A stretch of DNA of 64,000 nt, taken from contig NZ_CP156892.1 of NCBI RefSeq assembly GCF_019249795.2, positions 310,001 through 374,000 of the forward strand. The letters are read 5' to 3'. The notes below the pieces were generated by a model. The model was not told where the DNA came from. It saw only the letters and a list, made by a program, of their open reading frames with translations, and did no database searches. The translations under genes and the position numbers were made by a program. Shown in pieces: positions 1-64,000 of the stretch (the first letter of the stretch is position 1; each line of letters starts with the position of its first letter). This stretch comes from Segatella copri. Lineage in GTDB: Bacteria > Bacteroidota > Bacteroidia > Bacteroidales > Bacteroidaceae.

Positions 1-2
1 TT

Positions 3-86
3 CTTTCAAGATCGAAAAGGGATAGAAATAAAGACCCCTTTATTATAAAAATGAGAGAAATGTTACGCAAATCAGGATTAAGATAA
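3..86 (+). CDS. Possible C-terminal end of a gene entering from the left edge
   Basis: Frame 3 is open from the first base of the window to a TAA at 84-86 and would encode 27 residues rich in Lys and Arg. There is no start codon in view, and a second frame is also open for 15 codons, so this may be chance. I recognise no family. The 88 bases between this stop and the next gene hold no promoter box that I could identify. Confidence 0.2.
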   Translation, partial: LSRSKRDRNKDPFIIKMREMLRKSGLR

Positions 87-174
87 TTAAGAAAAACCAA
101 ACTCATGTATTGTGACTTATTGGCAGAAGATTAATGAAGTATTTAAAGATACTTAGCTTAAAACAGAAGAAATC

Positions 175-1029
175 ATGATAAACGACAGAAGGCAACTGGC
201 TGACGTGTATCAGCAAACTATAGATATTGTACTGAAGGGACATTACACATCTGAGAATGGGGAGGAAGTGAAACTGCCCGACAACACGAAGATGCTGAAG
301 GGAAGCAGATTCTATACCAAACCGCTGGATGCTTCAAACATACCTACCCTTGCAGATGGTTCCACCAAGATTATCGTGAAGAATGACGACAGCATTCATT
401 GCGGTCATCTGTTGCAACAGGAAGGATACAATCCCGTGGTTCTCAACCTGGCAAGCCGTCGCAACCCGGGCGGTGGAGTGAAGAACGGAAGCCGGGCTCA
501 GGAGGAGAGCCTCTTCCGCAGCACCAACCTCTTTCTCTCAATGTATCGTTATGCGGAATATGCCGAGGATTACGGTCTGGAGAAAAGCAAGTTCCAATAT
601 CCGATGCCTGTGAGATTCGGAGGCATCTATGTGCCAGACGCTACCGTATTCAGGGCTGGAGCCAAGGATAACTTTGCCTTGCTCGATACTCCTTACTATA
701 TGTCGTTCGTAGCAGTAGCCGCCATCAATCATCCTGATTTAGATAGAGATGGGAACATCTGTGAAGAAGATGCCGCATTGACAAAGAACAAAATGAGGAC
801 GATGCTGCGTATCGGTTTGCTGAACGGACACGACAGCATCGTGCTAGGTGCATTCGGTTGCGGTGCCTTCCACAATCCTCCGAAACATATCGCAAGACTG
901 TTTCACGAAGTCATCGACGAGAAGGAGTTCATGGACAAGTACAAGCTCATCGCCTTCGCCATCCTTGAAGACCATAACTCGCCAAGAGGTGGAAACCTGC
1001 AACCCTTCATCGAGGAATTCAAGTCATAA
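175..1029 (+). CDS. TIGR02452-type poly(ADP-ribose) glycohydrolase (bacterial PARG, macrodomain fold)
   Basis: The 284-residue protein has the bacterial-type PARG signature: a Gly-Gly-Gly loop at about residues 99-101, followed by QEE at about 109-111. In characterised members this pair of loops binds ADP-ribose and supplies the catalytic glutamates that hydrolyse poly(ADP-ribose). A second conserved stretch, LGAFGCGAFHNPP, lies near residue 225 and fits the phosphate-binding loop of a macrodomain. Length and motif spacing match complete family members, and no signal peptide is visible, so it should be cytosolic. The gene stands alone. Its substrate in bacteria is uncertain: it could reverse endogenous ADP-ribosylation or act in stress or phage defence. 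The family call is firm, but the physiological role is not shown by the sequence. Confidence 0.85.
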   Translation: MINDRRQLADVYQQTIDIVLKGHYTSENGEEVKLPDNTKMLKGSRFYTKPLDASNIPTLADGSTKIIVKNDDSIHCGHLLQQEGYNPVVLNLASRRNPGGGVKNGSRAQEESLFRSTNLFLSMYRYAEYAEDYGLEKSKFQYPMPVRFGGIYVPDATVFRAGAKDNFALLDTPYYMSFVAVAAINHPDLDRDGNICEEDAALTKNKMRTMLRIGLLNGHDSIVLGAFGCGAFHNPPKHIARLFHEVIDEKEFMDKYKLIAFAILEDHNSPRGGNLQPFIEEFKS

Positions 1030-1034
1030 ACTCC

Positions 1035-1094
1035 CACAGATTTGGCTTTCCCTTCGGCCGCCGATTTTCAATTCACAGATTCACACAGATGGGG
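1035..1094. repeat. Intergenic short-word repeat with GC-rich core
   Basis: Three copies of a CACAGAT-like word flank a GC-rich core (GGCTTTCCCTTCGGCCGCCG, about 1050-1069). The layout resembles the heptad/core elements elsewhere in the window, but the core match is loose. It lies between two convergent genes and has no U-tract that would make it a clear terminator. Confidence 0.4.
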
Positions 1095-1099
1095 CTTGA

Positions 1100-1381
1100 T
1101 TAGCAGTAATCAATGCCTCGTTTCTCACACTCTCCTCGCAGGGCGGCGAGGAAGTAGCTGCGCTCGCTGCCCCAACCACGAACCTTGCGCTCGTGATCTA
1201 TGGTCTGCTTCAAGCGCTCATCGCTGTATGCAGCAAAGCGGGCAGCATACTCTGAAATTCTTGACTCGGCATAACCTGCATCAACAGTTGATGACTCGGC
1301 ATTAACTGCCTTAATTGTTGAAGACTCGGCATTAGCTGCCATTACATTCTCATTGTTCTTTAAATCTGAATTTGGATTCAT
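1100..1381 (-). CDS. Small conserved-type hypothetical protein with N-terminal 10-residue repeats
   Basis: This 93-residue protein has two parts. The N-terminal third holds three 10-residue repeats based on NAESST, encoded by a 30-bp tandem repeat starting at 1263, 1293 and 1323. The C-terminal part (about residues 42-93) is charged and helical-looking, with SDERLKQTIDHE and FLAALRGECEKRG, and resembles small uncharacterised Bacteroidales proteins. A promoter with TTTG, 20 bp and TACTTTTG lies at 1501-1532, which supports real expression. I do not recognise a function. There is no signal peptide or membrane segment. Confidence 0.6.
   Translation of the reverse strand: MNPNSDLKNNENVMAANAESSTIKAVNAESSTVDAGYAESRISEYAARFAAYSDERLKQTIDHERKVRGWGSERSYFLAALRGECEKRGIDYC
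1263..1340 (-). repeat. 30-bp tandem repeat inside the small hypothetical gene
   Basis: On the plus strand the word GACTCGGCAT recurs at 1263, 1293 and 1323, an exact 30-bp period. The first two units are full length and differ at several positions; the third is partial. Because 30 is a multiple of three, gain or loss of a unit would keep the reading frame. Confidence 0.75.
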
Positions 1382-1500
1382 AAAGATAATTATTTTAAGT
1401 TGTTAAACACTTACACATTCTTTTACCACCGTGGTTATCTCTATGCGAAACTCGGTTGGTGTGCCACAACTGGGCAACTCTTAATGCTTGATTTCGGGTA

Positions 1501-1532
1501 CAAAAGTACATCATTATTCTGAAACCACCAAA
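1501..1532 (-). promoter_or_regulatory. Bacteroidetes-type promoter for the small hypothetical gene
   Basis: Read on the minus strand, TTTG (1532-1529) is followed after 20 bp by TACTTTTG (1508-1501), matching the primary-sigma consensus of Bacteroidetes. The predicted 5' leader to the ATG at 1381 is roughly 115 bases and contains no reading frame that I would call. Confidence 0.7.
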
Positions 1533-1722
1533 TTTTTTCGGGATTATTTTTCTTGTTTTTTTCCTTCTTCTAAAGAAGAAGATTTTTCGGGGTAGCAAAT
1601 AGCAAGAAAATACCCGACTTGATTAGAAGAGATATACTCGACTTGATTGAAGGAGATTCCCTTAAATGGTTAAACTTTCCTATATTTGCATTATAATAGT
1701 ATTATAATAATAAAATTATAAT
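1533..1722. other. AT-rich intergenic stretch with a 24-bp spaced direct repeat
   Basis: No gene is seen here. CGACTTGATT occurs twice, starting at about 1615 and 1639, in similar 24-bp surroundings. A weak hairpin, CTTCTT/AGAAG, lies near 1565-1582. The remainder is AT-rich sequence leading into the next promoter. Confidence 0.5.
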
Positions 1723-1730
1723 TATCTTTG
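1723..1730 (+). promoter_or_regulatory. -7 box (TATCTTTG) for the ATPase gene
   Basis: TATCTTTG matches TAnnTTTG and lies about 60 bp before the ATG at 1790. No good TTTG box is seen at the normal upstream distance, because that stretch is almost pure A/T. Confidence 0.5.
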
Positions 1731-1789
1731 CACCATGATTATCAGAAAGATATAAGACTATTCAAAGACAATAAAGAAGATAATATACA

Positions 1790-2929
1790 ATGATAGAGAA
1801 TCCGTTTATTCTGCGAGGATACATATCCGACGCTTACTTCTGTGATAGAGAAAAGGAAACCATCGACTTGATAAGAGAAATCAAGAATGGCAATAATATC
1901 ACCCTGATTGCACCTAGAAGAATCGGCAAGACAGGGTTGGTGCAGCACGTCTATGCCCAGGAAGAAATCAAGGAAAAATACTATACATTTCTTGTAGATA
2001 TTTATGCCACGAAAACCCTAGCCGACTTCATTCAGGAACTAGGCAGAAGTATTCTGCAAAGTCTGAAACCTAAAGGCACCAAAGTAGTGGAACATTTTCT
2101 TAACTGCCTCCACTCACTCCGTTCATCCATCAGCTTCGATATGAATGGCGTACCTTCGTGGGGAGTAGATTTGGGAGAAATCACCAGTCCAACCACAACG
2201 CTCGATGAAATTTTCCTTTATCTAGAGAGCGCAGATAAGCCTTGCATCGTGGCCATTGATGAATTCCAAACCATCAGCAGCTATAGAGAAGCTAATGTGG
2301 AAGCCATACTGCGCACCTACATCCAGCACTGCCATAATGCCAGTTTCATCTTTGCCGGATCTCAGCGCAATATGATGTCGGAAATGTTCTTGAGCCATGC
2401 CCGTCCTTTCTACCAGAGCACCTCCATAAAAACACTGAAAGCTATTGATAGAGATGTGTATGCCGACTTTGCTACTCGTCTTTTCGAGGAAAGACAGAAG
2501 CATATCAAACGAGAAACCATTTATCGAATATACGACCGTTTTGACGGCATCACCTGGTATCTGCAAAGGATGCTCAATAAGATTTTCTCGCTCACGGGAA
2601 AGGCTGATGACAAGACGAGGGAACTGGCTGATGATAAGATGATGGAACTGGCGCTCAACTCGATTATAGACGAAAGTGCTTTTGCCTATGAAGCCCTCCT
2701 TTTCCAGTTGCCAGCCAAGCAAAAGGAACTTCTCTTAGCCATCTGCAACGCTGGCAAGGCTCAAAACATCATGTCATCGGCATTCATCAAGAAGCACAAT
2801 CTTCCTTCCGCCAGTTTTGTACAAGGTGGTATCAAGGGATTATTGGAGAAAGATTTTGTTACGGAGACGGATGGAACTTACGAACTATACGATAAGTTCT
2901 TCGGTGAATGGCTGAAGAAGGAATTATAA
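1790..2929 (+). CDS. AAA/STAND-type ATPase (archaeal-ATPase-like family)
   Basis: A Walker A motif, APRRIGKTGL, sits at residues 41-50 and a Walker B motif, PCIVAIDEF, at 151-159. An arginine-containing sensor-like SQRN follows near residue 190, and the C-terminal third looks like a winged-helix region. This layout is typical of the AAA_14/AAA_34-like ATPases that are abundant and multi-copy in Bacteroides and Prevotella. Some relatives carry a C-terminal DUF4143 or nuclease-like domain, which I do not see here. No signal peptide is present, so the protein should be cytosolic. Specific function is unknown. A roughly 60-bp leader with its own -7 box suggests independent transcription, possibly reading into yjbQ 43 bp downstream. 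Confidence 0.75.
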   Translation: MIENPFILRGYISDAYFCDREKETIDLIREIKNGNNITLIAPRRIGKTGLVQHVYAQEEIKEKYYTFLVDIYATKTLADFIQELGRSILQSLKPKGTKVVEHFLNCLHSLRSSISFDMNGVPSWGVDLGEITSPTTTLDEIFLYLESADKPCIVAIDEFQTISSYREANVEAILRTYIQHCHNASFIFAGSQRNMMSEMFLSHARPFYQSTSIKTLKAIDRDVYADFATRLFEERQKHIKRETIYRIYDRFDGITWYLQRMLNKIFSLTGKADDKTRELADDKMMELALNSIIDESAFAYEALLFQLPAKQKELLLAICNAGKAQNIMSSAFIKKHNLPSASFVQGGIKGLLEKDFVTETDGTYELYDKFFGEWLKKEL

Positions 2930-2956
2930 AGTATAAAGATAGAAGTATAAGAATAT
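2929..2956. repeat. Heptad repeat array (AAGTATA-type)
   Basis: Four consecutive 7-bp words based on AAGTATA and AAGATAG begin at the last base of the ATPase stop codon and fill most of the gap to yjbQ. This is one of several arrays with different words but the same 7-bp period. Confidence 0.6.
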
Positions 2957-2972
2957 AAAAACAAAGAATGAT

Positions 2973-3392
2973 ATGATACAGCAAGTAGAATTTTCATTGC
3001 GTCCGCTTCCTCGCGGCTTTCACCTCGTAACCAATGAGGTGATGAGGAACTTGCCAGCGCTGCCTAAGACAGGGATTCTGAATCTCTTCGTAAGACATAC
3101 CAGTTGCGGATTGTCGCTGAACGAGAACTTCGACCCAGATGTGAGACATGACTTGAAGGGGATCTTCGAAAGACTGGTTCCGGATGGCGACCCAAGATAC
3201 CTGCACCAGGATGAAGGACCTACGGATATGTCGGCCCATGCCAAATCGAGCATGGTGGGTGTATCGCTCACCATTCCTATTACCAATGGCAGACTGAACC
3301 TTGGTACATGGCAGGGAATTTACCTCTGCGAATTCAGAGAGGGAGGCGGAAGCCGACACCTCATCGCAACGATTATCGGGGAAATCGAGTAG
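2973..3392 (+). CDS. yjbQ: YjbQ / UPF0047 family protein, C-terminus rewritten by a group II intron
   Basis: The 139-residue protein matches UPF0047 over its full length: RGFHLVTNEV near the start, HTSCGLSLNEN at about 42-52, the acidic and His-rich middle, and GTWQGIYLCEFR near the end. E. coli YjbQ is reported to have weak thiamine-phosphate synthase activity, but the cellular role is unsettled. The native protein almost certainly ended in Gly-Glu, as in E. coli. Here codons 138-139 (Ile-Glu) and the TAG stop come from the 3' end of an antisense group II intron whose boundary is at 3384. Removing the intron on paper restores GAA-TAA exactly. The two added residues are unlikely to harm folding. 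Confidence 0.9.
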   Translation: MIQQVEFSLRPLPRGFHLVTNEVMRNLPALPKTGILNLFVRHTSCGLSLNENFDPDVRHDLKGIFERLVPDGDPRYLHQDEGPTDMSAHAKSSMVGVSLTIPITNGRLNLGTWQGIYLCEFREGGGSRHLIATIIGEIE

Positions 3393-5305
3393 GAGGAAAA
3401 CGAAGCAGTTTTCTTCCTACTTTCGTTTTCCGACCTCTCACACCACCGTACGTGCGGTTCCGCATACGGCGGTTCCTATTTTGGATACCATTCGAGATAC
3501 GCATCCATTAAAGCAGCATACCCTGCCCTACATAGATGCTCATTTGTTATAGCTTTATGCAGTATGTGGCTGTCTGCTATACGCCAATAGCCCTTGCGAG
3601 TATTACCCCATTCGTATGCTTGGTATTTATTGATACCACATTTAATGAGGTTTGCCACTTTTGTCTTGGGTTTCTTCCAAGCTTTCCATATACACATGCG
3701 GATTCTACGCCTTAGCCATTCGTCTGTTTCAAGTAAAAGACGCTTCATATTGGCAAGATGATAATAGCCGACCCAACCTCTTATGTATTCTTTCAGCTTT
3801 TGCTTTCTCTTGGCATATCCCCATCCGTTGCTGCGACTTGTCAGTTCTTTCAACCTTGACTTCATCTTGGCTTTGGACTTTGGATGCACCGTGAGTTGGC
3901 ATTTGCCTTTCATCACATAAAAGGAGTAGCCGAGATATTTCACTCCGCGCACATACGACACTACGGTCTTTTCCTTGTTGACTTTGAGATATAGAGTATT
4001 CTCTATAAATCGGGTTATAGACTCCTTCACTCGCATTGCAGCCCTCTTGGACTTACAGAATATCATCGAGTCATCTGCATAGCGCACAAAGGGAAGCCCT
4101 CTGCGTTCAAGTTCTTTATCCAATTCGTTGAGCATGATGTTACTCAACAACGGACTTAGCGGTCCTCCTTGGGGAGTTCCTTCCTCGCTCGCTTCAAACA
4201 AGCCTTTGTTCATTACACCACTTCGGAGATATTTGTGTATAAGGCTGACCACTCTGCCGTCTTTTATCGTACGGCTGAGAATTTCTATGAGTTTGCTATG
4301 GCTCACGGTATCGAAGAAGCGTTCAAGGTCAAGGTCTACTACATATATGTAGCCTTCGTTGATTATCCTTTGCGCTCCTCGTAGTGCGTCATGGCATCCT
4401 CTTCTCGGACGGAAGCCGTAGCTCGTCTTGGAGAATTGGTTCTCATAGATGGGAGTCAGTACTTGGTTGATGGCTTGTTGCACCAGACGGTCTACTACTG
4501 TAGGTATTCCCAACAGGCGCATCTTGCCATTGTCCTTGGGTATTTCTACCCTTTTCACTGGGTTCGGACGGTAAGAACCGTCCATCAAGGAACGGATGAG
4601 TTCATCCTTGTTGGTCAAGAGCCATGGGAGCAGTTGCTCGCACGACATCTTGTCGATACCACCACAGCCTTTGTTTCTCACAACAGCCTTGTAGGCTCGG
4701 TTGAGATTTGCAGGACTAAGGATTTGCTCGAAAAGGTGTTCCTTGTCGAATGGTACTTCCACGATGTTGTCTTCACACATCCACATGAAGGTCTGCACTC
4801 CCCCATACCATTCGGTTTCCGACCTATCTCTTTGGGGGCAGCCATTAACTTGGGATAATGTTTTCTGCATTCTTTCCTTCATAAGGTATGTTTCAATTAC
4901 TATCGTTTAATTGTTAGGTTCTGCCCTTCGTGCAACGTTATCGACTATTGCACTACTATGGCATCTGCTGACTTCTCACAGCAAGCTTTACTCCATGACT
5001 TTCGTAAAGGCAACTAATCGTCATGTCCGTGAGACCTCCTCGGATAAGGGCTTATTCTTTCCATCTTATACCCACTTCATTTACACCAACCATTCCGAAT
5101 AGCTATAGGACTTTGATTTGTTTAGCAATCTCATCCATGGTCAAATGCCTTATATGAAGTTTCTGTACGTTAGGTCAGATGTTTGCCGCCAGCTTCTTTC
5201 AGATTCCACCTCGCAGTGGACACCTTTGCTATTGGCTATACAATTCCCGCTATTAGGGCTTGTTAGGGACTTGCACCCATTAGAATAAACTCATGCCGAG
5301 CATAC
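3384..5305 (-). mobile_element. Group II intron with maturase, inserted at the stop codon of yjbQ
   Basis: The element is about 1922 bp and lies antisense to yjbQ. At its 3' end on the minus strand is a domain V hairpin (about 3434-3467) whose strands CCGTATGCGG and CCGCACGTACGG leave a two-base bulge. It is followed by a domain VI stem whose closing GAGAGG/CCTACTC pairing leaves one bulged A, the expected branch point, seven bases before the end GAT at 3384. The 5' end is placed at 5305 (GTATG, a variant of the usual GUGYG) because joining the flanks then restores yjbQ's stop. The 5' exon is the T-rich tail of the terminator at 5313-5344. The roughly 420 bases upstream of the maturase are the structured 5' domains of the ribozyme. 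Confidence 0.85.
3476..4882 (-). CDS. ltrA: Group II intron reverse transcriptase/maturase (LtrA-like)
   Basis: The 468-residue protein carries the reverse transcriptase fingers-palm blocks, including GIDKMSCEQL near residue 75, SYGFRPRRGCHDAL near 154, GTPQGGPLSPLLSN at about 235-248 and the catalytic YADD at 268-271. A group II maturase X domain follows (about 340-430). I see no zinc-binding cysteine pairs or HNH residues at the C-terminus, so the DNA endonuclease domain appears to be missing, as in many bacterial maturases. It would assist splicing of its own intron and copy it into new DNA sites. The frame is intact from ATG to stop, so the intron may still be mobile. Confidence 0.93.
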   Translation of the reverse strand: MKERMQKTLSQVNGCPQRDRSETEWYGGVQTFMWMCEDNIVEVPFDKEHLFEQILSPANLNRAYKAVVRNKGCGGIDKMSCEQLLPWLLTNKDELIRSLMDGSYRPNPVKRVEIPKDNGKMRLLGIPTVVDRLVQQAINQVLTPIYENQFSKTSYGFRPRRGCHDALRGAQRIINEGYIYVVDLDLERFFDTVSHSKLIEILSRTIKDGRVVSLIHKYLRSGVMNKGLFEASEEGTPQGGPLSPLLSNIMLNELDKELERRGLPFVRYADDSMIFCKSKRAAMRVKESITRFIENTLYLKVNKEKTVVSYVRGVKYLGYSFYVMKGKCQLTVHPKSKAKMKSRLKELTSRSNGWGYAKRKQKLKEYIRGWVGYYHLANMKRLLLETDEWLRRRIRMCIWKAWKKPKTKVANLIKCGINKYQAYEWGNTRKGYWRIADSHILHKAITNEHLCRAGYAALMDAYLEWYPK

Positions 5306-5312
5306 TAAAGAT

Positions 5313-5344
5313 AAAAACGAGGATGTTCGCACATCCTCGTTTTT
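5313..5344. terminator. Bidirectional terminator between yjbQ and the AmpG-like gene
   Basis: A perfect 14-bp stem, AAAAACGAGGATGT, closes a four-base loop and has a T-run at either end. It serves the permease on the minus strand and served yjbQ before the intron arrived. The intron lies directly after its T-tract as read on the minus strand. Confidence 0.85.
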
Positions 5345-5360
5345 ACGTTAACATAATCAT

Positions 5361-6686
5361 TTATTCTATCGCGTCCAATTCCGTTTCATCCTCTTCCTTC
5401 TCCTCTTTCTTTCCGAAATTAGGATCAATCTTCAGGAAAGCAGTAACCAGGAAGGTGATGGCGCAACATGCCATCACGATGATGAAGAACATGCGGTAAC
5501 CTACCATATCCTTCAGATATCCAGAAACCATGCCCGGCAGCATCAATCCGAGATAGGAGATGCCCGTACAGATGGAATAATGGGAGGTCTTGAACTTTCC
5601 CTGACTGTAGAACAGCATGTAGAGGGTAAGAACCGTGAAGCCCAGACCATAACCCAACTGCTCGACAAAAAGACAGCTGGAAACCACGATGAGGTTGCTG
5701 TTGAGTGAGTAACTCAGATAGATGTAAACCACATCAGGCAAGGTGATGGCGCAAACCAGAGGCCAGAGCCATTTCTTCATTCCATCCCTGCTCACCAGAA
5801 TACCACCAAGAATTCCACCCAGCAGCAAACCTATCAATCCCACAGTACCATTGGCAAAGCCATATTCCTGAGGTGACAGTCCCAGTCCACCCTGCGAATT
5901 AGGACGGAGGATGAAGGTCTTGGTCATGGTGTTCAGAAGCGCTTCAGGGAATCGGTAGAACAAGAGAAAGAGCATCACACAGACGGTTTCACCCAATCCG
6001 AACTTCACGAAGAAGGTGCGGAACATGTTCTTCAGTTCATGAGCCACTTCACCAACCGTCCTGTCGGTCTGCACATCATCCTTCGGGCGAGGCATGAAGC
6101 GGCTGTGATAGAGCCACAAACCGATGAAGATACCTGCCAGTCCGTAAAAGATAAGCGCCCATGAGAAGCGAATCTGGTTGCGGAAGAGAACCTGAAGCAC
6201 ACCTGCCAGCATCACCAGAAAACCATTCACAAAGATGATGGCGAGGCGGTAGAAGGTATTTCGCAAGCCTACAAACTTAGTCTGCGTATGTTCATCCAGC
6301 TCAATCATGTAGAAACCATCTGCCGAAATGTCGTGGGTGGCACTACAGAAAGCGATGAGGAAGAAGAAGCACATCGTTGCCTGGAACCAGAAGGCGGTAG
6401 GCAGCGAGAAGGCGATGCCGGCAAGGGCAGCTCCGATGAGAGCCTGCATGGTGAGCACCCACCAGCGCTTAGTCTTCAGCAAATCTATAAACGGACTCCA
6501 CAAGGGCTTGATGACCCAGGGAAGGGCGAGCCATCCGGTATAGAGACCCACCTCAGCATCAGTCAGCCCCAACTGCATGTACATCACCACAGAGAGGGCG
6601 GTTACGATGACGTTGGGGAGTCCTTCGGCAAAATAGAGGGTCGGAATCCATGCCCATGGACTCCGACTGTTTTTCTTTGTTACCAT
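5361..6686 (-). CDS. AmpG-like MFS permease
   Basis: The 441-residue protein has about 12 hydrophobic segments and an N-terminus (WIPTLYFAEGLPN) typical of AmpG-related transporters, which import anhydro-muropeptides across the inner membrane during peptidoglycan recycling. The conserved stretch ATHDISADGFY near residue 115 also fits the family. It begins nine bases after the stop of the preceding 1260-residue gene and so is in one operon with it. That partner contains a SpoIID domain, a fold that acts on peptidoglycan in spore formers, which supports a cell-wall-recycling role. The actual substrate is inferred only. The C-terminal tail is rich in Glu and Lys. Confidence 0.8.
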   Translation of the reverse strand: MVTKKNSRSPWAWIPTLYFAEGLPNVIVTALSVVMYMQLGLTDAEVGLYTGWLALPWVIKPLWSPFIDLLKTKRWWVLTMQALIGAALAGIAFSLPTAFWFQATMCFFFLIAFCSATHDISADGFYMIELDEHTQTKFVGLRNTFYRLAIIFVNGFLVMLAGVLQVLFRNQIRFSWALIFYGLAGIFIGLWLYHSRFMPRPKDDVQTDRTVGEVAHELKNMFRTFFVKFGLGETVCVMLFLLFYRFPEALLNTMTKTFILRPNSQGGLGLSPQEYGFANGTVGLIGLLLGGILGGILVSRDGMKKWLWPLVCAITLPDVVYIYLSYSLNSNLIVVSSCLFVEQLGYGLGFTVLTLYMLFYSQGKFKTSHYSICTGISYLGLMLPGMVSGYLKDMVGYRMFFIIVMACCAITFLVTAFLKIDPNFGKKEEKEEDETELDAIE

Positions 6687-6695
6687 TTTACATCA

Positions 6696-9600
6696 CTATT
6701 TATAAAGTTTCTTGATTTCAGCACCCTGATAGTAGTGCAGCAGGATGGCATCATAATGATAACCCTGCTCGCCCATCACGGCAGCACCAATCTGGCAGAG
6801 ACCTACTCCATGCCCCCAACCGGCTCCGATGAGTTCGAAACGCTGAGGCACTCCCTGTTCATCCTTATCATATTTATCCACCACGAAGGCTGAACTCAGC
6901 AGATGACTGTCGCTCAACGTACGGCGGATTTCGAGTTCCTTACCGATGGTAAAGATCTTCTCTGTTCCGATGATCTGGAGCTTGCTGATTCTTCCACTCT
7001 TTCCGCGCTCCACGGCCTTCATGTCTAGGATGGCACCCAGGTCCATCTTCAGTTTGTCGGCGATGAGCTGCTGCAACTTCTCCTGACTGAGCGTTTCCTT
7101 CCAGCGGTAGAAATTGACGGTTTCCTGATCATAGTCGTTGAGCACTTCTGACAGGATTTTCTTGTCCTGCGTGTTGCAGAAAGCTGGCGGATTAAAGCGG
7201 ATCCATTTCTCGGCCTCTTCCTCATTGGTCAGATTAGGCAGTGTATGTTCCACGCCCAGGGCAATGTCGCGAACCGCCGTGAGATAAGTCTTCGGCGTGT
7301 CCTCCCAGCAATACTGGAATTCCTCGGTTATTCCGCCGCAGCATTTCGAGAATCTTGCATCGCAGATTTCGTCGCCGTCCATCAGAATCTGTCCCTTGGT
7401 CTGGCGGATGGCTTCAGCTACATGGGGCGATGTTTCCTTGGTGATACCCTGGTAGCGCTGGCAGTGGTCGTCGGCACATACATCAAAGAGGGTGTGGTCT
7501 TCGCGGTCGTACCAGCGGATGAGCGTATCTTCCTTCTTGGTGAAGGAGAAGAAGTTGTTGCCGCTCTCAGCCACCTCTCGGCGCTTCTTCATCTGTGCCA
7601 GGAGCCATGAACGGGAGATGACGGCATGCGCCTTCAGGAGTTCGAGACTCGAAGTGGCACTCATCTCACTGCTGATGACGCTCTCCAGATACTTTTCTAC
7701 AGGCAACTCATTGATTGCCACAATCTTATCCGATTCTACCACAAAGCGGAGCGTGCCCAGGAAGGTTTGGGTTTCCTTGCGCTCCCAGTGGAAGTTGACA
7801 CCGATGGTTACGTCGCTCAGCGAAAACGAGGCGTCGGCACTCTGCGGATGAAAGGTAAGCTGGCTGTACTGGTTGCCGTTCCAGAGCACACCGCCCTCAG
7901 AGAATTCTACCACCTGTTCGCCCAGCACCTTTTCGCCCTTGGCAAGATAAGGTTTGTTGAGCGAGAAATGAATCTTCTGCGCACTCACGATGCCCACCGT
8001 TACGTCGGGCTGCTTACCTTTATTATATAAGGTGGAAGAGGCTTCGGCTGCATCCTCGGCATCCTTAGATGCCTTCAGTTTGGCGATGATGGCGTTCATC
8101 TTTTCTTCCGAAACGCCACATTCCTGCAGCAGCGAGAGGGCTTTCTCCTCTGTCAACTTTCGGAAATCTTCCTCACGAGGGGTGATGATGAGTCCGCTCA
8201 TATCCAGTGCTCCCGGCGAAACCACAAACTGGGCATCACCTTCGGCAAAATAGGCTTCCGGACGGTGCTTTTCTCTCGGAATGACCACGCTGATGAATTC
8301 CTCGCCCTTGCGCCAGGAGATGATGTTCATCATCGGTTCGGTTTCGTCGCCACGCTGAGGCATTGCCTTGTAGAGACGGCGGAAGAGGGCCTCATCGCTC
8401 TCAGCACTCTTCGAGATGATGACGAAGGCGGGAACGATGAAGTCGCGAACCACTGAGATTTTCTCCTCATCATTGAGAGAGATGATATCGGTCAGGTTGC
8501 GGGAGAGACGCTGCCAGTTGGTCTGAAGAGGAAGGATGCCGTTGGTTCCTGCCTGGAAATGAAGATGGTCTGGAGCCGATGCACCACACTTCGGACCATT
8601 GTAGAACACCATCAGGTCGCTGTGCAGACTGATGAAGCGGTGCATCTCGCCGTAGTTCTTGTAGATGAGCTGAGGCTGATGCTTGCGTGCCGGAATGGTG
8701 AAGTGGACTGGCAGAATCGGGAACGGATTCACCAAAAGATGGAATTTCTCGTCTATCTGCTTCGACATCTGTTCCTTAGGACGGTTCTTGTCGCAAAGGA
8801 AACAAGGGCGCTCGCCCAGGGTTTTCTTATCTATCTTGGCGCCCGTACTTACGATGCGGGCTGGGTTCCACTGCAGTTTCAGCAGGTCGGAGAACTGGCG
8901 GGTTTCTACATGCTTGAGGTCGCGGAAGCGGTGGCGCGCATCGGTCCAAACCTCCAGCTGACGGTTGAAGAAACGCGAGATGCTGCTGTCTTCCATAATG
9001 TCGGCCTTGCCCTGCAGCAGGTGCTGGCGTGCCTTCAGTTCCATGGTGCGCAGGCGGTCCTTATACAGGTTGTTGGCGTTCACCTTCTCTACGCTGAGGG
9101 CAGCATCGCTGTTACCTCCCCAGCGGCGGCAGAGGTAGAGTTCGTCGTAGATTCTGCCGATGCGGTAACGGCGCGAAAATGCCAAGCCGAGCGCATAATC
9201 CTCACCATACGAGGTGTTAGGAAACTGGATCTGTCTGACCAGCGGAGTGAAGAAGGCGCGCGGAGCACCCAATCCGTTGATACGCAGCGCATTGTTGCAT
9301 CCGTTTTCATCGGTCCACTCCTTGTGGTCTATCAGTCCCGGTGGCAGGGTGTTGAGGTCGAAGTCGCACATGCGGTACGAGCCTATAATCATGGCAGCCT
9401 TCTGCTTGTAGAAGGCATCTACTATCTTCTGGAGTGTCTTTGGTGAAGAATAGAGGTCATCGCTGTCAAGCTGTACGGCAAACTTTCCACAGAAACTGCT
9501 GTTGATGGCTTCGTTCCAGCATCCGCCTATTCCCAGGTCGGTTCTCTCCGGCACAATCTGTATCAGGTTGTCGGCTTTAAGTTCATCCAGTATTTCGCCG

Positions 9601-10478
9601 GTGCGGTCGGTAGAATGGTTGTTTACCACGATGACGTTAAACTTGAAGTTGGCCTTCTGTCCCAGCGCACTCTTCACGGCATCAGCCACCGTCTTTTCGC
9701 GGTTGAAGACGGGGATGATGACAGATGCCTCGTATTCAAAATCCTGCTCACCGAAGTCGGGCTGGCGGTAGAAGGTGGTGTCTATCAGGGCGCCCACCTT
9801 GCCCAGATGCTGGGTGCATGCCTTTTCCATCTCTATCTGCACCTCGCGGTTGCGCGGGTTTACATAGTCAAACTGCTTCTCGCCGCTCTTACGGGTGTCG
9901 AGTTCGGCTTCTGAATAGAGGAATTCGTTGAGATGGAAGATTTCGCCCACGCGGCTCAGATAGAGACGGAGGTCGTAGAGGGCGGCAAACTGATACTCTT
10001 CGCGGTCGGGTTGGGCGATGTAGTCGGCCAGCGCCTGTGCCTTGATGCACCAGAGGCTTCCAAAGTCGAAGTCATCTCGCAAAGAACCTGACTGGTAGTC
10101 AATTACCGGATGTTTCTCCATTTTGCCTTCCACCATCTTGTAGTGGTCGGCGTAAACCATGACGGCATCCGTATCATCTGCCACTCTGAGGAATCGCTCC
10201 AGCGTGTTGTTTCCCCATCCTATGGTGGTGTGGCGGGTACAGATCATCACGTAGTCGGCATCTGTATTTTCAGCGATGCTGACAATGGTGTTACTGCTTT
10301 CCAGGCGGTCGGTGATGACAAACGTACATCCTTCGGGCACCTGATGATGAGCGGCAAAATCAGCACTCACCAGGAAGTGGATATGCTGTACTGTCTTGTA
10401 CTCATGAAGCACCGACAAGGCATTCTGCGCATCATCGATGTATTCGCAAGGCAAGAAAAGGTCTATTTTTTCTCTCAT
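6696..10478 (-). CDS. Glycosyltransferase / DUF4922 / SpoIID three-part fusion protein
   Basis: The 1260-residue protein fuses at least three units. Residues 1-230 look like a degenerate nucleotide-sugar transferase fold. Residues 250-450 are a GT2 domain with [11 protein letters not shown] and the metal-binding LDSDD at 337-341. Residues about 500-820 are DUF4922, with a cysteine pair CFLC near 559-562 and HLHFQAG at 638-644, which resembles the active site of GalT/HIT-type nucleotidyl transferases. Residues about 925-1255 are SpoIID-like, with [13 protein letters not shown] and [10 protein letters not shown]. No signal peptide is evident, which is odd for a SpoIID domain. It is the first gene of an operon with the AmpG-like permease. 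I infer cell-wall sugar handling; the reaction of each part is unproven. Confidence 0.85.
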
Positions 10479-10572
10479 TTTCTTACGTTATTTTTGTTCA
10501 CTTCAGCCCTTTTCGGGGGGCTAAATCTGTGTTTTTTATCTTTATTTTATCTTATTATATTAAAATATGTGG

Positions 10573-10580
10573 CAAAGATA
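10573..10580 (-). promoter_or_regulatory. -7 box for the fusion-protein operon
   Basis: On the minus strand TATCTTTG occurs 95 bp before the ATG at 10478. It lies back to back with the rlmN box 22 bp away, so the two polymerase sites would overlap and could compete. Confidence 0.6.
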
Positions 10581-10602
10581 CTAATTTTTCGGCAAAAAAC
10601 AC

Positions 10603-10610
10603 TATCTTTG
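10603..10610 (+). promoter_or_regulatory. -7 box for rlmN, giving an almost leaderless transcript
   Basis: TATCTTTG ends only four bases before the ATG of rlmN at 10615. If transcription starts the usual few bases downstream, the mRNA starts at or next to the start codon. A second in-frame ATG-like start is not available until further into the gene. Confidence 0.6.
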
Positions 10611-10614
10611 CAGT

Positions 10615-11682
10615 ATGAATAATGAAAAAAAATATCTTTTGGGCCTTACACTTGCCGAATTGAAGCAGGTGGCAAAGGACTTAGGCATGCCCGCCTTCAC
10701 CGGTGGGCAGATGGCGAAGTGGCTCTATGAGCAGCATGTGAAGAGCATTGATGAGATGACCAACATCTCGAAGGCGAACCGTGCCAAACTCGCTGCCGAA
10801 TACGAAATAGGATGCTTCGGATATTCCGATGCACAACATTCGGTGGATGGTACCATCAAGTACCTCTTCCCTACCCGAAGCGGCAAATTTGTCGAGACGG
10901 TTTACATCCCCGACAAAGACCGCGCCACGCTGTGCGTTTCTTCGCAGGTGGGATGCAAGATGAACTGCCTGTTCTGCCAGACCGGCAAGCAGGGGTTTGA
11001 GGGCAGCTTGCCTGCAGGCGACATTCTGAACCAGGTTTACTCGCTGCCGGAGGTGGACAAGCTTACCAACATCGTGTTCATGGGTCAGGGCGAGCCGATG
11101 GATAATCTCGACAATGTGCTGCGCGCCACAGAGATTCTCACCGCCGACTACGGCTGGGCATGGAGCCCGAAGCGCATCACGGTAAGTTCGGTGGGCGTGA
11201 AGAACAAGCTGAAGCGGTTCCTGGAAGAGAGCGACTGCCATGTGGCCATCAGCATGCACGACCCTATCCCTTCTGAGCGCGCTGAACTGATGCCTGCCGA
11301 AAGGGGCATGGGCATTGAGCAGGTAGTAGAACTGCTGAGGAACTATGATTTCTCTCATCAACGCCGCCTGAGTTTCGAATACATCGTCTTTAAGGGCGTA
11401 AACGACAGTATGCAGCATGCCAAGGCCATCATCAAGCTGGTGAAGGGACTTGACTGCCGCTTCAACCTGATTCGTTTCCACCAAATTCCAGACATTCCTC
11501 TGCAAGGTGTGGATGATGAGAAGATGGAGCAGTTCCGTGATTACCTCACCCAGCATGGTGTCTTCACCACCATCCGTGCCAGCCGCGGCCAGGACATCTA
11601 CGCCGCCTGCGGTCTGCTCAGCACCTCGAAGAAAATCGGAGAAATCCGTGAGCACGAGGATGAAGAGAAGATGAATAAGTAA
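10615..11682 (+). CDS. rlmN: Dual-specificity 23S rRNA A2503 / tRNA A37 C2-methyltransferase RlmN
   Basis: This 355-residue radical-SAM enzyme has the cluster-binding CKMNCLFC, with cysteines at 114, 118 and 121, preceded by ATLCVSSQVG. The SAM-binding VFMGQGEPMDN follows, and the C-terminal YAACGLL supplies the resolving cysteine of the methyl-transfer mechanism. RlmN methylates C2 of A2503 in 23S rRNA and A37 in some tRNAs. Length and motif order are complete. It starts the plus-strand series with DUF4837 and pdxA and has a promoter box almost touching its start codon. Confidence 0.95.
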   Translation: MNNEKKYLLGLTLAELKQVAKDLGMPAFTGGQMAKWLYEQHVKSIDEMTNISKANRAKLAAEYEIGCFGYSDAQHSVDGTIKYLFPTRSGKFVETVYIPDKDRATLCVSSQVGCKMNCLFCQTGKQGFEGSLPAGDILNQVYSLPEVDKLTNIVFMGQGEPMDNLDNVLRATEILTADYGWAWSPKRITVSSVGVKNKLKRFLEESDCHVAISMHDPIPSERAELMPAERGMGIEQVVELLRNYDFSHQRRLSFEYIVFKGVNDSMQHAKAIIKLVKGLDCRFNLIRFHQIPDIPLQGVDDEKMEQFRDYLTQHGVFTTIRASRGQDIYAACGLLSTSKKIGEIREHEDEEKMNK

Positions 11683-11698
11683 GGAAAGGTGGGGAAAA

Positions 11699-12634
11699 AT
11701 GGTTAGAGAATCTTTAAAGATCCTACTTGCCGGCTGTCTTTTGTTCCTTTTTCTGGCAAGTTGCAGCCCGGGAGGAGGAAGAAACAGAAAACTGCCCAAG
11801 AGCACAGGACAGCCTTACGAGGTGGTACTCAAGGGAGATACCGACAGCATCGTTACGAAGATACTGACGGAAGAGGTGCCAGCCCTGCCCCAACCCGAAC
11901 CGCTCTGCCGGCTCATCCAGGTTAAGAAGGGCAAGATCCACGACAGCTACCTGCTCGTAAGAACTCGCATCGTAGTGAACATCCCGGCAGCGGAATTCTC
12001 AGTCAGGCTGAGCCGCAACGAGAATGCTTCACCGCAGATCGTCATCCGCATCTCTGCCCGCTCGCTGCAGCAACTCAGAGAGAAACTCACCCCCGAGAAA
12101 CTGCGCCAGCTCGTAGATGAGACTGAACTGGAGCACCTCGCATCCATCATCTCCACCAACCCGAGCAAGCAGAACCGCGAGATGCAACAACTGGTAAAGA
12201 AGAACTTCGGCATCAGCATGAACATCCCTGCCGAAATGCAGGCAAGCAAAAAGGCGAAGAACTTCATTTGGATCTCAAACAACGCCAGCTCGGGCATGAA
12301 GAACCTCATCCTCATGAAAGTGAAGAGGGAAGAACGAAGAGGGAAAGCTAATTCTGATGCTTTTCCTGCTCAAGAGAAGCAGCAGATTGACAGCATGCTC
12401 CGCACAAACATGCCCGGCGAAACCGACAGCATGTACATGATAATCCCGGTCCTTTCAGAAAAAGGACTCTGGGAGATGAAGGGCGACGCCATGGGAGGTC
12501 CCTACGTGATGAGGCGCATCCGCCTGAGAAAAACGGGGGATGAAATCATCATCATCGGCTTCGTCTATGCGCCCGAAATGAAAAAGAAAATATTAATCAA
12601 GCAGCTAGAAGCTGCGATTTCTACTATAAAATAA
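11699..12634 (+). CDS. DUF4837 family lipoprotein
   Basis: The 311-residue protein begins with a lipoprotein signal peptide. A hydrophobic core (ILLAGCLLFLFLA) is followed by the lipobox LASC, placing the lipidated Cys near residue 22, so it should be anchored in the cell envelope. The rest (for example ALPQPEPLCRL and FIWISNNAS) fits the Bacteroidetes-specific DUF4837 family, which has no assigned function. It starts 16 bp after rlmN and ends eight bp before pdxA, so it is probably cotranscribed. Residues about 208-217 are encoded by an array of 7-bp words (12320-12347) and look like an insertion in the family fold. Confidence 0.75.
   Translation: MVRESLKILLAGCLLFLFLASCSPGGGRNRKLPKSTGQPYEVVLKGDTDSIVTKILTEEVPALPQPEPLCRLIQVKKGKIHDSYLLVRTRIVVNIPAAEFSVRLSRNENASPQIVIRISARSLQQLREKLTPEKLRQLVDETELEHLASIISTNPSKQNREMQQLVKKNFGISMNIPAEMQASKKAKNFIWISNNASSGMKNLILMKVKREERRGKANSDAFPAQEKQQIDSMLRTNMPGETDSMYMIIPVLSEKGLWEMKGDAMGGPYVMRRIRLRKTGDEIIIIGFVYAPEMKKKILIKQLEAAISTIK
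12320..12347 (+). repeat. Heptad array inside the DUF4837 coding sequence
   Basis: Four 7-bp words, based on GTGAAGA, GGGAAGA and ACGAAGA, run without a break inside the reading frame. The same words make up the intergenic arrays at 15754 and 19272. Because 28 is not a multiple of three, the array must have been accepted together with other length changes. Confidence 0.6.
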
Positions 12635-12642
12635 AACGATAA

Positions 12643-13740
12643 ATGGACAGCAAAAAGATTAGAGTGGCCATCACTCACGGAGATACCAACGGTATCGGAT
12701 ACGAACTCATTTTTAAGGCATTCAGTGAGCCAGAGATGTTGGAGTATTGTACCCCTATCATCTACGGTTCGCCTAAAGTGGCAGCTTATTACCGCAAGGC
12801 GATGAATCTGCCAGCCCAGTTCTCCATCATCCAGAAAGCAGAAGATGCTGAAGACGGAAGAATCAACCTCCTGCCAGCCGTAGATGAGGAGGTAAAGGTT
12901 GACATGGGCATGCCTACTCAGGAATCGGGTACGGCAGCCATCAAGGCACTTGACCGAGCCATGACCGACTACCGCGACGAGCTCTTCGACGTGCTCGTTA
13001 CCGCACCGGTAAACAACCAGAACGCACAATTTGAGGGCTTCCAGTTCAAGGGCCACAAGGAATACATAGAAACTTGCCTGGGCGAAGGTGCCAAAGGCCT
13101 TTCCATCCTCTGCGGCGGCGACCTTCGCATCGCATCCGTAACCGAAAAGACTCCGCTCAAGGACGTGCCGGCAGCTATCACCCAGGAGCTCATCATCGAG
13201 AAGGTGAAGCAGATGCACACATCACTGAAGCGAGACTTCATGATTACCAACCCGCGCATCGCCGTGCTCGCCCTGAATCCTAGCAACAACGGTGAGGAGA
13301 GCTGCGGACCAGAGGAAGCCAGCATCATCATCCCAGCCATTGACCAGCTTGCCGAGCAGAAAATACAAGCTTTTGGTCCTTACCCTGCTGACGAGTTCTT
13401 CGGCAACGGCCATTTCGTAGAGTTCGACGGCATCATGGCCATGTATCATGATCAGGCTACTACCCCGTTCCATTCTCTCTACACCGAGGATGGCGTACTC
13501 TTTACTGCCGGTCTGCCACTCGTGCACACCGCCGCCAACACCACTCCTAGCTACAGCATCACGGGCTGCAACGAAGCCGATGCAATCTCCTTCCGCCACG
13601 CCATCTACTTGGCGCTGGATGCCTTCTGCAACCGCGAAGACTATGATGAGGCCTACGAGAATCCACTGCCTAAACTCTACCACGAGAAGCGTGACGAGAG
13701 TGAGAAGGTAAGATTCTCCATCCCTAAGAAAAAGGGATAA
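12643..13740 (+). CDS. pdxA: 4-hydroxythreonine-4-phosphate dehydrogenase PdxA
   Basis: The 365-residue protein shows the PdxA pattern ITHGDTNGIGYELI at the N-terminus, TAPVNNQNAQ near residue 121, the metal-binding GHKEY with the His near 138, and MYHDQATTPFH near 267, which supplies further metal and substrate contacts. PdxA oxidises 4-phosphohydroxy-L-threonine in the DXP-dependent pyridoxal phosphate pathway in the cytosol. It is somewhat longer than the E. coli enzyme (about 329), as is common in Bacteroidetes. It probably shares a transcript with rlmN and DUF4837; the spacing is eight bp. Confidence 0.95.
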   Translation: MDSKKIRVAITHGDTNGIGYELIFKAFSEPEMLEYCTPIIYGSPKVAAYYRKAMNLPAQFSIIQKAEDAEDGRINLLPAVDEEVKVDMGMPTQESGTAAIKALDRAMTDYRDELFDVLVTAPVNNQNAQFEGFQFKGHKEYIETCLGEGAKGLSILCGGDLRIASVTEKTPLKDVPAAITQELIIEKVKQMHTSLKRDFMITNPRIAVLALNPSNNGEESCGPEEASIIIPAIDQLAEQKIQAFGPYPADEFFGNGHFVEFDGIMAMYHDQATTPFHSLYTEDGVLFTAGLPLVHTAANTTPSYSITGCNEADAISFRHAIYLALDAFCNREDYDEAYENPLPKLYHEKRDESEKVRFSIPKKKG

Positions 13741-13756
13741 GAGAAAGATTCCCTAT

Positions 13757-13842
13757 TCCCGAGAAAAAGCGGAATAAAGAAAGATTCGGGAGGGAAGATG
13801 ACGCAAAAAAGGCTAATCTGCCCTGTAATCAGACCTCCCGAA
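13757..13842 (+). other. Candidate RNA element with two mutually exclusive hairpins
   Basis: TTCGGGAGG at 13785-13793 can pair with CCTCCCGAA at 13834-13842. Its first part can instead pair with TCCCGA at 13757-13762. No U-run follows on either strand, so it is not an ordinary terminator. It sits between pdxA and the activator gene, upstream of the latter's promoter. Confidence 0.35.
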
Positions 13843-13885
13843 CGTTAAAATTAAAAAAAAATGCAGATAATTCGGAAAAAATGAG

Positions 13886-13893
13886 TAATTTTG
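13886..13893 (+). promoter_or_regulatory. -7 box for the sigma-54-type activator
   Basis: TAATTTTG matches TAnnTTTG and ends eight bases before the ATG at 13902, again implying a very short or absent 5' leader. Confidence 0.5.
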
Positions 13894-13901
13894 GCAGCTA
13901 A

Positions 13902-15230
13902 ATGGATACTTCCGAACTACAAAAGATAAAACAACGCTACAATATCGTCGGTAACAGCGACGGATTGAACCATGCGCTCGACGTAGCCCTACAGGTAGCG
14001 CCGACCGATCTCTCCGTGCTCATCATCGGCGAGAGCGGTGTGGGTAAGGAAATCATTCCAAGGGTGATTCACGACAATTCGCCACGCCGCAGAGAGAAAT
14101 ATTTCGCCATCAACTGTGGAAGCATTCCGGAAGGAACCATTGACAGCGAACTCTTCGGACATGAGAAGGGTTCCTTCACTGGAGCCATAGGCGAAAGCGA
14201 AGGATACTTCGGTATTGCCAACAAGGGTACCATCTTCCTTGACGAGGTGGGCGAACTCCCGATACAGACGCAGGCAAGACTGCTGCGCGTGCTCGAAACG
14301 GGAGAATACATCCGCGTGGGTGGAACTGAGATAAGGAAAACGGATGTCCGCATCGTGGCAGCCACCAACGTAAACATGCGCAAGGCTGTGAGCGAAGGCC
14401 GCTTTCGCGAGGACCTCTACTACCGCCTCAACACTATCCCGATACAGATGCCTGCATTGAGAGAGCGTGGAGACGACATCCTCCTGCTCTTCCGCCTCTT
14501 CGCCATGCAGATGGCCGAAAAATACCGTCTGCCTAAGATTTCACTCTCAGATGAGGCCAAGCAGATCATGCTGAAATACAAGTGGCCGGGAAATGTGAGA
14601 CAGCTCAAGAACATTACCGAACAGATGTCAGTGCTAAGCCGGGAAAGAGAAATCGATGCACAGACTCTCACCCAGTTTATTCCGAGAGATGAGGAGTCTA
14701 CACAGCTCGCCACCATACAGAAGGATGGCAAGGACGACCATAGCTACGCCAGCGAGCGCGAACTGCTATATAAGATTCTCTACGAACTGAGGGGCAACGT
14801 GAGCGACCTGAGACGAGAGATGAACAGCCTGCGCAAGCAACTCGATGAGGCCCGCCAGTTGGGCGGTACAGGCGGATATGTTTCTCCGGTTCAGCCGAAT
14901 ACCCAGGTAGCTCCAGTATCATCTGTATCTCCGGTTTCATCGGTTTCTCCGGTATCTTCCGTACCTCCGATTACCGATCTCGACGAGCTACAACACATCC
15001 GTCAGGAAATAGCTACAGGAGGCATGAGGGGCACTTACAAACCCGAAGCCGAGGATGCTGAGATTGAGGAGATCAAGGAAGAAAACGAGAATCTGAACCT
15101 CAGCGATCTTAGCAAGCAGATGATAGAAAAGGCACTGGAGAGAAACAACGGAAACCGCAAGAAAGCGGCAGAAGAACTGGGAATCTCCGACAGAACTCTG
15201 TACAGAAAGATTAACAAATATAAGTTATGA
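13902..15230 (+). CDS. Sigma-54-interacting transcriptional activator without receiver domain
   Basis: The 442-residue protein opens directly with an AAA+ sigma-54 activation domain. Walker A GESGVGKE is at 43-50, a GSFTGA loop at 90-95 (the usual GAFTGA with Ser at position two), and Walker B FLDEVGEL near 125. A Pro/Ser/Val-rich linker with repeated SPVSSV (about 330-355) leads to a Fis-type helix-turn-helix at about 400-442 (KAAEELGISDRTLYRKI). There is no phosphoacceptor or sensor domain, so it may be regulated by level or by partner proteins. Its stop overlaps the lptE start by four bases (ATGA), and it heads a Bacteroidetes-typical cluster with lptE, a TPR-like gene and secG. Confidence 0.9.
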   Translation: MDTSELQKIKQRYNIVGNSDGLNHALDVALQVAPTDLSVLIIGESGVGKEIIPRVIHDNSPRRREKYFAINCGSIPEGTIDSELFGHEKGSFTGAIGESEGYFGIANKGTIFLDEVGELPIQTQARLLRVLETGEYIRVGGTEIRKTDVRIVAATNVNMRKAVSEGRFREDLYYRLNTIPIQMPALRERGDDILLLFRLFAMQMAEKYRLPKISLSDEAKQIMLKYKWPGNVRQLKNITEQMSVLSREREIDAQTLTQFIPRDEESTQLATIQKDGKDDHSYASERELLYKILYELRGNVSDLRREMNSLRKQLDEARQLGGTGGYVSPVQPNTQVAPVSSVSPVSSVSPVSSVPPITDLDELQHIRQEIATGGMRGTYKPEAEDAEIEEIKEENENLNLSDLSKQMIEKALERNNGNRKKAAEELGISDRTLYRKINKYKL

Positions 15231-15748
15231 AGCATATACGCGCGTACCTATATATAATAGGAGTCACACTGATGGTGGCGGTCATGGCAGCATGCTCCGT
15301 GAGCTACAAGTTCAACGGTGCCAGCATCGACTACACCAAAACCAAGACCATACAGATAGCCGACTTCCCTATCAGAAGTTCGTATGTATGGGGTCCGATG
15401 GGTCCGATGTTCAACAACGAACTCAAGGATAAGTTTGCCAGCAACACCCAGCTCATACAGGTGTCACGCAACGGAGACCTGAAGATAGAGGGCGAAATCA
15501 CCCAATATTCTCAGCGCAACAAGTCGGTTAGTTCTGAGGGATACTCAGCACAGACCGAGCTCAGTATCACCGTAAACGTACGTTTCACCAACACCAAGAA
15601 CCATACCGAGGACTTCGAAAAGCAGTTTACATCTGCCAAGACCTACGACACCACTCAGAGCCTTGCCTCGGTGCAGGAAGAACTGGTAACCCAGATTATC
15701 AAAGACCTGGTAGACCAGATATTCAACGCTACGGTAGCTAACTGGTAA
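15227..15748 (+). CDS. lptE: LptE-family LPS-assembly lipoprotein
   Basis: The 173-residue protein has a signal peptide ending in the lipobox MAAC, with the acylated Cys near residue 23. It is followed by a compact beta-rich domain with SYKFNGASID, as in the Bacteroidetes LptE family. LptE plugs the LptD barrel at the outer membrane and helps insert lipopolysaccharide. The ATG overlaps the stop of the upstream activator gene, so the two are translationally coupled. The function is inferred from family and from this recurring gene order. Confidence 0.85.
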   Translation: MKHIRAYLYIIGVTLMVAVMAACSVSYKFNGASIDYTKTKTIQIADFPIRSSYVWGPMGPMFNNELKDKFASNTQLIQVSRNGDLKIEGEITQYSQRNKSVSSEGYSAQTELSITVNVRFTNTKNHTEDFEKQFTSAKTYDTTQSLASVQEELVTQIIKDLVDQIFNATVANW

Positions 15749-15753
15749 AGTAA

Positions 15754-15834
15754 GTGAAGAACGAAGAGTGAAGAATTTAACGGCTTTACTAATCATAAAG
15801 TTCAAAACTCAATGTTCAATGTTTAAAGTTCAAA
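15754..15834 (+). repeat. Heptad element with two word types around an AACGGCTTT core
   Basis: Three GTGAAGA/ACGAAGA words (15754-15774) are followed by a core, AACGGCTTTACT, and then by five words of the GTTCAAA/GTTCAAT type (15800-15834). The first half and core reappear in reverse complement at 19262-19299. The array fills the gap between lptE and the next gene. Confidence 0.7.
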
Positions 15835-15855
15835 ATAAAATAAAGTAAAAATATC

Positions 15856-16635
15856 GTGGAATTAAACAGATTGATACAACACCCGGAGGAAATGAACCGA
15901 GAGACGCTCTACGACTTGCGCGCCCTCTTGGCCTTATATCCGTATTATCAGACGGCACGCCTGCTGATGTTGAAGAATCTGTACCTGCTCCACGACCCGA
16001 GTTTCGACGAAGAACTGCGCCGTGCAGCCATCTACATCACCGACCGTAAGATTATCTTCGAGATGGTAGAGGCAGCCCACTATCAGATAAAAAACGCCCC
16101 TGAAGAGGCTGAATCCGACAAGCAGCAAGGCGTAAGAGGAATAGGAGCAGAAAAACACGGAGACCGTACTAGCGACCTCATCGATCACTTCCTGGGATCC
16201 ATACCTATGGAAGAAGACGAAGAAGAGAAGAAGGAGAAACGTAAGCCTACACCTGCTGACGCGGCTGTAGACTATGTGGCTTATCTCATGGAGACCGAAG
16301 ACCAGCAGGAGCCAGAAGATACTTCGCGCACCATGAGTCTCATCGACGACTTTATGGAGGATGGCGGTTTCAAACTGCTCAAAATCCAGCAGGACGAAGA
16401 TTACAAACCAGAATTTACTCCCGAACTTCAGACCGATTCCGGCAAGGATGGCGAAGAGGAAAACAGCGGTGTATTCACCGAAACCCTCGCCCGCATCTAC
16501 ATCAAGCAGGGCAAGTATCAGAGGGCTTACGAAATCATCAGCCGCCTGCATCAGCAGCATCCTGACAAGAACGGATATTATGTTGACCAGCTCAGATTCC
16601 TTGAGAAACTGATGCTGAACAGCAAGAAGAAATAA
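15856..16635 (+). CDS. TPR-like protein of the lptE-secG cluster
   Basis: The 259-residue protein starts at a GTG, the only suitable start in frame. The N-terminal 90 residues are helical (LRALLALYPYYQTARLLMLKN), the middle is very acidic and low in complexity, and the C-terminal 50 residues carry one tetratricopeptide-like unit (ETLARIYIKQGKYQRAYEIISRL). No signal peptide is seen. It resembles the uncharacterised protein found between lptE and secG in Bacteroidales genomes. A scaffold role at the envelope is possible but not shown. Confidence 0.75.
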   Translation: MELNRLIQHPEEMNRETLYDLRALLALYPYYQTARLLMLKNLYLLHDPSFDEELRRAAIYITDRKIIFEMVEAAHYQIKNAPEEAESDKQQGVRGIGAEKHGDRTSDLIDHFLGSIPMEEDEEEKKEKRKPTPADAAVDYVAYLMETEDQQEPEDTSRTMSLIDDFMEDGGFKLLKIQQDEDYKPEFTPELQTDSGKDGEEENSGVFTETLARIYIKQGKYQRAYEIISRLHQQHPDKNGYYVDQLRFLEKLMLNSKKK

Positions 16636-16671
16636 AGAAGAATAATAAATAAATAAAACTAGTTTTAAAAA

Positions 16672-17067
16672 ATGGCTTACACATTATTAGTAGTATTAAT
16701 CGTCCTGGTAGCTATCCTGATGATTTTCATCGTGCTCATCCAGGAATCAAAGGGAGGTGGACTTGCAAGTAACTTCTCTTCAACCAACTCAATCATGGGT
16801 GTTCGCAAGACCACTGACATTGTTGAGAAATTAACATGGGGCCTCGCTGCAGCCTTGGTTGTCATCAGCGTGGCATGTGCTTATGTAGCCCCTCAGGCAG
16901 CTGGCGAAAGCAGTGTTTTGGAGGGAGCCACTCAGGAGCAGACCGCTCTTCCTGCTATGCCAGGTGCTAGCAAGGATGCAGCAGCAGGTGCGCAGAAGGC
17001 TATTCCTGCAGCTGGTGCAGATGCCCAGAAGGCAGCTCCAGTTGTTCCAACAAGCCCTGCAAAATAA
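16672..17067 (+). CDS. secG: Preprotein translocase subunit SecG
   Basis: The 131-residue protein has two membrane segments (about 3-22 and 55-75) separated by the conserved loop QESKGGGLASNFSS, the hallmark of SecG. SecG joins SecY and SecE in the inner-membrane channel and helps SecA-driven export. Bacteroidetes members carry a C-terminal Ala/Pro/Gln tail like the one here (about 80-131), which contains a short AGAQKA/ADAQKA repetition. A hairpin with a T-run 15 bp downstream (17082-17121) looks like its terminator. Confidence 0.95.
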   Translation: MAYTLLVVLIVLVAILMIFIVLIQESKGGGLASNFSSTNSIMGVRKTTDIVEKLTWGLAAALVVISVACAYVAPQAAGESSVLEGATQEQTALPAMPGASKDAAAGAQKAIPAAGADAQKAAPVVPTSPAK

Positions 17068-17081
17068 AAAATAAGAAAAAA

Positions 17082-17121
17082 GGTACGAAAAAATTTGGTA
17101 GAACCATTTTTTTTTCGTACC
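17082..17121 (+). terminator. Terminator-like inverted repeat after secG overlapping the tRNA promoter
   Basis: GGTACGAAAAAA pairs with the T-run ending in CGTACC. The stem contains the whole spacer of the downstream tRNA promoter (17094-17125), so the same DNA seems to stop secG transcription and start tRNA transcription. Confidence 0.6.
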
Positions 17122-17125
17122 TTTG
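17094..17125 (+). promoter_or_regulatory. Promoter for the tRNA-His pair
   Basis: TTTG at 17094-17097 and TACCTTTG at 17118-17125 are separated by 20 bp, a close match to the Bacteroidetes consensus. The first tRNA starts about 20 bp downstream. Confidence 0.8.
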
Positions 17126-17146
17126 CACCCGCTTAACAAGAATATG

Positions 17147-17220
17147 GTGGACGTAGTTCAGTTGGTTAGAGCGTCAGATTGTGGTTCTGAATGTCGTGGG
17201 TTCGAGTCCCACCTTCCACC
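17147..17220 (+). tRNA. tRNA-His (GTG), first copy
   Basis: The cloverleaf can be drawn with the acceptor strands GTGGACG and CTTCCAC (one mismatch), an anticodon stem TCAGA/TCTGA around TT-GTG-GT, and a T arm GTGGG-TTCGAGT-CCCAC. The anticodon GTG reads His codons. A G at 17146 faces C at 17220 and fits the extra G-1 of tRNA-His. A complete CCA is not encoded. Confidence 0.95.
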
Positions 17221-17256
17221 CAACTATTTTTGAAAAAGCAAAACATAACCAATATG

Positions 17257-17330
17257 GTGGACGTAGTTCAGTTGGTTAGAGCGTCAGATTGTGGTTCTGA
17301 ATGTCGTGGGTTCGAGTCCCACCTTCCACC
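17257..17330 (+). tRNA. tRNA-His (GTG), second copy
   Basis: This is identical to the first copy, offset by exactly 110 bp, and preceded by the same AATATG. A tandem duplication is the simple explanation. Confidence 0.95.
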
Positions 17331-17337
17331 CAAGATA

Positions 17338-17376
17338 AACCCTGCAAGATTCATTTCTTGCAGGGTTTCTTGTTAT
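17338..17376 (+). terminator. Terminator after the tRNA-His pair
   Basis: ACCCTGCAAG pairs with CTTGCAGGGT across an eight-base loop, and T-rich sequence follows on the plus strand. Confidence 0.85.
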
Positions 17377-17461
17377 ATATCCGTATTGAGCGGAATTCTT
17401 TTTTGTCATATAAACGAATAACAATAGTACTTCTTAAAGTATATTATAGACAGAAACATAC

Positions 17462-17502
17462 AAAAAAGCCTGCTAAGGGAAGAAAATATCCCTCTAGCAG
17501 GC
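17462..17502 (-). terminator. Terminator of the prfC-ClC-fmt-tsaC operon
   Basis: On the minus strand GCCTGCTAGAGGGA pairs with TCCCTTAGCAGGC, and a run of six T follows. It lies 22 bp after tsaC. Confidence 0.85.
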
Positions 17503-17523
17503 ATTCATATAAGGATGGAAAAC

Positions 17524-18096
17524 CTATCTGATTACTTTCACTTCACCATCCTTAGCAATCTTAACGATGCTGGAAGGCTGATGTGGTTTATGCTCCTGAC
17601 GGCGGCTCCAGCAAACATAATCTACAGCATTGAGGATTTCCTCGGAGATGTCGCGATAATTCTGTGCAGCAGGCTCACCACTCACATTAGCACTTGTACT
17701 TACAATAGGCTTCTGAAAACGGTAACAGAGTTGTTTGGAGAAAGGCTCATAGGTTATACGCATCGCCAGACTTCCATCCTCTGCTACCAGATTATTAGCC
17801 ACTCCACTCGCATCATCAAGAATAACCGTAGTAGGCTTTACAGGCATGGCAGCATCGATGAAATCCCATGCTACCTGTGGCACATTGCGGAAATAACGCG
17901 CCATGCGGTCAGCAGAATCTATCAGGCAGATAAGCGCCTTAGAATCGTCACGTTTCTTTATTTCATAAACTTTCTTTACCGCTTCAGGGTTGGTGGCGTC
18001 GCATCCTATGCCCCATACGGTATCTGTAGGATAGAGTATCACTCCACCCTTTCGCATGCACTCTACAGCACGCTTGATGTCTTCATCTACAGTCAT
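17524..18096 (-). CDS. tsaC: L-threonylcarbamoyladenylate synthase (TsaC/YrdC/Sua5 type)
   Basis: The 190-residue protein has the YrdC signature GGVILYPTDTVWGIGCD at the N-terminus, KKRDDSKAL near residue 47 and the substrate loop STSANVSGEPAAQNY near 138. The enzyme makes threonylcarbamoyl-AMP from Thr, bicarbonate and ATP for the universal t6A37 tRNA modification. Its size corresponds to the short form without a Sua5 C-terminal domain. It follows fmt by 37 bp, grouping two translation-related genes, and a strong terminator follows. Confidence 0.93.
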   Translation of the reverse strand: MTVDEDIKRAVECMRKGGVILYPTDTVWGIGCDATNPEAVKKVYEIKKRDDSKALICLIDSADRMARYFRNVPQVAWDFIDAAMPVKPTTVILDDASGVANNLVAEDGSLAMRITYEPFSKQLCYRFQKPIVSTSANVSGEPAAQNYRDISEEILNAVDYVCWSRRQEHKPHQPSSIVKIAKDGEVKVIR

Positions 18097-18133
18097 AATA
18101 CTATAAAACTAAAAATCAAAAATCTTTTGAATC

Positions 18134-19228
18134 TTAAAAATCGTCACTAACATCTTTCTTCAAACACTCATAATAAGCTATGTCCTTCATACCATTGAGA
18201 AAAGCAGAAGCATCCATGCGTTTCTTGCCACTGAGCTGCAACTCCTGAATAATGAGCCATTCGTCAAGGCAGGCTACTTGTAACGACTTCCCCTCAACGC
18301 GGAGCGATCCCACAGGCGCATCACCACGCTTCATACATGAAAGACGGGTAGAAAATATCTTAAGTACCTGAATTTTCTGTGTACTCTGCTTATGGGATGG
18401 ATGAGCAGTAGGCTCAGGGAACCTCACGTAATCATCATCGCCCTTAGGATCGTCAAAGAATACTACTGTCTCCTTCTTCTTAATTTCAGTCCATGCACCA
18501 GGGTATGGAGAAAGACCGCGGATGAAATCATACACCTGCTTGGCAGGCTTGTGGAAGTCGATGCGGCAAGTATCCTTGAAGATTTTCGGAGCCGGCTTTA
18601 GTTCGGCACCCTGTCCTATCATTTCGCTCTGAGGAATGGAACCGATATTGCCATCGGCAGCGATGAGCGCATCAATGGTTTCCAGCGCCAATTCAGCACC
18701 AAGATGCATCAACCCGTCGTAAACATACTCCACATTTGCCGTCTCCGGAATAGGAAAACGTCTCTGCAGGATGATGCGACCGGTATCAATATCGTGGTCG
18801 AGGAAGAAGGTGGTAACACCCGTCTCCTTCTCGCCATTAATCACTGCCCAGTTGATAGGCGCCGCACCGCGATACTGCGGAAGGAGGGCTGCATGTACAT
18901 TAAATGTACCATATTTCGGCATCGCCCAAACCACCTCTGGCAGCATGCGGAAAGCAACTACCACCTGCAAGTCAGCCTGATAAGAACGCAACTGCTCCAC
19001 AAAGTCTGGGTCCTTCATCTTTACAGGCTGCAGCACCGGTAAACCATGCTCTACGGCATACTGCTTAACCTGCGAAGGTTGCAGCGTATCCTGATGTCTG
19101 CCCACCGGTTTATCAGGCTGCGTAACCACAGCCACAACATTGTAACCGCCCTCTACTAGGTGCTTGAGGGATTCCACCGCAAACTCCGGTGTTCCCATGA
19201 AAACAATTCTCAAATCCTTCTTCTCCAT
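18134..19228 (-). CDS. fmt: Methionyl-tRNA formyltransferase
   Basis: FMGTPEFAVESL at the N-terminus, the catalytic loop HAALLPQYRGAAPINWA near residue 112 and DTGRIIL near 148 identify Fmt, which formylates initiator Met-tRNA with 10-formyl-THF. At 364 residues it is about 50 longer than the E. coli enzyme. The extra length is in the C-terminal OB-fold region (about 255-305) and contains polar, Asp- and Ser-rich sequence. The active-site residues are intact, so function should be kept. The gene lies between the ClC channel and tsaC on one likely transcript. Confidence 0.95.
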   Translation of the reverse strand: MEKKDLRIVFMGTPEFAVESLKHLVEGGYNVVAVVTQPDKPVGRHQDTLQPSQVKQYAVEHGLPVLQPVKMKDPDFVEQLRSYQADLQVVVAFRMLPEVVWAMPKYGTFNVHAALLPQYRGAAPINWAVINGEKETGVTTFFLDHDIDTGRIILQRRFPIPETANVEYVYDGLMHLGAELALETIDALIAADGNIGSIPQSEMIGQGAELKPAPKIFKDTCRIDFHKPAKQVYDFIRGLSPYPGAWTEIKKKETVVFFDDPKGDDDYVRFPEPTAHPSHKQSTQKIQVLKIFSTRLSCMKRGDAPVGSLRVEGKSLQVACLDEWLIIQELQLSGKKRMDASAFLNGMKDIAYYECLKKDVSDDF

Positions 19229-19261
19229 AAAACACTAATATTTTAAAATAAAACCAGCAAA

Positions 19262-19299
19262 GCCGTTGAATTCTTCACTCTTCGTTCTTCACTCTTCAC
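19262..19299 (-). repeat. Heptad element, inverted copy of the 15754 element
   Basis: Read on the minus strand, four GTGAAGA/ACGAAGA words lead into AACGGCTTTGCTGG, matching the 15754 element in both word and core. It sits between the ClC gene and fmt. Confidence 0.7.
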
Positions 19300-19308
19300 T
19301 TAAAACTC

Positions 19309-21123
19309 CTACTCTGCCGACATATCCGCTACAATCTGCCTGTACATGGAATAGATTCTAGTACGGCTGATGTAACCCTTAAGTACGCCTGCCACATCAA
19401 CCACTGGCAGTTGGGCGGCATCGGTTTTATCAAATTTCTGCATCACCTCGTCCATACTGTCATGTTCGGTAAGAACGGCAGCAGGCTGCATCATCAGCTG
19501 ACGCACGGTGAAATGCTGATACAGTTCGGTGCGGAAGATAATGTGGCGAATCTTCGTAATATCTATTACTCCCAACAGCACACCCGCCTGATCCAAAACA
19601 GGCAGAAAGTTGTTGTTACTGCGACTTATCTCACTCACCAGCTTGCTCATCGGCAGATCCGAACCTACCGGATGATAGTCTTTCTCAATGACATCCTGCA
19701 TGCCCAGCAGGGTGAGCGCAGCCTTGTCAATATGGTGGGTGAGCAGCTTGCCCTCTCTAGCCAGACGCAGGGCGTAGATACTGTGACTCTCGAAGATGCT
19801 GATGGTGAGCAGCGAAGAGATGCACACTATCATCAGCGGCATGAAGAGCTGGTAGCCGCCCGTGAGTTCGGCGATGAGGAAGATGCCCGTAAGCGGTGCA
19901 TGCATCACGCCCGTAATGAGGCCCGCCATACCCATCAGTGTAAAGTTCTGCTCAGGAACATAGACACCTACCTGATTCACATTCCAAAGGCGCGCAAAGA
20001 GGAAACCGGCAAAACCTCCGATAATGAGCGAAGGAGCAAAGGTACCACCGCATCCGCCACTACCATTGGTGGCCGAGGTGGCAAAAACCTTGGTAAAGGT
20101 TACCAAGGCGATATAGAGGATGAGCAGCTGGTTGTGCCCGTAGAAGAGCGAACGGCTCATCACCTGCCCCCAGTCTTCCACATTCTGTCCCTTCAGCAGC
20201 ACGTTGACTGCCGTATAGCCTTCGCCATAGAGCGAAGGGAAGAGGAAGATGAGCGAACTCAGAATCAGTCCGCCAAACAGCAGCTTTACGTATGGATAAG
20301 GCGAAAGCTTGGCAAAGAAGCCCTCGCATGCCGACATGGTGCGCATGAAATAAAGGCTCACCAAACCGCAAAAGATGCCCAATAACAAGCAGGCAGGCAC
20401 GCGGTCGAGCGCCCACGGATTGGTAAGCGTAAAATCGAAAAGGCTCTTGGAGCCCATCAGGATGTAGGTAAAGCAAGTAGCTGTTACACAACTGATAAGG
20501 ATAGGCAGCAAGGAAGCCATGCTCAAGTCTACCATCAGCACCTCAAGCGTAAACACGAGTCCGGCAATAGGCGCCTTAAAGATTCCAGCAATGGCTGCAG
20601 AGGCGCCACAGCCCACCAGCAGAATCATGGTTTTCTTGTCCATGCGGAAGATTTGTCCCAGGTTTGAGCCGATGGCCGAACCCGTGAGCACAATAGGAGC
20701 CTCGGCTCCCACGGAACCACCGAAACCGATGGTGATACCTGATGCCACCACCGATGACCAGCAGTTGTGGGCCTTGAGCTTGGAATTTTTGGTAGAGATG
20801 GCGTAAAGCACACGGGTGATACCGTGGGAAATATTATCTCTGACCACATATTTAATAAAGAGCATGGTGAGGTAAATGCCCACAATCGGGAAGAGCAGGA
20901 AGAGCAGGTTATAGGTGCCCTTGTTAAATCCCGAAGTGAGCAGCAACTGTATTTCGTGCACAATGCCGTGCAGGAAATATCCTGCCACCGACGCCAGAAG
21001 GCCGATGATAAAAGCCAGGATAAGGGTCATCTGGCGGTCAGAAATATGTTTTTTCTGCCAATCCACCATCTTACTGACCCATCCCTCTTTCTGCCCGTTG
21101 TAATCTAGAATTTCTTCATCCAT
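19309..21123 (-). CDS. ClC-family chloride channel/antiporter with C-terminal CBS pair
   Basis: The 604-residue protein has about ten membrane-spanning helices carrying the ClC selectivity motifs. The first motif reads GSVGAEAP, which keeps the gating Glu but has Ala where GREGP has Gly. The second is GGTFAPSLIIGG. Two CBS domains occupy about 465-600 (for example FLPVLDQAGVLLGVID and QLPVVDVAGVLKGYIS) and probably sense adenine nucleotides. It could be a Cl-/H+ antiporter or a channel; the conserved Glu favours the former. It starts 15 bp after prfC. Confidence 0.92.
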   Translation of the reverse strand: MDEEILDYNGQKEGWVSKMVDWQKKHISDRQMTLILAFIIGLLASVAGYFLHGIVHEIQLLLTSGFNKGTYNLLFLLFPIVGIYLTMLFIKYVVRDNISHGITRVLYAISTKNSKLKAHNCWSSVVASGITIGFGGSVGAEAPIVLTGSAIGSNLGQIFRMDKKTMILLVGCGASAAIAGIFKAPIAGLVFTLEVLMVDLSMASLLPILISCVTATCFTYILMGSKSLFDFTLTNPWALDRVPACLLLGIFCGLVSLYFMRTMSACEGFFAKLSPYPYVKLLFGGLILSSLIFLFPSLYGEGYTAVNVLLKGQNVEDWGQVMSRSLFYGHNQLLILYIALVTFTKVFATSATNGSGGCGGTFAPSLIIGGFAGFLFARLWNVNQVGVYVPEQNFTLMGMAGLITGVMHAPLTGIFLIAELTGGYQLFMPLMIVCISSLLTISIFESHSIYALRLAREGKLLTHHIDKAALTLLGMQDVIEKDYHPVGSDLPMSKLVSEISRSNNNFLPVLDQAGVLLGVIDITKIRHIIFRTELYQHFTVRQLMMQPAAVLTEHDSMDEVMQKFDKTDAAQLPVVDVAGVLKGYISRTRIYSMYRQIVADMSAE

Positions 21124-21138
21124 CTTTTTTACATTGAT

Positions 21139-22725
21139 TTAGAATTCCGATGTGAAATGGAACTTGATGTGTTCAAAATCCTGCTGCGCCATGCTCAACA
21201 CGTAGCCCGAATCGGCAAGAAAGACATCGCGCCCCTCAATATCCTTGGCCATGTACTGGTACTTGCGCTTCTTGAAGTTCTCGAGTTCCTTCTCGTCATC
21301 TGCCTCTATCCAGCAAGCCTTGTGAAGATGCACGGGCTCCCAGCGGCACTTGGCGTTGTACTCGTTCTCCAGGCGGTACTGGATAACCTCGAACTGCAGC
21401 TGACCAACCGTGCCCACGATGCGGCGGCCGTTGAACTGGTTGACGAAGAGCTGCGCCACACCCTCGTTCATGAGCTGCTCCAATCCCTTCTGGAACTGCT
21501 TGTTCTTCATCGGGTCATCATTCTCGATGTACTTGAAAAGGAGTGGAGAGAAGCTTGGCAAACCGCGAAAATGCATCTTCTCTCCCTCCGTCAACGTATC
21601 TCCTATCTTGAAAATACCGTTGTCTGGCAAACCTACAATGTCACCCGGATAAGCCTCGTCAATGGTACTCTTGCGCTGTGCCATGAACTGGGTAGGCGAA
21701 GAGAAACGCACGTTCTTATCCAAGCGCACGTGGTAATATGGCTGATTTCTCACAAATTTGCCCGAGCATATCTTACAGAAAGCGATGCAGGAGCGGTGGT
21801 TTGGATCAATATTGGCTGTAATTTTGAAGATGAAACCACTGAACTTAGGTTCTTCAGGCTTCACCAGTCGCTCATCTGCCTGGGTGGGTCTAGGAGATGG
21901 AGCAATATGAACAAAACAGTCGAGGAGTTCCTGAACACCAAAATTGTTCAGTGCCGAACCGAAGAACACAGGTGCTACTTCGGCCGAACGGTAGGTTTCT
22001 TCCTCAAACTTAGGGTAAACACCATCTACCAGTTCCAGTTCCTCACGCAGTTGTGCAGCCTCACGTTCACCAACCCGCTCGTCGAGTTCTGAACTTTGGA
22101 TGTCTACCTCTACCTTCTCGGTAACTCGCTGTTTGTTAGGGGTAAAGAGGTTCAGCTGATGCTCGTAGATGTTGTAAACACCCTTGAAACGGGCGCCCTG
22201 ACCGATAGGCCAACTCAGCGGGCGAACCTTGATTTTGAGCTCTTCTTCCAACTCGTCAAGCACATCAAACGGGTCGCGTCCCTCACGGTCCATCTTGTTG
22301 ATGAAGATGATTACCGGGGTATTTCTCATGCGGCACACCTCCATGAGTTTACGGGTCTGTGCCTCCACACCCTTGGCAGAGTCAACCACGATGATGGCTG
22401 AATCTACGGCTGTAAGTGTGCGGTAGGTATCCTCGCAGAAGTCCTGGTGACCTGGAGTATCCAGGATATTCACCTTATAAGGTTCTCCCTCCTGTCCGGC
22501 AGGGAGATAATCAAATTCCATTACAGATGTAGATACCGAGATACCACGCTGTTTCTCAATATCCATCCAGTCAGAAGTCGCAGTTTTGCGAATCTTGTTA
22601 TTCTTTACAGCACCTGCCACCTGAATCTGTCCACCGAAAAGCAGAAACTTCTCGGTCAATGTTGTCTTACCAGCATCCGGGTGAGAGATAATGGCAAATG
22701 TTCTTCTTCTTTCTATTTCGTTCAT
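21139..22725 (-). CDS. prfC: Peptide chain release factor 3
   Basis: This 528-residue translational GTPase has G1 [12 protein letters not shown] near residue 16, G3 DTPGHQDF near 90 and G4 NKMD near 145. The RF3-specific insert [11 protein letters not shown] follows G1. RF3 recycles RF1 and RF2 from the ribosome after termination. Length and motif order are complete. It is preceded at 58 bp by the DUF4924 gene and followed at 15 bp by the ClC gene. Confidence 0.96.
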
Positions 22726-22764
22726 CCTGTTGTAAATATATAATAATGTATATTCTTAAAAAGT

Positions 22765-22785
22765 AATCACTAATAACTAATCCCT
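22765..22785. repeat. Heptad array (AATCACT-type) between DUF4924 and prfC
   Basis: Three 7-bp words, AATCACT, AATAACT and AATCCCT, abut the stop codon of the DUF4924 gene. The word AATCACT recurs at 26234-26268. Confidence 0.55.
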
Positions 22786-23338
22786 ACATGTCGTCATCAT
22801 CAAACTTGAGTCCCTCGGTTCGGTCTTTGATGTAATAATCGCTGAGCAGACCTATGAAAACGGTTATCTCCTTGATGGCCCTTTCGGTTTCGGGCGTAAT
22901 TTCCTTCTTCTGCAGGCGCAGCATCATCACACCATAGAGAGCATCGAGGCAGGTTTCAATCTCGTTGAGATCCTTGTCGCCCCGCTGGCGCAGCTCTACG
23001 ATGAAAGGCAGCACCTTGTAATATTCGGCATTGTAGATAGGAAACTTGGTGCTCTGCAGCAGCATGCCGTGCAGATCAATGACGTCCTTCAGTATCACCT
23101 TATTAATATTAAGGTGTCCTCCCTCGCGCTTTCCCTCCTCGTTCATCATGCGAATCAGGTTGCCAAACCAGTCGAGTTCTTCCTCGCGCTGCTCGGGTGT
23201 AAAGTCGAACCGGTCTACATAATTCTTTTTGATGACAGGCAGCGAGCATCCGTAAGCTCGGATGATGTCCTCAATCTGCCACATATATAATAAGTATTCT
23301 GCGATACTTTTCTTTCTTAATTCTTGTGCTACAAACAT
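22784..23338 (-). CDS. DUF4924 family protein
   Basis: The 184-residue protein is rich in alpha-helix and charged residues. It has the conserved opening VAQELRKKSIAEYLLYMWQIEDIIRAY and matches the Bacteroidetes family DUF4924, which has no known function. There is no signal peptide or membrane segment. It lies upstream of prfC in the same direction and may share its transcript. The ending, rich in Asp, is intact. Confidence 0.8.
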   Translation of the reverse strand: MFVAQELRKKSIAEYLLYMWQIEDIIRAYGCSLPVIKKNYVDRFDFTPEQREEELDWFGNLIRMMNEEGKREGGHLNINKVILKDVIDLHGMLLQSTKFPIYNAEYYKVLPFIVELRQRGDKDLNEIETCLDALYGVMMLRLQKKEITPETERAIKEITVFIGLLSDYYIKDRTEGLKFDDDDM

Positions 23339-23339
23339 A

Positions 23340-23368
23340 AACTTTGAACTGTTAACTTTTGAACTTTA
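23340..23368. repeat. Heptad array (AACTTTG-type) upstream of DUF4924
   Basis: Four words of 7, 7, 8 and 7 bp, based on AACTTTG and AACTGTT, lie immediately upstream of the DUF4924 start, between it and the LysE gene. Confidence 0.5.
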
Positions 23369-23420
23369 TGCTTTGCCTTCTTCTGATTGAAGGGGTGTTT
23401 AAAGACCTGTTTAAGGACTT

Positions 23421-24098
23421 TTAAAATTCCGGCAGATGATACAGATTGAAAATCGTGCCGAAGAGAGCGATGATGGAGAAGATGATGACCACGCTGCCTA
23501 TTACCTTATTGATAATGACGATGCCGTTGGTATCAAACTTGTTCCTAATCTTGTCGACGAGCCAGGTGAGTCCGAACCACCACAGCAGGGCTCCGAAGAC
23601 GATGCTGAGATACCCTACTCCCATTTCTACCGGCATATCCGGTACGACGAAAGCAAACTGCGCGAAGGTGGCCATGAAGAGGAACACGATGAGCGGATTG
23701 GAGAGTGTTACGAGGAACGCCGTGATGCCATTGTGCATCAGGGTGCCCTGCTTGTTGCTCGACTTGTGCATGTTCTTCATCGGGTCGCTCTTGAAGCAGT
23801 AGATTCCGAATACGAGGAGCATCAGACTGCCGAAAATCTGAAGATAGAACTTGTTCTCGGAGTTACTCACAAAATCCATTACAAAACTCATGCCCAAGCC
23901 TGTAAACAGAGCATATACAATGTCGCTGCATGCGGCACCCACACCTGTTACAAACCCATACCAGCGACCCTTGTTGAGTGTACGCTGGATGCAAAGGATG
24001 CCTACCGGACCCATAGGGGCTGAGGCAAGAACACCGATGACAATTCCTTTGAATATGAAGTCAAGGATGTTTATCTCAATTGGAAATGCTAAATTCAT
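23421..24098 (-). CDS. LysE/RhtB-type amino-acid exporter
   Basis: About six hydrophobic helices and the N-terminal signature GVLASAPMGPVGILCIQRTLN define the LysE translocator family, which exports amino acids or similar small metabolites across the inner membrane. A longer frame reaches 24158, but a -7 box (TAACTTTG, 24136-24129) lies inside that extension, so the ATG at 24098 is the realistic start, giving 225 residues. The substrate cannot be read from sequence. It is probably the start of a separate transcription unit upstream of DUF4924. Confidence 0.85.
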   Translation of the reverse strand: MNLAFPIEINILDFIFKGIVIGVLASAPMGPVGILCIQRTLNKGRWYGFVTGVGAACSDIVYALFTGLGMSFVMDFVSNSENKFYLQIFGSLMLLVFGIYCFKSDPMKNMHKSSNKQGTLMHNGITAFLVTLSNPLIVFLFMATFAQFAFVVPDMPVEMGVGYLSIVFGALLWWFGLTWLVDKIRNKFDTNGIVIINKVIGSVVIIFSIIALFGTIFNLYHLPEF

Positions 24099-24128
24099 CT
24101 TAGTATCGTTACAATTTCTAACAGTCGG

Positions 24129-24136
24129 CAAAGTTA
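24129..24136 (-). promoter_or_regulatory. -7 box for the LysE exporter
   Basis: TAACTTTG on the minus strand lies 31 bp before the chosen ATG and argues against the upstream start codon. Confidence 0.6.
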
Positions 24137-24208
24137 CAAAATTTTGGGCACAAAGCACAATTTTTTTGCCTAAAAGTTCATTTTATATCCGTTTTTTATA
24201 TTTTCGGG

Positions 24209-24234
24209 CACGGATTACACGGATTACGCGGATG
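24209..24234. repeat. Short tandem repeat CACGGATTA
   Basis: Two copies of CACGGATTA and a diverged third form a 9-bp-period array in the 310-bp gap between the divergent LysE and ROK genes. The rest of the gap is AT-rich and holds the two promoters. Confidence 0.55.
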
Positions 24235-24359
24235 TTCTGCATGAATATAAACAGGATTTAGGGCAACAGAGAAATTTCGGACAGCAAATCATCTGGCAGA
24301 AAAAAAAGAAAATTAAAATTTTTTATATTTAAAAATAAACGAGATTCAAAAGTTTTCAG

Positions 24360-24367
24360 TATCTTTG
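24360..24367 (+). promoter_or_regulatory. -7 box for the ROK glucokinase
   Basis: TATCTTTG occurs 41 bp before the ATG at 24409 at the end of a very AT-rich stretch. Confidence 0.6.
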
Positions 24368-24408
24368 CCGAGAAATAAAATAATTCTAACTAATTTTAAA
24401 TAATTAAC

Positions 24409-25389
24409 ATGACAGATAATACACTTAAACCGTACGTAATAGGCCTTGACCTCGGCGGTACAAATTCAGTTTTCGGCATCGTAGATGCTCGCGGAGAGAT
24501 CAAAGCAACAACTGCCATCAAGACAGGCGGTTACGGAAAAGTTGAAGACTATGTGAAGGCAGCCGTAGAAGCTCTCCAGCCTATCATTGATACGGTAGGC
24601 GGCATTGACAAGATTAAGGCAATGGGTATCGGTGCGCCAAACGCAAACTATTATAATGGAACCATTGAATTCGCTCCAAATCTTCCTTGGGCACACGACG
24701 GAGTGGTACCATTGGCCGACTTGTTCAGCAAAGCCCTCGGCGGCTTGCCTGTAGGTATGACCAATGATGCCAACGCTGCTGCGCTCGGCGAGATGACATA
24801 CGGTGTAGCAAGAGGCATGAAAAACTTCATCGACGTTACGCTCGGTACAGGCGTTGGCTCTGGTATCGTCATCAACGGACAGATGGTTTACGGCTGCGAC
24901 GGATTCGCAGGCGAATTGGGTCACGTTACCATGGTACGTGGCAAAGAGGGTCGTATCTGCGGATGCGGCCGTACAGGATGTCTCGAAGCTTACTGCTCTG
25001 CCACTGGTGTGGCTCGCACAGCACGCGAGTTCCTCGAGAAGAGCGATGAGCCTTCATTGCTCCGTGAGATGAATCCGGAGGATATTACATCTTATGATGT
25101 GAGCGTTGCTGCAGGCAAGGGCGACAAGCTGGCACTGCGTGTATACGAGTTTACCGGCAAGATGCTCGGTGAGGCTTGTGCTGATTTCGCAGCCTTCTCT
25201 TCACCAGAGGCTTTCGTCTTCTTCGGTGGTCTGACCAAGGCTGGCGACCTCATCATGAAACCTATCCAGAAGGCTTATGATGAGCACGTGCTCCGCACCT
25301 TCAAGGGTAAGGCTAAATTCCTTGTTTCTACCCTTGATGGTAGTTCTGCTGCCGTACTCGGTGCGAGTGCTGTGGCTTGGGATATGTAA
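24409..25389 (+). CDS. ROK-family glucokinase
   Basis: The 326-residue sugar kinase has the ATP-binding GLDLGGTNSVFGIVD at about 12-26, the sugar-binding and zinc region GELGHVTM followed by CGCGRTGCLEAYCSATG near residue 185, and a typical ROK ending. It is monocistronic with its own promoter and terminator, which fits a housekeeping glucokinase feeding glycolysis. A second ROK kinase at 50080-51045 is a clear paralogue within a GlcNAc cluster, so the sugar preference of each must be considered together. Assignment to glucose is inferred. Confidence 0.88.
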   Translation: MTDNTLKPYVIGLDLGGTNSVFGIVDARGEIKATTAIKTGGYGKVEDYVKAAVEALQPIIDTVGGIDKIKAMGIGAPNANYYNGTIEFAPNLPWAHDGVVPLADLFSKALGGLPVGMTNDANAAALGEMTYGVARGMKNFIDVTLGTGVGSGIVINGQMVYGCDGFAGELGHVTMVRGKEGRICGCGRTGCLEAYCSATGVARTAREFLEKSDEPSLLREMNPEDITSYDVSVAAGKGDKLALRVYEFTGKMLGEACADFAAFSSPEAFVFFGGLTKAGDLIMKPIQKAYDEHVLRTFKGKAKFLVSTLDGSSAAVLGASAVAWDM

Positions 25390-25508
25390 AATTTTTAAAA
25401 GATTAAGACAGTTATTAGTAGACCTTTCCTTCATTGGGAAGGTATGATTTAAGTTAATACAAACTCGCGAAACTCGTGAGAGGATTGTAGCGAGGGTTAG
25501 ATGTTAGT

Positions 25509-25550
25509 AAAAAGCCTGGCACTCGAGAGAGCGTCAGGCTTTGCTTTCTT
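25509..25550 (+). terminator. Terminator of the ROK glucokinase
   Basis: AAAGCCTG pairs with CAGGCTTT around a GC-rich middle and is followed by T-rich sequence, 120 bp after the stop. A second, weaker hairpin (ACCTTTCC/GGGAAGGT) is at about 25422-25443. Confidence 0.8.
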
Positions 25551-25582
25551 ATCATAAACAAAAACCTCAACAACCACCATGC

Positions 25583-25626
25583 GGTCATGGTGGTCATTAA
25601 AGTCATTGGTCATTAAGGTCATTAAG
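25583..25626. repeat. GGTCATTAA repeat array next to trpG
   Basis: GGTCATTAA occurs three times, interrupted by AGTCATT, with spacing of 7-9 bp. The last unit overlaps the trpG stop codon. Confidence 0.55.
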
Positions 25627-26188
25627 CTTTTTCCAACCAGTTTCTCACCATCTTCTTGCCGTCTGGCGTCAGCACGCTTTCCGGATGAAACTGGATACCA
25701 TGAATATCATAGTTCTTATGCTTCAGACCCATGATGCAACCATCATCGCTTACTGCCGTAACGTCCAGGCAGTCAGGGAATCCCGAGCGGTCTACCACCC
25801 AAGAGTGGTATCTGCCAATCTCTATGCGCTTGTCCAACCCGTCGAAAATAACATCGTTGCCAAAATGGGTGCAAGGGGTTGCCACTCCATGATACACCTC
25901 AGAAAGATTGGTAAGCTTGGCTCCAAACGCCTCGCCTATGGCCTGATGACCCAGACATACGCCCAGCATCGGCTTGCGGCCTGCATACTTGCGGATAACA
26001 TCCATCAGCAGTCCCGCCTCCGACGGAATGCCCGGACCCGGACTCAGAATGATCTTGTCGAAGCGCTCCAGCTCCGGCAACTGGAACTGGTCGTTGCGGA
26101 ACACCGTAACATCAGCTCCCAACTCCTTTACCAGATGGGCAAGATTATAGGTAAAGGAATCGTAATTATCTATGATTACTACTTTCAT
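25622..26188 (-). CDS. trpG: Anthranilate synthase component II (glutamine amidotransferase)
   Basis: The 188-residue class I amidotransferase has IDNYDSFTYNL at the N-terminus, the nucleophile loop GVCLGHQAIGE with Cys near residue 78, and the His-Glu pair in GIQFHPESVL near residue 170. It supplies ammonia from glutamine to TrpE to make anthranilate. Alone it could not be told from PabA, but its place at the end of the trp operon, 81 bp after trpE, fixes the role, though shared use for folate is possible. Confidence 0.93.
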   Translation of the reverse strand: MKVVIIDNYDSFTYNLAHLVKELGADVTVFRNDQFQLPELERFDKIILSPGPGIPSEAGLLMDVIRKYAGRKPMLGVCLGHQAIGEAFGAKLTNLSEVYHGVATPCTHFGNDVIFDGLDKRIEIGRYHSWVVDRSGFPDCLDVTAVSDDGCIMGLKHKNYDIHGIQFHPESVLTPDGKKMVRNWLEKA

Positions 26189-26193
26189 CTTTT

Positions 26194-26268
26194 GTTATTT
26201 ATTATTGATTATTGAGTACAATCAGCGAGAAATAATCACTAATCACTAATCACTAATAATTAATCACT
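26194..26268. repeat. Double heptad element between trpE and trpG
   Basis: Three words of the ATTATTG type (26194-26214) and five of the AATCACT type (26234-26268) flank a 19-bp unique segment containing AATCAGCGAG. It occupies nearly the whole trpE-trpG gap inside the operon. Confidence 0.65.
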
Positions 26269-26269
26269 A

Positions 26270-27709
26270 TTACAATTCTTCAGCAATGTGAATCGCCTTG
26301 GTCAGCGCACCGAGCTTGTTGTTACACTCTTCCAGCTCATACTCATCATTGCTCTTTGCCACTACTCCACTACCCGCCTGGAACCAGAGTTCGCCGTTTC
26401 GGCTAATGAAGGTACGTATCACGATGGCCTGATTCAGGTCGCCGTTCAGACCGATGAAACCGATACAGCCACCATAGGCACCGCGGTTGTGAGGCTCCAG
26501 CTCTGATATAATCTGCATCGCTCTCACCTTAGGCGCACCGCTCAGCGTGCCGGCAGGGAAGGTATCAATAAACTCCTTGATGTGGTCGGCATGCTCATCC
26601 AACTCTCCGCTCACACGGCTCACGAGATGGATAACATGACTGTAGAACTGCATGTCCTTGTAGAAATCTACTTTCACCCCATGACAGTTGCGGCTCAGAT
26701 CATTGCGCGCCAGGTCTACCAGCATCACGTGCTCGGCATTCTCCTTCGGGTCGTTGCGCAGGAATTCGGCAGCCTTGCGGTCCTGCTCCATATCTCCTGT
26801 GCGTCGGGTGGTTCCGGCAATCGGGTCAATGAACGCCTTGTTGCCCACGATGCGGTTATGGGTTTCAGGCGAAGAACCGAAGATGCGGAAACCGCCGAAG
26901 TCGAAATAGAAGAGGTAAGGCGAAGGGTTGATGCTGCGTAACGCACGGTAGAGTTTGAAATCATCGCCCTCATATTTCTGTACGAAGCGGCGGCTCACCA
27001 CAATCTGGAATACATCTCCGCGCAGGCAGTGCTGTATGCATCGGCGTATGTTTGCCTTGTGCTCCTCATCGGTGAGCGTAGAGGTGGTTTCGCCCACCGG
27101 GTGGAAATCATAAGGTTTCACATTTGCCTTGTTCACCGCCTTGAGCAGTTCATCGAGCTCTGGAAGTGAAGAGTGAGGATCTTCACTTTCCTGGAGCGCA
27201 ATGAGCTCCATGGTGTTGTTGAAATGGTCGAAGACGATGATGTCCTTATACATGATGTAATAGATGTCGGGCGCATCATTCTTCTCCATGGTGGTATCCT
27301 TGACTGGGATGTTCTCAAAATATCTCACCGCATTGAAGGTGGTGAATCCGTAGAGTCCGCAGAACTCCTTGCTCTCGCCCTCTACATGGAAGGAAGAGAT
27401 GAAGTCGTTGATACTCTTTGAGATGGCGAGTTTGCAGTCCTCGCCCTGACCGGCACCGAAGGCAGGAAGCTGCTCTTTCTCTACTCTTCCGTCGGGATAG
27501 GTCTTGATGACCTCACCATGACTCACGGCGATGCTTGCCAGCGGATGCACACCGATGAAGGAGCGCGAATTCTCGGAGCCATGATAGTCGGAACTCTCCA
27601 TAAGAGCCGACTGCGGATAAATATCTCTCAGTCGCATGTAGACTCCCACCGGCGTATAGAGGTCGGCGAGAATCTTGCGGGTAACTGTCTTGTAACTAAA
27701 CTTTGCCAT
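26270..27709 (-). CDS. trpE: Anthranilate synthase component I
   Basis: The 479-residue chorismate-using enzyme shows the conserved C-terminal blocks: DVFQIVVSRRF near 232, PSPYLFYFDF near 265, GSSPETHNRI near 280, PIAGTTRRTG near 299 and GTLSGAPKVRAM near 383. It joins chorismate and ammonia from TrpG to form anthranilate. The N-terminal feedback region contains LMESSD near residue 36, comparable to the Trp-binding LLES motif. In the linker (about residues 175-181) a short run, SEDPHSS, is encoded by the 7-bp words found in intergenic arrays, which looks like an accepted insertion. Confidence 0.95.
   Translation of the reverse strand: MAKFSYKTVTRKILADLYTPVGVYMRLRDIYPQSALMESSDYHGSENSRSFIGVHPLASIAVSHGEVIKTYPDGRVEKEQLPAFGAGQGEDCKLAISKSINDFISSFHVEGESKEFCGLYGFTTFNAVRYFENIPVKDTTMEKNDAPDIYYIMYKDIIVFDHFNNTMELIALQESEDPHSSLPELDELLKAVNKANVKPYDFHPVGETTSTLTDEEHKANIRRCIQHCLRGDVFQIVVSRRFVQKYEGDDFKLYRALRSINPSPYLFYFDFGGFRIFGSSPETHNRIVGNKAFIDPIAGTTRRTGDMEQDRKAAEFLRNDPKENAEHVMLVDLARNDLSRNCHGVKVDFYKDMQFYSHVIHLVSRVSGELDEHADHIKEFIDTFPAGTLSGAPKVRAMQIISELEPHNRGAYGGCIGFIGLNGDLNQAIVIRTFISRNGELWFQAGSGVVAKSNDEYELEECNNKLGALTKAIHIAEEL
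27166..27186. repeat. Heptad words inside trpE
   Basis: Three 7-bp words, GTGAAGA, GTGAGGA and TCTTCAC, lie in frame in trpE. The outer two are inverted copies of each other, so the site is also a small palindrome. 21 bp keeps the reading frame. Confidence 0.5.
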
Positions 27710-27731
27710 TTTAAAAATTAAATCTTTGCTA

Positions 27732-28931
27732 TTAGAAGTTTCCGTACTCTCCTGCCATTTCCTTATGGCTCAAATACGTTTCTACATCCTTGTCGCCACG
27801 GCCTGACACGGTGAGCACCACCACATCATCCTTCTTGAACTTCATCTTCTTCAGGGCTGCCACGGCGTGTGCACTCTCAATAGCCGGAATGATGCCCTCC
27901 ATGCGGGTGAGTTCGTAACCGGCGTAGATGGCCTCATCGTCCTTAATGGCGAGCACATGACTCCTGCCCGATGTGGCAAGGTCGGCGTGCATAGGGCCGA
28001 TGCCCGGATAGTCGAGACCGGCACTGATGGTAAAGGCTTCCTCTATCTGTCCGTCCTCGGTCTGCATCACGAGGGTACGGGCTCCGTGGATGATGCCCTC
28101 TGTACCGCAGTGCATGGTGGCAGCGGTATAATCGGTATCTATTCCGTGTCCGGCAGCCTCAGCCAGATATATCTTCACGCGGTCATCATCAATGTAGTGG
28201 TAGATGGTTCCGGCAGCGTTGCTTCCGCCACCCACGCAGGCGATGAGGTAATCAGGATAGTCGCGGCCTATCTTCTCCTCCAACTGCCATTTCAGTTCTT
28301 CGCTGATTACGCTCTGCATCTTGGCAACAATGTCTGGATAAGGGTGCGGACCCATGGTAGAACCTACGATGTAGAAGGTATCCTGTGGGTGGCAGCACCA
28401 GTCACGTATGGCCTCAGAGCAGGCATCGCTCAAGGTCATATTGCCGGTGCGCACAGGGTTCACCTTGGCTCCCAGCATCTTCATACGCTCTACGTTGGTA
28501 TGCTGGCGTTCCACATCGGTGGCACCCATGAAAATTTCGCACTTCATGTTCATCAGGGCGCATACCGTAGCTGTAGCCACACCGTGCTGTCCGGCTCCGG
28601 TTTCGGCAATGATGCGGGTCTTGCCCATCTTCTTGGCCATGAGAATCTGACCGATGGTGTTGTTAATTTTGTGTGCACCGGTATGGTTCAGGTCCTCGCG
28701 CTTCAGATAGAGCTGGCATCCGTACTTCTCGCTCATGCGCTTGGCATAATAAAGAGGTGAAGGACGGCCCACATAATCTTTGAGCAGCGCACGGTATTCC
28801 TTCTTGAACTCCTCGCTCTCAATGATTGGCTTGTAAGCCTGCTGCAACTCGGTTACACATTTATATAATATCTCAGGAACATACGCTCCTCCGAATTTTC
28901 CAAAAAATCCTTTTTCGTCAACTTGATACAT
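27732..28931 (-). CDS. trpB: Tryptophan synthase beta chain
   Basis: The 399-residue PLP enzyme has LKREDLNHTGAHKINN, whose Lys near residue 88 binds PLP, AETGAGQHGVATA near 110 and the phosphate-binding GGGSNAAG near 235. TrpB condenses indole, channelled from TrpA, with serine to give tryptophan. Length equals the standard TrpB1 form that pairs with TrpA. It follows trpA at 77 bp, with a repeat element between them, and precedes trpE at 22 bp. Confidence 0.97.
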   Translation of the reverse strand: MYQVDEKGFFGKFGGAYVPEILYKCVTELQQAYKPIIESEEFKKEYRALLKDYVGRPSPLYYAKRMSEKYGCQLYLKREDLNHTGAHKINNTIGQILMAKKMGKTRIIAETGAGQHGVATATVCALMNMKCEIFMGATDVERQHTNVERMKMLGAKVNPVRTGNMTLSDACSEAIRDWCCHPQDTFYIVGSTMGPHPYPDIVAKMQSVISEELKWQLEEKIGRDYPDYLIACVGGGSNAAGTIYHYIDDDRVKIYLAEAAGHGIDTDYTAATMHCGTEGIIHGARTLVMQTEDGQIEEAFTISAGLDYPGIGPMHADLATSGRSHVLAIKDDEAIYAGYELTRMEGIIPAIESAHAVAALKKMKFKKDDVVVLTVSGRGDKDVETYLSHKEMAGEYGNF

Positions 28932-28938
28932 AATACTT

Positions 28939-29011
28939 AGTTTATAATTTATTATTTATAGTTTATAGAGCAAGCCTGCTATACGGCGAAGCCGCTGTTA
29001 ACTATCAACTA
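28939..29011 (-). repeat. Heptad/core element between trpA and trpB
   Basis: Four AGTTTAT-type heptads (28939-28966), a core (28967-28997) and two TTAACTA-type heptads (to 29011, overlapping the trpA stop) form an imperfect inverted repeat. On the minus strand the core reads CAGCGGCTTCGCCG and then TATAGCAGGCTTGC. It closely matches the element at 37241-37318. Confidence 0.8.
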
Positions 29012-29785
29012 CTTTTCGAGGCACTCAAAAAGCCCATCTAAAGCCTTATCCGGATCACCGGTTTCATTGAGCAGGGTTACAAACTTGCTGCCGATGATGG
29101 CTCCCGCCGCATTATCCTGCGCACTGGTAAGGGTCTGCTTGTTGCTGATGCCGAAACCTATCATGCGTGGATTGCGCAGATTCATGCTGTTGATGTGGTT
29201 GAAATAAGCCAGCTTGGCATCGCCGAAACTGCTCTGGGCGCCCGTGATACTTGCCGAACTGACCATGTAGATGAATCCATCGGTATGCTCATCGATGAAA
29301 CGGATGCGCTCCTCGCTGGTTTCTGGCGTAATCATCATGATGACACGGATGTCATACTTATCGGCTATGGGTTTTACCACCTTCAGATAATCATCAAAGG
29401 GAAGGTCTGGGATGATGGTGCCGCTCACTCCACTCTCTACGCAGCTCTTGAAGAAAGCCTCAATGCCGTAGTGCATGATTGGGTTCAGATAACCCATCAG
29501 CACGAGTGGAAGCTGCACTTCATCCTTGATTTCCTTCAGCTGGGCGAAGAGTTTCTTCACCGTCATTCCGTTCTTCAGAGCCACGGTTCCGGCACTCTGG
29601 ATAACAGGACCATCAGCCAACGGATCACTGAAAGGGATTCCTACCTCAATCATATCTATCCCCTTGCGCTCCATCGCCTTAATTACATCACCGGTACCTT
29701 CCAAAGTTGGGCATCCGGCGCAGAAATACAAGCTCAAAAGCTTGCGGTCTTTATTGTTTGCAAATAATGCATTTATCTTATTCAT
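29009..29785 (-). CDS. trpA: Tryptophan synthase alpha chain
   Basis: The 258-residue TIM barrel has EVGIPFSDPLADGPVIQ (catalytic Glu near 48 and Asp near 59) and the phosphate-binding GFGISNKQ near residue 209. It cleaves indole-3-glycerol phosphate to indole and G3P and channels indole to TrpB. The opening KDRKLLSLYFCAGCPTLE is the Bacteroidetes form. It starts 13 bp after trpF. Confidence 0.96.
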   Translation of the reverse strand: MNKINALFANNKDRKLLSLYFCAGCPTLEGTGDVIKAMERKGIDMIEVGIPFSDPLADGPVIQSAGTVALKNGMTVKKLFAQLKEIKDEVQLPLVLMGYLNPIMHYGIEAFFKSCVESGVSGTIIPDLPFDDYLKVVKPIADKYDIRVIMMITPETSEERIRFIDEHTDGFIYMVSSASITGAQSSFGDAKLAYFNHINSMNLRNPRMIGFGISNKQTLTSAQDNAAGAIIGSKFVTLLNETGDPDKALDGLFECLEK

Positions 29786-29820
29786 TTTTTTTACCTTTTT
29801 ACTTTTTTACCTTTAAAAGG
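29785..29820. repeat. CCTTTTTA octad array at the trpF-trpA junction
   Basis: Words of 8 bp based on CCTTTTTA and CTTTTTTA fill the 13-bp gap and run into the trpF 3' end. The same word type occurs between trpC and trpD. Confidence 0.5.
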
Positions 29821-30419
29821 AATTCCTTGAGTTTCTCTACATCCTTCAGTCCCGGTTCTATCTCAAACCTGGAATTGAGGTCGATTCCTACGCATCGGGG
29901 ATGATGGAAAGACAGGATACGGGAAGCATCTTCCGGACCTATGCCGCCACTCAACAGGAATGGAACATCGCCATCATATTCATCCAGTACCTGCCAGTCA
30001 AACTGCTGACCACTTCCGCCCACTGTCTTACATTTGGTGTCGAAAAGGAAGTAGTCAACAGCGCCTACATACTCCTTATATTTCAGAATGTCCCCGGCAG
30101 TGGAAACACTAATGGCTTTGATTATCTTCATATTCCCCTTTGCTGCACGCAGCTGCTCACACAGTTCCCTGCTCTCGCTTCCATGCATCTGCACCGCATT
30201 CAGAGAGAATGAATGAATCTTATCCAACATATTGGAAATGGAATCATTCACGAAGACTCCCACTCGGCACACATTGCGGTCAGCATCAGAGCGAGCCAGC
30301 ACATGACTGGCATACCGTGGAGACTTAGGATAAAAGATAAATCCCATCATATCAACGCCGAGTTGCGCAACCTGCTTTACATTACCAGGTTCACGCATTC
30401 CACAAACCTTTACTAACAT
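29799..30419 (-). CDS. trpF: Phosphoribosylanthranilate isomerase
   Basis: The 206-residue protein begins LVKVCGMREPGN, with the catalytic Cys near residue 7, and ends with LLSGGIGPEDA near 156 and GIDLNSRFEIEPG near 178, carrying the catalytic Asp and the phosphate site. It converts PRA to CdRP, the third step of the pathway. It is separate from trpC, unlike the E. coli fusion, and starts five bp after it. Confidence 0.95.
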   Translation of the reverse strand: MLVKVCGMREPGNVKQVAQLGVDMMGFIFYPKSPRYASHVLARSDADRNVCRVGVFVNDSISNMLDKIHSFSLNAVQMHGSESRELCEQLRAAKGNMKIIKAISVSTAGDILKYKEYVGAVDYFLFDTKCKTVGGSGQQFDWQVLDEYDGDVPFLLSGGIGPEDASRILSFHHPRCVGIDLNSRFEIEPGLKDVEKLKEFLLKVKK

Positions 30420-30424
30420 TTTCT

Positions 30425-31237
30425 TTATTGTTTCAACTGCTTAATAAACTCTTGAAGCGCCACGCCCGGGTCAGCCTGTTTCATGAACTGTTCGCCCATC
30501 AGGAAACCTCTGAAGCCGCCTTCTTCTCTCAACCGGAGAACCGTCTGCGGGTTGGAGATGCCACTCTCGCTCACCCTGCACACATCCTTCGGAAGTTTCT
30601 CTGCCAATCTGAAGCTGTTCTCCACATCAGTAAAGAAGGTTCCGAGATTTCGGTTGTTGATGCCGTACATATCCGGTTCCAGTTCAGCATACTCGAAGTC
30701 GCGCTCATTATGCATCTCGAGCAGTACCTCCATGCCCAGCTGGTGTGCCATGTTCATGAGTTGCTTACACTCCTCCTTGGTCAGGCAGGCCGCAATGAGC
30801 AGCACGGCAGAAGCTCCGCAGTATCTCGCCTGCAGCAGCTGGTATTCCTCTACCACGAAGTTCTTATATAAGATAGGTAGGGTAACGCCCACATGGCGCG
30901 CCTCCTGAATATACTCATCATATCCTCCGAAGTAATCAATGTCGGTGAGGATGCTGAGCGCCGAGGCTCCGTTCTGCTGGTAGGCGAGCGGGATGATGCT
31001 CGGCTTACCTTCCTGTTTGATCCAGCCCTTAGAAGGCGATTTGCGCTTGAATTCAGCAATGATTCCCGTTTCCGAGTTCATCAGCGACTCCTTCATGCTT
31101 CCGCCCGGCACCTTTCCCCCATCTTCCTGCATTTTCTGCTCGGTGAGGGTTATCATCTGCCGTGGCTGGATAAAGCGCTTACGCTGCTCAATCTCTATTC
31201 TTTTATGAGCCACAATTTCCTCTAAAATATCAGCCAT
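30425..31237 (-). CDS. trpC: Indole-3-glycerol phosphate synthase
   Basis: The 270-residue TIM barrel has IIAEFKRKSPSKG near residue 59, where the two Lys and the Glu are catalytic or substrate-binding, then LTDIDYFGG near 96, YGINNRNLGTF near 193 and SESGISN near 219. It closes CdRP to indole-3-glycerol phosphate. It lies between trpD (148-bp gap with repeats and a G-tract) and trpF (five bp). Confidence 0.96.
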   Translation of the reverse strand: MADILEEIVAHKRIEIEQRKRFIQPRQMITLTEQKMQEDGGKVPGGSMKESLMNSETGIIAEFKRKSPSKGWIKQEGKPSIIPLAYQQNGASALSILTDIDYFGGYDEYIQEARHVGVTLPILYKNFVVEEYQLLQARYCGASAVLLIAACLTKEECKQLMNMAHQLGMEVLLEMHNERDFEYAELEPDMYGINNRNLGTFFTDVENSFRLAEKLPKDVCRVSESGISNPQTVLRLREEGGFRGFLMGEQFMKQADPGVALQEFIKQLKQ

Positions 31238-31267
31238 TTTTTTCGTTTTTTTATTTAAGATAAAGAC

Positions 31268-31389
31268 TTGGGGAACCAGCGATGGAATCGCTGGGAACGG
31301 GGGGAGGGGGGGGGAACAAAGGGGTTAAGGCTCTTTTTACCTTTTTACCCTTTTACCTTTTTACTTTTAAAAGCCCTTTTTACCTTTAA
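31268..31389. repeat. Hairpin, G-tract and CTTTTTAC array between trpD and trpC
   Basis: The gap holds an 8-bp perfect hairpin CCAGCGAT/ATCGCTGG (about 31277-31295), a run of six and then nine G split by one A (31299-31314), and an array of 8-bp CTTTTTAC words (about 31333-31389) reaching the trpD stop. On the minus-strand mRNA the G-run is a C-run and the array is G/A-rich. Confidence 0.7.
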
Positions 31390-32390
31390 CTGTTGATCTC
31401 TACGAATTTCTTGAAGGTAGCGAGCGCCTTACCCGAGTCAATGCTCTCTCTTGCTATCTCCACACATTCCTCTATGCTCTTCTGTCCCTTCTCCATTACC
31501 TGGATGCCGAAGGCTGCATTGGCGAGAACGATGTTCTTCTGGGCTGGGAGGGCACGGTTTTCAAGTACTGCATCAAAGATGTCCTTAGCCTCTTCCTCGG
31601 TTGCTCCGCCTCGCACCTCTTCCGGTTTGGCTATCTCGAAACCGAGACCCTGAGGCTTGAAGATCTTCTCATAGTTGTTGGTGGTTACCTTGAAGTCGCC
31701 GGTGAGTGAAATTTCATCATATCCGTCGATGCTGTTAACAATGCCGAAATCAATGCCTAGTTTCTGGTAAACCTGATTGTAAAGGCGCATCTGGTCGAGA
31801 TTGGCTACACCCAGCAACTGGCACTTAGGCTGACTAGGATTAACAAGAGGACCTAACAGGTTGAACACGGTAGGAAACTGCAAAGCCTTGCGGATAGGAC
31901 CTACAAACTTCATTGCCTTGGCGAAGAGCTGGGCATGAAGATAAACGATGCCTGCCTCGTTGATGCTGCGGTTCAGCTTGTCTATATCATCGGTAAACTG
32001 GACACCGTGGTTCTTGATGATGTTGCTGGCACCGCTCACCGAAGTAGCCGCATAGTTGCCGTGCTTTGCCACCTTGTAACCCGCACCCGCAATGACGAAG
32101 CAGGAAGTAGTAGAAATGTTAAAGGTGTTCTTGCGGTCGCCACCGGTTCCCACCACGTCAATGTAGCGGTCGCAATCCAGGATGGCTGGCACGCCTGTGG
32201 CAAGAATTCCGTCACGGAAACCGAGCAGTTCATCTACCGTTACGCCTCTCATCTGCAAACCGGTGAGCAGGGCTGTAATCTGTTCCTCAGGAAAATCACT
32301 CTTGGTGATTCCTACAATGATGTCTCGGGTTTCCTCACGGGAAAGTTCCTCATGGTTCAACATTCTGTTCAAAATGTCCTTCATTTCCAT
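31386..32390 (-). CDS. trpD: Anthranilate phosphoribosyltransferase
   Basis: The 334-residue enzyme shows VVGTGGDRKNTFNIST near residue 80 (PRPP site), KHGNYAATSVSGASN near 108 and FNLLGPLVNPSQP near 176. It transfers phosphoribose to anthranilate. It is the first structural gene of this operon and starts 42 bp after the attenuator T-tract, which puts all seven genes under leader control. Confidence 0.96.
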   Translation of the reverse strand: MEMKDILNRMLNHEELSREETRDIIVGITKSDFPEEQITALLTGLQMRGVTVDELLGFRDGILATGVPAILDCDRYIDVVGTGGDRKNTFNISTTSCFVIAGAGYKVAKHGNYAATSVSGASNIIKNHGVQFTDDIDKLNRSINEAGIVYLHAQLFAKAMKFVGPIRKALQFPTVFNLLGPLVNPSQPKCQLLGVANLDQMRLYNQVYQKLGIDFGIVNSIDGYDEISLTGDFKVTTNNYEKIFKPQGLGFEIAKPEEVRGGATEEEAKDIFDAVLENRALPAQKNIVLANAAFGIQVMEKGQKSIEECVEIARESIDSGKALATFKKFVEINS

Positions 32391-32431
32391 AGTTAATATC
32401 TCCTATATTTTTTGTTTTTATTTTTCGTTGT

Positions 32432-32470
32432 AAAAGAAAAGGGGCCTGTCGTAAGTTACGGCAGACCCCT
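32432..32470 (-). terminator. Attenuator terminator of the trp operon
   Basis: On the minus strand AGGGGTCTGCCGTAA pairs with the downstream half ending in CAGGCCCC, with two G-U pairs, and is followed by TTTTCTTTT. It lies 40 nt after the stop of the Trp-rich leader peptide and 42 nt before trpD. Confidence 0.9.
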
Positions 32471-32510
32471 AGTATATTATGTTGTTCACATCCACATACA
32501 GCGTCTCGAC

Positions 32511-32570
32511 TCACGACTTCTGGAATCTTGAGTTACGCCACCACCATGATGTAGATACGAATGTATTCAT
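32511..32570 (-). CDS. trpL: trp operon leader peptide with three consecutive Trp codons
   Basis: The 19-residue frame MNTFVSTSWWWRNSRFQKS ends in TGA. Trp codons 9-11 lie at 32546-32538. It sits between a strong promoter (32693-32663) and a U-tailed hairpin in front of trpD, which is the arrangement of ribosome-mediated attenuation: scarce charged tRNA-Trp would stall the ribosome on the TGG run. Just after the Trp codons GCGTAACTC can pair with GAGT...ACGC near the stop codon, and AGAC there can pair with GTCT in the terminator. The pairing scheme is plausible but not proven. There is no Shine-Dalgarno, as expected for Bacteroidetes. Confidence 0.88.
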   Translation of the reverse strand: MNTFVSTSWWWRNSRFQKS

Positions 32571-32662
32571 ATTGCTTTTCTTTTAATTGTTTGTTACTAC
32601 CAAAAACGAGGCGTTTCTTTCTTTTTAACGAAAAGATTCTCCTTCGTTCTTCATTTCTACCG

Positions 32663-32693
32663 CAAAAGTACAGTTTTTCTTTTAAACTACAAA
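32663..32693 (-). promoter_or_regulatory. Promoter of the trp operon
   Basis: TTTG (32693-32690) and TACTTTTG (32670-32663) on the minus strand are 19 bp apart. The leader peptide starts about 93 bp downstream of the -7 box. Confidence 0.85.
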
Positions 32694-32949
32694 CTTTTTG
32701 TCGAGAAATTTTAAGATTTAACACTATTTTATCATCCAGCGCCCCTTTTTCTCCACTTTCGTCTCACGTTTTCTCCACTATACCTTATTATATATAGGGA
32801 GAAAGAAAAAGAAAAAATATTTCGCCTGAATGTAATAAATTTCCCAATACGCCGTTATTTATTTAGAGAACAGGTAACTCATCCTCAAGACATGCCCGTT
32901 CTAAAAACAAATAACAAGAAGTATTATTCAAATAAAAAGATTCACGCCT
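32694..32949. other. Intergenic gap between the trp promoter and the small ORF
   Basis: This stretch is AT-rich, with short runs such as TATTATATATAGGG. I see no tRNA, repeat family or convincing reading frame in it. A promoter for the small ORF or rpe could lie here, but no good TAnnTTTG box is visible on the plus strand. Confidence 0.4.
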
Positions 32950-33078
32950 ATGAAGCAAGTATTTACACCAAAGAAAATGAGACCTTCGGCTCAGACCATC
33001 TACTTCATCAAGCAGATAGCCTACTCCTATCATACCATGGTGCAAAATGGGAAGCTAAAGGTGTGCTATCCTAACTAG
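32950..33078 (+). CDS. Candidate small protein, 42 residues
   Basis: An intact frame begins MKQVFTPKKMRPSAQTIYFI and ends NGKLKVCYPN. The pattern of Lys-rich start, TI-FIKQIA-Y helix and Cys near the end resembles short uncharacterised proteins that occur in multiple copies in Bacteroidales. It stops 13 bp before rpe and might be cotranscribed. Function unknown; codon use looks protein-like, but the length makes chance possible. Confidence 0.45.
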   Translation: MKQVFTPKKMRPSAQTIYFIKQIAYSYHTMVQNGKLKVCYPN

Positions 33079-33091
33079 AAGAAGAAGAAAG

Positions 33092-33745
33092 ATGAAAACA
33101 ATGGTATCCCCTTCATTGCTCTCAGCCAACTTCATTGACCTGAAGAGTGATATAGAGATGATTAACAAGAGTGAGGCCGACTGGCTCCACCTCGATGTGA
33201 TGGATGGTGTCTTCGTGCCCAACATCTCGTTCGGCTTCCCTGTGATAGAAGCCGTGAGCAAGGTGTGCACCAAGCCCCTCGATGTTCACTTTATGATACA
33301 GCACCCGGAAAATTACATTGAGCAGACTGCCAAGCTCGGTGCCATGCTGATGAACGTGCACTACGAGGCCTGCACCCATCTGCACCGCACCATCCAGCAG
33401 ATTCATGCAGCAGGCATGAAGGCAGGAGTTACCCTCAACCCTTCTACCCCGGTATGTGTACTAGAAGACATCATCTGCGATGTAGACATGGTACTTTTGA
33501 TGAGCGTTAACCCAGGCTTCGGCGGACAGAAATTCATCGAGAACACCATCAAGAAGATAGGCCGTCTGCGCCAGCTCATCAAAGAGAGCGGAAGCCAGGC
33601 ACTCATCGAGGTAGATGGCGGCGTGCAGGCAGAAACTGCTCCAAGACTGGTGAAAGCCGGAGTAGACGTGCTGGTAAGCGGAAGTTATGTGTTCAAGAGC
33701 ACAGACCCTTATGCTACCATCCATGCCCTGAAAGAACTCCTCTAA
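33092..33745 (+). CDS. rpe: Ribulose-phosphate 3-epimerase
   Basis: The 217-residue TIM barrel has SPSLLSANFIDL at the N-terminus, LHLDVMDGVFVPN near residue 33 (metal His and Asp), VHFMIQHPENY near 65, LMSVNPGFGGQKF near 137 and IEVDGGVQ near 172. It interconverts ribulose-5-P and xylulose-5-P in the pentose phosphate pathway. Its stop overlaps the end of the convergent sigma factor gene by four bases, with no separate terminator. Confidence 0.96.
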   Translation: MKTMVSPSLLSANFIDLKSDIEMINKSEADWLHLDVMDGVFVPNISFGFPVIEAVSKVCTKPLDVHFMIQHPENYIEQTAKLGAMLMNVHYEACTHLHRTIQQIHAAGMKAGVTLNPSTPVCVLEDIICDVDMVLLMSVNPGFGGQKFIENTIKKIGRLRQLIKESGSQALIEVDGGVQAETAPRLVKAGVDVLVSGSYVFKSTDPYATIHALKELL

Positions 33746-34338
33746 TCAAGATTCAGATAGATATTGTGCTCCTTAGCCATCTTGCGGAGGTTAAGGAGCG
33801 CATAACGCATTCTTCCTAGACTCGTATTGATGCTCACATTGGTACACTCGGCTATATCCTTGAAAGACATCTGCTGATAATAACGCATATAAACCACCTC
33901 GCGTTGTGGAGCCGGCAGAAAGTCTACCAGTTTCTTCACATCACGGAGCACCTGTTTGCGTACCATCTCCTGCTCAGCACAGTCTGCCTGAAAATCTTCG
34001 CCTCGCAGACAGGAAAGATCATTGTCGTTCCCCTGTTCAACCATGCGGAATACACACTGACTGCGATAACCATCGATGATGACATTATGCGCTATACGCA
34101 TTAACCACGAAATAAATTTGCCAGAACAGGAATACTGGCCAGCATGCAAACGACTGATAGCCTTTACGAATGTCTCCTGGAAGATATCATTCGCCAGATC
34201 CTCATCGTGAACCACGAAAAGGATGTAAGAGAACAGTTTCACCTCGTTGCGTGAAAGCAACAGGTCAAAGGCTCTGTTGTCGCCCCCGACATAAGCCAGG
34301 GCCAACTCTTCGTCTGTCATATTATTGAGTTTTCTCAT
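33742..34338 (-). CDS. ECF-type RNA polymerase sigma factor
   Basis: The 198-residue protein has region 2 with DEDLANDIFQETFVKAI (about 45-62) and WLMRIAHNVIIDGYR (about 79-93), and region 4 with LPAPQREVVYMRYYQQMSF near 145 and a helix-turn-helix ending SLGRMRYALLNLRKM. This is a stand-alone ECF sigma of the Bacteroidetes type. No anti-sigma gene is next to it, so its control and targets are unknown. A good promoter lies 93 bp upstream. Confidence 0.9.
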   Translation of the reverse strand: MRKLNNMTDEELALAYVGGDNRAFDLLLSRNEVKLFSYILFVVHDEDLANDIFQETFVKAISRLHAGQYSCSGKFISWLMRIAHNVIIDGYRSQCVFRMVEQGNDNDLSCLRGEDFQADCAEQEMVRKQVLRDVKKLVDFLPAPQREVVYMRYYQQMSFKDIAECTNVSINTSLGRMRYALLNLRKMAKEHNIYLNLD

Positions 34339-34430
34339 TTTCTTAATCTTATTTATTAAGTAAATGTCTATCCAATAGGCTACCCAGTATTTATTGCGTT
34401 AATAATGTTAAATATCGTTGCAAAGATAAC

Positions 34431-34452
34431 AATTTATTTTGAAAACACCAAA
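34431..34452 (-). promoter_or_regulatory. Promoter of the ECF sigma factor
   Basis: TTTG (34452-34449) is about 10-20 bp upstream of the -7 box TATCTTTG (34438-34431) on the minus strand, within an AT-rich region; the exact spacing is the least certain part. The leader to the ATG is about 93 bp. Confidence 0.6.
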
Positions 34453-34512
34453 CTTTTTTGCAAAAACATTTAATTTTAACATTACCAGTACCTGTTTTCC
34501 AAATAAAATTCG

Positions 34513-34520
34513 TAACTTTG
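34513..34520 (+). promoter_or_regulatory. -7 box for the pectinase genes
   Basis: TAACTTTG lies 94 bp before the ATG of the GH28-GH105 gene. The leader is A-rich, typical of highly expressed Bacteroidetes genes. Confidence 0.6.
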
Positions 34521-34613
34521 CACCGATGTGTTAAACATCAAACCCAAACAAACGAATAAACAGATTCATACAAATAAATAAATACAAATAATCATAAAAC
34601 TAGAACAAAGACA

Positions 34614-37235
34614 ATGAAGAAATTCTTTAAGACCTTACTCGTTGCTCTGCTTCTCATCCCAGCCTGCGCTTGGGCCGACGGATGGAACGATGCTGAATAT
34701 CAGCGCATTGAACAGAGCATACAGTTGCCTAATATCAAGCAGGCAACCAAGAAGTATGTAATTTCTGCCTATGGAGCCAAGCAGAACGCTTCGGCTGCAC
34801 AGAACCAGAAGGCAATCAACAAACTCATCGCCCTCGTCTCTAAGAAAGGTGGCGGTACCATCGTCATACCGAAGGGTACCTGGCGCACAGGAGCCATTGA
34901 GATGAAGAGCTTCGTAGAACTGAACCTCGAAGAAGGTGCCGTACTGCAGTTTGCCTTTGAGCCAAAACTCTATCCGCTGGTTCGCACCGCATGGGAAGGA
35001 TTGGCATGCTGGAACTACTCTCCATGCATCTACGCCTACAAGGTTTCCGACATCGCCATTACCGGTAAAGGTACCATCGACGGAGGCGGCAACAATGATA
35101 CATGGTGGCAGTGGAACGGCAATCCTTACTTCGGATACAAGGAGGGCGTAACCAAGGAACACCAGAAGATGGGCTCCCGCGCCAGACTGCAGAAAATGGC
35201 AGAAGACGGTGTGCCTTTCGATGAGCGCAAGTTCGGTATGGGACAGGGTCTCCGCCCTCAGCTCGTCAACTTCGTACGCTCTGAGCGCATTCTCATCAAG
35301 GACGTAAAGATGATCAACTCGCCTTTCTGGGTGATGCACCCTCTGCTCTGCAAGGACATCACGGTAGACGGCGTAACCGTTTGGAACGAAGGACCTAACG
35401 GAGACGGATGCGACCCTGAAGCATGCGAGAATGTACTCATTCAGAACTGTATCTTCCACACCGGCGACGACTGCATCGCCATCAAGAGCGGACGAAACAA
35501 CGACGGTCGTCTCTGGAACAAGCCATCTAAGAATATCATCATCCGCAACTGTCGCATGGAAGACGGACACGGTGGCGTAGTCATCGGTTCTGAGATTTCA
35601 GGCGGATGCGAGAATGTATACGCCGAGAACTGCGAGATGGACTCTCCTCATCTGGAGCGCATCCTCCGCATCAAGACCAACAACTGCCGCGGCGGACTCA
35701 TCCAGAACATCCACATGCGCAAGGTTACCGTAGGACAGTGTAAGGAAGCCGTACTCAAAATCAACCTCGACTATGAGCCAAGAGAGGCTTGCTACCGCGG
35801 ATTTGAACCTACCGTGCGCAACGTGAGCATGGAAGATGTTACCTGCCAGAAGAGCAACTACGGTGTGCTCATCATCGGTGGAAACAAGGTAGAAAACGTA
35901 TACGACATCCATGTAAAAAACTGTAAGTTCGACGGTGTCATCAAGCAGCCTACCAAGGTTACCGGCAAGACAAGAAACGTGAAGTTCGACAACCTCATCA
36001 TCAATGGTTCACTGGTTCTCAACAAGGAAGACCGTCCTTACCAGACCTACTCAGAGTGGCTCACCCACAGCGAGATGCAGCGCGTGCCTCAGTCTTACCT
36101 GCTCGACTTCAGCAAGAAGCCAAAGTGGAGCTACGTAATGGGCATTGAGATGGAAGGTATGCTCGACACCTACCTCCATTACAAAGGCGGAAAGAGCACC
36201 TTCAAGGGAGCTGATGCCGAAGCCAACAACGAGGCAATCATCAACTACCTGAAAGAATATCCAGCCAAGATGATTGACGAAAAGGGAAACATCACAGGCT
36301 ACAAATATGAGGATTTCAACCTCGACAATGTGCGCACAGCGAAGTTCATCCTCCGCATGCACAACCTCTTCCCTAGCAAGAGCAGCGAACTGGCGCTGAA
36401 GACGCTCTTCAAGCAGCTGCAGAACCAGCCTCGCACCAAGGAAGGCGTTTACTGGCACAAGGCTATTTACGCCAACCAGGTATGGCTCGACGGCATCTTC
36501 ATGGGTCTGCCTTTCTACTGCAACTACGCTGTACAGAACCTCAAGCCAAAGAAGGCGAAGAAGATTCTCGACGATGCGGTAGACCAGATTGTGAAGACCG
36601 ACCTGCGTACCTACGATGAGAAGACTCAGCTCTGGAAACATGCATGGGACGAGACCCACAGCCAGTTCTGGGCAAACAAGGAAGACGGAAAGAGCCAACA
36701 TACTTGGGCAAGAGCCCTCGGATGGTACGTCATGGCAATGACCGAATGCCTCGATGCCATGCCTGAAGATTATGCTCGCCGCGGCGAAATCATCACCTTA
36801 TTAAATAAGGCCATGAAGAGCGTGGTGAAATACCAGGATAAGAAGACGGGCGTATGGTACGACGTGATGGACGTAAAGGATCCTCGCAACTACCTCGAGA
36901 GCACCGCTTCAAGCATGTTTGCCTATGTTCTCCTCAAGGGTTACCGCAAGGGATACCTCGGCAAGGAATATCAGGAAGCAGGTATCAAGGCTTATGAGGG
37001 AATCCTGAACAACTTCATCCAGGTAAATCCTGACAAGACCATCAGCCTTACCCGCTGCTGTGCTGTCAGCGGACTCGGTCCTGGCCCTGGTCCATACGTC
37101 AAGAAGCCAAACTTCAAGCGCGACGGCAGCTTCGACTATTACATGAGCGAACCAATCCGCGACAATGATGCCAAGGGCGTAGGTCCTTTCATCTGGGCTA
37201 GTCTGGAAATGGAAATGCAGGGACTGAATAAGTAA
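34614..37235 (+). CDS. Secreted GH28 polygalacturonase / GH105 unsaturated glycuronyl hydrolase fusion
   Basis: The 873-residue protein starts with a signal peptide (cleavage near ACAWA-DG, residue 21). Residues about 45-460 form a GH28 beta-helix with the catalytic pattern NGDGCDP (262-268), GDD (284-286), GHGG (318-321) and RIKT near 350. Residues about 480-873 are a GH105-like (alpha/alpha)6 barrel with WLDGIFMGLPF near 620 and HAWDET near 680. GH28 cuts polygalacturonan, and GH105 removes the unsaturated sugar that a pectate lyase leaves. A PL1 lyase follows directly, so the three activities fit one pectin pathway in the periplasm or at the cell surface. Confidence 0.9.
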   Translation: MKKFFKTLLVALLLIPACAWADGWNDAEYQRIEQSIQLPNIKQATKKYVISAYGAKQNASAAQNQKAINKLIALVSKKGGGTIVIPKGTWRTGAIEMKSFVELNLEEGAVLQFAFEPKLYPLVRTAWEGLACWNYSPCIYAYKVSDIAITGKGTIDGGGNNDTWWQWNGNPYFGYKEGVTKEHQKMGSRARLQKMAEDGVPFDERKFGMGQGLRPQLVNFVRSERILIKDVKMINSPFWVMHPLLCKDITVDGVTVWNEGPNGDGCDPEACENVLIQNCIFHTGDDCIAIKSGRNNDGRLWNKPSKNIIIRNCRMEDGHGGVVIGSEISGGCENVYAENCEMDSPHLERILRIKTNNCRGGLIQNIHMRKVTVGQCKEAVLKINLDYEPREACYRGFEPTVRNVSMEDVTCQKSNYGVLIIGGNKVENVYDIHVKNCKFDGVIKQPTKVTGKTRNVKFDNLIINGSLVLNKEDRPYQTYSEWLTHSEMQRVPQSYLLDFSKKPKWSYVMGIEMEGMLDTYLHYKGGKSTFKGADAEANNEAIINYLKEYPAKMIDEKGNITGYKYEDFNLDNVRTAKFILRMHNLFPSKSSELALKTLFKQLQNQPRTKEGVYWHKAIYANQVWLDGIFMGLPFYCNYAVQNLKPKKAKKILDDAVDQIVKTDLRTYDEKTQLWKHAWDETHSQFWANKEDGKSQHTWARALGWYVMAMTECLDAMPEDYARRGEIITLLNKAMKSVVKYQDKKTGVWYDVMDVKDPRNYLESTASSMFAYVLLKGYRKGYLGKEYQEAGIKAYEGILNNFIQVNPDKTISLTRCCAVSGLGPGPGPYVKKPNFKRDGSFDYYMSEPIRDNDAKGVGPFIWASLEMEMQGLNK

Positions 37236-37240
37236 AACTT

Positions 37241-37318
37241 AGTTTATAGTTTACAGTTTACAGCGACTTCACCGTATAGCAAGATTGCCCTATAAACTAT
37301 TAACTCTAAACTGTAAAC
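37241..37318 (+). repeat. Heptad/core element between the pectinase genes
   Basis: Three AGTTTAC-type heptads (37241-37261) and four inverted TGTAAAC-type heptads (37291-37318) flank a core, CAGCGACTTCACCG then TATAGCAAGATTGC. The two arms can pair into a long hairpin. The core differs from the trpA-trpB copy by a few changes that mostly keep its small hairpins. Confidence 0.8.
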
Positions 37319-37350
37319 TGAATTTAAAACTATTAATTGAATTCTCACCG

Positions 37351-39168
37351 ATGGAAAAGAAAATATTCACAACAATGGCAGCAGCACTCATGAGTGCTGC
37401 TGCTTTGGCACAAACTCCAGCCTTTCCGGGCGCAGAAGGTCACGGAAGATATGTAACCGGCGGAAGAGGTGGAAAAGTAGTACACGTAACCAATCTCAAT
37501 GACAGCGGAACAGGTTCTTTCAGAGAGGCTGTCAAAACGGGAAAGAGAATCATCGTCTTCGATGTGGCTGGCGTCATCGCCCTGAAGTCTGAGCTCAAGA
37601 TAGGTGACAACATCACCATCCTCGGACAGACTGCCCCATCTCCGGGCATCACCCTCAGATATTACACCGTTCAACCGGGCAACAACAACATCATCCGTTT
37701 CCTCCGCATACGCCGCGGAGAGGAGAAGGATATCAATGACGGTGCGGATGCTACCTGGCAGCGCAACAAGACCGGCATCATCTTCGACCACTGTTCCTTC
37801 AGCTGGAGTATCGATGAGGTGGCTTCATTCTACGACAACAACAATTTCACCATGCAGTGGTGTACCGTTGCCGAAAGTCTCACCAATCCGGGCCACTCTA
37901 AGGGAGCACATGGTTACGGAGGCATCTGGGGCGGTAAGCTCGCCAGCTTCCACCACAACTTCGTAGGCCATCTCACGAACCGCGGTCCCCGTTTCAATGG
38001 CGCAAGATACGGATGGACAGGCTACACCAGCAACAAGGATTACGATACATATCAGTGGAAGAACACCGTGCAGGCAGAAAACGTAGACTTCCGCAACTGC
38101 GTGATGTATAACGCACAGGGTACCTGCTACGGAGGGCCGGGCGGCGGACAGATCAACATCGTGAACAATTACTACAAGGCTGGACCAAGCCACAGTTTAA
38201 AAAGTACAACCCTGAACGGCCTCAAGGTAAGCGTAAGCTCCGGCAAGGAACGTGGAAACCAGGACCGTATCACGCAAGTAACCGTATCAACAAGTGGAAA
38301 TTCTGACAAGAATCATCCTGAGTTCTACGGCATGACCAGCCGTTACTTCATCAACGGAAACACCACCGAAAACACCAAGGGTTCTGTTACCAAGAACAAG
38401 GACTGGAAGGGTGTGATATACGATGATGGAACCTATACTTATAATGGCGAGGAATATTCTGCTGACAAAAAGAATTTCTACGGAGATGCCGTAGCCCACC
38501 AAACCATCAGTGGTGTTTCTTGTGTCAAGATCAAGATGGACGCTGCTGCTCCAACAGGAGAAGTTACCACCCACTCTGCTGCCGAAGCATTCAGTAAAGT
38601 ACTGGCATACAGCGGAGCCTCACTCTACCGCGATGAGATTGATGCGCGCTACATGGAAGAGGCAAAGACAGGTACTGCCAAGTACAAGGGAAGTATTACC
38701 AAATCACCTGGCATCATCGACAAGGTATCAGATGTAAACGGCTACACCGAGGCAAACTTCGGCACCGCTTCTCGCCCTGCCGACTTCGACACCGATAAGG
38801 ACGGCATTCCTGATGCATGGGAGACAGCCAATGGTCTGGATCCAAACGACGCCACAGATGCCCTCACCTACTCGCTTGACAGCAAGGAGTACTACACCAA
38901 CCTTGAGGTTTACGCCAATTCTCTGGTTGAGGACATCATGAAGCAGGGCAATGCTGATGCAGAGAACAAGGTAGATGAATACTATCCTGCATGGAAGAAA
39001 CCTACAGGCATCTCGCAGATCATCACCTCCAATCCCAGTGAATTAGCCGAAGTAAAGTATTACAGCCTCAACGGCACCCTCCTTTCTGCTCCTCAAAAAG
39101 GCATCAACATCCGCAAGATGCTGTTTCAGAACGGAAAGACCGTAGTGGATAAGGTAATAAAGGAATAA
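37351..39168 (+). CDS. Secreted PL1-type pectate lyase with C-terminal sorting-like tail
   Basis: The ATG at 37351 is preferred to the upstream frame start at 37285, because it is followed at once by a signal peptide (MEKKIFTTMAAALMSAAALA), whereas the upstream 22 codons lie in the heptad element. The 605-residue product opens FPGAEGHGRYVTGGRGGKVVHV, typical of Bacteroidetes pectate lyases, with a right-handed beta-helix, a DADxDG-like calcium loop (DTDKDGIPDAWE near 495) and a C-terminal tail TGISQI...YSLNGTLL...KGINI. Such lyases cut polygalacturonate by beta-elimination. Confidence 0.88.
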   Translation: MEKKIFTTMAAALMSAAALAQTPAFPGAEGHGRYVTGGRGGKVVHVTNLNDSGTGSFREAVKTGKRIIVFDVAGVIALKSELKIGDNITILGQTAPSPGITLRYYTVQPGNNNIIRFLRIRRGEEKDINDGADATWQRNKTGIIFDHCSFSWSIDEVASFYDNNNFTMQWCTVAESLTNPGHSKGAHGYGGIWGGKLASFHHNFVGHLTNRGPRFNGARYGWTGYTSNKDYDTYQWKNTVQAENVDFRNCVMYNAQGTCYGGPGGGQINIVNNYYKAGPSHSLKSTTLNGLKVSVSSGKERGNQDRITQVTVSTSGNSDKNHPEFYGMTSRYFINGNTTENTKGSVTKNKDWKGVIYDDGTYTYNGEEYSADKKNFYGDAVAHQTISGVSCVKIKMDAAAPTGEVTTHSAAEAFSKVLAYSGASLYRDEIDARYMEEAKTGTAKYKGSITKSPGIIDKVSDVNGYTEANFGTASRPADFDTDKDGIPDAWETANGLDPNDATDALTYSLDSKEYYTNLEVYANSLVEDIMKQGNADAENKVDEYYPAWKKPTGISQIITSNPSELAEVKYYSLNGTLLSAPQKGINIRKMLFQNGKTVVDKVIKE

Positions 39169-39183
39169 AACTTCTTATAAAAC

Positions 39184-39219
39184 AAAAAGGGCATCCCCAT
39201 GTTTGGGAATGCCCTTTTG
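39184..39219. terminator. Bidirectional terminator after the pectate lyase
   Basis: AAAAGGGCAT pairs with ATGCCCTTTT, with an inner CCCC/GGGA pairing, and T-rich sequence lies on both sides. It separates the convergent lyase and the pseudogene. Confidence 0.85.
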
Positions 39220-39241
39220 TTTTATATGTATATACAATCTG

Positions 39242-39943
39242 TTACTTTACATACTTCTTACCGTTCTTGATAATCAAGCCCTTGGCAGAAGAAGAAACCT
39301 CCTGACCAGCCATATTATAGGTCTTACCATTCTTCTTGGCTGCAGCAGCGTTTACTGAAGAGATGCCAGTGCTAGTGCCTATCGTATACTTAAAGCCAAA
39401 GAAGCCCATTTTAGTACCTGCAGCAAGCACATAGTATGTACCACCAGCAGCAACGTTGAAGGTTACTATACCATTAGACTTTGCGGCAATAATATTTTCA
39501 TTTTTCTCGTTCAGTGTGAATTTCTGAGATTCACCATCCTTTGCGCTTGGCAAATTATAAGAACCAGGAGTCACCTCAGCAAAATCAGCATCCAAAATAT
39601 GGAAACCTTTAGTTGCTCCCATCTGTATAGCTACAGTTAAAGTTCCTGCATTTGCAGTCTCGAACTTATAAACACATCCAGTTGGCGCAGCTCCTTTCAC
39701 CAACTTACCATTGTTCTTACCACATACGTAAGCAGTAAAATCACCATCAGCCCAATTATCGGTAGCCTTACCATCTGCAAAAGCAGTACCAGCATTCTCC
39801 ATATAAGTCAAAGTGACATTTTTTACTGACGTAATCTTATCACCAGCATTTACCTTGTCACCTACCTGCACAGCATAAGTTCCCTAAGCATTAACACTAG
39901 CAGCCAAAGCTACGGCTACAATAAGAGTAAAGAATTTCTTCAT
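39242..39943 (-). pseudogene. Secreted protein gene inactivated by a stop codon at the signal-peptide cleavage site
   Basis: The frame from the ATG at 39943 encodes a signal peptide MKKFFTLIVAVALAASVNA, then TAG at 39886-39884, then GTYAVQVGDKVNAGDKI and 200 more residues in the same frame. TAG most likely replaced CAG, giving the common ending ...NA-Q. The remainder is a beta-rich domain with a C-terminal tail TGISSV...YNMAGQEV...KGLIIKNGKKYVK, like other secreted Prevotella proteins. A GTG at 39871 could restart translation, but without a signal peptide. IS copy 1 lies 27 bp upstream of the ATG and probably removed the promoter as well. The family is not recognised. Confidence 0.8.
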
Positions 39944-39970
39944 AATCGTTTTATTTTAAGTTTATATACT

Positions 39971-41364
39971 CAATAGTTCGTTAATAATTCAATAATGTGC
40001 TAAGCAGCTATACGCTGTAAGCACGAGAGATCTTTGAAAATCTTGCTAATTAAAGTTCGGTTCGGGGTGTACCCACTTGCTTTAAAAATTCGTTTCACCA
40101 GATAAATATTGGTCATCAGTGACTTGAATGAAGACATAGAATATTCCATTCCCATCTCCTTCATAGTTACCTTGGCAACATTTAGTGATGTGAACGAAGC
40201 ATTGAAAGCAAAATCGAGTTTCCACTTATCGCGAGCCTGGCAGTCCATAAGACCAGTATAGCCTTTGGCGTCACGAAAGCAAAATTCGATCTGGAACCTG
40301 GTTCTATAATAAAGAAGTACTTCTTCACCCGAAAGTGAGGTGTCTGTAGAGAAGAATAGTTTCTTCTTGCCATTCGGCATCTGCCAGATGACAAGTCTAA
40401 CTTTACACCTGAGTGCCTTGGAATAGGCTATCAAAGTATAAGCTGTTCCTTCTATATCTTTCATCTCCATCTTCTCCATTCGAGTGAGGTCAAGATTCTT
40501 CATATCAATCTTGCCATCCTTGGTCTTTGGGCGACCACGTTTTCCAGTACGTGGACCAGCATAGACATAAAAGAGACAAGCATTGTCACGAAAGCGGCTT
40601 ATCAAAGAGAACCCTTCTTTCTTTATCCCATTAACAAATGTACTTGTAGAGAAGTAAGCATCTGCAACTATGAGGGTTGAGAGTTTAAGAAGTTCCTTGC
40701 GGTAACGCTTAATGACGCTGATATAGAAATCTACCATAGTCTTGTTTCTAAGACTCAGTTCTTTATTACTTAGCGACTGGTGTGCTTTTAACATCATGCA
40801 GTCTTTGGCATCAATATCAATGAGGCCAATACCCATGATTTCGAGACCATGTTTAACAGACTGTGCACATCCCGACCAAAAACGACCGATATGTGGAGTC
40901 TTCTTGCCAGCTTTGCTGATGTAGCTGGGATCAATGGCAATAGCCCATCTTCCCTGTTTACCAAAGAAGCGCTTGGCAAGTGAGACATTAAGTTTGAGCC
41001 AGTCAATGCTTTTCGACTTTTTTAAGCCGAATGCGTTGCGATAGGTTTGCTCAACATGCGAGCCATACCTCCCCATTTGGGTGAAATTTATCTTTCTTGG
41101 TATTACCATGAACAAAATTATCACCTCGATGAGTATTTTCTCGAAACTTTTTGTTAACTTTGCAGCCGAATCTTCAACTGCATCTTTAAAGATATCCATA
41201 TATTGGTCAAGTCCTGTATTCATATAATTTTGCGTTTGTCGTGATTTGCAAAGTTACTGAAAATCAGCGACTTGACCAACTTTTTATAGTTAAGTTTTCA
41301 TAAGAATTTCTTAATATAAGTTATTGATTTACAGACGATTAAATATTAATTTAACGCAGTATTG
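39971..41364 (-). mobile_element. IS4-type insertion sequence, copy 1
   Basis: The 1394-bp element has imperfect inverted ends beginning CAATAGTTCGTTAA (left) and CAATACTGCGTTAA (right, read inward). The flanks, TATACT on the left and TTAATA on the right, are not a direct repeat, unlike copies 3 and 4. It sits in the promoter region of the pseudogene. Confidence 0.92.
40000..41223 (-). CDS. IS4-family DDE transposase, copy 1
   Basis: The 407-residue protein has the DDE layout: Asp in AIDPSYIS near residue 97, Asp in LIVADAYFS near 190, and the IS4 signature Y-(2)-R-(3)-E-(6)-K, read as YRTRFQIEFCFRDAK near 285-299. It is intact and nearly identical to the full-length copy 3, so this copy may be active. 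TAACTTTG upstream, inside the element, is its probable promoter box. Confidence 0.93.
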   Translation of the reverse strand: MNTGLDQYMDIFKDAVEDSAAKLTKSFEKILIEVIILFMVIPRKINFTQMGRYGSHVEQTYRNAFGLKKSKSIDWLKLNVSLAKRFFGKQGRWAIAIDPSYISKAGKKTPHIGRFWSGCAQSVKHGLEIMGIGLIDIDAKDCMMLKAHQSLSNKELSLRNKTMVDFYISVIKRYRKELLKLSTLIVADAYFSTSTFVNGIKKEGFSLISRFRDNACLFYVYAGPRTGKRGRPKTKDGKIDMKNLDLTRMEKMEMKDIEGTAYTLIAYSKALRCKVRLVIWQMPNGKKKLFFSTDTSLSGEEVLLYYRTRFQIEFCFRDAKGYTGLMDCQARDKWKLDFAFNASFTSLNVAKVTMKEMGMEYSMSSFKSLMTNIYLVKRIFKASGYTPNRTLISKIFKDLSCLQRIAA

Positions 41365-41655
41365 TTAATAGGAGAAAGCTTTAAATGGACTTTGTTTTGC
41401 TATCCATTTCTGACAGGGAGACTCTTTTTATACCTTAGAGTTCTATACTATGAATATTTTGAGAAATCTATCCATCAGGAAGGTTCTGCCTCAATAAACA
41501 AAATTGATGAAGAAGCAGTTTGCATGAATACGAATGAGGATAAGCATGTACAAAACGCACAGAAACAGAAAAGCGGTGCCGCCTGCAAATCTGCAGGAAA
41601 GCACCGCACAATCTAACCCTATTCACGTACAAAAAAAGAATTCTTCATGTTAAAA
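41365..41655. other. Gap between IS copy 1 and the GH2 gene
   Basis: Apart from the terminator at its right side there is no recognisable gene. An 84-codon plus-strand frame (41362-41616) starts in the IS end and has no protein-like features. The stretch may be the former upstream region of the pseudogene, now separated by the IS. Confidence 0.45.
41567..41609 (-). terminator. Terminator of the GlcNAc/N-glycan operon after GH2
   Basis: On the minus strand GCGGTGC and CCTGCA pair with TGCAGG and GCACCGC to form an interrupted stem, and TTTTCTGTTT follows. It lies 47 bp after the GH2 stop. Confidence 0.85.
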
Positions 41656-44823
<3,168 letters not shown>

Positions 44824-44861
44824 TTATGATTTAAAAACAGGTTTTACCTTATTATATATAT

Positions 44862-47201
44862 TTAATGGAACAGTTGACTATCTTCTACATCCGCAAATTC
44901 CTTGGAATTATCCTTGCGCATCTGCAGGTTGAGTCCGTTCCACCAAGAAGGCCAGCCACCAGTAATGTTGGCTATGAAGACATACTTGATAGGATGTAGC
45001 CCCTTAGCCAAAGCTACGCAGTTGTCACGATGGGAAATACTCTTCACTTCGCTGGAGTTGTCGATAAGCAACTTACTGTCAATCCAAACCTGGTCGGCGC
45101 GGGAAGAAACATAATATACACCATCCTCAGGCACCATCACATATCCTTCGGCAATAGCAGCATAACCATTCTCTCCACGCAGAGTGCGAGCATCGTCAAC
45201 CTGCTTCAATTTCATTTCGCCAAAGCTGCGGATAACAGAATTTTCCCAGACGCCATCCGTCCATTCTAAGTCATTCACATGATGATAATACCCCTTGATG
45301 CGCTTCATCTCCAAACCCGGCTTTACATCTTTCACCTCAACGGAAGGAGCATAATTCTGTTTCTCCACCTGGATGGTTCTGATGCGACTCATCTTACCAG
45401 AAGGCAAAACCGTAGCAATATTGATGATACAATCACGGTTTACAGGGATAGGAGCAGTATAGACCAGAGACTCTGGAGTAGGTTTCGTACCATCCAGCGT
45501 ATAGACCATCTTCATCGTGCGGGAAGTGATAAAGGTTACTGTAGTATCCTTGGTAATCACCACTTTATCGCAGGATCCGTATGGCTGCTCCGGCAGAGGA
45601 AGATGATATTTGATACAACGTTCATCAAGTCTTACGAGGTTAGCATCCACTCGCTTGCAGAAATCCGTAAAGTTCTTACGACTCAATGGCGACCAGGCTA
45701 CCTCAGAGAGAGCCAGGGCACGAGGATACATCATATACTCCATCTTGGCATTGGAATACATATATTCAGACCAGTTGTTGCATTGCACACCCAAAATATG
45801 CTTATCAAGTCCAGCCTTGCGGATTACATCAGGAACAGGGTCGAAACTATAGGTTTTGGCCAGATAGACAGGACTGCTTGGAATCGTGATTGGTTCTATC
45901 TTACTGTCGCCCTGATAATGGTCAAGGTAAAGACCACCAGAACCAGGAGTCATGATAACATCATGCCCTTGCTTAGCAGCTTCGATACCTCCATCAATAC
46001 CTCGCCAAGACATGACGGTAGCATTCTCACTCAATCCACCTTCCAGAATTTCATCCCATCCGATGATTTTCTTACCATACTTCTCCAGCATCTTTTCTAC
46101 ACGCTTGATGACATAGCTCTGCAGTCTTTCCTCTGCAGAGTGCTTGCCATCGCCCTGAAGATGCTCGTCAACAATACGCTTCTGACAAGTAGGGCAGGTT
46201 TTCCAACTGTTTTTCGGGCACTCGTCGCCACCTATATGGAAATATTTACCAGGGAAGAGCGGCACCATCTCCTTGAAAATATCATCCAGGAAATGGAACA
46301 TCAATTCCTTACCAGGACACATCACGATGTCCTCGATACCCCAAACCATTCTTGGAGTCCATTGCTCTCCCTTGCAGGACAATTCCGGATAAGCAGCAAT
46401 AGCCGCCATCATGTGTCCAGGAAGATCCACCTCAGGAATCACCGTCATATAGCGCTTGGTAGCATAATCCACGATATCCTTAATCTCCTCCTGTGTATAA
46501 AAACCTCCATAGATAGAGCCATCGCCTTCCTTGCGATAACCGCCGATAGAAGTCAGTTTAGGATATTTCTTGATTTCAATACGCCAGCCCTGATCTTCCG
46601 TCAGATGGAAATGCATCGTATTGACCTTGAGAGAAGCCATCAGGTCAATCTGCTTCTTCACATTCTGTACAGTAATGAAATGACGGCATGGATCAAGATG
46701 GAATCCACGGTAGCCGAAGCGTGGAGCATCCTGGATATCACAGCATTGTGCTACCCATTTCACCCCATCCACCCGGGTTGCGCTCTCTATCTGGGCAGGG
46801 AGTAACTGCATGAAACTCTGCATACCGTAGAAGGCGCCCTTGGCGGTCTTCGCCTTGACAACAACCCCCTTGGCGGTTACGGTAAGGCGATAACCTTCCT
46901 CGGCAATTTTCAGCGAAGGAGAAATCTGTATAGAGATATTCCCCTTCTTTCCACCTACCGTTACCTCATAACCTGTAGAAGCCTTCAGTTTGTCTGCCAT
47001 GTACTGGGCGATATTTCTGCCTTCAGCCGTCTGGTAAGCGATTACCACCTTCTGTGGCAATACGAACTCCCCTTTCTGTACCTGAGTCTTCACCGGTATC
47101 GGGATAATATTAATATCGGCAGCAGATGCCTGAGTAGAGATACCACCCAGCATCGCCGCACAGGCTACAAACGAGCCTAATAAACGATTGAACTTTGCCA
47201 T
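44862..47201 (-). CDS. GH20 beta-N-acetylhexosaminidase, secreted
   Basis: The 779-residue protein has a signal peptide (cleavage near ASAAD, residue 28), an N-terminal GH20b domain, and the catalytic barrel with FHLTEDQGWRIEIKKYP near 198 and the Asp-Glu pair in HIGGDECPKNSW near 320. After about residue 530 come a chitobiase-type C-terminal domain (VYTLDGTKPTP) and a PA14-like module. It removes non-reducing beta-linked GlcNAc or GalNAc. It starts 23 bp after the NagB/PIG-L gene and precedes GH2 by 44 bp, so GlcNAc freed outside can be processed by the products of the same transcript. Confidence 0.93.
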   Translation of the reverse strand: MAKFNRLLGSFVACAAMLGGISTQASAADINIIPIPVKTQVQKGEFVLPQKVVIAYQTAEGRNIAQYMADKLKASTGYEVTVGGKKGNISIQISPSLKIAEEGYRLTVTAKGVVVKAKTAKGAFYGMQSFMQLLPAQIESATRVDGVKWVAQCCDIQDAPRFGYRGFHLDPCRHFITVQNVKKQIDLMASLKVNTMHFHLTEDQGWRIEIKKYPKLTSIGGYRKEGDGSIYGGFYTQEEIKDIVDYATKRYMTVIPEVDLPGHMMAAIAAYPELSCKGEQWTPRMVWGIEDIVMCPGKELMFHFLDDIFKEMVPLFPGKYFHIGGDECPKNSWKTCPTCQKRIVDEHLQGDGKHSAEERLQSYVIKRVEKMLEKYGKKIIGWDEILEGGLSENATVMSWRGIDGGIEAAKQGHDVIMTPGSGGLYLDHYQGDSKIEPITIPSSPVYLAKTYSFDPVPDVIRKAGLDKHILGVQCNNWSEYMYSNAKMEYMMYPRALALSEVAWSPLSRKNFTDFCKRVDANLVRLDERCIKYHLPLPEQPYGSCDKVVITKDTTVTFITSRTMKMVYTLDGTKPTPESLVYTAPIPVNRDCIINIATVLPSGKMSRIRTIQVEKQNYAPSVEVKDVKPGLEMKRIKGYYHHVNDLEWTDGVWENSVIRSFGEMKLKQVDDARTLRGENGYAAIAEGYVMVPEDGVYYVSSRADQVWIDSKLLIDNSSEVKSISHRDNCVALAKGLHPIKYVFIANITGGWPSWWNGLNLQMRKDNSKEFADVEDSQLFH

Positions 47202-47224
47202 GATTTAAATATATTAATAAGGTA

Positions 47225-49216
47225 TTACAATGGTTTGTACTCCACGAAAGCCTCCATGGCCTCATAGCATGCCAGACCCAACTGGTCGTAGAGCGATGCA
47301 GTAGCACGGTTACGGTCTTCGGCTCTCTGCCAGAACAGGCGCTCATCATTACCCAAGAAAGGAGCACTCTCCATCTGCGACTGATGCTTGAGGATAGAGT
47401 TACGCTTTGCCCGCAACTCCTCAGGGCTCAATGGAACACACATTTCGATATTCTCAATCTCCCATTCTGCCCAGGCACCGCGATACATCCAGATGCGACA
47501 GTCCTTCAACCACTCTGCACCTGCTTTCTTCTCTTCGTCGATAGCTGCCAGAACGGCATCAGTACACTTCTTGTGGGTTCCGTGAGGGTCAGCAAGGTCG
47601 CCGGCTACATAAATCTGATGCGGCTGCACCTTCTGCAACAGAGCTCTCACTATCTCTACATCCTTCTCGGTCATTGGCAACTTTTCTATCTTGCCGCTCT
47701 CATAGAATGGCAGGTCGAGGAAGTGGACATGGTCAAGCGGAATTTCATTATAAGTACAAGCGGTACGAGCCTCACCACGGCGAATCAATCCCTTGATGGT
47801 CAGGATATCTCTCGTATCGAAGTCACTCTCCTTCTTCTTGGCAAAGAAGGTCTTGATTTCCTTATATTTATTAGAGATGATGCTGTCTTTTGAGTCTGCA
47901 AAAAGCTGGTTGAAACCATTGATAAAGTGCATGAATCTTGTTACTTCCTCATCACCCACAGCAATGTTTCCTGATGTTTCGTAAGCTACATGCACATCGT
48001 GGTTCTGCTGTACCAGTCGGCGGATGGTTCCTCCCATAGAGATAACATCATCGTCTGGGTGTGGAGAGAATACGATAACCTTCTTAGGGAATGGAGTTGC
48101 ACGCTCCGGGCGATAGGTATCATCGGCATTCGGCTTACCACCTGGCCATCCGGTAATGGTATGCTGCAAGTCATTGAAAATCTTGATATTGGCATTGTAG
48201 GCAGAGCCATAGAGAGCCAGAAGTTCACTCAGTCCGTTTTCATTATAATCCTTATTGGTCAACTTCAGGATAGGCTTACCGAGTTTCTGGCAGAGCCATA
48301 CCAGTGCCGAACGCACCAGTTTGTCACTCCACTGGCATGAAGTTACGAGCCATGGATGCTCGATGCGCGTCAGATGGTGAGCTGCACCCAGGTCGATGAC
48401 AACATGAGCATTCGGATGAGTCTGAAGGAATGATGCCGGCAGGGTATCTGTTATAGAGTTCTCCACCACCTTCTGCATAATCTCTGCCTTCTCTTCGCCC
48501 CAGGCTGTCAGATAGATGCTCTTGGCTGAGAGTAAGGTAGCGATACCCATGGTGAGCGAATATGGAGGAATGGTTTCCTTGGTCTGCTCACTGTTCTCCA
48601 TCTCTTCGCGAGAGGTATTGCCGATGAGGATGATACGGGTCATCGACTGGATGCCCGAACCTGGCTCGTTGGCAGCAATATTACCCGAACGGCCTACACC
48701 TAGGAGGGCTACATCGAGACCGCCAAAGGTCTTGATACGCTGCTCATAAAGACGGCAACTGTCCTGTACGGCATCCTGTGCCACAAAGCCATCCAGTGTA
48801 AAGATGTTCTGCTCAGCCACATCCACATGATCAAGGAAACGCTCCTTCAACTGGTTGATGGTACGGAGGGAACTGTCCTTCTGAAGCGGATAATATTCGT
48901 ATGCATTGAATACAACAACATTGCGGAAGCTCAGAATCTTCTCGTTGTAACGGCGAACGAGTTCATCGTATACAGAATAGAGAGAAGAACCGGCACCCAG
49001 CGCCATCACATAGAATTTGCCTTCCTGCTGTGCAGCCAGGATTTCCTTCTCGATGCAGTCGGCGATATGCTTTGCGCCTTCTTGTGAAGAGGCAAAGATG
49101 TCGGTATGAATCTTCTCCATGCGGGAGATTTCAGAGTATTCTACTGTTGTTTTTGGTTTGTAATACTCGACAGGAACTTTGTTAAGTACGATTTGAGAAC
49201 TTAAATTGAGTCGCAT
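47225..49216 (-). CDS. NagB-like isomerase/deaminase fused to PIG-L (LmbE-type) deacetylase domain
   Basis: The 663-residue protein combines an N-terminal NagB-like domain (about 30-330, with [20 protein letters not shown]) and a C-terminal PIG-L domain (about 370-640) with the zinc-binding [14 protein letters not shown] and later DPHGTHK. The NagB part lacks the clear NMDEY motif of its neighbour (it has FNAYEYYP), so its deaminase activity is doubtful. The PIG-L part could deacetylate a GlcNAc-containing compound. This two-part gene is a recurring partner of nagB in Bacteroidales. Its start codon lies inside the 3' end of nagB (35-bp overlap), indicating tight coupling. Confidence 0.85.
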
Positions 49217-50021
49217 AACACACGTTTTTTAAAGATTGTTTTTTTTCTATGTCTTTGAAGTAGCGATAAGTACTAACTTTCAATTCGTCGGTAGCTGCGT
49301 CGTCGCAAACGATGATGCCACATGGGTGAGTTTGCAGTGCGCTGATGGTCCAAGCCTGGGTAACAGGACCTTCGATGGCAGCCTGCAGGGCGCGCGCCTT
49401 GTTATGACCGTTGCAGAGAATCATTACCTCTCGGGCAGCCATCACGGTACCCACACCTACGGTCAGAGCCAGACTAGGTACCTTCTCAGGATCATTATCG
49501 AAGAAACGGGAGTTGGCAATCTTGGTGTCTGTAGTGAGCGTCTTTACTCGGGTGCGGGAGGTAAGAGAAGAGAATGGCTCGTTGAAAGCGATATGCCCAT
49601 CAGGACCGATACCACCGATAAAGAGGTCGATGCCACCCGCTTCTTCTATCATCTGCTCATAATGACGGCACTCCTCTTCCAGATTCTCGGCATTGCCATT
49701 GAGAATATGAATATTCTCCTTAGGGCAGTCGATATGATTGAAGAGATTGGCAGCCATGAAAGAGTGATAGCTCTCAGGATGAGATTCCGGCAAACCTACA
49801 TATTCATCCATATTGAAGGTGATGACATGCTTGAACGAAACCTTGCCTTCTTTTACCGCCTTTACCAGATTGGCATACATGCCCTGAGGTGAAGAACCGG
49901 TTGGCAAACCCAGAACAAAAGGACGTTCAGCAGTTGGTTGAAATCTGTTAATTGTTTCAACTACATGATCAGCTGCCCACTTTGACAGCTTCTCATAATC
50001 TTTTTCGATAATAACACGCAT
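49182..50021 (-). CDS. nagB: Glucosamine-6-phosphate deaminase
   Basis: The 279-residue enzyme has [13 protein letters not shown] near 38, FNMDEYVGL near 69 (catalytic Asp), and [13 protein letters not shown] near 137 (catalytic His and Asp). The SRTRVKTL segment near 158 is the phosphate site. It converts GlcN-6-P to Fru-6-P and ammonia, the last step of amino-sugar catabolism. The final 10-15 residues overlap the next gene and may be an extension. The cluster position, after a ROK kinase and before GH20 and GH2, links it to GlcNAc from host glycans. No nagA deacetylase is in view. Confidence 0.96.
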
Positions 50022-50079
50022 AGATAAATCTTTTTTAGTAAAATAAATGTTTTAAAGAACAGATGGAAAGTGTCGGTAT

Positions 50080-51045
50080 TTAGATATTCCATCCTATAGC
50101 CGATGCTCCTAGAATGGCGGCGGTAGCCCCTTCTAGGCCACTAGTCAAAAATTTGGCTTTATTCTTATACAAGCTCAAGACATTCTTGTCGTAAGCTTCT
50201 TTCATCGGTTTCATGAGTAATTCGCCCGCCTGTGCCAATCCTCCAAAGAAGATGAAAGCCTCCGGACTCAGGAAGGTAGCTATTTCTGCACAGGCCTTGC
50301 CGATTCTTCTTCCGGTCTGCCTGAACACTTCCTGTGCCAGTGTATCTCCTGCCATGGCTGCCTTATAAACTGCATAAGATGTTATTTCTTCTTCAGGGAT
50401 GTTTCTCAGTTCTGTTGCCCCGGTTGATGCTTCGAGCATGGCGAGGGTAGTACGGACCACACCTGTAGCCGAGCAGTAGGTTTCCAGACAGCCCTTTCTG
50501 CCACAGCCACATGGTCTACCATCAGTCTCCACAATCATGTGTCCCAACTCACCGGCAAATCCGTCGCAACCATAAATCAGTTGCCCGTTAGCCACGATAC
50601 CAGAACCTACGCCAGTTCCTAAAGTAAGTTCTACGAAGTTTTTCATGCCAACCGCAGCACCATATTTCATTTCTCCCATAGCTGCCGCATTTGCATCATT
50701 GGTAATAGCAACCGGAATGCCCAGTTTCTCTGCAAACATGTCAGCCAGCGGTACAATACCCTTAGCCCATACCAGATTTGCTGCGTTTTCAATGGTTCCC
50801 TTGTAATAGTTACCACAAGGCGCGCCAATGCCCATGGCACGAATTTTCTCCATGCCACCTACCTGTTCTACTATCTGCATCACAGCTTTTACCGATTCCT
50901 CTACGTATTGGTCCACGCATTGGAATGCCTGAGTCTTGATTGAGGTTGTAGCTATTATTTCTCCGTCCCCATCAACGATGCCGAAAACGGAATTGGTTCC
51001 ACCCAAATCCAAGCCAATCACTAAAGATTTTATATTGTATTCCAT
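50080..51045 (-). CDS. ROK-family sugar kinase of the GlcNAc cluster
   Basis: The 321-residue kinase shares most of its sequence pattern with the ROK at 24409: GLDLGGTNSVFGIVD near 11 and CGCGRKGCLETYCSATG near 182, with the zinc-binding cysteines intact. Its position next to nagB suggests GlcNAc, glucosamine or ManNAc as substrate; the sequence alone cannot decide. IS copy 2 ends four bp before the ATG, so the natural promoter and leader have been cut off and the operon may now depend on transcription coming out of the IS pair. Confidence 0.88.
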   Translation of the reverse strand: MEYNIKSLVIGLDLGGTNSVFGIVDGDGEIIATTSIKTQAFQCVDQYVEESVKAVMQIVEQVGGMEKIRAMGIGAPCGNYYKGTIENAANLVWAKGIVPLADMFAEKLGIPVAITNDANAAAMGEMKYGAAVGMKNFVELTLGTGVGSGIVANGQLIYGCDGFAGELGHMIVETDGRPCGCGRKGCLETYCSATGVVRTTLAMLEASTGATELRNIPEEEITSYAVYKAAMAGDTLAQEVFRQTGRRIGKACAEIATFLSPEAFIFFGGLAQAGELLMKPMKEAYDKNVLSLYKNKAKFLTSGLEGATAAILGASAIGWNI

Positions 51046-51049
51046 ACTT

Positions 51050-52443
51050 CAATAGTTCGTTAATAATTCAATAATGTGCTAAGCAGCTATACGCTGTAAG
51101 CACGAGAGATCTTTGAAAATCTTGCTAATTAAAGTTCGGTTCGGGGTGTACCCGCTTGCTTTAAAAATTCGTTTCACCAGATAAATGTTGGTCATCAGTG
51201 ACTTGAATGAAGACATAGAATATTTCATTCCCATCTCCTTCATAGTTACCTTGGCAACATTTAGTGATGTGAACGAAGCATTGAAAGCAAAATCGAGTTT
51301 CCACTTATCGCGAGCCTGGCAGTCCATAAGACCAGTATAGCCTTTGGCGTCACGAAAGCAAAATTCGATCTGGAACCTGGTTCTATAATAAAGAAGTACT
51401 TCTTCACCCGAAAGTGAGGGGTCTGTAGAGAAGAATAGTTTCTTCTTGCCATTCGGCATCTGCCAGATGACAAGTCTAACTTTACAGCTGAGTGCCTTGG
51501 AACAGGCTATCAAAGTATAAGCTGTTCCTTCTATATCTTTCATCTCCATCTTCTCCATTCGAGTGAGGTCAAGATTCTTCATATCAATCTTGCCATCCTT
51601 GGTCTTGGGGCGACCACGTTTTCCAGTACGTGGACCAGCATAGACATAAAAGAGACAAGCATTGTCACGAAAGCGGCTTATCAAAGAGAACCCTTCTTTC
51701 TTTATCCCATTAACAAATGTACTTGTAGAGAAGTAAGCATCTGCAACTATGAGGGTTGAGAGTTTGAGAAGTTCCTTGCGGTAACGCTTAATGACGCCGA
51801 TATAGAAATCTACCATAGTCTTGCTTCTAAGACTCAGTTCTTTATTACTTAGCGACTGGTGTGCTTTTAACATCATGCAGTCTTTGGCATCAATATCAAT
51901 GAGGCCAATACCCATGATTTCGAGACCATGTTTAACAGACTGTGCACATCCCGACCAAAAACGACCGATATGTGGAGTCTTCTTGCCAGCTTTGCTGATG
52001 TAGCTGGGATCAATGGCAATAGCCCATCTTCCCTGTTTACCAAAGAAGCGCTTGGCAAGTGAGACATTAAGTTTGAGCCAGTCAATGCTTTTCGACTTTT
52101 TTAAGCCGAATGCGTTGCGATAGGTTTGCTCAACATGCGAGCCATACCTCCCCATTTGGGTGAAATTTATCTTTCTTGGTATTACCATGAACAAAATTAT
52201 CACCTCGATGAGTATTTTCTCGAAACTTTTTGTTAACTTTGCAGCCGAATCTTCAACTGCATCTTTAAAGATATCCATATATTGGTCAAGTCCTGTATTT
52301 ATATAATTTTGCGTTTGTCGTGATTTGCAAAGTTACTGAAAACCAGTGACTTGACCAACTTTTTATAGTTAAGTTTTCATAAGCATTTCTTAATATAAGT
52401 TATTGATTTATAGACGATTAAATGTTAATTTAACGCAGTATTG
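51050..52443 (-). mobile_element. IS4-type insertion sequence, copy 2
   Basis: The 1394-bp element has the same inverted ends as copy 1. Its left end touches the start region of the ROK kinase; its right end is six bp (ATAAAA) from copy 3. The left flank, ATACTT, does not match ATAAAA, so no target duplication is visible for this copy. Confidence 0.92.
51079..52278 (-). CDS. IS4-family transposase, copy 2, normal start codon lost
   Basis: The frame is as in copy 1, but the ATG that begins MNTGLDQY has become ATA, so translation would start at the Met eight codons later (MDIFKD), giving 399 residues. The DDE and YREK residues are present. It has a handful of other substitutions (for example Thr to Pro in FFSTDPSLSG). 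Activity is uncertain. Confidence 0.88.
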   Translation of the reverse strand: MDIFKDAVEDSAAKLTKSFEKILIEVIILFMVIPRKINFTQMGRYGSHVEQTYRNAFGLKKSKSIDWLKLNVSLAKRFFGKQGRWAIAIDPSYISKAGKKTPHIGRFWSGCAQSVKHGLEIMGIGLIDIDAKDCMMLKAHQSLSNKELSLRSKTMVDFYIGVIKRYRKELLKLSTLIVADAYFSTSTFVNGIKKEGFSLISRFRDNACLFYVYAGPRTGKRGRPKTKDGKIDMKNLDLTRMEKMEMKDIEGTAYTLIACSKALSCKVRLVIWQMPNGKKKLFFSTDPSLSGEEVLLYYRTRFQIEFCFRDAKGYTGLMDCQARDKWKLDFAFNASFTSLNVAKVTMKEMGMKYSMSSFKSLMTNIYLVKRIFKASGYTPNRTLISKIFKDLSCLQRIAA

Positions 52444-52449
52444 ATAAAA

Positions 52450-53843
52450 CAATAGTTCGTTAATAATTCAATAATGTGCTAAGCAGCTATACGCTGTAAG
52501 CACGAGAGATCTTTGAAAATCTTGCTAATTAAAGTTCGGTTCGGGGTGTACCCGCTTGCTTTAAAAATTCGTTTCACCAGATAAATGTTGGTCATCAGTG
52601 ACTTGAATGAAGACATAGAATATTTCATTCCCATCTCCTTCATAGTTACCTTGGCAACATTTAGTGATGTGAACGAAGCATTGAAAGCAAAATCGAGTTT
52701 CCACTTATCGCGAGCCTGGCAGTCCATAAGACCAGTATAGCCTTTGGCGTCACGAAAGCAAAATTCGATCTGGAACCTGGTTCTATAATAAAGAAGTACT
52801 TCTTCACCCGAAAGTGAGGTGTCTGTAGAGAAGAATAGTTTCTTCTTGCCATTCGGCATCTGCCAGATGACAAGTCTAACTTTACACCTGAGTGCCTTGG
52901 AATAGGCTATCAAAGTATAAGCTGTTCCTTCTATATCTTTCATCTCCATCTTCTCCATTCGAGTGAGGTCAAGATTCTTCATATCAATCTTGCCATCCTT
53001 GGTCTTTGGGCGACCACGTTTTCCAGTACGTGGACCAGCATAGACATAAAAGAGACAAGCATTGTCACGAAAGCGGCTTATCAAAGAGAACCCTTCTTTC
53101 TTTATCCCATTAACAAATGTACTTGTAGAGAAGTAAGCATCTGCAACTATGAGGGTTGAGAGTTTAAGAAGTTCCTTGCGGTAACGCTTAATGACGCTGA
53201 TATAGAAATCTACCATAGTCTTGTTTCTAAGACTCAGTTCTTTATTACTTAGCGACTGGTGTGCTTTTAACATCATGCAGTCTTTGGCATCAATATCAAT
53301 GAGGCCAATACCCATGATTTCGAGACCATGTTTAACAGACTGTGCACATCCCGACCAAAAACGACCGATATGTGGAGTCTTCTTGCCAGCTTTGCTGATG
53401 TAGCTGGGATCAATGGCAATAGCCCATCTTCCCTGTTTACCAAAGAAGCGCTTGGCAAGTGAGACATTAAGTTTGAGCCAGTCAATGCTTTTCGACTTTT
53501 TTAAGCCGAATGCGTTGCGATAGGTTTGCTCAACATGCGAGCCATACCTCCCCATTTGGGTGAAATTTATCTTTCTTGGTATTACCATGAACAAAATTAT
53601 CACCTCGATGAGTATTTTCTCGAAACTTTTTGTTAACTTTGCAGCCGAATCTTCAACTGCATCTTTAAAGATATCCATATATTGGTCAAGTCCTGTATTC
53701 ATATAATTTTGCGTTTGTCGTGATTTGCAAAGTTACTGAAAATCAGCGACTTGACCAACTTTTTATAGTTAAGTTTTCATAAGAATTTCTTAATATAAGT
53801 TATTGATTTACAGACGATTAAATATTAATTTAACGCAGTATTG
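52450..53843 (-). mobile_element. IS4-type insertion sequence, copy 3
   Basis: The 1394-bp element is flanked by ATAAAA on both sides, a likely 6-bp target duplication. It sits in tandem with copy 2 in the same orientation, between the GH85 and ROK genes. Confidence 0.93.
52479..53702 (-). CDS. IS4-family DDE transposase, copy 3
   Basis: The 407-residue frame is intact and differs from copy 1 only at isolated sites (for example MGMKYS instead of MGMEYS). The DDE and YREK residues are complete. With copy 1 it is the best candidate for an active source of transposase for all copies in the window. Confidence 0.93.
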   Translation of the reverse strand: MNTGLDQYMDIFKDAVEDSAAKLTKSFEKILIEVIILFMVIPRKINFTQMGRYGSHVEQTYRNAFGLKKSKSIDWLKLNVSLAKRFFGKQGRWAIAIDPSYISKAGKKTPHIGRFWSGCAQSVKHGLEIMGIGLIDIDAKDCMMLKAHQSLSNKELSLRNKTMVDFYISVIKRYRKELLKLSTLIVADAYFSTSTFVNGIKKEGFSLISRFRDNACLFYVYAGPRTGKRGRPKTKDGKIDMKNLDLTRMEKMEMKDIEGTAYTLIAYSKALRCKVRLVIWQMPNGKKKLFFSTDTSLSGEEVLLYYRTRFQIEFCFRDAKGYTGLMDCQARDKWKLDFAFNASFTSLNVAKVTMKEMGMKYSMSSFKSLMTNIYLVKRIFKASGYTPNRTLISKIFKDLSCLQRIAA

Positions 53844-53919
53844 ATAAAAAGATATAAAAAGAAAATCAAAGAGCTATGATTTATTCCATATCCCTTTGAT
53901 TTTCATTGAAAATTATTGT

Positions 53920-56900
53920 TTACTTGATAACAACCTTTCTTGTTGTACCATCAGCCATCTTGATGATGTTGATACCCTTCTGCAAGGTGTTGATCTTCAT
54001 ACCATTGATAGTGTAGATACCATTTACAGCACTTGCTGATGGACGGTTCTCGATGTTCTCGATGCCAGTAGCAGCAAACTGCTCGTAAGCCTCAACCTCT
54101 GCCAAAGAAGGATAGAAGTATGGATTCAAGTTACAGATCACTGCGATATACTTAGTCTCCTCGAAGTCTGGCAAGATGTACTCCAACTCAGAAACCTCCC
54201 CCAGGTCTGTGAATGTCTTCACGCGCTTCAAGTTATTGATATCGTTACCTACAGCGATGCTGATCTCCTTGTTTACGATACCTGCTTCATCGTTATCATT
54301 TGTACCCTTGTTGTTGTTAGGGATGTGGATAGCAACCTTAGAGAGATTCCAAGACTTGCCATCTGGAGCTGTAAAGATAGCCCATGTGTCATCTTTATGA
54401 GTAGAAGGATCCTGGATTACTTCAAGAGTCTCAGTAGCCTTGTCACCATCTGTCAAGCCAGGGATATCGTACTTGTCGAAAGTAACACCGAATCCACCAT
54501 CACCCTGATAGTGACGAACCTCAGCAGTAGCACCTGTCAAGATGTTAGGCTGTGTATTAGAGTCGATGTTAATATTCACAACACGCTCCTTGTATGTACC
54601 ACCATTATCTACTGTGATAGTGAGTTGCTCAACACCCATCTTCATAACTGCTGTTACAGGGATAGTGAATGTGCAGTTAGCCTGGTCCTCTGTGATAGTA
54701 CCAACCTTCAAACCAGCAGTTGACTTCACGCGGCAAGAGAATTTAGGATCTCTTGGATCACCATTCAAGTCGTAAGTTAATACGATGTTCTGTGTCTCAC
54801 CAGCGTTCATCTTCATCTCAGAAGAAGGAACCGAAATAGACATATTGTTGTCCTCAGAACCATATACCTCAAACTCCCAAATACGGAGAGTACCGTTAGC
54901 CTCAGGAATCAACTTCACATAACGTGCCTTGAAAGGAGGAATGTAGTCGGTCTTGATGCTCTCGCTTACACGATTTTCAGCATCAACCACTGTTGTCCAG
55001 GTCTCACCGTCGTTAGACAGCTGAATCTTATAGTTGTTGATCTGGTCAACACCACTCTCAGGACCAGAGTTACCATCATAGATACGGAAACCATAGATAC
55101 GATATGCGCTCTGGCAATCGAAGATAGCCCAACGGTCGCTCTGCAATGTACACCACTTATCACTGGTATCGTATGGATAAGTTACACCATCGATAATCTT
55201 CCAAGGTGTCTCTGTATAGTTGGTAGAGTTAGAGAAGCCAACCACTTTCTTGTCTTTTACTACATTGAAAACAGTTGCAGCGTCTTCTTTAGCAATAACG
55301 TCGATAACTTGCTTAGTGGTTTCAGAAGTACCAACAACGTTAGTAACCTTTACAGTAACTTTCATCTTACCAGGCTTCTTAGCTACTACGAAGATAGTCT
55401 CCTCATTAGTAGGAGTACCTGGCTTGAACTCCAAGCCCTCTGGCAAAATCCACTCCCAAGCAGTAGGTTTACCAGTACCCTTAGCTGTGATAGATGTAGT
55501 TTCACCTACTTCGAGGTAGCTCTTACCCAAAGAGAAGGTAACTACAGGAGCAGTACCCTTAGGATAGTCGAGTTTGATGCTCTTAGCAGGCTGCTGCTTC
55601 ATATCCTTCATTACAGGAACAACTTCCATCTCGAGGAAATTATCTACGCCATTACGAACGAATGTAGGAACATAGAAAGCCTCGCCACGAGTCTGACCTA
55701 CCAAAGTGCGCTCGCCATTTTCATACTTCTTATAGATATCGAAGTGATCGAAGTCGTCGTTATAGGTATAATCCCATGTCAAACGAACATCACTCTTTTC
55801 TGCACCGAGAGTAGTTGTAGATGCAAGGTTCTCAACAGTAACGCTTGCAGGAGCATAAGCTGCTGGCAACACAGCGAGTTCACCGAGTTTCAGCTGATAG
55901 TAAGGAACCTCAGTCTCACCCTTCATGTTGAGGGCAATCATATAGATGGTCTTGCCATTGAGTGAAGCCAAGTCATAGTCGGCGATGGTCCAGCCATTCT
56001 TCTCTGTCACGGTAGCATCGGTCAGAGTCACGTCAGGAGTTGTAGAACTCTCTGTAGCCAACTTCATCTCAAGTGTACCAGGAGTTGTAGTCTTGTAAAC
56101 GAGACGGAGAGTACCACCTGCTGTTACAGGAATCATAGTCTTGTAGAGACGCATGAGGTGATCACCTGTTGTCAAGCTACCGCTCACCTCCATGCTTGAA
56201 CCATAGTTATAAGCATCATCCCAGTTGATAGAAGCAGACAAGTTTCCCTTGTTCTCAATCCACCAGCGCCATGTAGGCATGATGCTCTGTACACCACTAT
56301 GATACCAGTCTTGTGTACCTTCTTTCTTACCCTCTACGAAGCGGTGCTTACCTACACCTACGCAGAATGAGCTAACGAAAGGCATATTAGTGATAGTAGA
56401 ACGCTCCAATACACGGTTGGAAATTCCTGGCCAAGATGTGGTAGATGTGACTGTTGGGTCACCTTCCTGATTTACCCACATCTGCTCTTCATTTTTAAAG
56501 GTTTTCTGAATAGCAGCATATGCGCTTGGACCTGTATCATCACTACCAAGAAGGTTCTTTACATTATCCTTCCAGATACGCTCCTCTGGGCAGAACAAGT
56601 CAATAGAACCTACGTGGCCGGTCGTTGGCATAGATCTGTTGAGGTAATAACTGAATCCGGTATGACCACTATTTACCACCTGGATACCTGCATAGATCTT
56701 AGAGAAAGTCTCTTCCTTTGTACAGCCCAGCTGGCTTGCCTGATCACGATAATCGCCATTAGCTCCATACTCCAAGAACTGAGAAGTATTCTTATGTGAC
56801 TTCAGAATGGTTGGACTTGGTGAACCAGATGCATCGTACCACTGGATTTCCATGTGGCTATTGCCGTCTGCATCAGCGAGTGCATTAAACTCTTTGATGA

Positions 56901-57516
56901 AACCAGCCCATTCTGAGAGAGTAGAGCCACCAGACTCCTGGTTGATAAACCAACCATCGAAGCCCATATACTTAGCGATTTCATACAATTTCTTGGCAAA
57001 GATGTAAGAGCCATTCTCCTTGGTAAGCATTTCACGAACCCAAGCCTGGTTTCCTCCGAAAGCATAAGGAGGGAAGAATATCTGACCGAGAGATTTCACA
57101 CCACTCTGGTGAGCAGCATCTGTAGATGGTGCTGGTGGAGGAATAATAATACCCTCGCTGGCAGAACCTGCCCAATAAACGAGTTTATCCATATACTGCC
57201 AGTAAGTTGGCTGGTATCCCAAGAAGTTGTTAGCACCCTGAGATGGGCAAGAACTACATGTAGGGAAAAGAATGGTTGCATTACATACCTGTCCCTCATA
57301 GAACTGGTTTTTATTGGCTTTCATCAAGGTAGGCTCCTTGAAACGTTTTGCCAATGGCACCTTAGAACGGTTGAACTTGGCATTCTTGTCAGTTTCTGGG
57401 GACCAGTTCTTGACGTGTTCCGGATGCCAGCAACCACCATAAGGCTGTTGAGCACTTGCTGTACCTCCAAATATAATGGAGAGCATTGCAACGCTAAAAA
57501 GTCGATTTAGTCTCAT
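53920..57516 (-). CDS. GH85 endo-beta-N-acetylglucosaminidase, secreted
   Basis: The 1198-residue protein has a signal peptide (cleavage near SAQQ, residue 22), a GH85 TIM barrel (about 60-370) and the catalytic pair Asn192 and Glu194 in GFDGWFINQES. Beta-sandwich domains and an FN3-like region follow, then a discoidin (F5/8 type C) domain at about 770-915 and a C-terminal tail TGIENI...YTINGM...KGINIIKM. GH85 enzymes cut between the two GlcNAc residues of the N-glycan core using substrate-assisted catalysis. It releases high-mannose chains for the GH92, GH125 and GH130 enzymes encoded upstream. IS copies 3 and 4 bracket the gene. Confidence 0.93.
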   Translation of the reverse strand: MRLNRLFSVAMLSIIFGGTASAQQPYGGCWHPEHVKNWSPETDKNAKFNRSKVPLAKRFKEPTLMKANKNQFYEGQVCNATILFPTCSSCPSQGANNFLGYQPTYWQYMDKLVYWAGSASEGIIIPPPAPSTDAAHQSGVKSLGQIFFPPYAFGGNQAWVREMLTKENGSYIFAKKLYEIAKYMGFDGWFINQESGGSTLSEWAGFIKEFNALADADGNSHMEIQWYDASGSPSPTILKSHKNTSQFLEYGANGDYRDQASQLGCTKEETFSKIYAGIQVVNSGHTGFSYYLNRSMPTTGHVGSIDLFCPEERIWKDNVKNLLGSDDTGPSAYAAIQKTFKNEEQMWVNQEGDPTVTSTTSWPGISNRVLERSTITNMPFVSSFCVGVGKHRFVEGKKEGTQDWYHSGVQSIMPTWRWWIENKGNLSASINWDDAYNYGSSMEVSGSLTTGDHLMRLYKTMIPVTAGGTLRLVYKTTTPGTLEMKLATESSTTPDVTLTDATVTEKNGWTIADYDLASLNGKTIYMIALNMKGETEVPYYQLKLGELAVLPAAYAPASVTVENLASTTTLGAEKSDVRLTWDYTYNDDFDHFDIYKKYENGERTLVGQTRGEAFYVPTFVRNGVDNFLEMEVVPVMKDMKQQPAKSIKLDYPKGTAPVVTFSLGKSYLEVGETTSITAKGTGKPTAWEWILPEGLEFKPGTPTNEETIFVVAKKPGKMKVTVKVTNVVGTSETTKQVIDVIAKEDAATVFNVVKDKKVVGFSNSTNYTETPWKIIDGVTYPYDTSDKWCTLQSDRWAIFDCQSAYRIYGFRIYDGNSGPESGVDQINNYKIQLSNDGETWTTVVDAENRVSESIKTDYIPPFKARYVKLIPEANGTLRIWEFEVYGSEDNNMSISVPSSEMKMNAGETQNIVLTYDLNGDPRDPKFSCRVKSTAGLKVGTITEDQANCTFTIPVTAVMKMGVEQLTITVDNGGTYKERVVNINIDSNTQPNILTGATAEVRHYQGDGGFGVTFDKYDIPGLTDGDKATETLEVIQDPSTHKDDTWAIFTAPDGKSWNLSKVAIHIPNNNKGTNDNDEAGIVNKEISIAVGNDINNLKRVKTFTDLGEVSELEYILPDFEETKYIAVICNLNPYFYPSLAEVEAYEQFAATGIENIENRPSASAVNGIYTINGMKINTLQKGINIIKMADGTTRKVVIK

Positions 57517-57684
57517 ACTTTAAAGGTTTAAGTTAATATTGTATAGTTAATAATTTATTTTCTGCTTTTGAGTATCTCGCCGTTTTTGAGAATTTTTCCT
57601 CGTTTTTAGCTGTTTTCTGCACTTATAACAAGAATAAAAACCAAAATACTTAGTCAAAATGCATTTTTTTATTTTTTTATTCAA

Positions 57685-57730
57685 AAAAATACCGCTATAG
57701 CTATGCTCACGCAAAACTATAGCGGTTTTA
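57685..57730 (-). terminator. Terminator of the GH92-GH125-GH130 operon
   Basis: On the minus strand CCGCTATAG pairs with CTATAGCGG, and TATTTTTTT follows. It lies between IS copy 4 and GH85, so transcripts from the mannosidase genes should stop here and GH85 needs its own promoter in 57517-57680, where a weak TATTCTTG box is the best candidate. Confidence 0.75.
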
Positions 57731-57749
57731 ATAAACCTAAACTAAACCT

Positions 57750-58828
57750 CAATAGTTCGTTAATAATTCAATAATGTACTAAGCAGCTGTACGCTGTAAG
57801 CACGAGAGATCTTTGAAAATCTTGCTAATTAAAGTTCGGTTCGGGGTGTACCCGCTTGCTTTAAAAATTCGTTTCACCAGATAAATGTTGGTCATCAGTG
57901 ACTTGAATGAAGACATAGAATATTCCATTCCCATCTCCTTCATAGTTACCTTGGCAACATTTAGTGATGTGAACGAAGCATTGAAAGCAAAATCGAGTTT
58001 CCACTTATCGCGAGCCTGGCAGTCCATAAGACCAGTATAGCCTTTGGCGTCACGAAAGCGGCTTATCAAAGAGAACCCTTCTTTCTTTATCCCATTAACA
58101 AATGTACTTGTAGAGAAGTAAGCATCTGCAACTATGAGGGTTGAGAGTTTGAGAAGTTCCTTGCGGTAACGCTTAATGACGCCGATATAGAAATCTACCA
58201 TAGTCTTGTTTCTAAGACTCAGTTCTTTATTACTTAGCGACTGGTGTGCTTTTAACATCATGCAGTCTTTGGCATCAATATCAATGAGGCCAATACCCAT
58301 GATTTCGAGACCATGTTTAACAGACTGTGCACATCCCGACCAAAAACGACCGATATGTGGAGTCTTCTTGCCAGCTTTGCTGATGTAGCTGGGATCAATG
58401 GCAATAGCCCATCTTCCCTGTTTACCAAAGAAGCGCTTGGCAAGTGAGACATTAAGTTTGAGCCAGTCAATGCTTTTCGACTTTTTTAAGCCGAATGCGT
58501 TGCGATAGGTTTGCTCAACATGCGAGCCATACCTCCCCATTTGGGTGAAATTTATCTTTCTTGGTATTACCATGAACAAAATTATCACCTCGATGAGTAT
58601 TTTCTCGAAACTTTTTGTTAACTTTGCAGCCGAATCTTCAACTGCATCTTTAAAGATATCCATATATTGGTCAAGTCCTGTATTCATATAATTTTGCGTT
58701 TGTCGTGATTTGCAAAGTTACTGAAAATCAGCGACTTGACCAACTTTTTATAGTTAAGTTTTCATAAGAATTTCTTAATGTAAGTTATTGATTTACAGAC
58801 GATTAAATGTTAATTTAACGCAGTATTG
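57750..58828 (-). mobile_element. IS4-type insertion sequence, copy 4, internally deleted
   Basis: The 1079-bp element keeps both inverted ends and is flanked by AAACCT on both sides, a 6-bp target duplication. It lacks 315 bp compared with the other copies. The deletion joins two copies of GTCACGAAAGC. Confidence 0.93.
57779..58687 (-). pseudogene. IS4-family transposase, copy 4, catalytic segment deleted
   Basis: The frame is still open (302 residues) but has lost 105 residues between LISRFRD and AKGYTG, including the Tyr, Arg and Glu of the YREK signature. The protein should be catalytically dead. As its ends are intact, the element could still be moved by transposase from the intact copies. 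Confidence 0.9.
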
Positions 58829-58960
58829 AAACCTAAAAACAACTTTTTTTAGATAAATAATACATCTTAACCTAACATCAATTTATAGCCTTATTGATAA
58901 ATCTGCTTTTTATGAAATACACCGTTTTTCATAAAAAAATCAATATGTTTTCTGAAGATT
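58829..58960. other. Gap between IS copy 4 and GH130
   Basis: The gap is AT-rich and contains an AT palindrome (TTTTATGAAA/TTTCATAAAA, about 58908-58940) without a clear U-run for the minus-strand gene. No gene is seen. Confidence 0.4.
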
Positions 58961-59962
58961 CTACTTGATAATATTGGTACGGCGGATGAAGTCGATGATT
59001 TCCGGTACATAACCGAAGGCTAATCCGGTAACGGTATCTGCACAACCATAATATACTGCAATGCGACCCGTCTCTGCATCACAGAGAGATGCGCATGGGA
59101 AGCAGACATTAGGTACATCTCCTACACACTCGTAGAGCTCCTGAGGAGTAATCAAATACTGACCTGAACGGCCCAATACTTTCCACGGTTCATCCAAATC
59201 GAGCAAGGCTGCACCAAAAGCATAAACATATCCATTGCAGGAATGGAGCACACCATGATAAAGCAGCAACCAACCCTCGGAAGTCTCGATAGGCACCGGG
59301 CCAGCACCAATCTTCATGCACTGCCAAGCACTCTCCTCGAAAGCTGCAGGAGCCATCACATGACGATGATGCCCCCAATACTCCAAATCAGGTGACTCGC
59401 TATAGAAGATGTCACCGAAGGCAGTATGACCAGTATCACTCGGACGACTCAGCATGGCAAACTTGCCATTGATTTTGCGAGGAAACATCACACCATTGCG
59501 GTTGTAAGGCAAGAAAGCATTCTCCAACTGATGAAAGGTCTTGAAATCCTCTGTCCATGCCACACCAATCGTTGGTCCATGATAACCATTGCACCAGGTG
59601 ACATAATACTTTTCGCCTATTTTGCACACACGAGGGTCGTAACCATAAACCCACTCTCCTACCTCAGGATCATCACACTCGAAATGGATGGTGTCCTCAT
59701 CAATGTCCCAATGTACGGCATCCTTGCTGAAACCGGCATGAAGAGTCATACGACGATTCTTGTCATCACATCTGAATACACCTGCAAAACCATCCTTAAA
59801 CTTAACTACTGCACTATTGAAGATACTATTGGAGTCGGGTAGCTGATTACGCTTGATAATAGGGTTCTGAGAATAGCGCCAGAGCGGCACGCTGCTGCTT
59901 TCTGGTCTGTCTTCCCAAGGAATGTTGGGAAGAGCAGAACCTATGATTTTAATTTCTTTCAT
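58961..59962 (-). CDS. GH130 mannoside phosphorylase (N-glycan type)
   Basis: The 333-residue five-bladed beta-propeller protein has no signal peptide and should be cytosolic. It shows the GH130 pattern, with the presumed general acid Asp109 in GYDPRV, and [21 protein letters not shown] near 153. The whole resembles the GH130 subgroup from gut Bacteroidales that phosphorolyses Man-beta-1,4-GlcNAc from the N-glycan core to mannose-1-P and GlcNAc. That substrate is supported by the neighbours GH125, GH92 and GH85, but mannobiose phosphorylase remains possible. It starts 48 bp after GH125. Confidence 0.9.
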
Positions 59963-60010
59963 TGTCGTTACTTTTTAGAAAAATCAATTAGTGACTTTTT
60001 TGGAAATCAA

Positions 60011-61498
60011 TTAGAGACTGTTGAGCAAATCTACCTTACCATCATTGATGAGCTTGATGACCAACTCTCCGAAGAGGGTGTTCTGCCATGCAAACCAGGC
60101 ACGGGTGTATTTCGAAGCATCATCCTTATGGAAAGATTCATGGATGAATCCCATCCCTGCATCGGTATTCAGGAGGGTCTTCATACACCAGCGAATCTCA
60201 TCATCATTCTGGGCTGTGAAGCACTTCATCATGATAGACATCGGCCAAGGCATATCATAACCAATGTGAGGACCGCCGATACCCTCGCCTGCCTTACCAC
60301 GGAAGAAACAAGGATTGTCCTCGCTCCATACGAAACGGCGGGTGTTCTGATAAATCGGATCATTCATCTCAACATCACCCAAATAGCCCATACCTAAAAG
60401 CGATGGAACATTGGCATCATCCATCAGAAGACGGTTGCCGAAACCATCTACCTCATACGCATAAATCTTGCCATATTTAGGATGATCATAGACTGCATAT
60501 TTCTGCAGGGCATCCTTTACTTCGGCTGCCAAGGCAGAACAATCCTGTGCAATCCCGAGTGCCTTATTCTTCTGCTCAGTCTCTGATTTCTCTGCCACAT
60601 GCTTCAGGATTTCAGCCGCCTTATTCATCGCAGAAACCGCCATGAAATTGGAAGGAATCAGGAACGGAAGAATCGTGGCATCGTCTGAAGGGCGGAACAG
60701 GGAAGCAATGAGACCAACTGGCTTGACAGGAGCTCCGAAACCATCCCAGCCCACGGTATCGAAGGCACGATCGGTCATGCGGGTAAAGTGGTAAGCCTTG
60801 GCTGTTTCCTTGCGCTGCTGCTCATGGAAGGTCTTGAGGATATTTCCGATAGCCTGCATCCAGTCTTCTCCGAAGATGGAGTCATCGCCTGTTACCTTCC
60901 AGTACTCGTAAGCGAGGCGGATAGGATAACAGAAAGAGTCTATCTCATACTTGCGCTCGAAAACCTCTGCCTTCATCTCGGTATCATCCTTCTGCCAACC
61001 TGCTCCGGTAGGTCCGTCATTATAGGCATTGGCATAACGGTCGATATTGATGCACTTCAACTGGCGCAGGATGACACCACGCAGCATCTTCTTCAATTTC
61101 TCATCCTTGTTGGCAAGGGCTACATATGGCCAAACCTGAGCACCTGAATCGCGGAGCCACATGGCTGAAATATCACCTGTATAGACGAAGGTATCGTCAT
61201 CGCCATTAGCCAACTGGCGATAATGCACCGTACTTTCCAGCGTGTTCGGATAACAGTTGGCGAACATCCAGGCGAGTTTCGGATTCTTCTTGAGGAGTTT
61301 CTGTACTTCCTTGATTTTCTTCTCCACTGCCTCTGAAGTAAAGAGACGCTCAGCTACAGGCGGACGCTTGGACTCATACTTGCCATTGACAGGTGTTACC
61401 ACCTTAGTGTAGCGGGCATGAACATCTACCTCAGCATGCTTTTGTGCCATCGCCGACATTGCCGACATCAGGGCTATTGCAAATATTGTTTTTCTCAT
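60011..61498 (-). CDS. GH125 exo-alpha-1,6-mannosidase, secreted
   Basis: The 495-residue (alpha/alpha)6-barrel protein has a signal peptide (cleavage near AMAQ, residue 18), the conserved YTGDISAMWLRDSGAQ near 105, and FCYPIRLAYEYWK near 188. GH125 removes alpha-1,6-linked mannose from the N-glycan core. It is 42 bp after a GH92 gene and 48 bp before GH130, in the order expected for trimming high-mannose chains. Confidence 0.94.
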   Translation of the reverse strand: MRKTIFAIALMSAMSAMAQKHAEVDVHARYTKVVTPVNGKYESKRPPVAERLFTSEAVEKKIKEVQKLLKKNPKLAWMFANCYPNTLESTVHYRQLANGDDDTFVYTGDISAMWLRDSGAQVWPYVALANKDEKLKKMLRGVILRQLKCINIDRYANAYNDGPTGAGWQKDDTEMKAEVFERKYEIDSFCYPIRLAYEYWKVTGDDSIFGEDWMQAIGNILKTFHEQQRKETAKAYHFTRMTDRAFDTVGWDGFGAPVKPVGLIASLFRPSDDATILPFLIPSNFMAVSAMNKAAEILKHVAEKSETEQKNKALGIAQDCSALAAEVKDALQKYAVYDHPKYGKIYAYEVDGFGNRLLMDDANVPSLLGMGYLGDVEMNDPIYQNTRRFVWSEDNPCFFRGKAGEGIGGPHIGYDMPWPMSIMMKCFTAQNDDEIRWCMKTLLNTDAGMGFIHESFHKDDASKYTRAWFAWQNTLFGELVIKLINDGKVDLLNSL

Positions 61499-61540
61499 TG
61501 TCTGGGTTTATTTATGTTTCGATTTTAATTGTGATTTCTT

Positions 61541-63727
61541 TTAAGGTCTATCTGCACCACGGGTTCCCCACTTGGATGGCTGATTGCCCATCTGGAGTTC
61601 GAGGGTTCCTCCCTTCATCATATCCTGGTACATGATATACGACTTGGTATAGGTTTTACCGTTGAGTTTGGCAGACTGCACGTAGATATTTTCCGAACTG
61701 TTGTTCTTGCAGATAATGGAGAAGTTCTTGCCGTCGCCTAAGCTGATGGTAGCCTTGTCCATGATCGGACTGCCGATGATATACTTGCCGCCTGCAGGTT
61801 CTACCTGATAGAGTCCCATCGCAGAGAGAATATACCAGGCTGACATCTGACCCACATCCTCGTTTCCACTCAAACCGTCGAAATCATCCTTATACATCTC
61901 ATTCATGGTCTGGCGAATAAGACGGGCTGCCTTCCAAGGCTGACCTACATAATTATACATATAGAGTACCTGATGACTCGGTTCATTACCGTGGGCATAC
62001 TGTCCGATGAGACCAGAAATATCAGGAGAGGCATTATCGCCCATATTGCCCGTTACGATGAAAAGGGAGTCGAGCTTGGTCACAAATTTCTGTTCATTAC
62101 CGAAGAGCTTCACCAGTCCATGCACATCATGCGGAACGAGCCAGGTATATTGCCAGGCATTTCCCTCGGTATAATCATCCTGACGATGAACGGCTGAGAA
62201 AGGATTAAACGGTTCGCGGAACTTGCCGTCGGTACCGATGCCACGCATAAAACCGGTCTTCGGGTCGAAATATTTACGATAACTCTGGGCACGTTCTGCG
62301 AAATACTTCGCATCCGCCTTCTTGCCTAAGAGTCGGGCCACTTTCGCCACGCAGTCATCAGCCAGCGCATATTCCAGTCCCTTAGCCACAGTCTCCATTT
62401 CCGGATCCTTGTCATAAGGCAGGTAACCATATTTCTTGAGAAGACCGAGGCCTCTGTCTTCACGCAATGCCGACTGTTTCATGGCCTCATAGGCTCCCTC
62501 CTTATCCTTGACATATCCTTTGAGCACCAGGTCGGCAAGCACCGGGATGCCCGGATTGCCCACCATGCAGTCGGTCTCATTGCCCATCAGATGCCATACT
62601 GGGAGCTTACCCTGCTGGCGATAGATGTTGATAAAGGTACTTGCCACGTCTGGGAGCATTTCCTTGTGGATGAGCGTCATCAGCGGATGGGCTGCACGAT
62701 AAGTATCCCAGAGAGAAAGGGTGGTATAATTGGTGAAATCACCCTGATGCACCTTACCGTCGGCACCGCGATATTCTCCGTTGACATCAGAGAATACGGA
62801 TGGAGCGGTCATCGAATGATACATGGCTGTATAGAAAATGCGGCGGGCAATGGAATCTGAAGTTTCCACCTTCACCTTAGCCAATTCCCGATTCCATGCC
62901 TCGTCAGCCTGCGCCACTACCTGATGAAAATTCCAGTCAGGAATCTCTGTTTGCAGATTCTGTCGGGCATTGGCAATGCTGACTGCAGAGAGACCAACCT
63001 TGATCATCAGAGGGCGGGTGGCATCTGCCACCTGAACCAGCCAGCGTCCACTATCGAGCGGTTGTACTTGAACCGGTTGAGAGAACTCAGCCACGAAGAA
63101 ATTCTTCTGGTCCTTCGCCCATCCTGTAGAGAAGCGATGACCAGCCACTGCAGTTTCCTTCACCTCATCCAGCGCATAATCGGTAGGTTTATCCCATCCG
63201 ATACCCTGAAAAAGGTCGAGTACCAACTGTGCCTTCTTCACGTCTGCCCCAAAGGTATAGCGATGGAAACCAGCACGCTTGGTGGCGGTAAGTTCCACCC
63301 ATACATTCGGCTGCTGCAATTTCACCGCATAATAGCCCGGGCGAACATTCTCATTGGCATGATGGAAGAGCACTTTCTTCTGATGAGCATCTGTCACCGG
63401 GAGGAAAGCAACATCGCCTAATTCTCCGATACCCGTTCCGCTGAGGTGCTGATGACCAAAGCCGATGAGAATGGAGTCTGACTGATGATAACCGGAACAC
63501 CAGTCCCAACCACGGGTATGCTCAGTAGGTCCCAGCTGGATATAACCGAAAGGTACGTTGGCACCGAGGAATACATGACCATGACCGCCCGTTCCGATTC
63601 TTGGATTGACAAATTGGGTCAGACAGGAGGTTGCCTGAGCTTTATCATGAGCAAAAGCGGCTTGTGGATAGTCTCCACCTATCACACAAGCCAACAATAA
63701 TAATATAGGAAAGAATCTTCTTCTCAT
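61541..63727 (-). CDS. GH92 alpha-mannosidase, secreted
   Basis: The 728-residue protein has a signal peptide ending near residue 26, then NPRIGTGGHGHVFLGANVPFG and TRGWDWCSGYH, typical GH92 openings. In the barrel it has WDTYRAAHPLM near 338 and GNEDVGQMSAWYILSAMG near 620. GH92 enzymes are calcium-dependent exo-alpha-mannosidases, often alpha-1,2, which trim high-mannose glycans. It follows a second GH92 gene by 30 bp and precedes GH125 by 42 bp. Confidence 0.94.
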   Translation of the reverse strand: MRRRFFPILLLLACVIGGDYPQAAFAHDKAQATSCLTQFVNPRIGTGGHGHVFLGANVPFGYIQLGPTEHTRGWDWCSGYHQSDSILIGFGHQHLSGTGIGELGDVAFLPVTDAHQKKVLFHHANENVRPGYYAVKLQQPNVWVELTATKRAGFHRYTFGADVKKAQLVLDLFQGIGWDKPTDYALDEVKETAVAGHRFSTGWAKDQKNFFVAEFSQPVQVQPLDSGRWLVQVADATRPLMIKVGLSAVSIANARQNLQTEIPDWNFHQVVAQADEAWNRELAKVKVETSDSIARRIFYTAMYHSMTAPSVFSDVNGEYRGADGKVHQGDFTNYTTLSLWDTYRAAHPLMTLIHKEMLPDVASTFINIYRQQGKLPVWHLMGNETDCMVGNPGIPVLADLVLKGYVKDKEGAYEAMKQSALREDRGLGLLKKYGYLPYDKDPEMETVAKGLEYALADDCVAKVARLLGKKADAKYFAERAQSYRKYFDPKTGFMRGIGTDGKFREPFNPFSAVHRQDDYTEGNAWQYTWLVPHDVHGLVKLFGNEQKFVTKLDSLFIVTGNMGDNASPDISGLIGQYAHGNEPSHQVLYMYNYVGQPWKAARLIRQTMNEMYKDDFDGLSGNEDVGQMSAWYILSAMGLYQVEPAGGKYIIGSPIMDKATISLGDGKNFSIICKNNSSENIYVQSAKLNGKTYTKSYIMYQDMMKGGTLELQMGNQPSKWGTRGADRP

Positions 63728-63757
63728 TTTCTGAATTTAAGATATATTTTAATGATA

Positions 63758-64000
63758 CTATTTCATGAATTTTGAGAAAGAGTATGGCGCATCTGACTCC
63801 AGAATACCTCTCTGCAAATTCGGTTTTTCAGAAAGGCGGAAAGAGATCTGCGCACCCTGCCTCAGAGAATTCAGGTCGAGATAATTAAGATCATACTTCT
63901 TTCCGTTCATCTGCATGTCATCAACATAGCATCCGTCACCTTCCGACTGTATGCTTACCTGCAGTCCGTTCTCCAGATGGAGTTTCATAGACTTGAAGTA
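63758..64000 (-). CDS. C-terminal end of a second GH92-like alpha-mannosidase (cut by the window edge)
   Basis: The frame is open to the right edge, and 80 residues are visible. The pattern GDGCYVDDMQMNGKKYDLNY followed by QGAQISFRLSEKPN is the C-terminal beta-sandwich seen in GH92 proteins (compare NIYVQSAKLNGKTY...GGTLELQMG in the next gene). Family assignment rests on this short tail and on context. Confidence 0.65.
   Translation of the reverse strand, partial: YFKSMKLHLENGLQVSIQSEGDGCYVDDMQMNGKKYDLNYLDLNSLRQGAQISFRLSEKPNLQRGILESDAPYSFSKFMK

Follow-up and report, generated by a model that had tools for sequence, protein, structure and literature searches.

The window analysed here, a stretch of 64,000 nucleotides from Segatella copri, carries two copies of a composite non-coding element, each lying between two co-oriented genes (called by a simple ORF heuristic). 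Copy A, on the minus strand, follows trpA (29009..29785, PF00290) and precedes a trpB-like gene (27732..28931, PF00291; trpB by gene order and trp-locus comparison), filling nearly all of the 77 nt between the trpA stop and the trpB start. As a whole it reads TAGTTGATAGTTAACAG-CGGCTTCGCCG-TATAG-CAGGCTTGC-TCTATAAACTATAAATAATAAATTATAAACT. Its left array (TAGTTGATAGTTAACAG, 28995..29011) has two words only, and the first TAG of this array is the stop codon of trpA. The core (28970..28994) is made of the mini-palindrome CGGCTTCGCCG (28984-28994), TATAG and the mini-palindrome GCAGGCTTGC (28970-28979), and the right array of degenerate inverted words (28939..28969) ends 7 nt short of the trpB start codon at 28931. 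Copy B, on the plus strand, reads AGTTTATAGTTTACAGTTTACAG-CGACTTCACCG-TATAG-CAAGATTGC-CCTATAAACTATTAACTCTAAACTGTAAACT and follows a gene with GH28 and GH88 domains by Pfam (34614..37235). Its left array of three AGTT words plus AG (37241..37263) begins 6 nt past the stop codon ending at 37235; the core (37264..37288) comprises CGACTTCACCG (37264-37274), TATAG and GCAAGATTGC (37279-37288); and the right array has four inverted words (37290..37319), with the next ATG at 37351. The preliminary description had placed this copy between pectinase genes; for the downstream gene (37351..39168) this label is unconfirmed, because it has no Pfam match.

The core common to both copies lies where the preliminary description had put it, and the flanking arrays of 7-nt words, inverted relative to each other in each copy, are recovered by TRF as period-7 arrays at 28938-28968, 37241-37263 and 37290-37319. 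The further claim that the changes between the copies largely keep two small hairpins holds for hairpin 2 only, because two of the four pairs of hairpin 1 (CGACTTCACCG) are broken in copy B. When the window was scanned with a loose core pattern, the sole mismatch-free matches were copies A and B themselves; the six matches with two mismatches are no more than chance would give (8 observed vs 3.8 expected). At copies A and B, an Rfam search gave nothing reaching the gathering score. Two other gaps of the window, both on the minus strand, are related to the family: the plain 22-nt gap after trpB (27710..27731) holds a family element in the nearest genome compared, G001 (472928-473012), and three related words, AGTTAAC AGTTCAA AGTTTAT, follow a stop codon at 23337..23357, where the AGTT-type array is longer in G001.

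Copy number, placement and polarity

Copies A and B belong to a real dispersed family. In G001, copy B as the query gave 98 matches (best E 1.4e-16), of which many are palindromic duplicates, and a triple-heptad pattern matched exactly 110 times against 0 for the reversed pattern. A sequence model, once its rows at E<=1e-3 were merged by position, gave about 32 separate loci, which is more than the handful of copies below which the preliminary description would have doubted a family. Of 249 genomes, 10 others contain a further family, also multi-copy, in which the arms are the same but the core differs. The preliminary view of a dispersed non-coding family whose core is kept while its words vary is borne out by these counts, by the word comparison and by a core alignment of 16 copies (14 from G001 and the two of the window, loci with a recognisable core being included).

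The G001 stretches chosen by the copy B query, by the triple-heptad pattern (from those of its 110 places that were listed) and by sequence-model matches amount to 313 kb and contain 75 array clusters, 69 of which lie outside ORFs. Their words follow the consensus (AGTTDAH)n and its inverse, with degeneracy limited to two word positions. By type, 26 clusters are LR, one is LLR and none is RL, and 45 of the 75 are one-sense arrays in a single run. Word number has a mode of four (29/60 L arrays and 22/46 R arrays), in a sample that favoured longer arrays.

Heptamer arrays had been noted before and lacked an explanation; here they are tied to a strict polarity relative to stop codons. All 27 two-armed copies have the order L-core-R and none has R-L, and in 32 of 40 solo arrays the AGTT-sense words follow a stop codon, with one facing a start. 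Taken over the 99 arrays outside ORFs, 59 start between -15 and +12 nt from a co-oriented stop and 17 face a start, while 23 fit neither position rule and count against the reading that we favour below. Divergent gaps hold only 1 of the 69 clusters, while 39 of the 248 background gaps are divergent (p=0.0007), with the qualification that the background gaps, here and in the stop and composition tests, come mostly from 20 G001 stretches meant as a blind sample but evidently picked from gaps between array-chosen stretches, so that they contain 0 of the 75 clusters and under-represent the AGTT family. The left arrays also close the reading frames: on the AGTT strand 51 of 65 arrays stop all three frames within 30 nt. 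The same is true of 21 of 65 when the opposite strand is read, of 26.7% of arrays with shuffled bases and of 28 of 255 control stretches following stops.

Folding and covariation

The preliminary description proposed that the RNA could form a long hairpin with the core at its tip. A structured RNA of this kind (a terminator, a 3'-end stabiliser or a hairpin coupling stop to start), in which the paired arms are selected, would suit elements that follow stops, including those between convergent gene pairs, and 24 of the 26 two-armed copies do fold below z -2 against dinucleotide shuffles (mean z -4.26). However, of the two window copies, copy B folds more stably than its shuffles (z -3.65) and copy A does not (z -0.52), and the arms show no maintained pairing: arms of the same element pair at variable positions no more often than mixed arms (0.545 vs 0.577), nor is their duplex energy better (-16.8 vs -18.3 kcal/mol). 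The core hairpins likewise lack covariation, with one double change in the core alignment against a shuffle mean of 2.2; the preliminary description had itself regarded a lack of compensatory changes there as speaking against its proposal. Moreover, more than half of the clusters are one-sense arrays in a single run, and an R-L order would fold equally well, yet is never seen. A selected hairpin is therefore unsupported for arms and core alike, and we consider the structured RNA explanation quite unlikely. The hairpin can form, which follows from the inverted arms, and it does not look selected.

Differences between strains and relatives

Presence and absence differences are real. For the comparison of loci, the trp loci were chosen independently of the arrays and G067 was taken as the nearest relative, while G009 and G010 were chosen after triple-heptad matches had shown arrays in both. 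Among nine comparable sites in G067, the next relative after G001, seven are without the array, one (site 303030) has a two-word remnant and one keeps the array, so the element is not confined to conserved presence at the same orthologous sites, an outcome that the preliminary description had named as adverse. The kept array, 30 nt with one change, may point to constraint; the flanking gene on one side of it is unusually similar (95%). The element-free sites probably reflect gain in the G001 lineage rather than loss elsewhere.

Between the window and G001, 4 of 21 gaps are wholly swapped, so that some operon gaps turn over as blocks between strains about 97% alike while the genes on either side stay nearly unchanged. 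In the adjoining 60 nt of the upstream gene, substitutions number 18/237 at the swapped gaps and 9/840 at the 14 intact gaps, an excess that comes from four sites and that gap-edge alignment may inflate in the first 30 nt. At copy B, the downstream gene is 91.5% alike and the region before the copy 98.1%. The excess beside the swapped gaps points to homologous exchange of short tracts as the source of these differences and makes fresh transposition less likely.

The same observations bear on the suggestion, made in the preliminary description, that the element is possibly mobile: the presence and absence differences support it, but at two polymorphic sites no target duplication is clear by eye beyond short AT-rich matches, and the substitutions indicate homologous exchange. 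A MITE- or REPIN-like miniature transposable element, mobilised in trans by a transposase that recognises its arms or core, would account for the numerous dispersed copies with a kept core, the inverted terminal arms, the element-free sites in G067 and the second family that shares arms and differs in core. We nevertheless regard it as unlikely, given that the arms are degenerate arrays varying in word number rather than fixed ends, that the swapped gaps look imported and that no parent element was found in a search of the sole transposase family considered, PF01797. Genes of this family are present (two in G001, three in G067), but both of those in G001, as well as the one read in G067, have a different palindrome at their flanks, of the GCCCTTTCAGGGCG type in G001, instead of the heptad-armed element, and a RAYT/REP origin was thus rejected. 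Phage carriage was also set aside: a pattern scan of viral contigs gave four matches, all without heptad arms and taken as chance.

Plain replication slippage of gap sequence together with gene conversion, in which there is no true element and gene edges and stops merely limit where arrays survive, would explain why, across many species of the genus, intergenic gaps hold arrays built from differing words of 7, 8 or 9 nt and why an octad array at 29786-29798 varies in length among strains. Heptanucleotides are, in addition, the commonest long-repeat class in most genomes surveyed (Mrazek 2007, as cited in PMC4679880). Slippage alone does not lead one to expect that dozens of sites share one word family and a common multi-copy core, that the L-core-R order is strict or that word number has a mode of four, although sampling favoured longer arrays, and we hold this explanation to be improbable.

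Origin and relation to known repeats

The reading that we favour, at a probability of roughly 0.45, is a lineage-specific copied spacer suited to stop-start junctions, whose hairpin is unselected and whose differences between strains arise largely by whole-gap exchange. On this view, numerous compact stop-start junctions and 3' ends of genes in the present Segatella copri lineage would have received copies of a dispersed non-coding element, consisting of an (AGTTDAH)n array, a core of at least one mini-palindrome and the same array type inverted. The copies would then stay there as transcribed spacers tolerated by translation. The left array would start at the stop codon of the upstream gene and usually add stops in the three coding-strand frames, and the right array would be either an AT-rich stretch ahead of the next start codon or, where the next gene is convergent, that gene's own left array. 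Strains would now differ largely through exchange of whole gaps by short-tract homologous recombination. Neutral copying alone leaves the strict orientation unexplained. A broader and rather doubtful proposal is that Prevotella-group genomes contain an undescribed class of dispersed cassettes, whose degenerate 7-nt arms are AGTT-sense from the stop inward, whose core is specific to a clade and can be exchanged, and which an orientation-aware process sets at the 3' ends of genes. With two multi-copy families having common arms and distinct cores, and relatives that are free of the element at the same sites, the origin and effect of such arrays become testable in gut bacteria.

Heptamer arrays as such are already known. 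Among cyanobacterial STRRs, arrays of heptanucleotides are frequent in certain genomes, and for these and other long simple sequence repeats we know of neither a core nor an L-core-R order, nor of any dispersal as a unit. The repeats treated by Mrazek (2007, as cited in PMC4679880), which are long simple sequence repeats of 5-11 nt, resemble the present arrays in that certain genomes have many heptanucleotide arrays. Direct repeats of the heptamer TAACTGA occur in Beggiatoaceae, cyanobacteria and five Bacteroidetes, and the stop codons within the word restrict where those arrays can lie (MacGregor 2015, PMC4679880). They share with our element the location of 7-nt word arrays in gaps and their orientation to genes; however, as far as the available text of PMC4679880 describes them, they lie mostly just before start codons, whereas ours follow stops, and they repeat a single fixed word in direct orientation, one inverted case excepted, whereas ours are degenerate, inverted pairs round a multi-copy core. 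The words of our element are AGTTDAH and its inverse, not tandem TAACTGA, and TAACT lies inside some inverse forms only. A binding-site array for an RNA- or DNA-binding protein, an idea also put forward for the TAACTGA repeats in the accessible part of that paper (MacGregor 2015, PMC4679880), would fit the regular spacing, the degeneracy at two word positions and the constant orientation to the coding strand. We think it very improbable here, as the words vary between species and, at one site, between strains, the array is absent from most gaps and no candidate protein was identified.

The REP, BIME and REPIN sequences associated with RAYT (Y1) transposases are likewise dispersed intergenic palindromes forming modular composites (PMC2817692, PMC3116915 and PMC3733652), and one end of the REP palindrome carries the tag GTAG or CGTC (PMC3733652). 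The arms of our element are instead heptad arrays, and the RAYT-like genes of G001 carry other palindromes. A MITE of Porphyromonas gingivalis, also dispersed and in Bacteroidota, has tandem repeats inside it, but there the minisatellite is internal according to the accessible text of PMC4596501, whereas here the tandem arrays form the arms and a transposon parent was not found. Among the titles returned by searches of the open-licence literature, which omits most subscription journals, none describes a composite of inverted heptad arrays and a core.

Stop-making was rejected as a general reason for heptads: three-frame closure is strong in the AGTT family and weak across species (49/79 coding vs 39/79 antisense), which also counts against the favoured reading. 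A genus-wide polarity of array composition is merely a tendency, the ratio of G-rich to C-rich arrays being 12:3 at stops, 19:6 in gap-filling arrays and 5:8 before starts.

Distribution of the element and its arrays

We take the element to be a copied, mostly tolerated spacer that fits stop-start junctions. Two copies lie in the window. In each, AGTTDAH words form the left array and the inverted word forms the right one, and between them lies the core (CGGCTTCGCCG-TATAG-CAAGATTGC or a variant of it). Copy A, on the minus strand, fills almost the whole of the 77-nt gap between the trpA stop and the trpB start. Copy B, on the plus strand (about 37241-37319), follows a GH28/GH88 gene and precedes a gene without a Pfam match, so that its placement between pectinase genes in the preliminary description holds for the first neighbor only. 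Using copy B as query, we obtained 98 matches in the nearest genome compared (G001), palindromic duplicates included. A sequence-only model built from 11 copies gave 122 matches there at E<=1; merging of matches left some 32 separate loci at E<=1e-3, in agreement with the dispersed family first proposed. A core pattern with up to three mismatches matched one of 40 relatives, namely G001. Across the genus, in genome sets sampled from a larger group, the model matched 14 of 249 genomes at E<=1e-3. For the fetched matches in genomes other than G001, inspection by eye showed inverted heptad arms around other cores, with the exception of the next relative, G067, where one of the two mini-palindromes is present.

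A different core, roughly TGATTACCYTGCAAGCC-TTC-GCCTATAGAA-TAATCA, is common to seven loci in four genomes, and its arms (AGTTTAT and ATAAACT) are those of the first family. At E<=1e-4 its model picked up 11 of the 249 genus genomes, G001 among them with a weak match. The genome with the most matches had 19 at that threshold, both strands of a site being counted, and 30 at E<=1e-3. Its gene context was read roughly from 20 fetched loci, three of them at contig ends without sequence. Across the two families, the arms and their order recur and the core varies by clade.

Tandem arrays also occupy gaps in the wider genus. At 80 trp loci of other species, 217 gaps held 35 arrays (0.8 expected per shuffled gap set), with a period of 7 in 16, 8 in nine, 9 in seven and other values in three, and several reach from the stop right up to the start, filling the gap exactly. 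For the element itself, slippage is a rival explanation, and protein-binding arrays are another. With gap limits slightly wider than in the trp survey, arrays were found in 39/248 gaps of G001, 15/125 of G067, 11/55 of G010, 2/42 of G017 (same genus), and 5/117 in four genomes from other families of the order. G009 carries an unusually high load, with arrays of many different words (stretches L254-L273) in 59/192 gaps, 39 of them of period 7. Given array-rich gaps across the genus and this uneven load, the elements are a composite form of a habit that is frequent but uneven in the genus.

Upstream of trpB in several other Prevotella loci (e.g. L045, L061, L078) lies a GC-rich hairpin with a T run, resembling an attenuator.

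Placement, polarity and stop codons

In 313 kb of G001, sampled as stretches gathered around matches, we counted 75 clusters: 28 L, 26 LR, 17 R, two LL, one RR and one LLR, L and R denoting left and right arrays. The order RL occurred in none of the 75. This strict orientation is the feature least explained by neutral spread. Six clusters are internal to ORFs. The arrays outside ORFs number 99, of which 59 begin -15 to +12 nt from a stop in the same orientation, another 17 face a start codon and 23 follow neither rule. Solo arrays follow a stop in 32 of 40 cases and face a start in one. The most frequent offset from the stop is -2 (14 arrays), at which the first AG of the array completes a TAG stop. 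Divergent gaps are under-used (1/69 clusters versus 39/248 background gaps).

Among arrays of four or more words, all three frames are closed within 30 nt in 51/65 on the AGTT strand versus 21/65 on the opposite strand; the controls gave 26.7% for base-shuffled arrays and 28/255 for post-stop stretches. For TAACTGA repeats, MacGregor (PMC4679880) argued that stop codons shape the possible sites. The difference in closure is small (49 versus 39) for 79 co-directional arrays of 7 or 8 nt from several species, and we therefore do not claim stops as the general reason for heptads.

Hairpin and covariation

The elements fold well (mean z -4.26) because their arms are inverted. A selected RNA, the rival on which covariation bears, would be expected to retain pairing. 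At variable word positions of 26 two-armed elements, however, the match was 0.545 within an element versus 0.577 with shuffled partners, and the duplex energy of the arms was -16.8 versus -18.3 kcal/mol. The compensatory changes anticipated for the core hairpins did not materialize, as double changes in 16 aligned cores amounted to one cell, equalled or exceeded in 477/500 shuffles. Covariation was thus found neither in these arms nor in these cores.

Turnover between strains

Over most of 35 kb, identity between the window and G001 is about 97-98%. Of 21 gaps of at least 15 nt, four (starting at 23339, 26189, 27710 and 37236) were replaced whole between 300-nt flanks of 94.3-99.7% identity. 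The 25390 gap falls in between (81.6%), and on aligned columns the other 16 are 94.4-100% alike. G001 lacks copy B, it has an element after trpB where the window has none, and array words differ between the two at 26189-26269. In the 60 nt of upstream gene adjoining the gap, we counted 18/237 substitutions at replaced gaps versus 9/840 at 14 intact ones, with a drop to 3/160 at 61-100 nt from the replaced gaps; on the downstream side the counts were 8/240 versus 8/840. This excess, drawn from four sites, is the pattern that short imported tracts would produce, and homologous exchange may be the present route by which strains come to differ.

The idea that orthologous sites of a relative lack the element was borne out in G067, where seven of nine comparable sites hold no array, the gaps ranging from 3 nt to longer ones with other repeats. 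G067 keeps the whole array at one site (G001 181242), with one change, and at site 303030 it keeps two right-arm words but neither the core nor the left arm. A transposase-driven origin is a rival account of the element.

Several other differences were met. At 26233-26269 the window has TAATCAC heptads and the same G001 gap has heptads of another word. Octad arrays (TTTTTACC, CTTTTTAC) lie near gene stops at 29788-29814 and 31333-31369, the former varying in length between the window and G001. Group II intron matches (Rfam) lie at 3384-5220 on the minus strand, and 3384-5305 has no counterpart at the collinear position in G001. For 39988-64000 there is a single match, of 68%, within the 80 kb of G001 used for comparison. 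A 5-nt gap of the window (30420-30424) corresponds in G001 to a composite of GCCCTTTCAGGGCG / GCCCAGGGC..CCCTGGGC palindromes at about 470075-470202 (L245-L247). In both G001 and G067 the same palindromes also stand on either side of Y1 transposase (PF01797) genes, so that together they look, by sequence, like a REP/RAYT system. The window further contains a SAM-I/IV riboswitch match at 1381-1492 on the minus strand and two tRNAs at 17147-17330.
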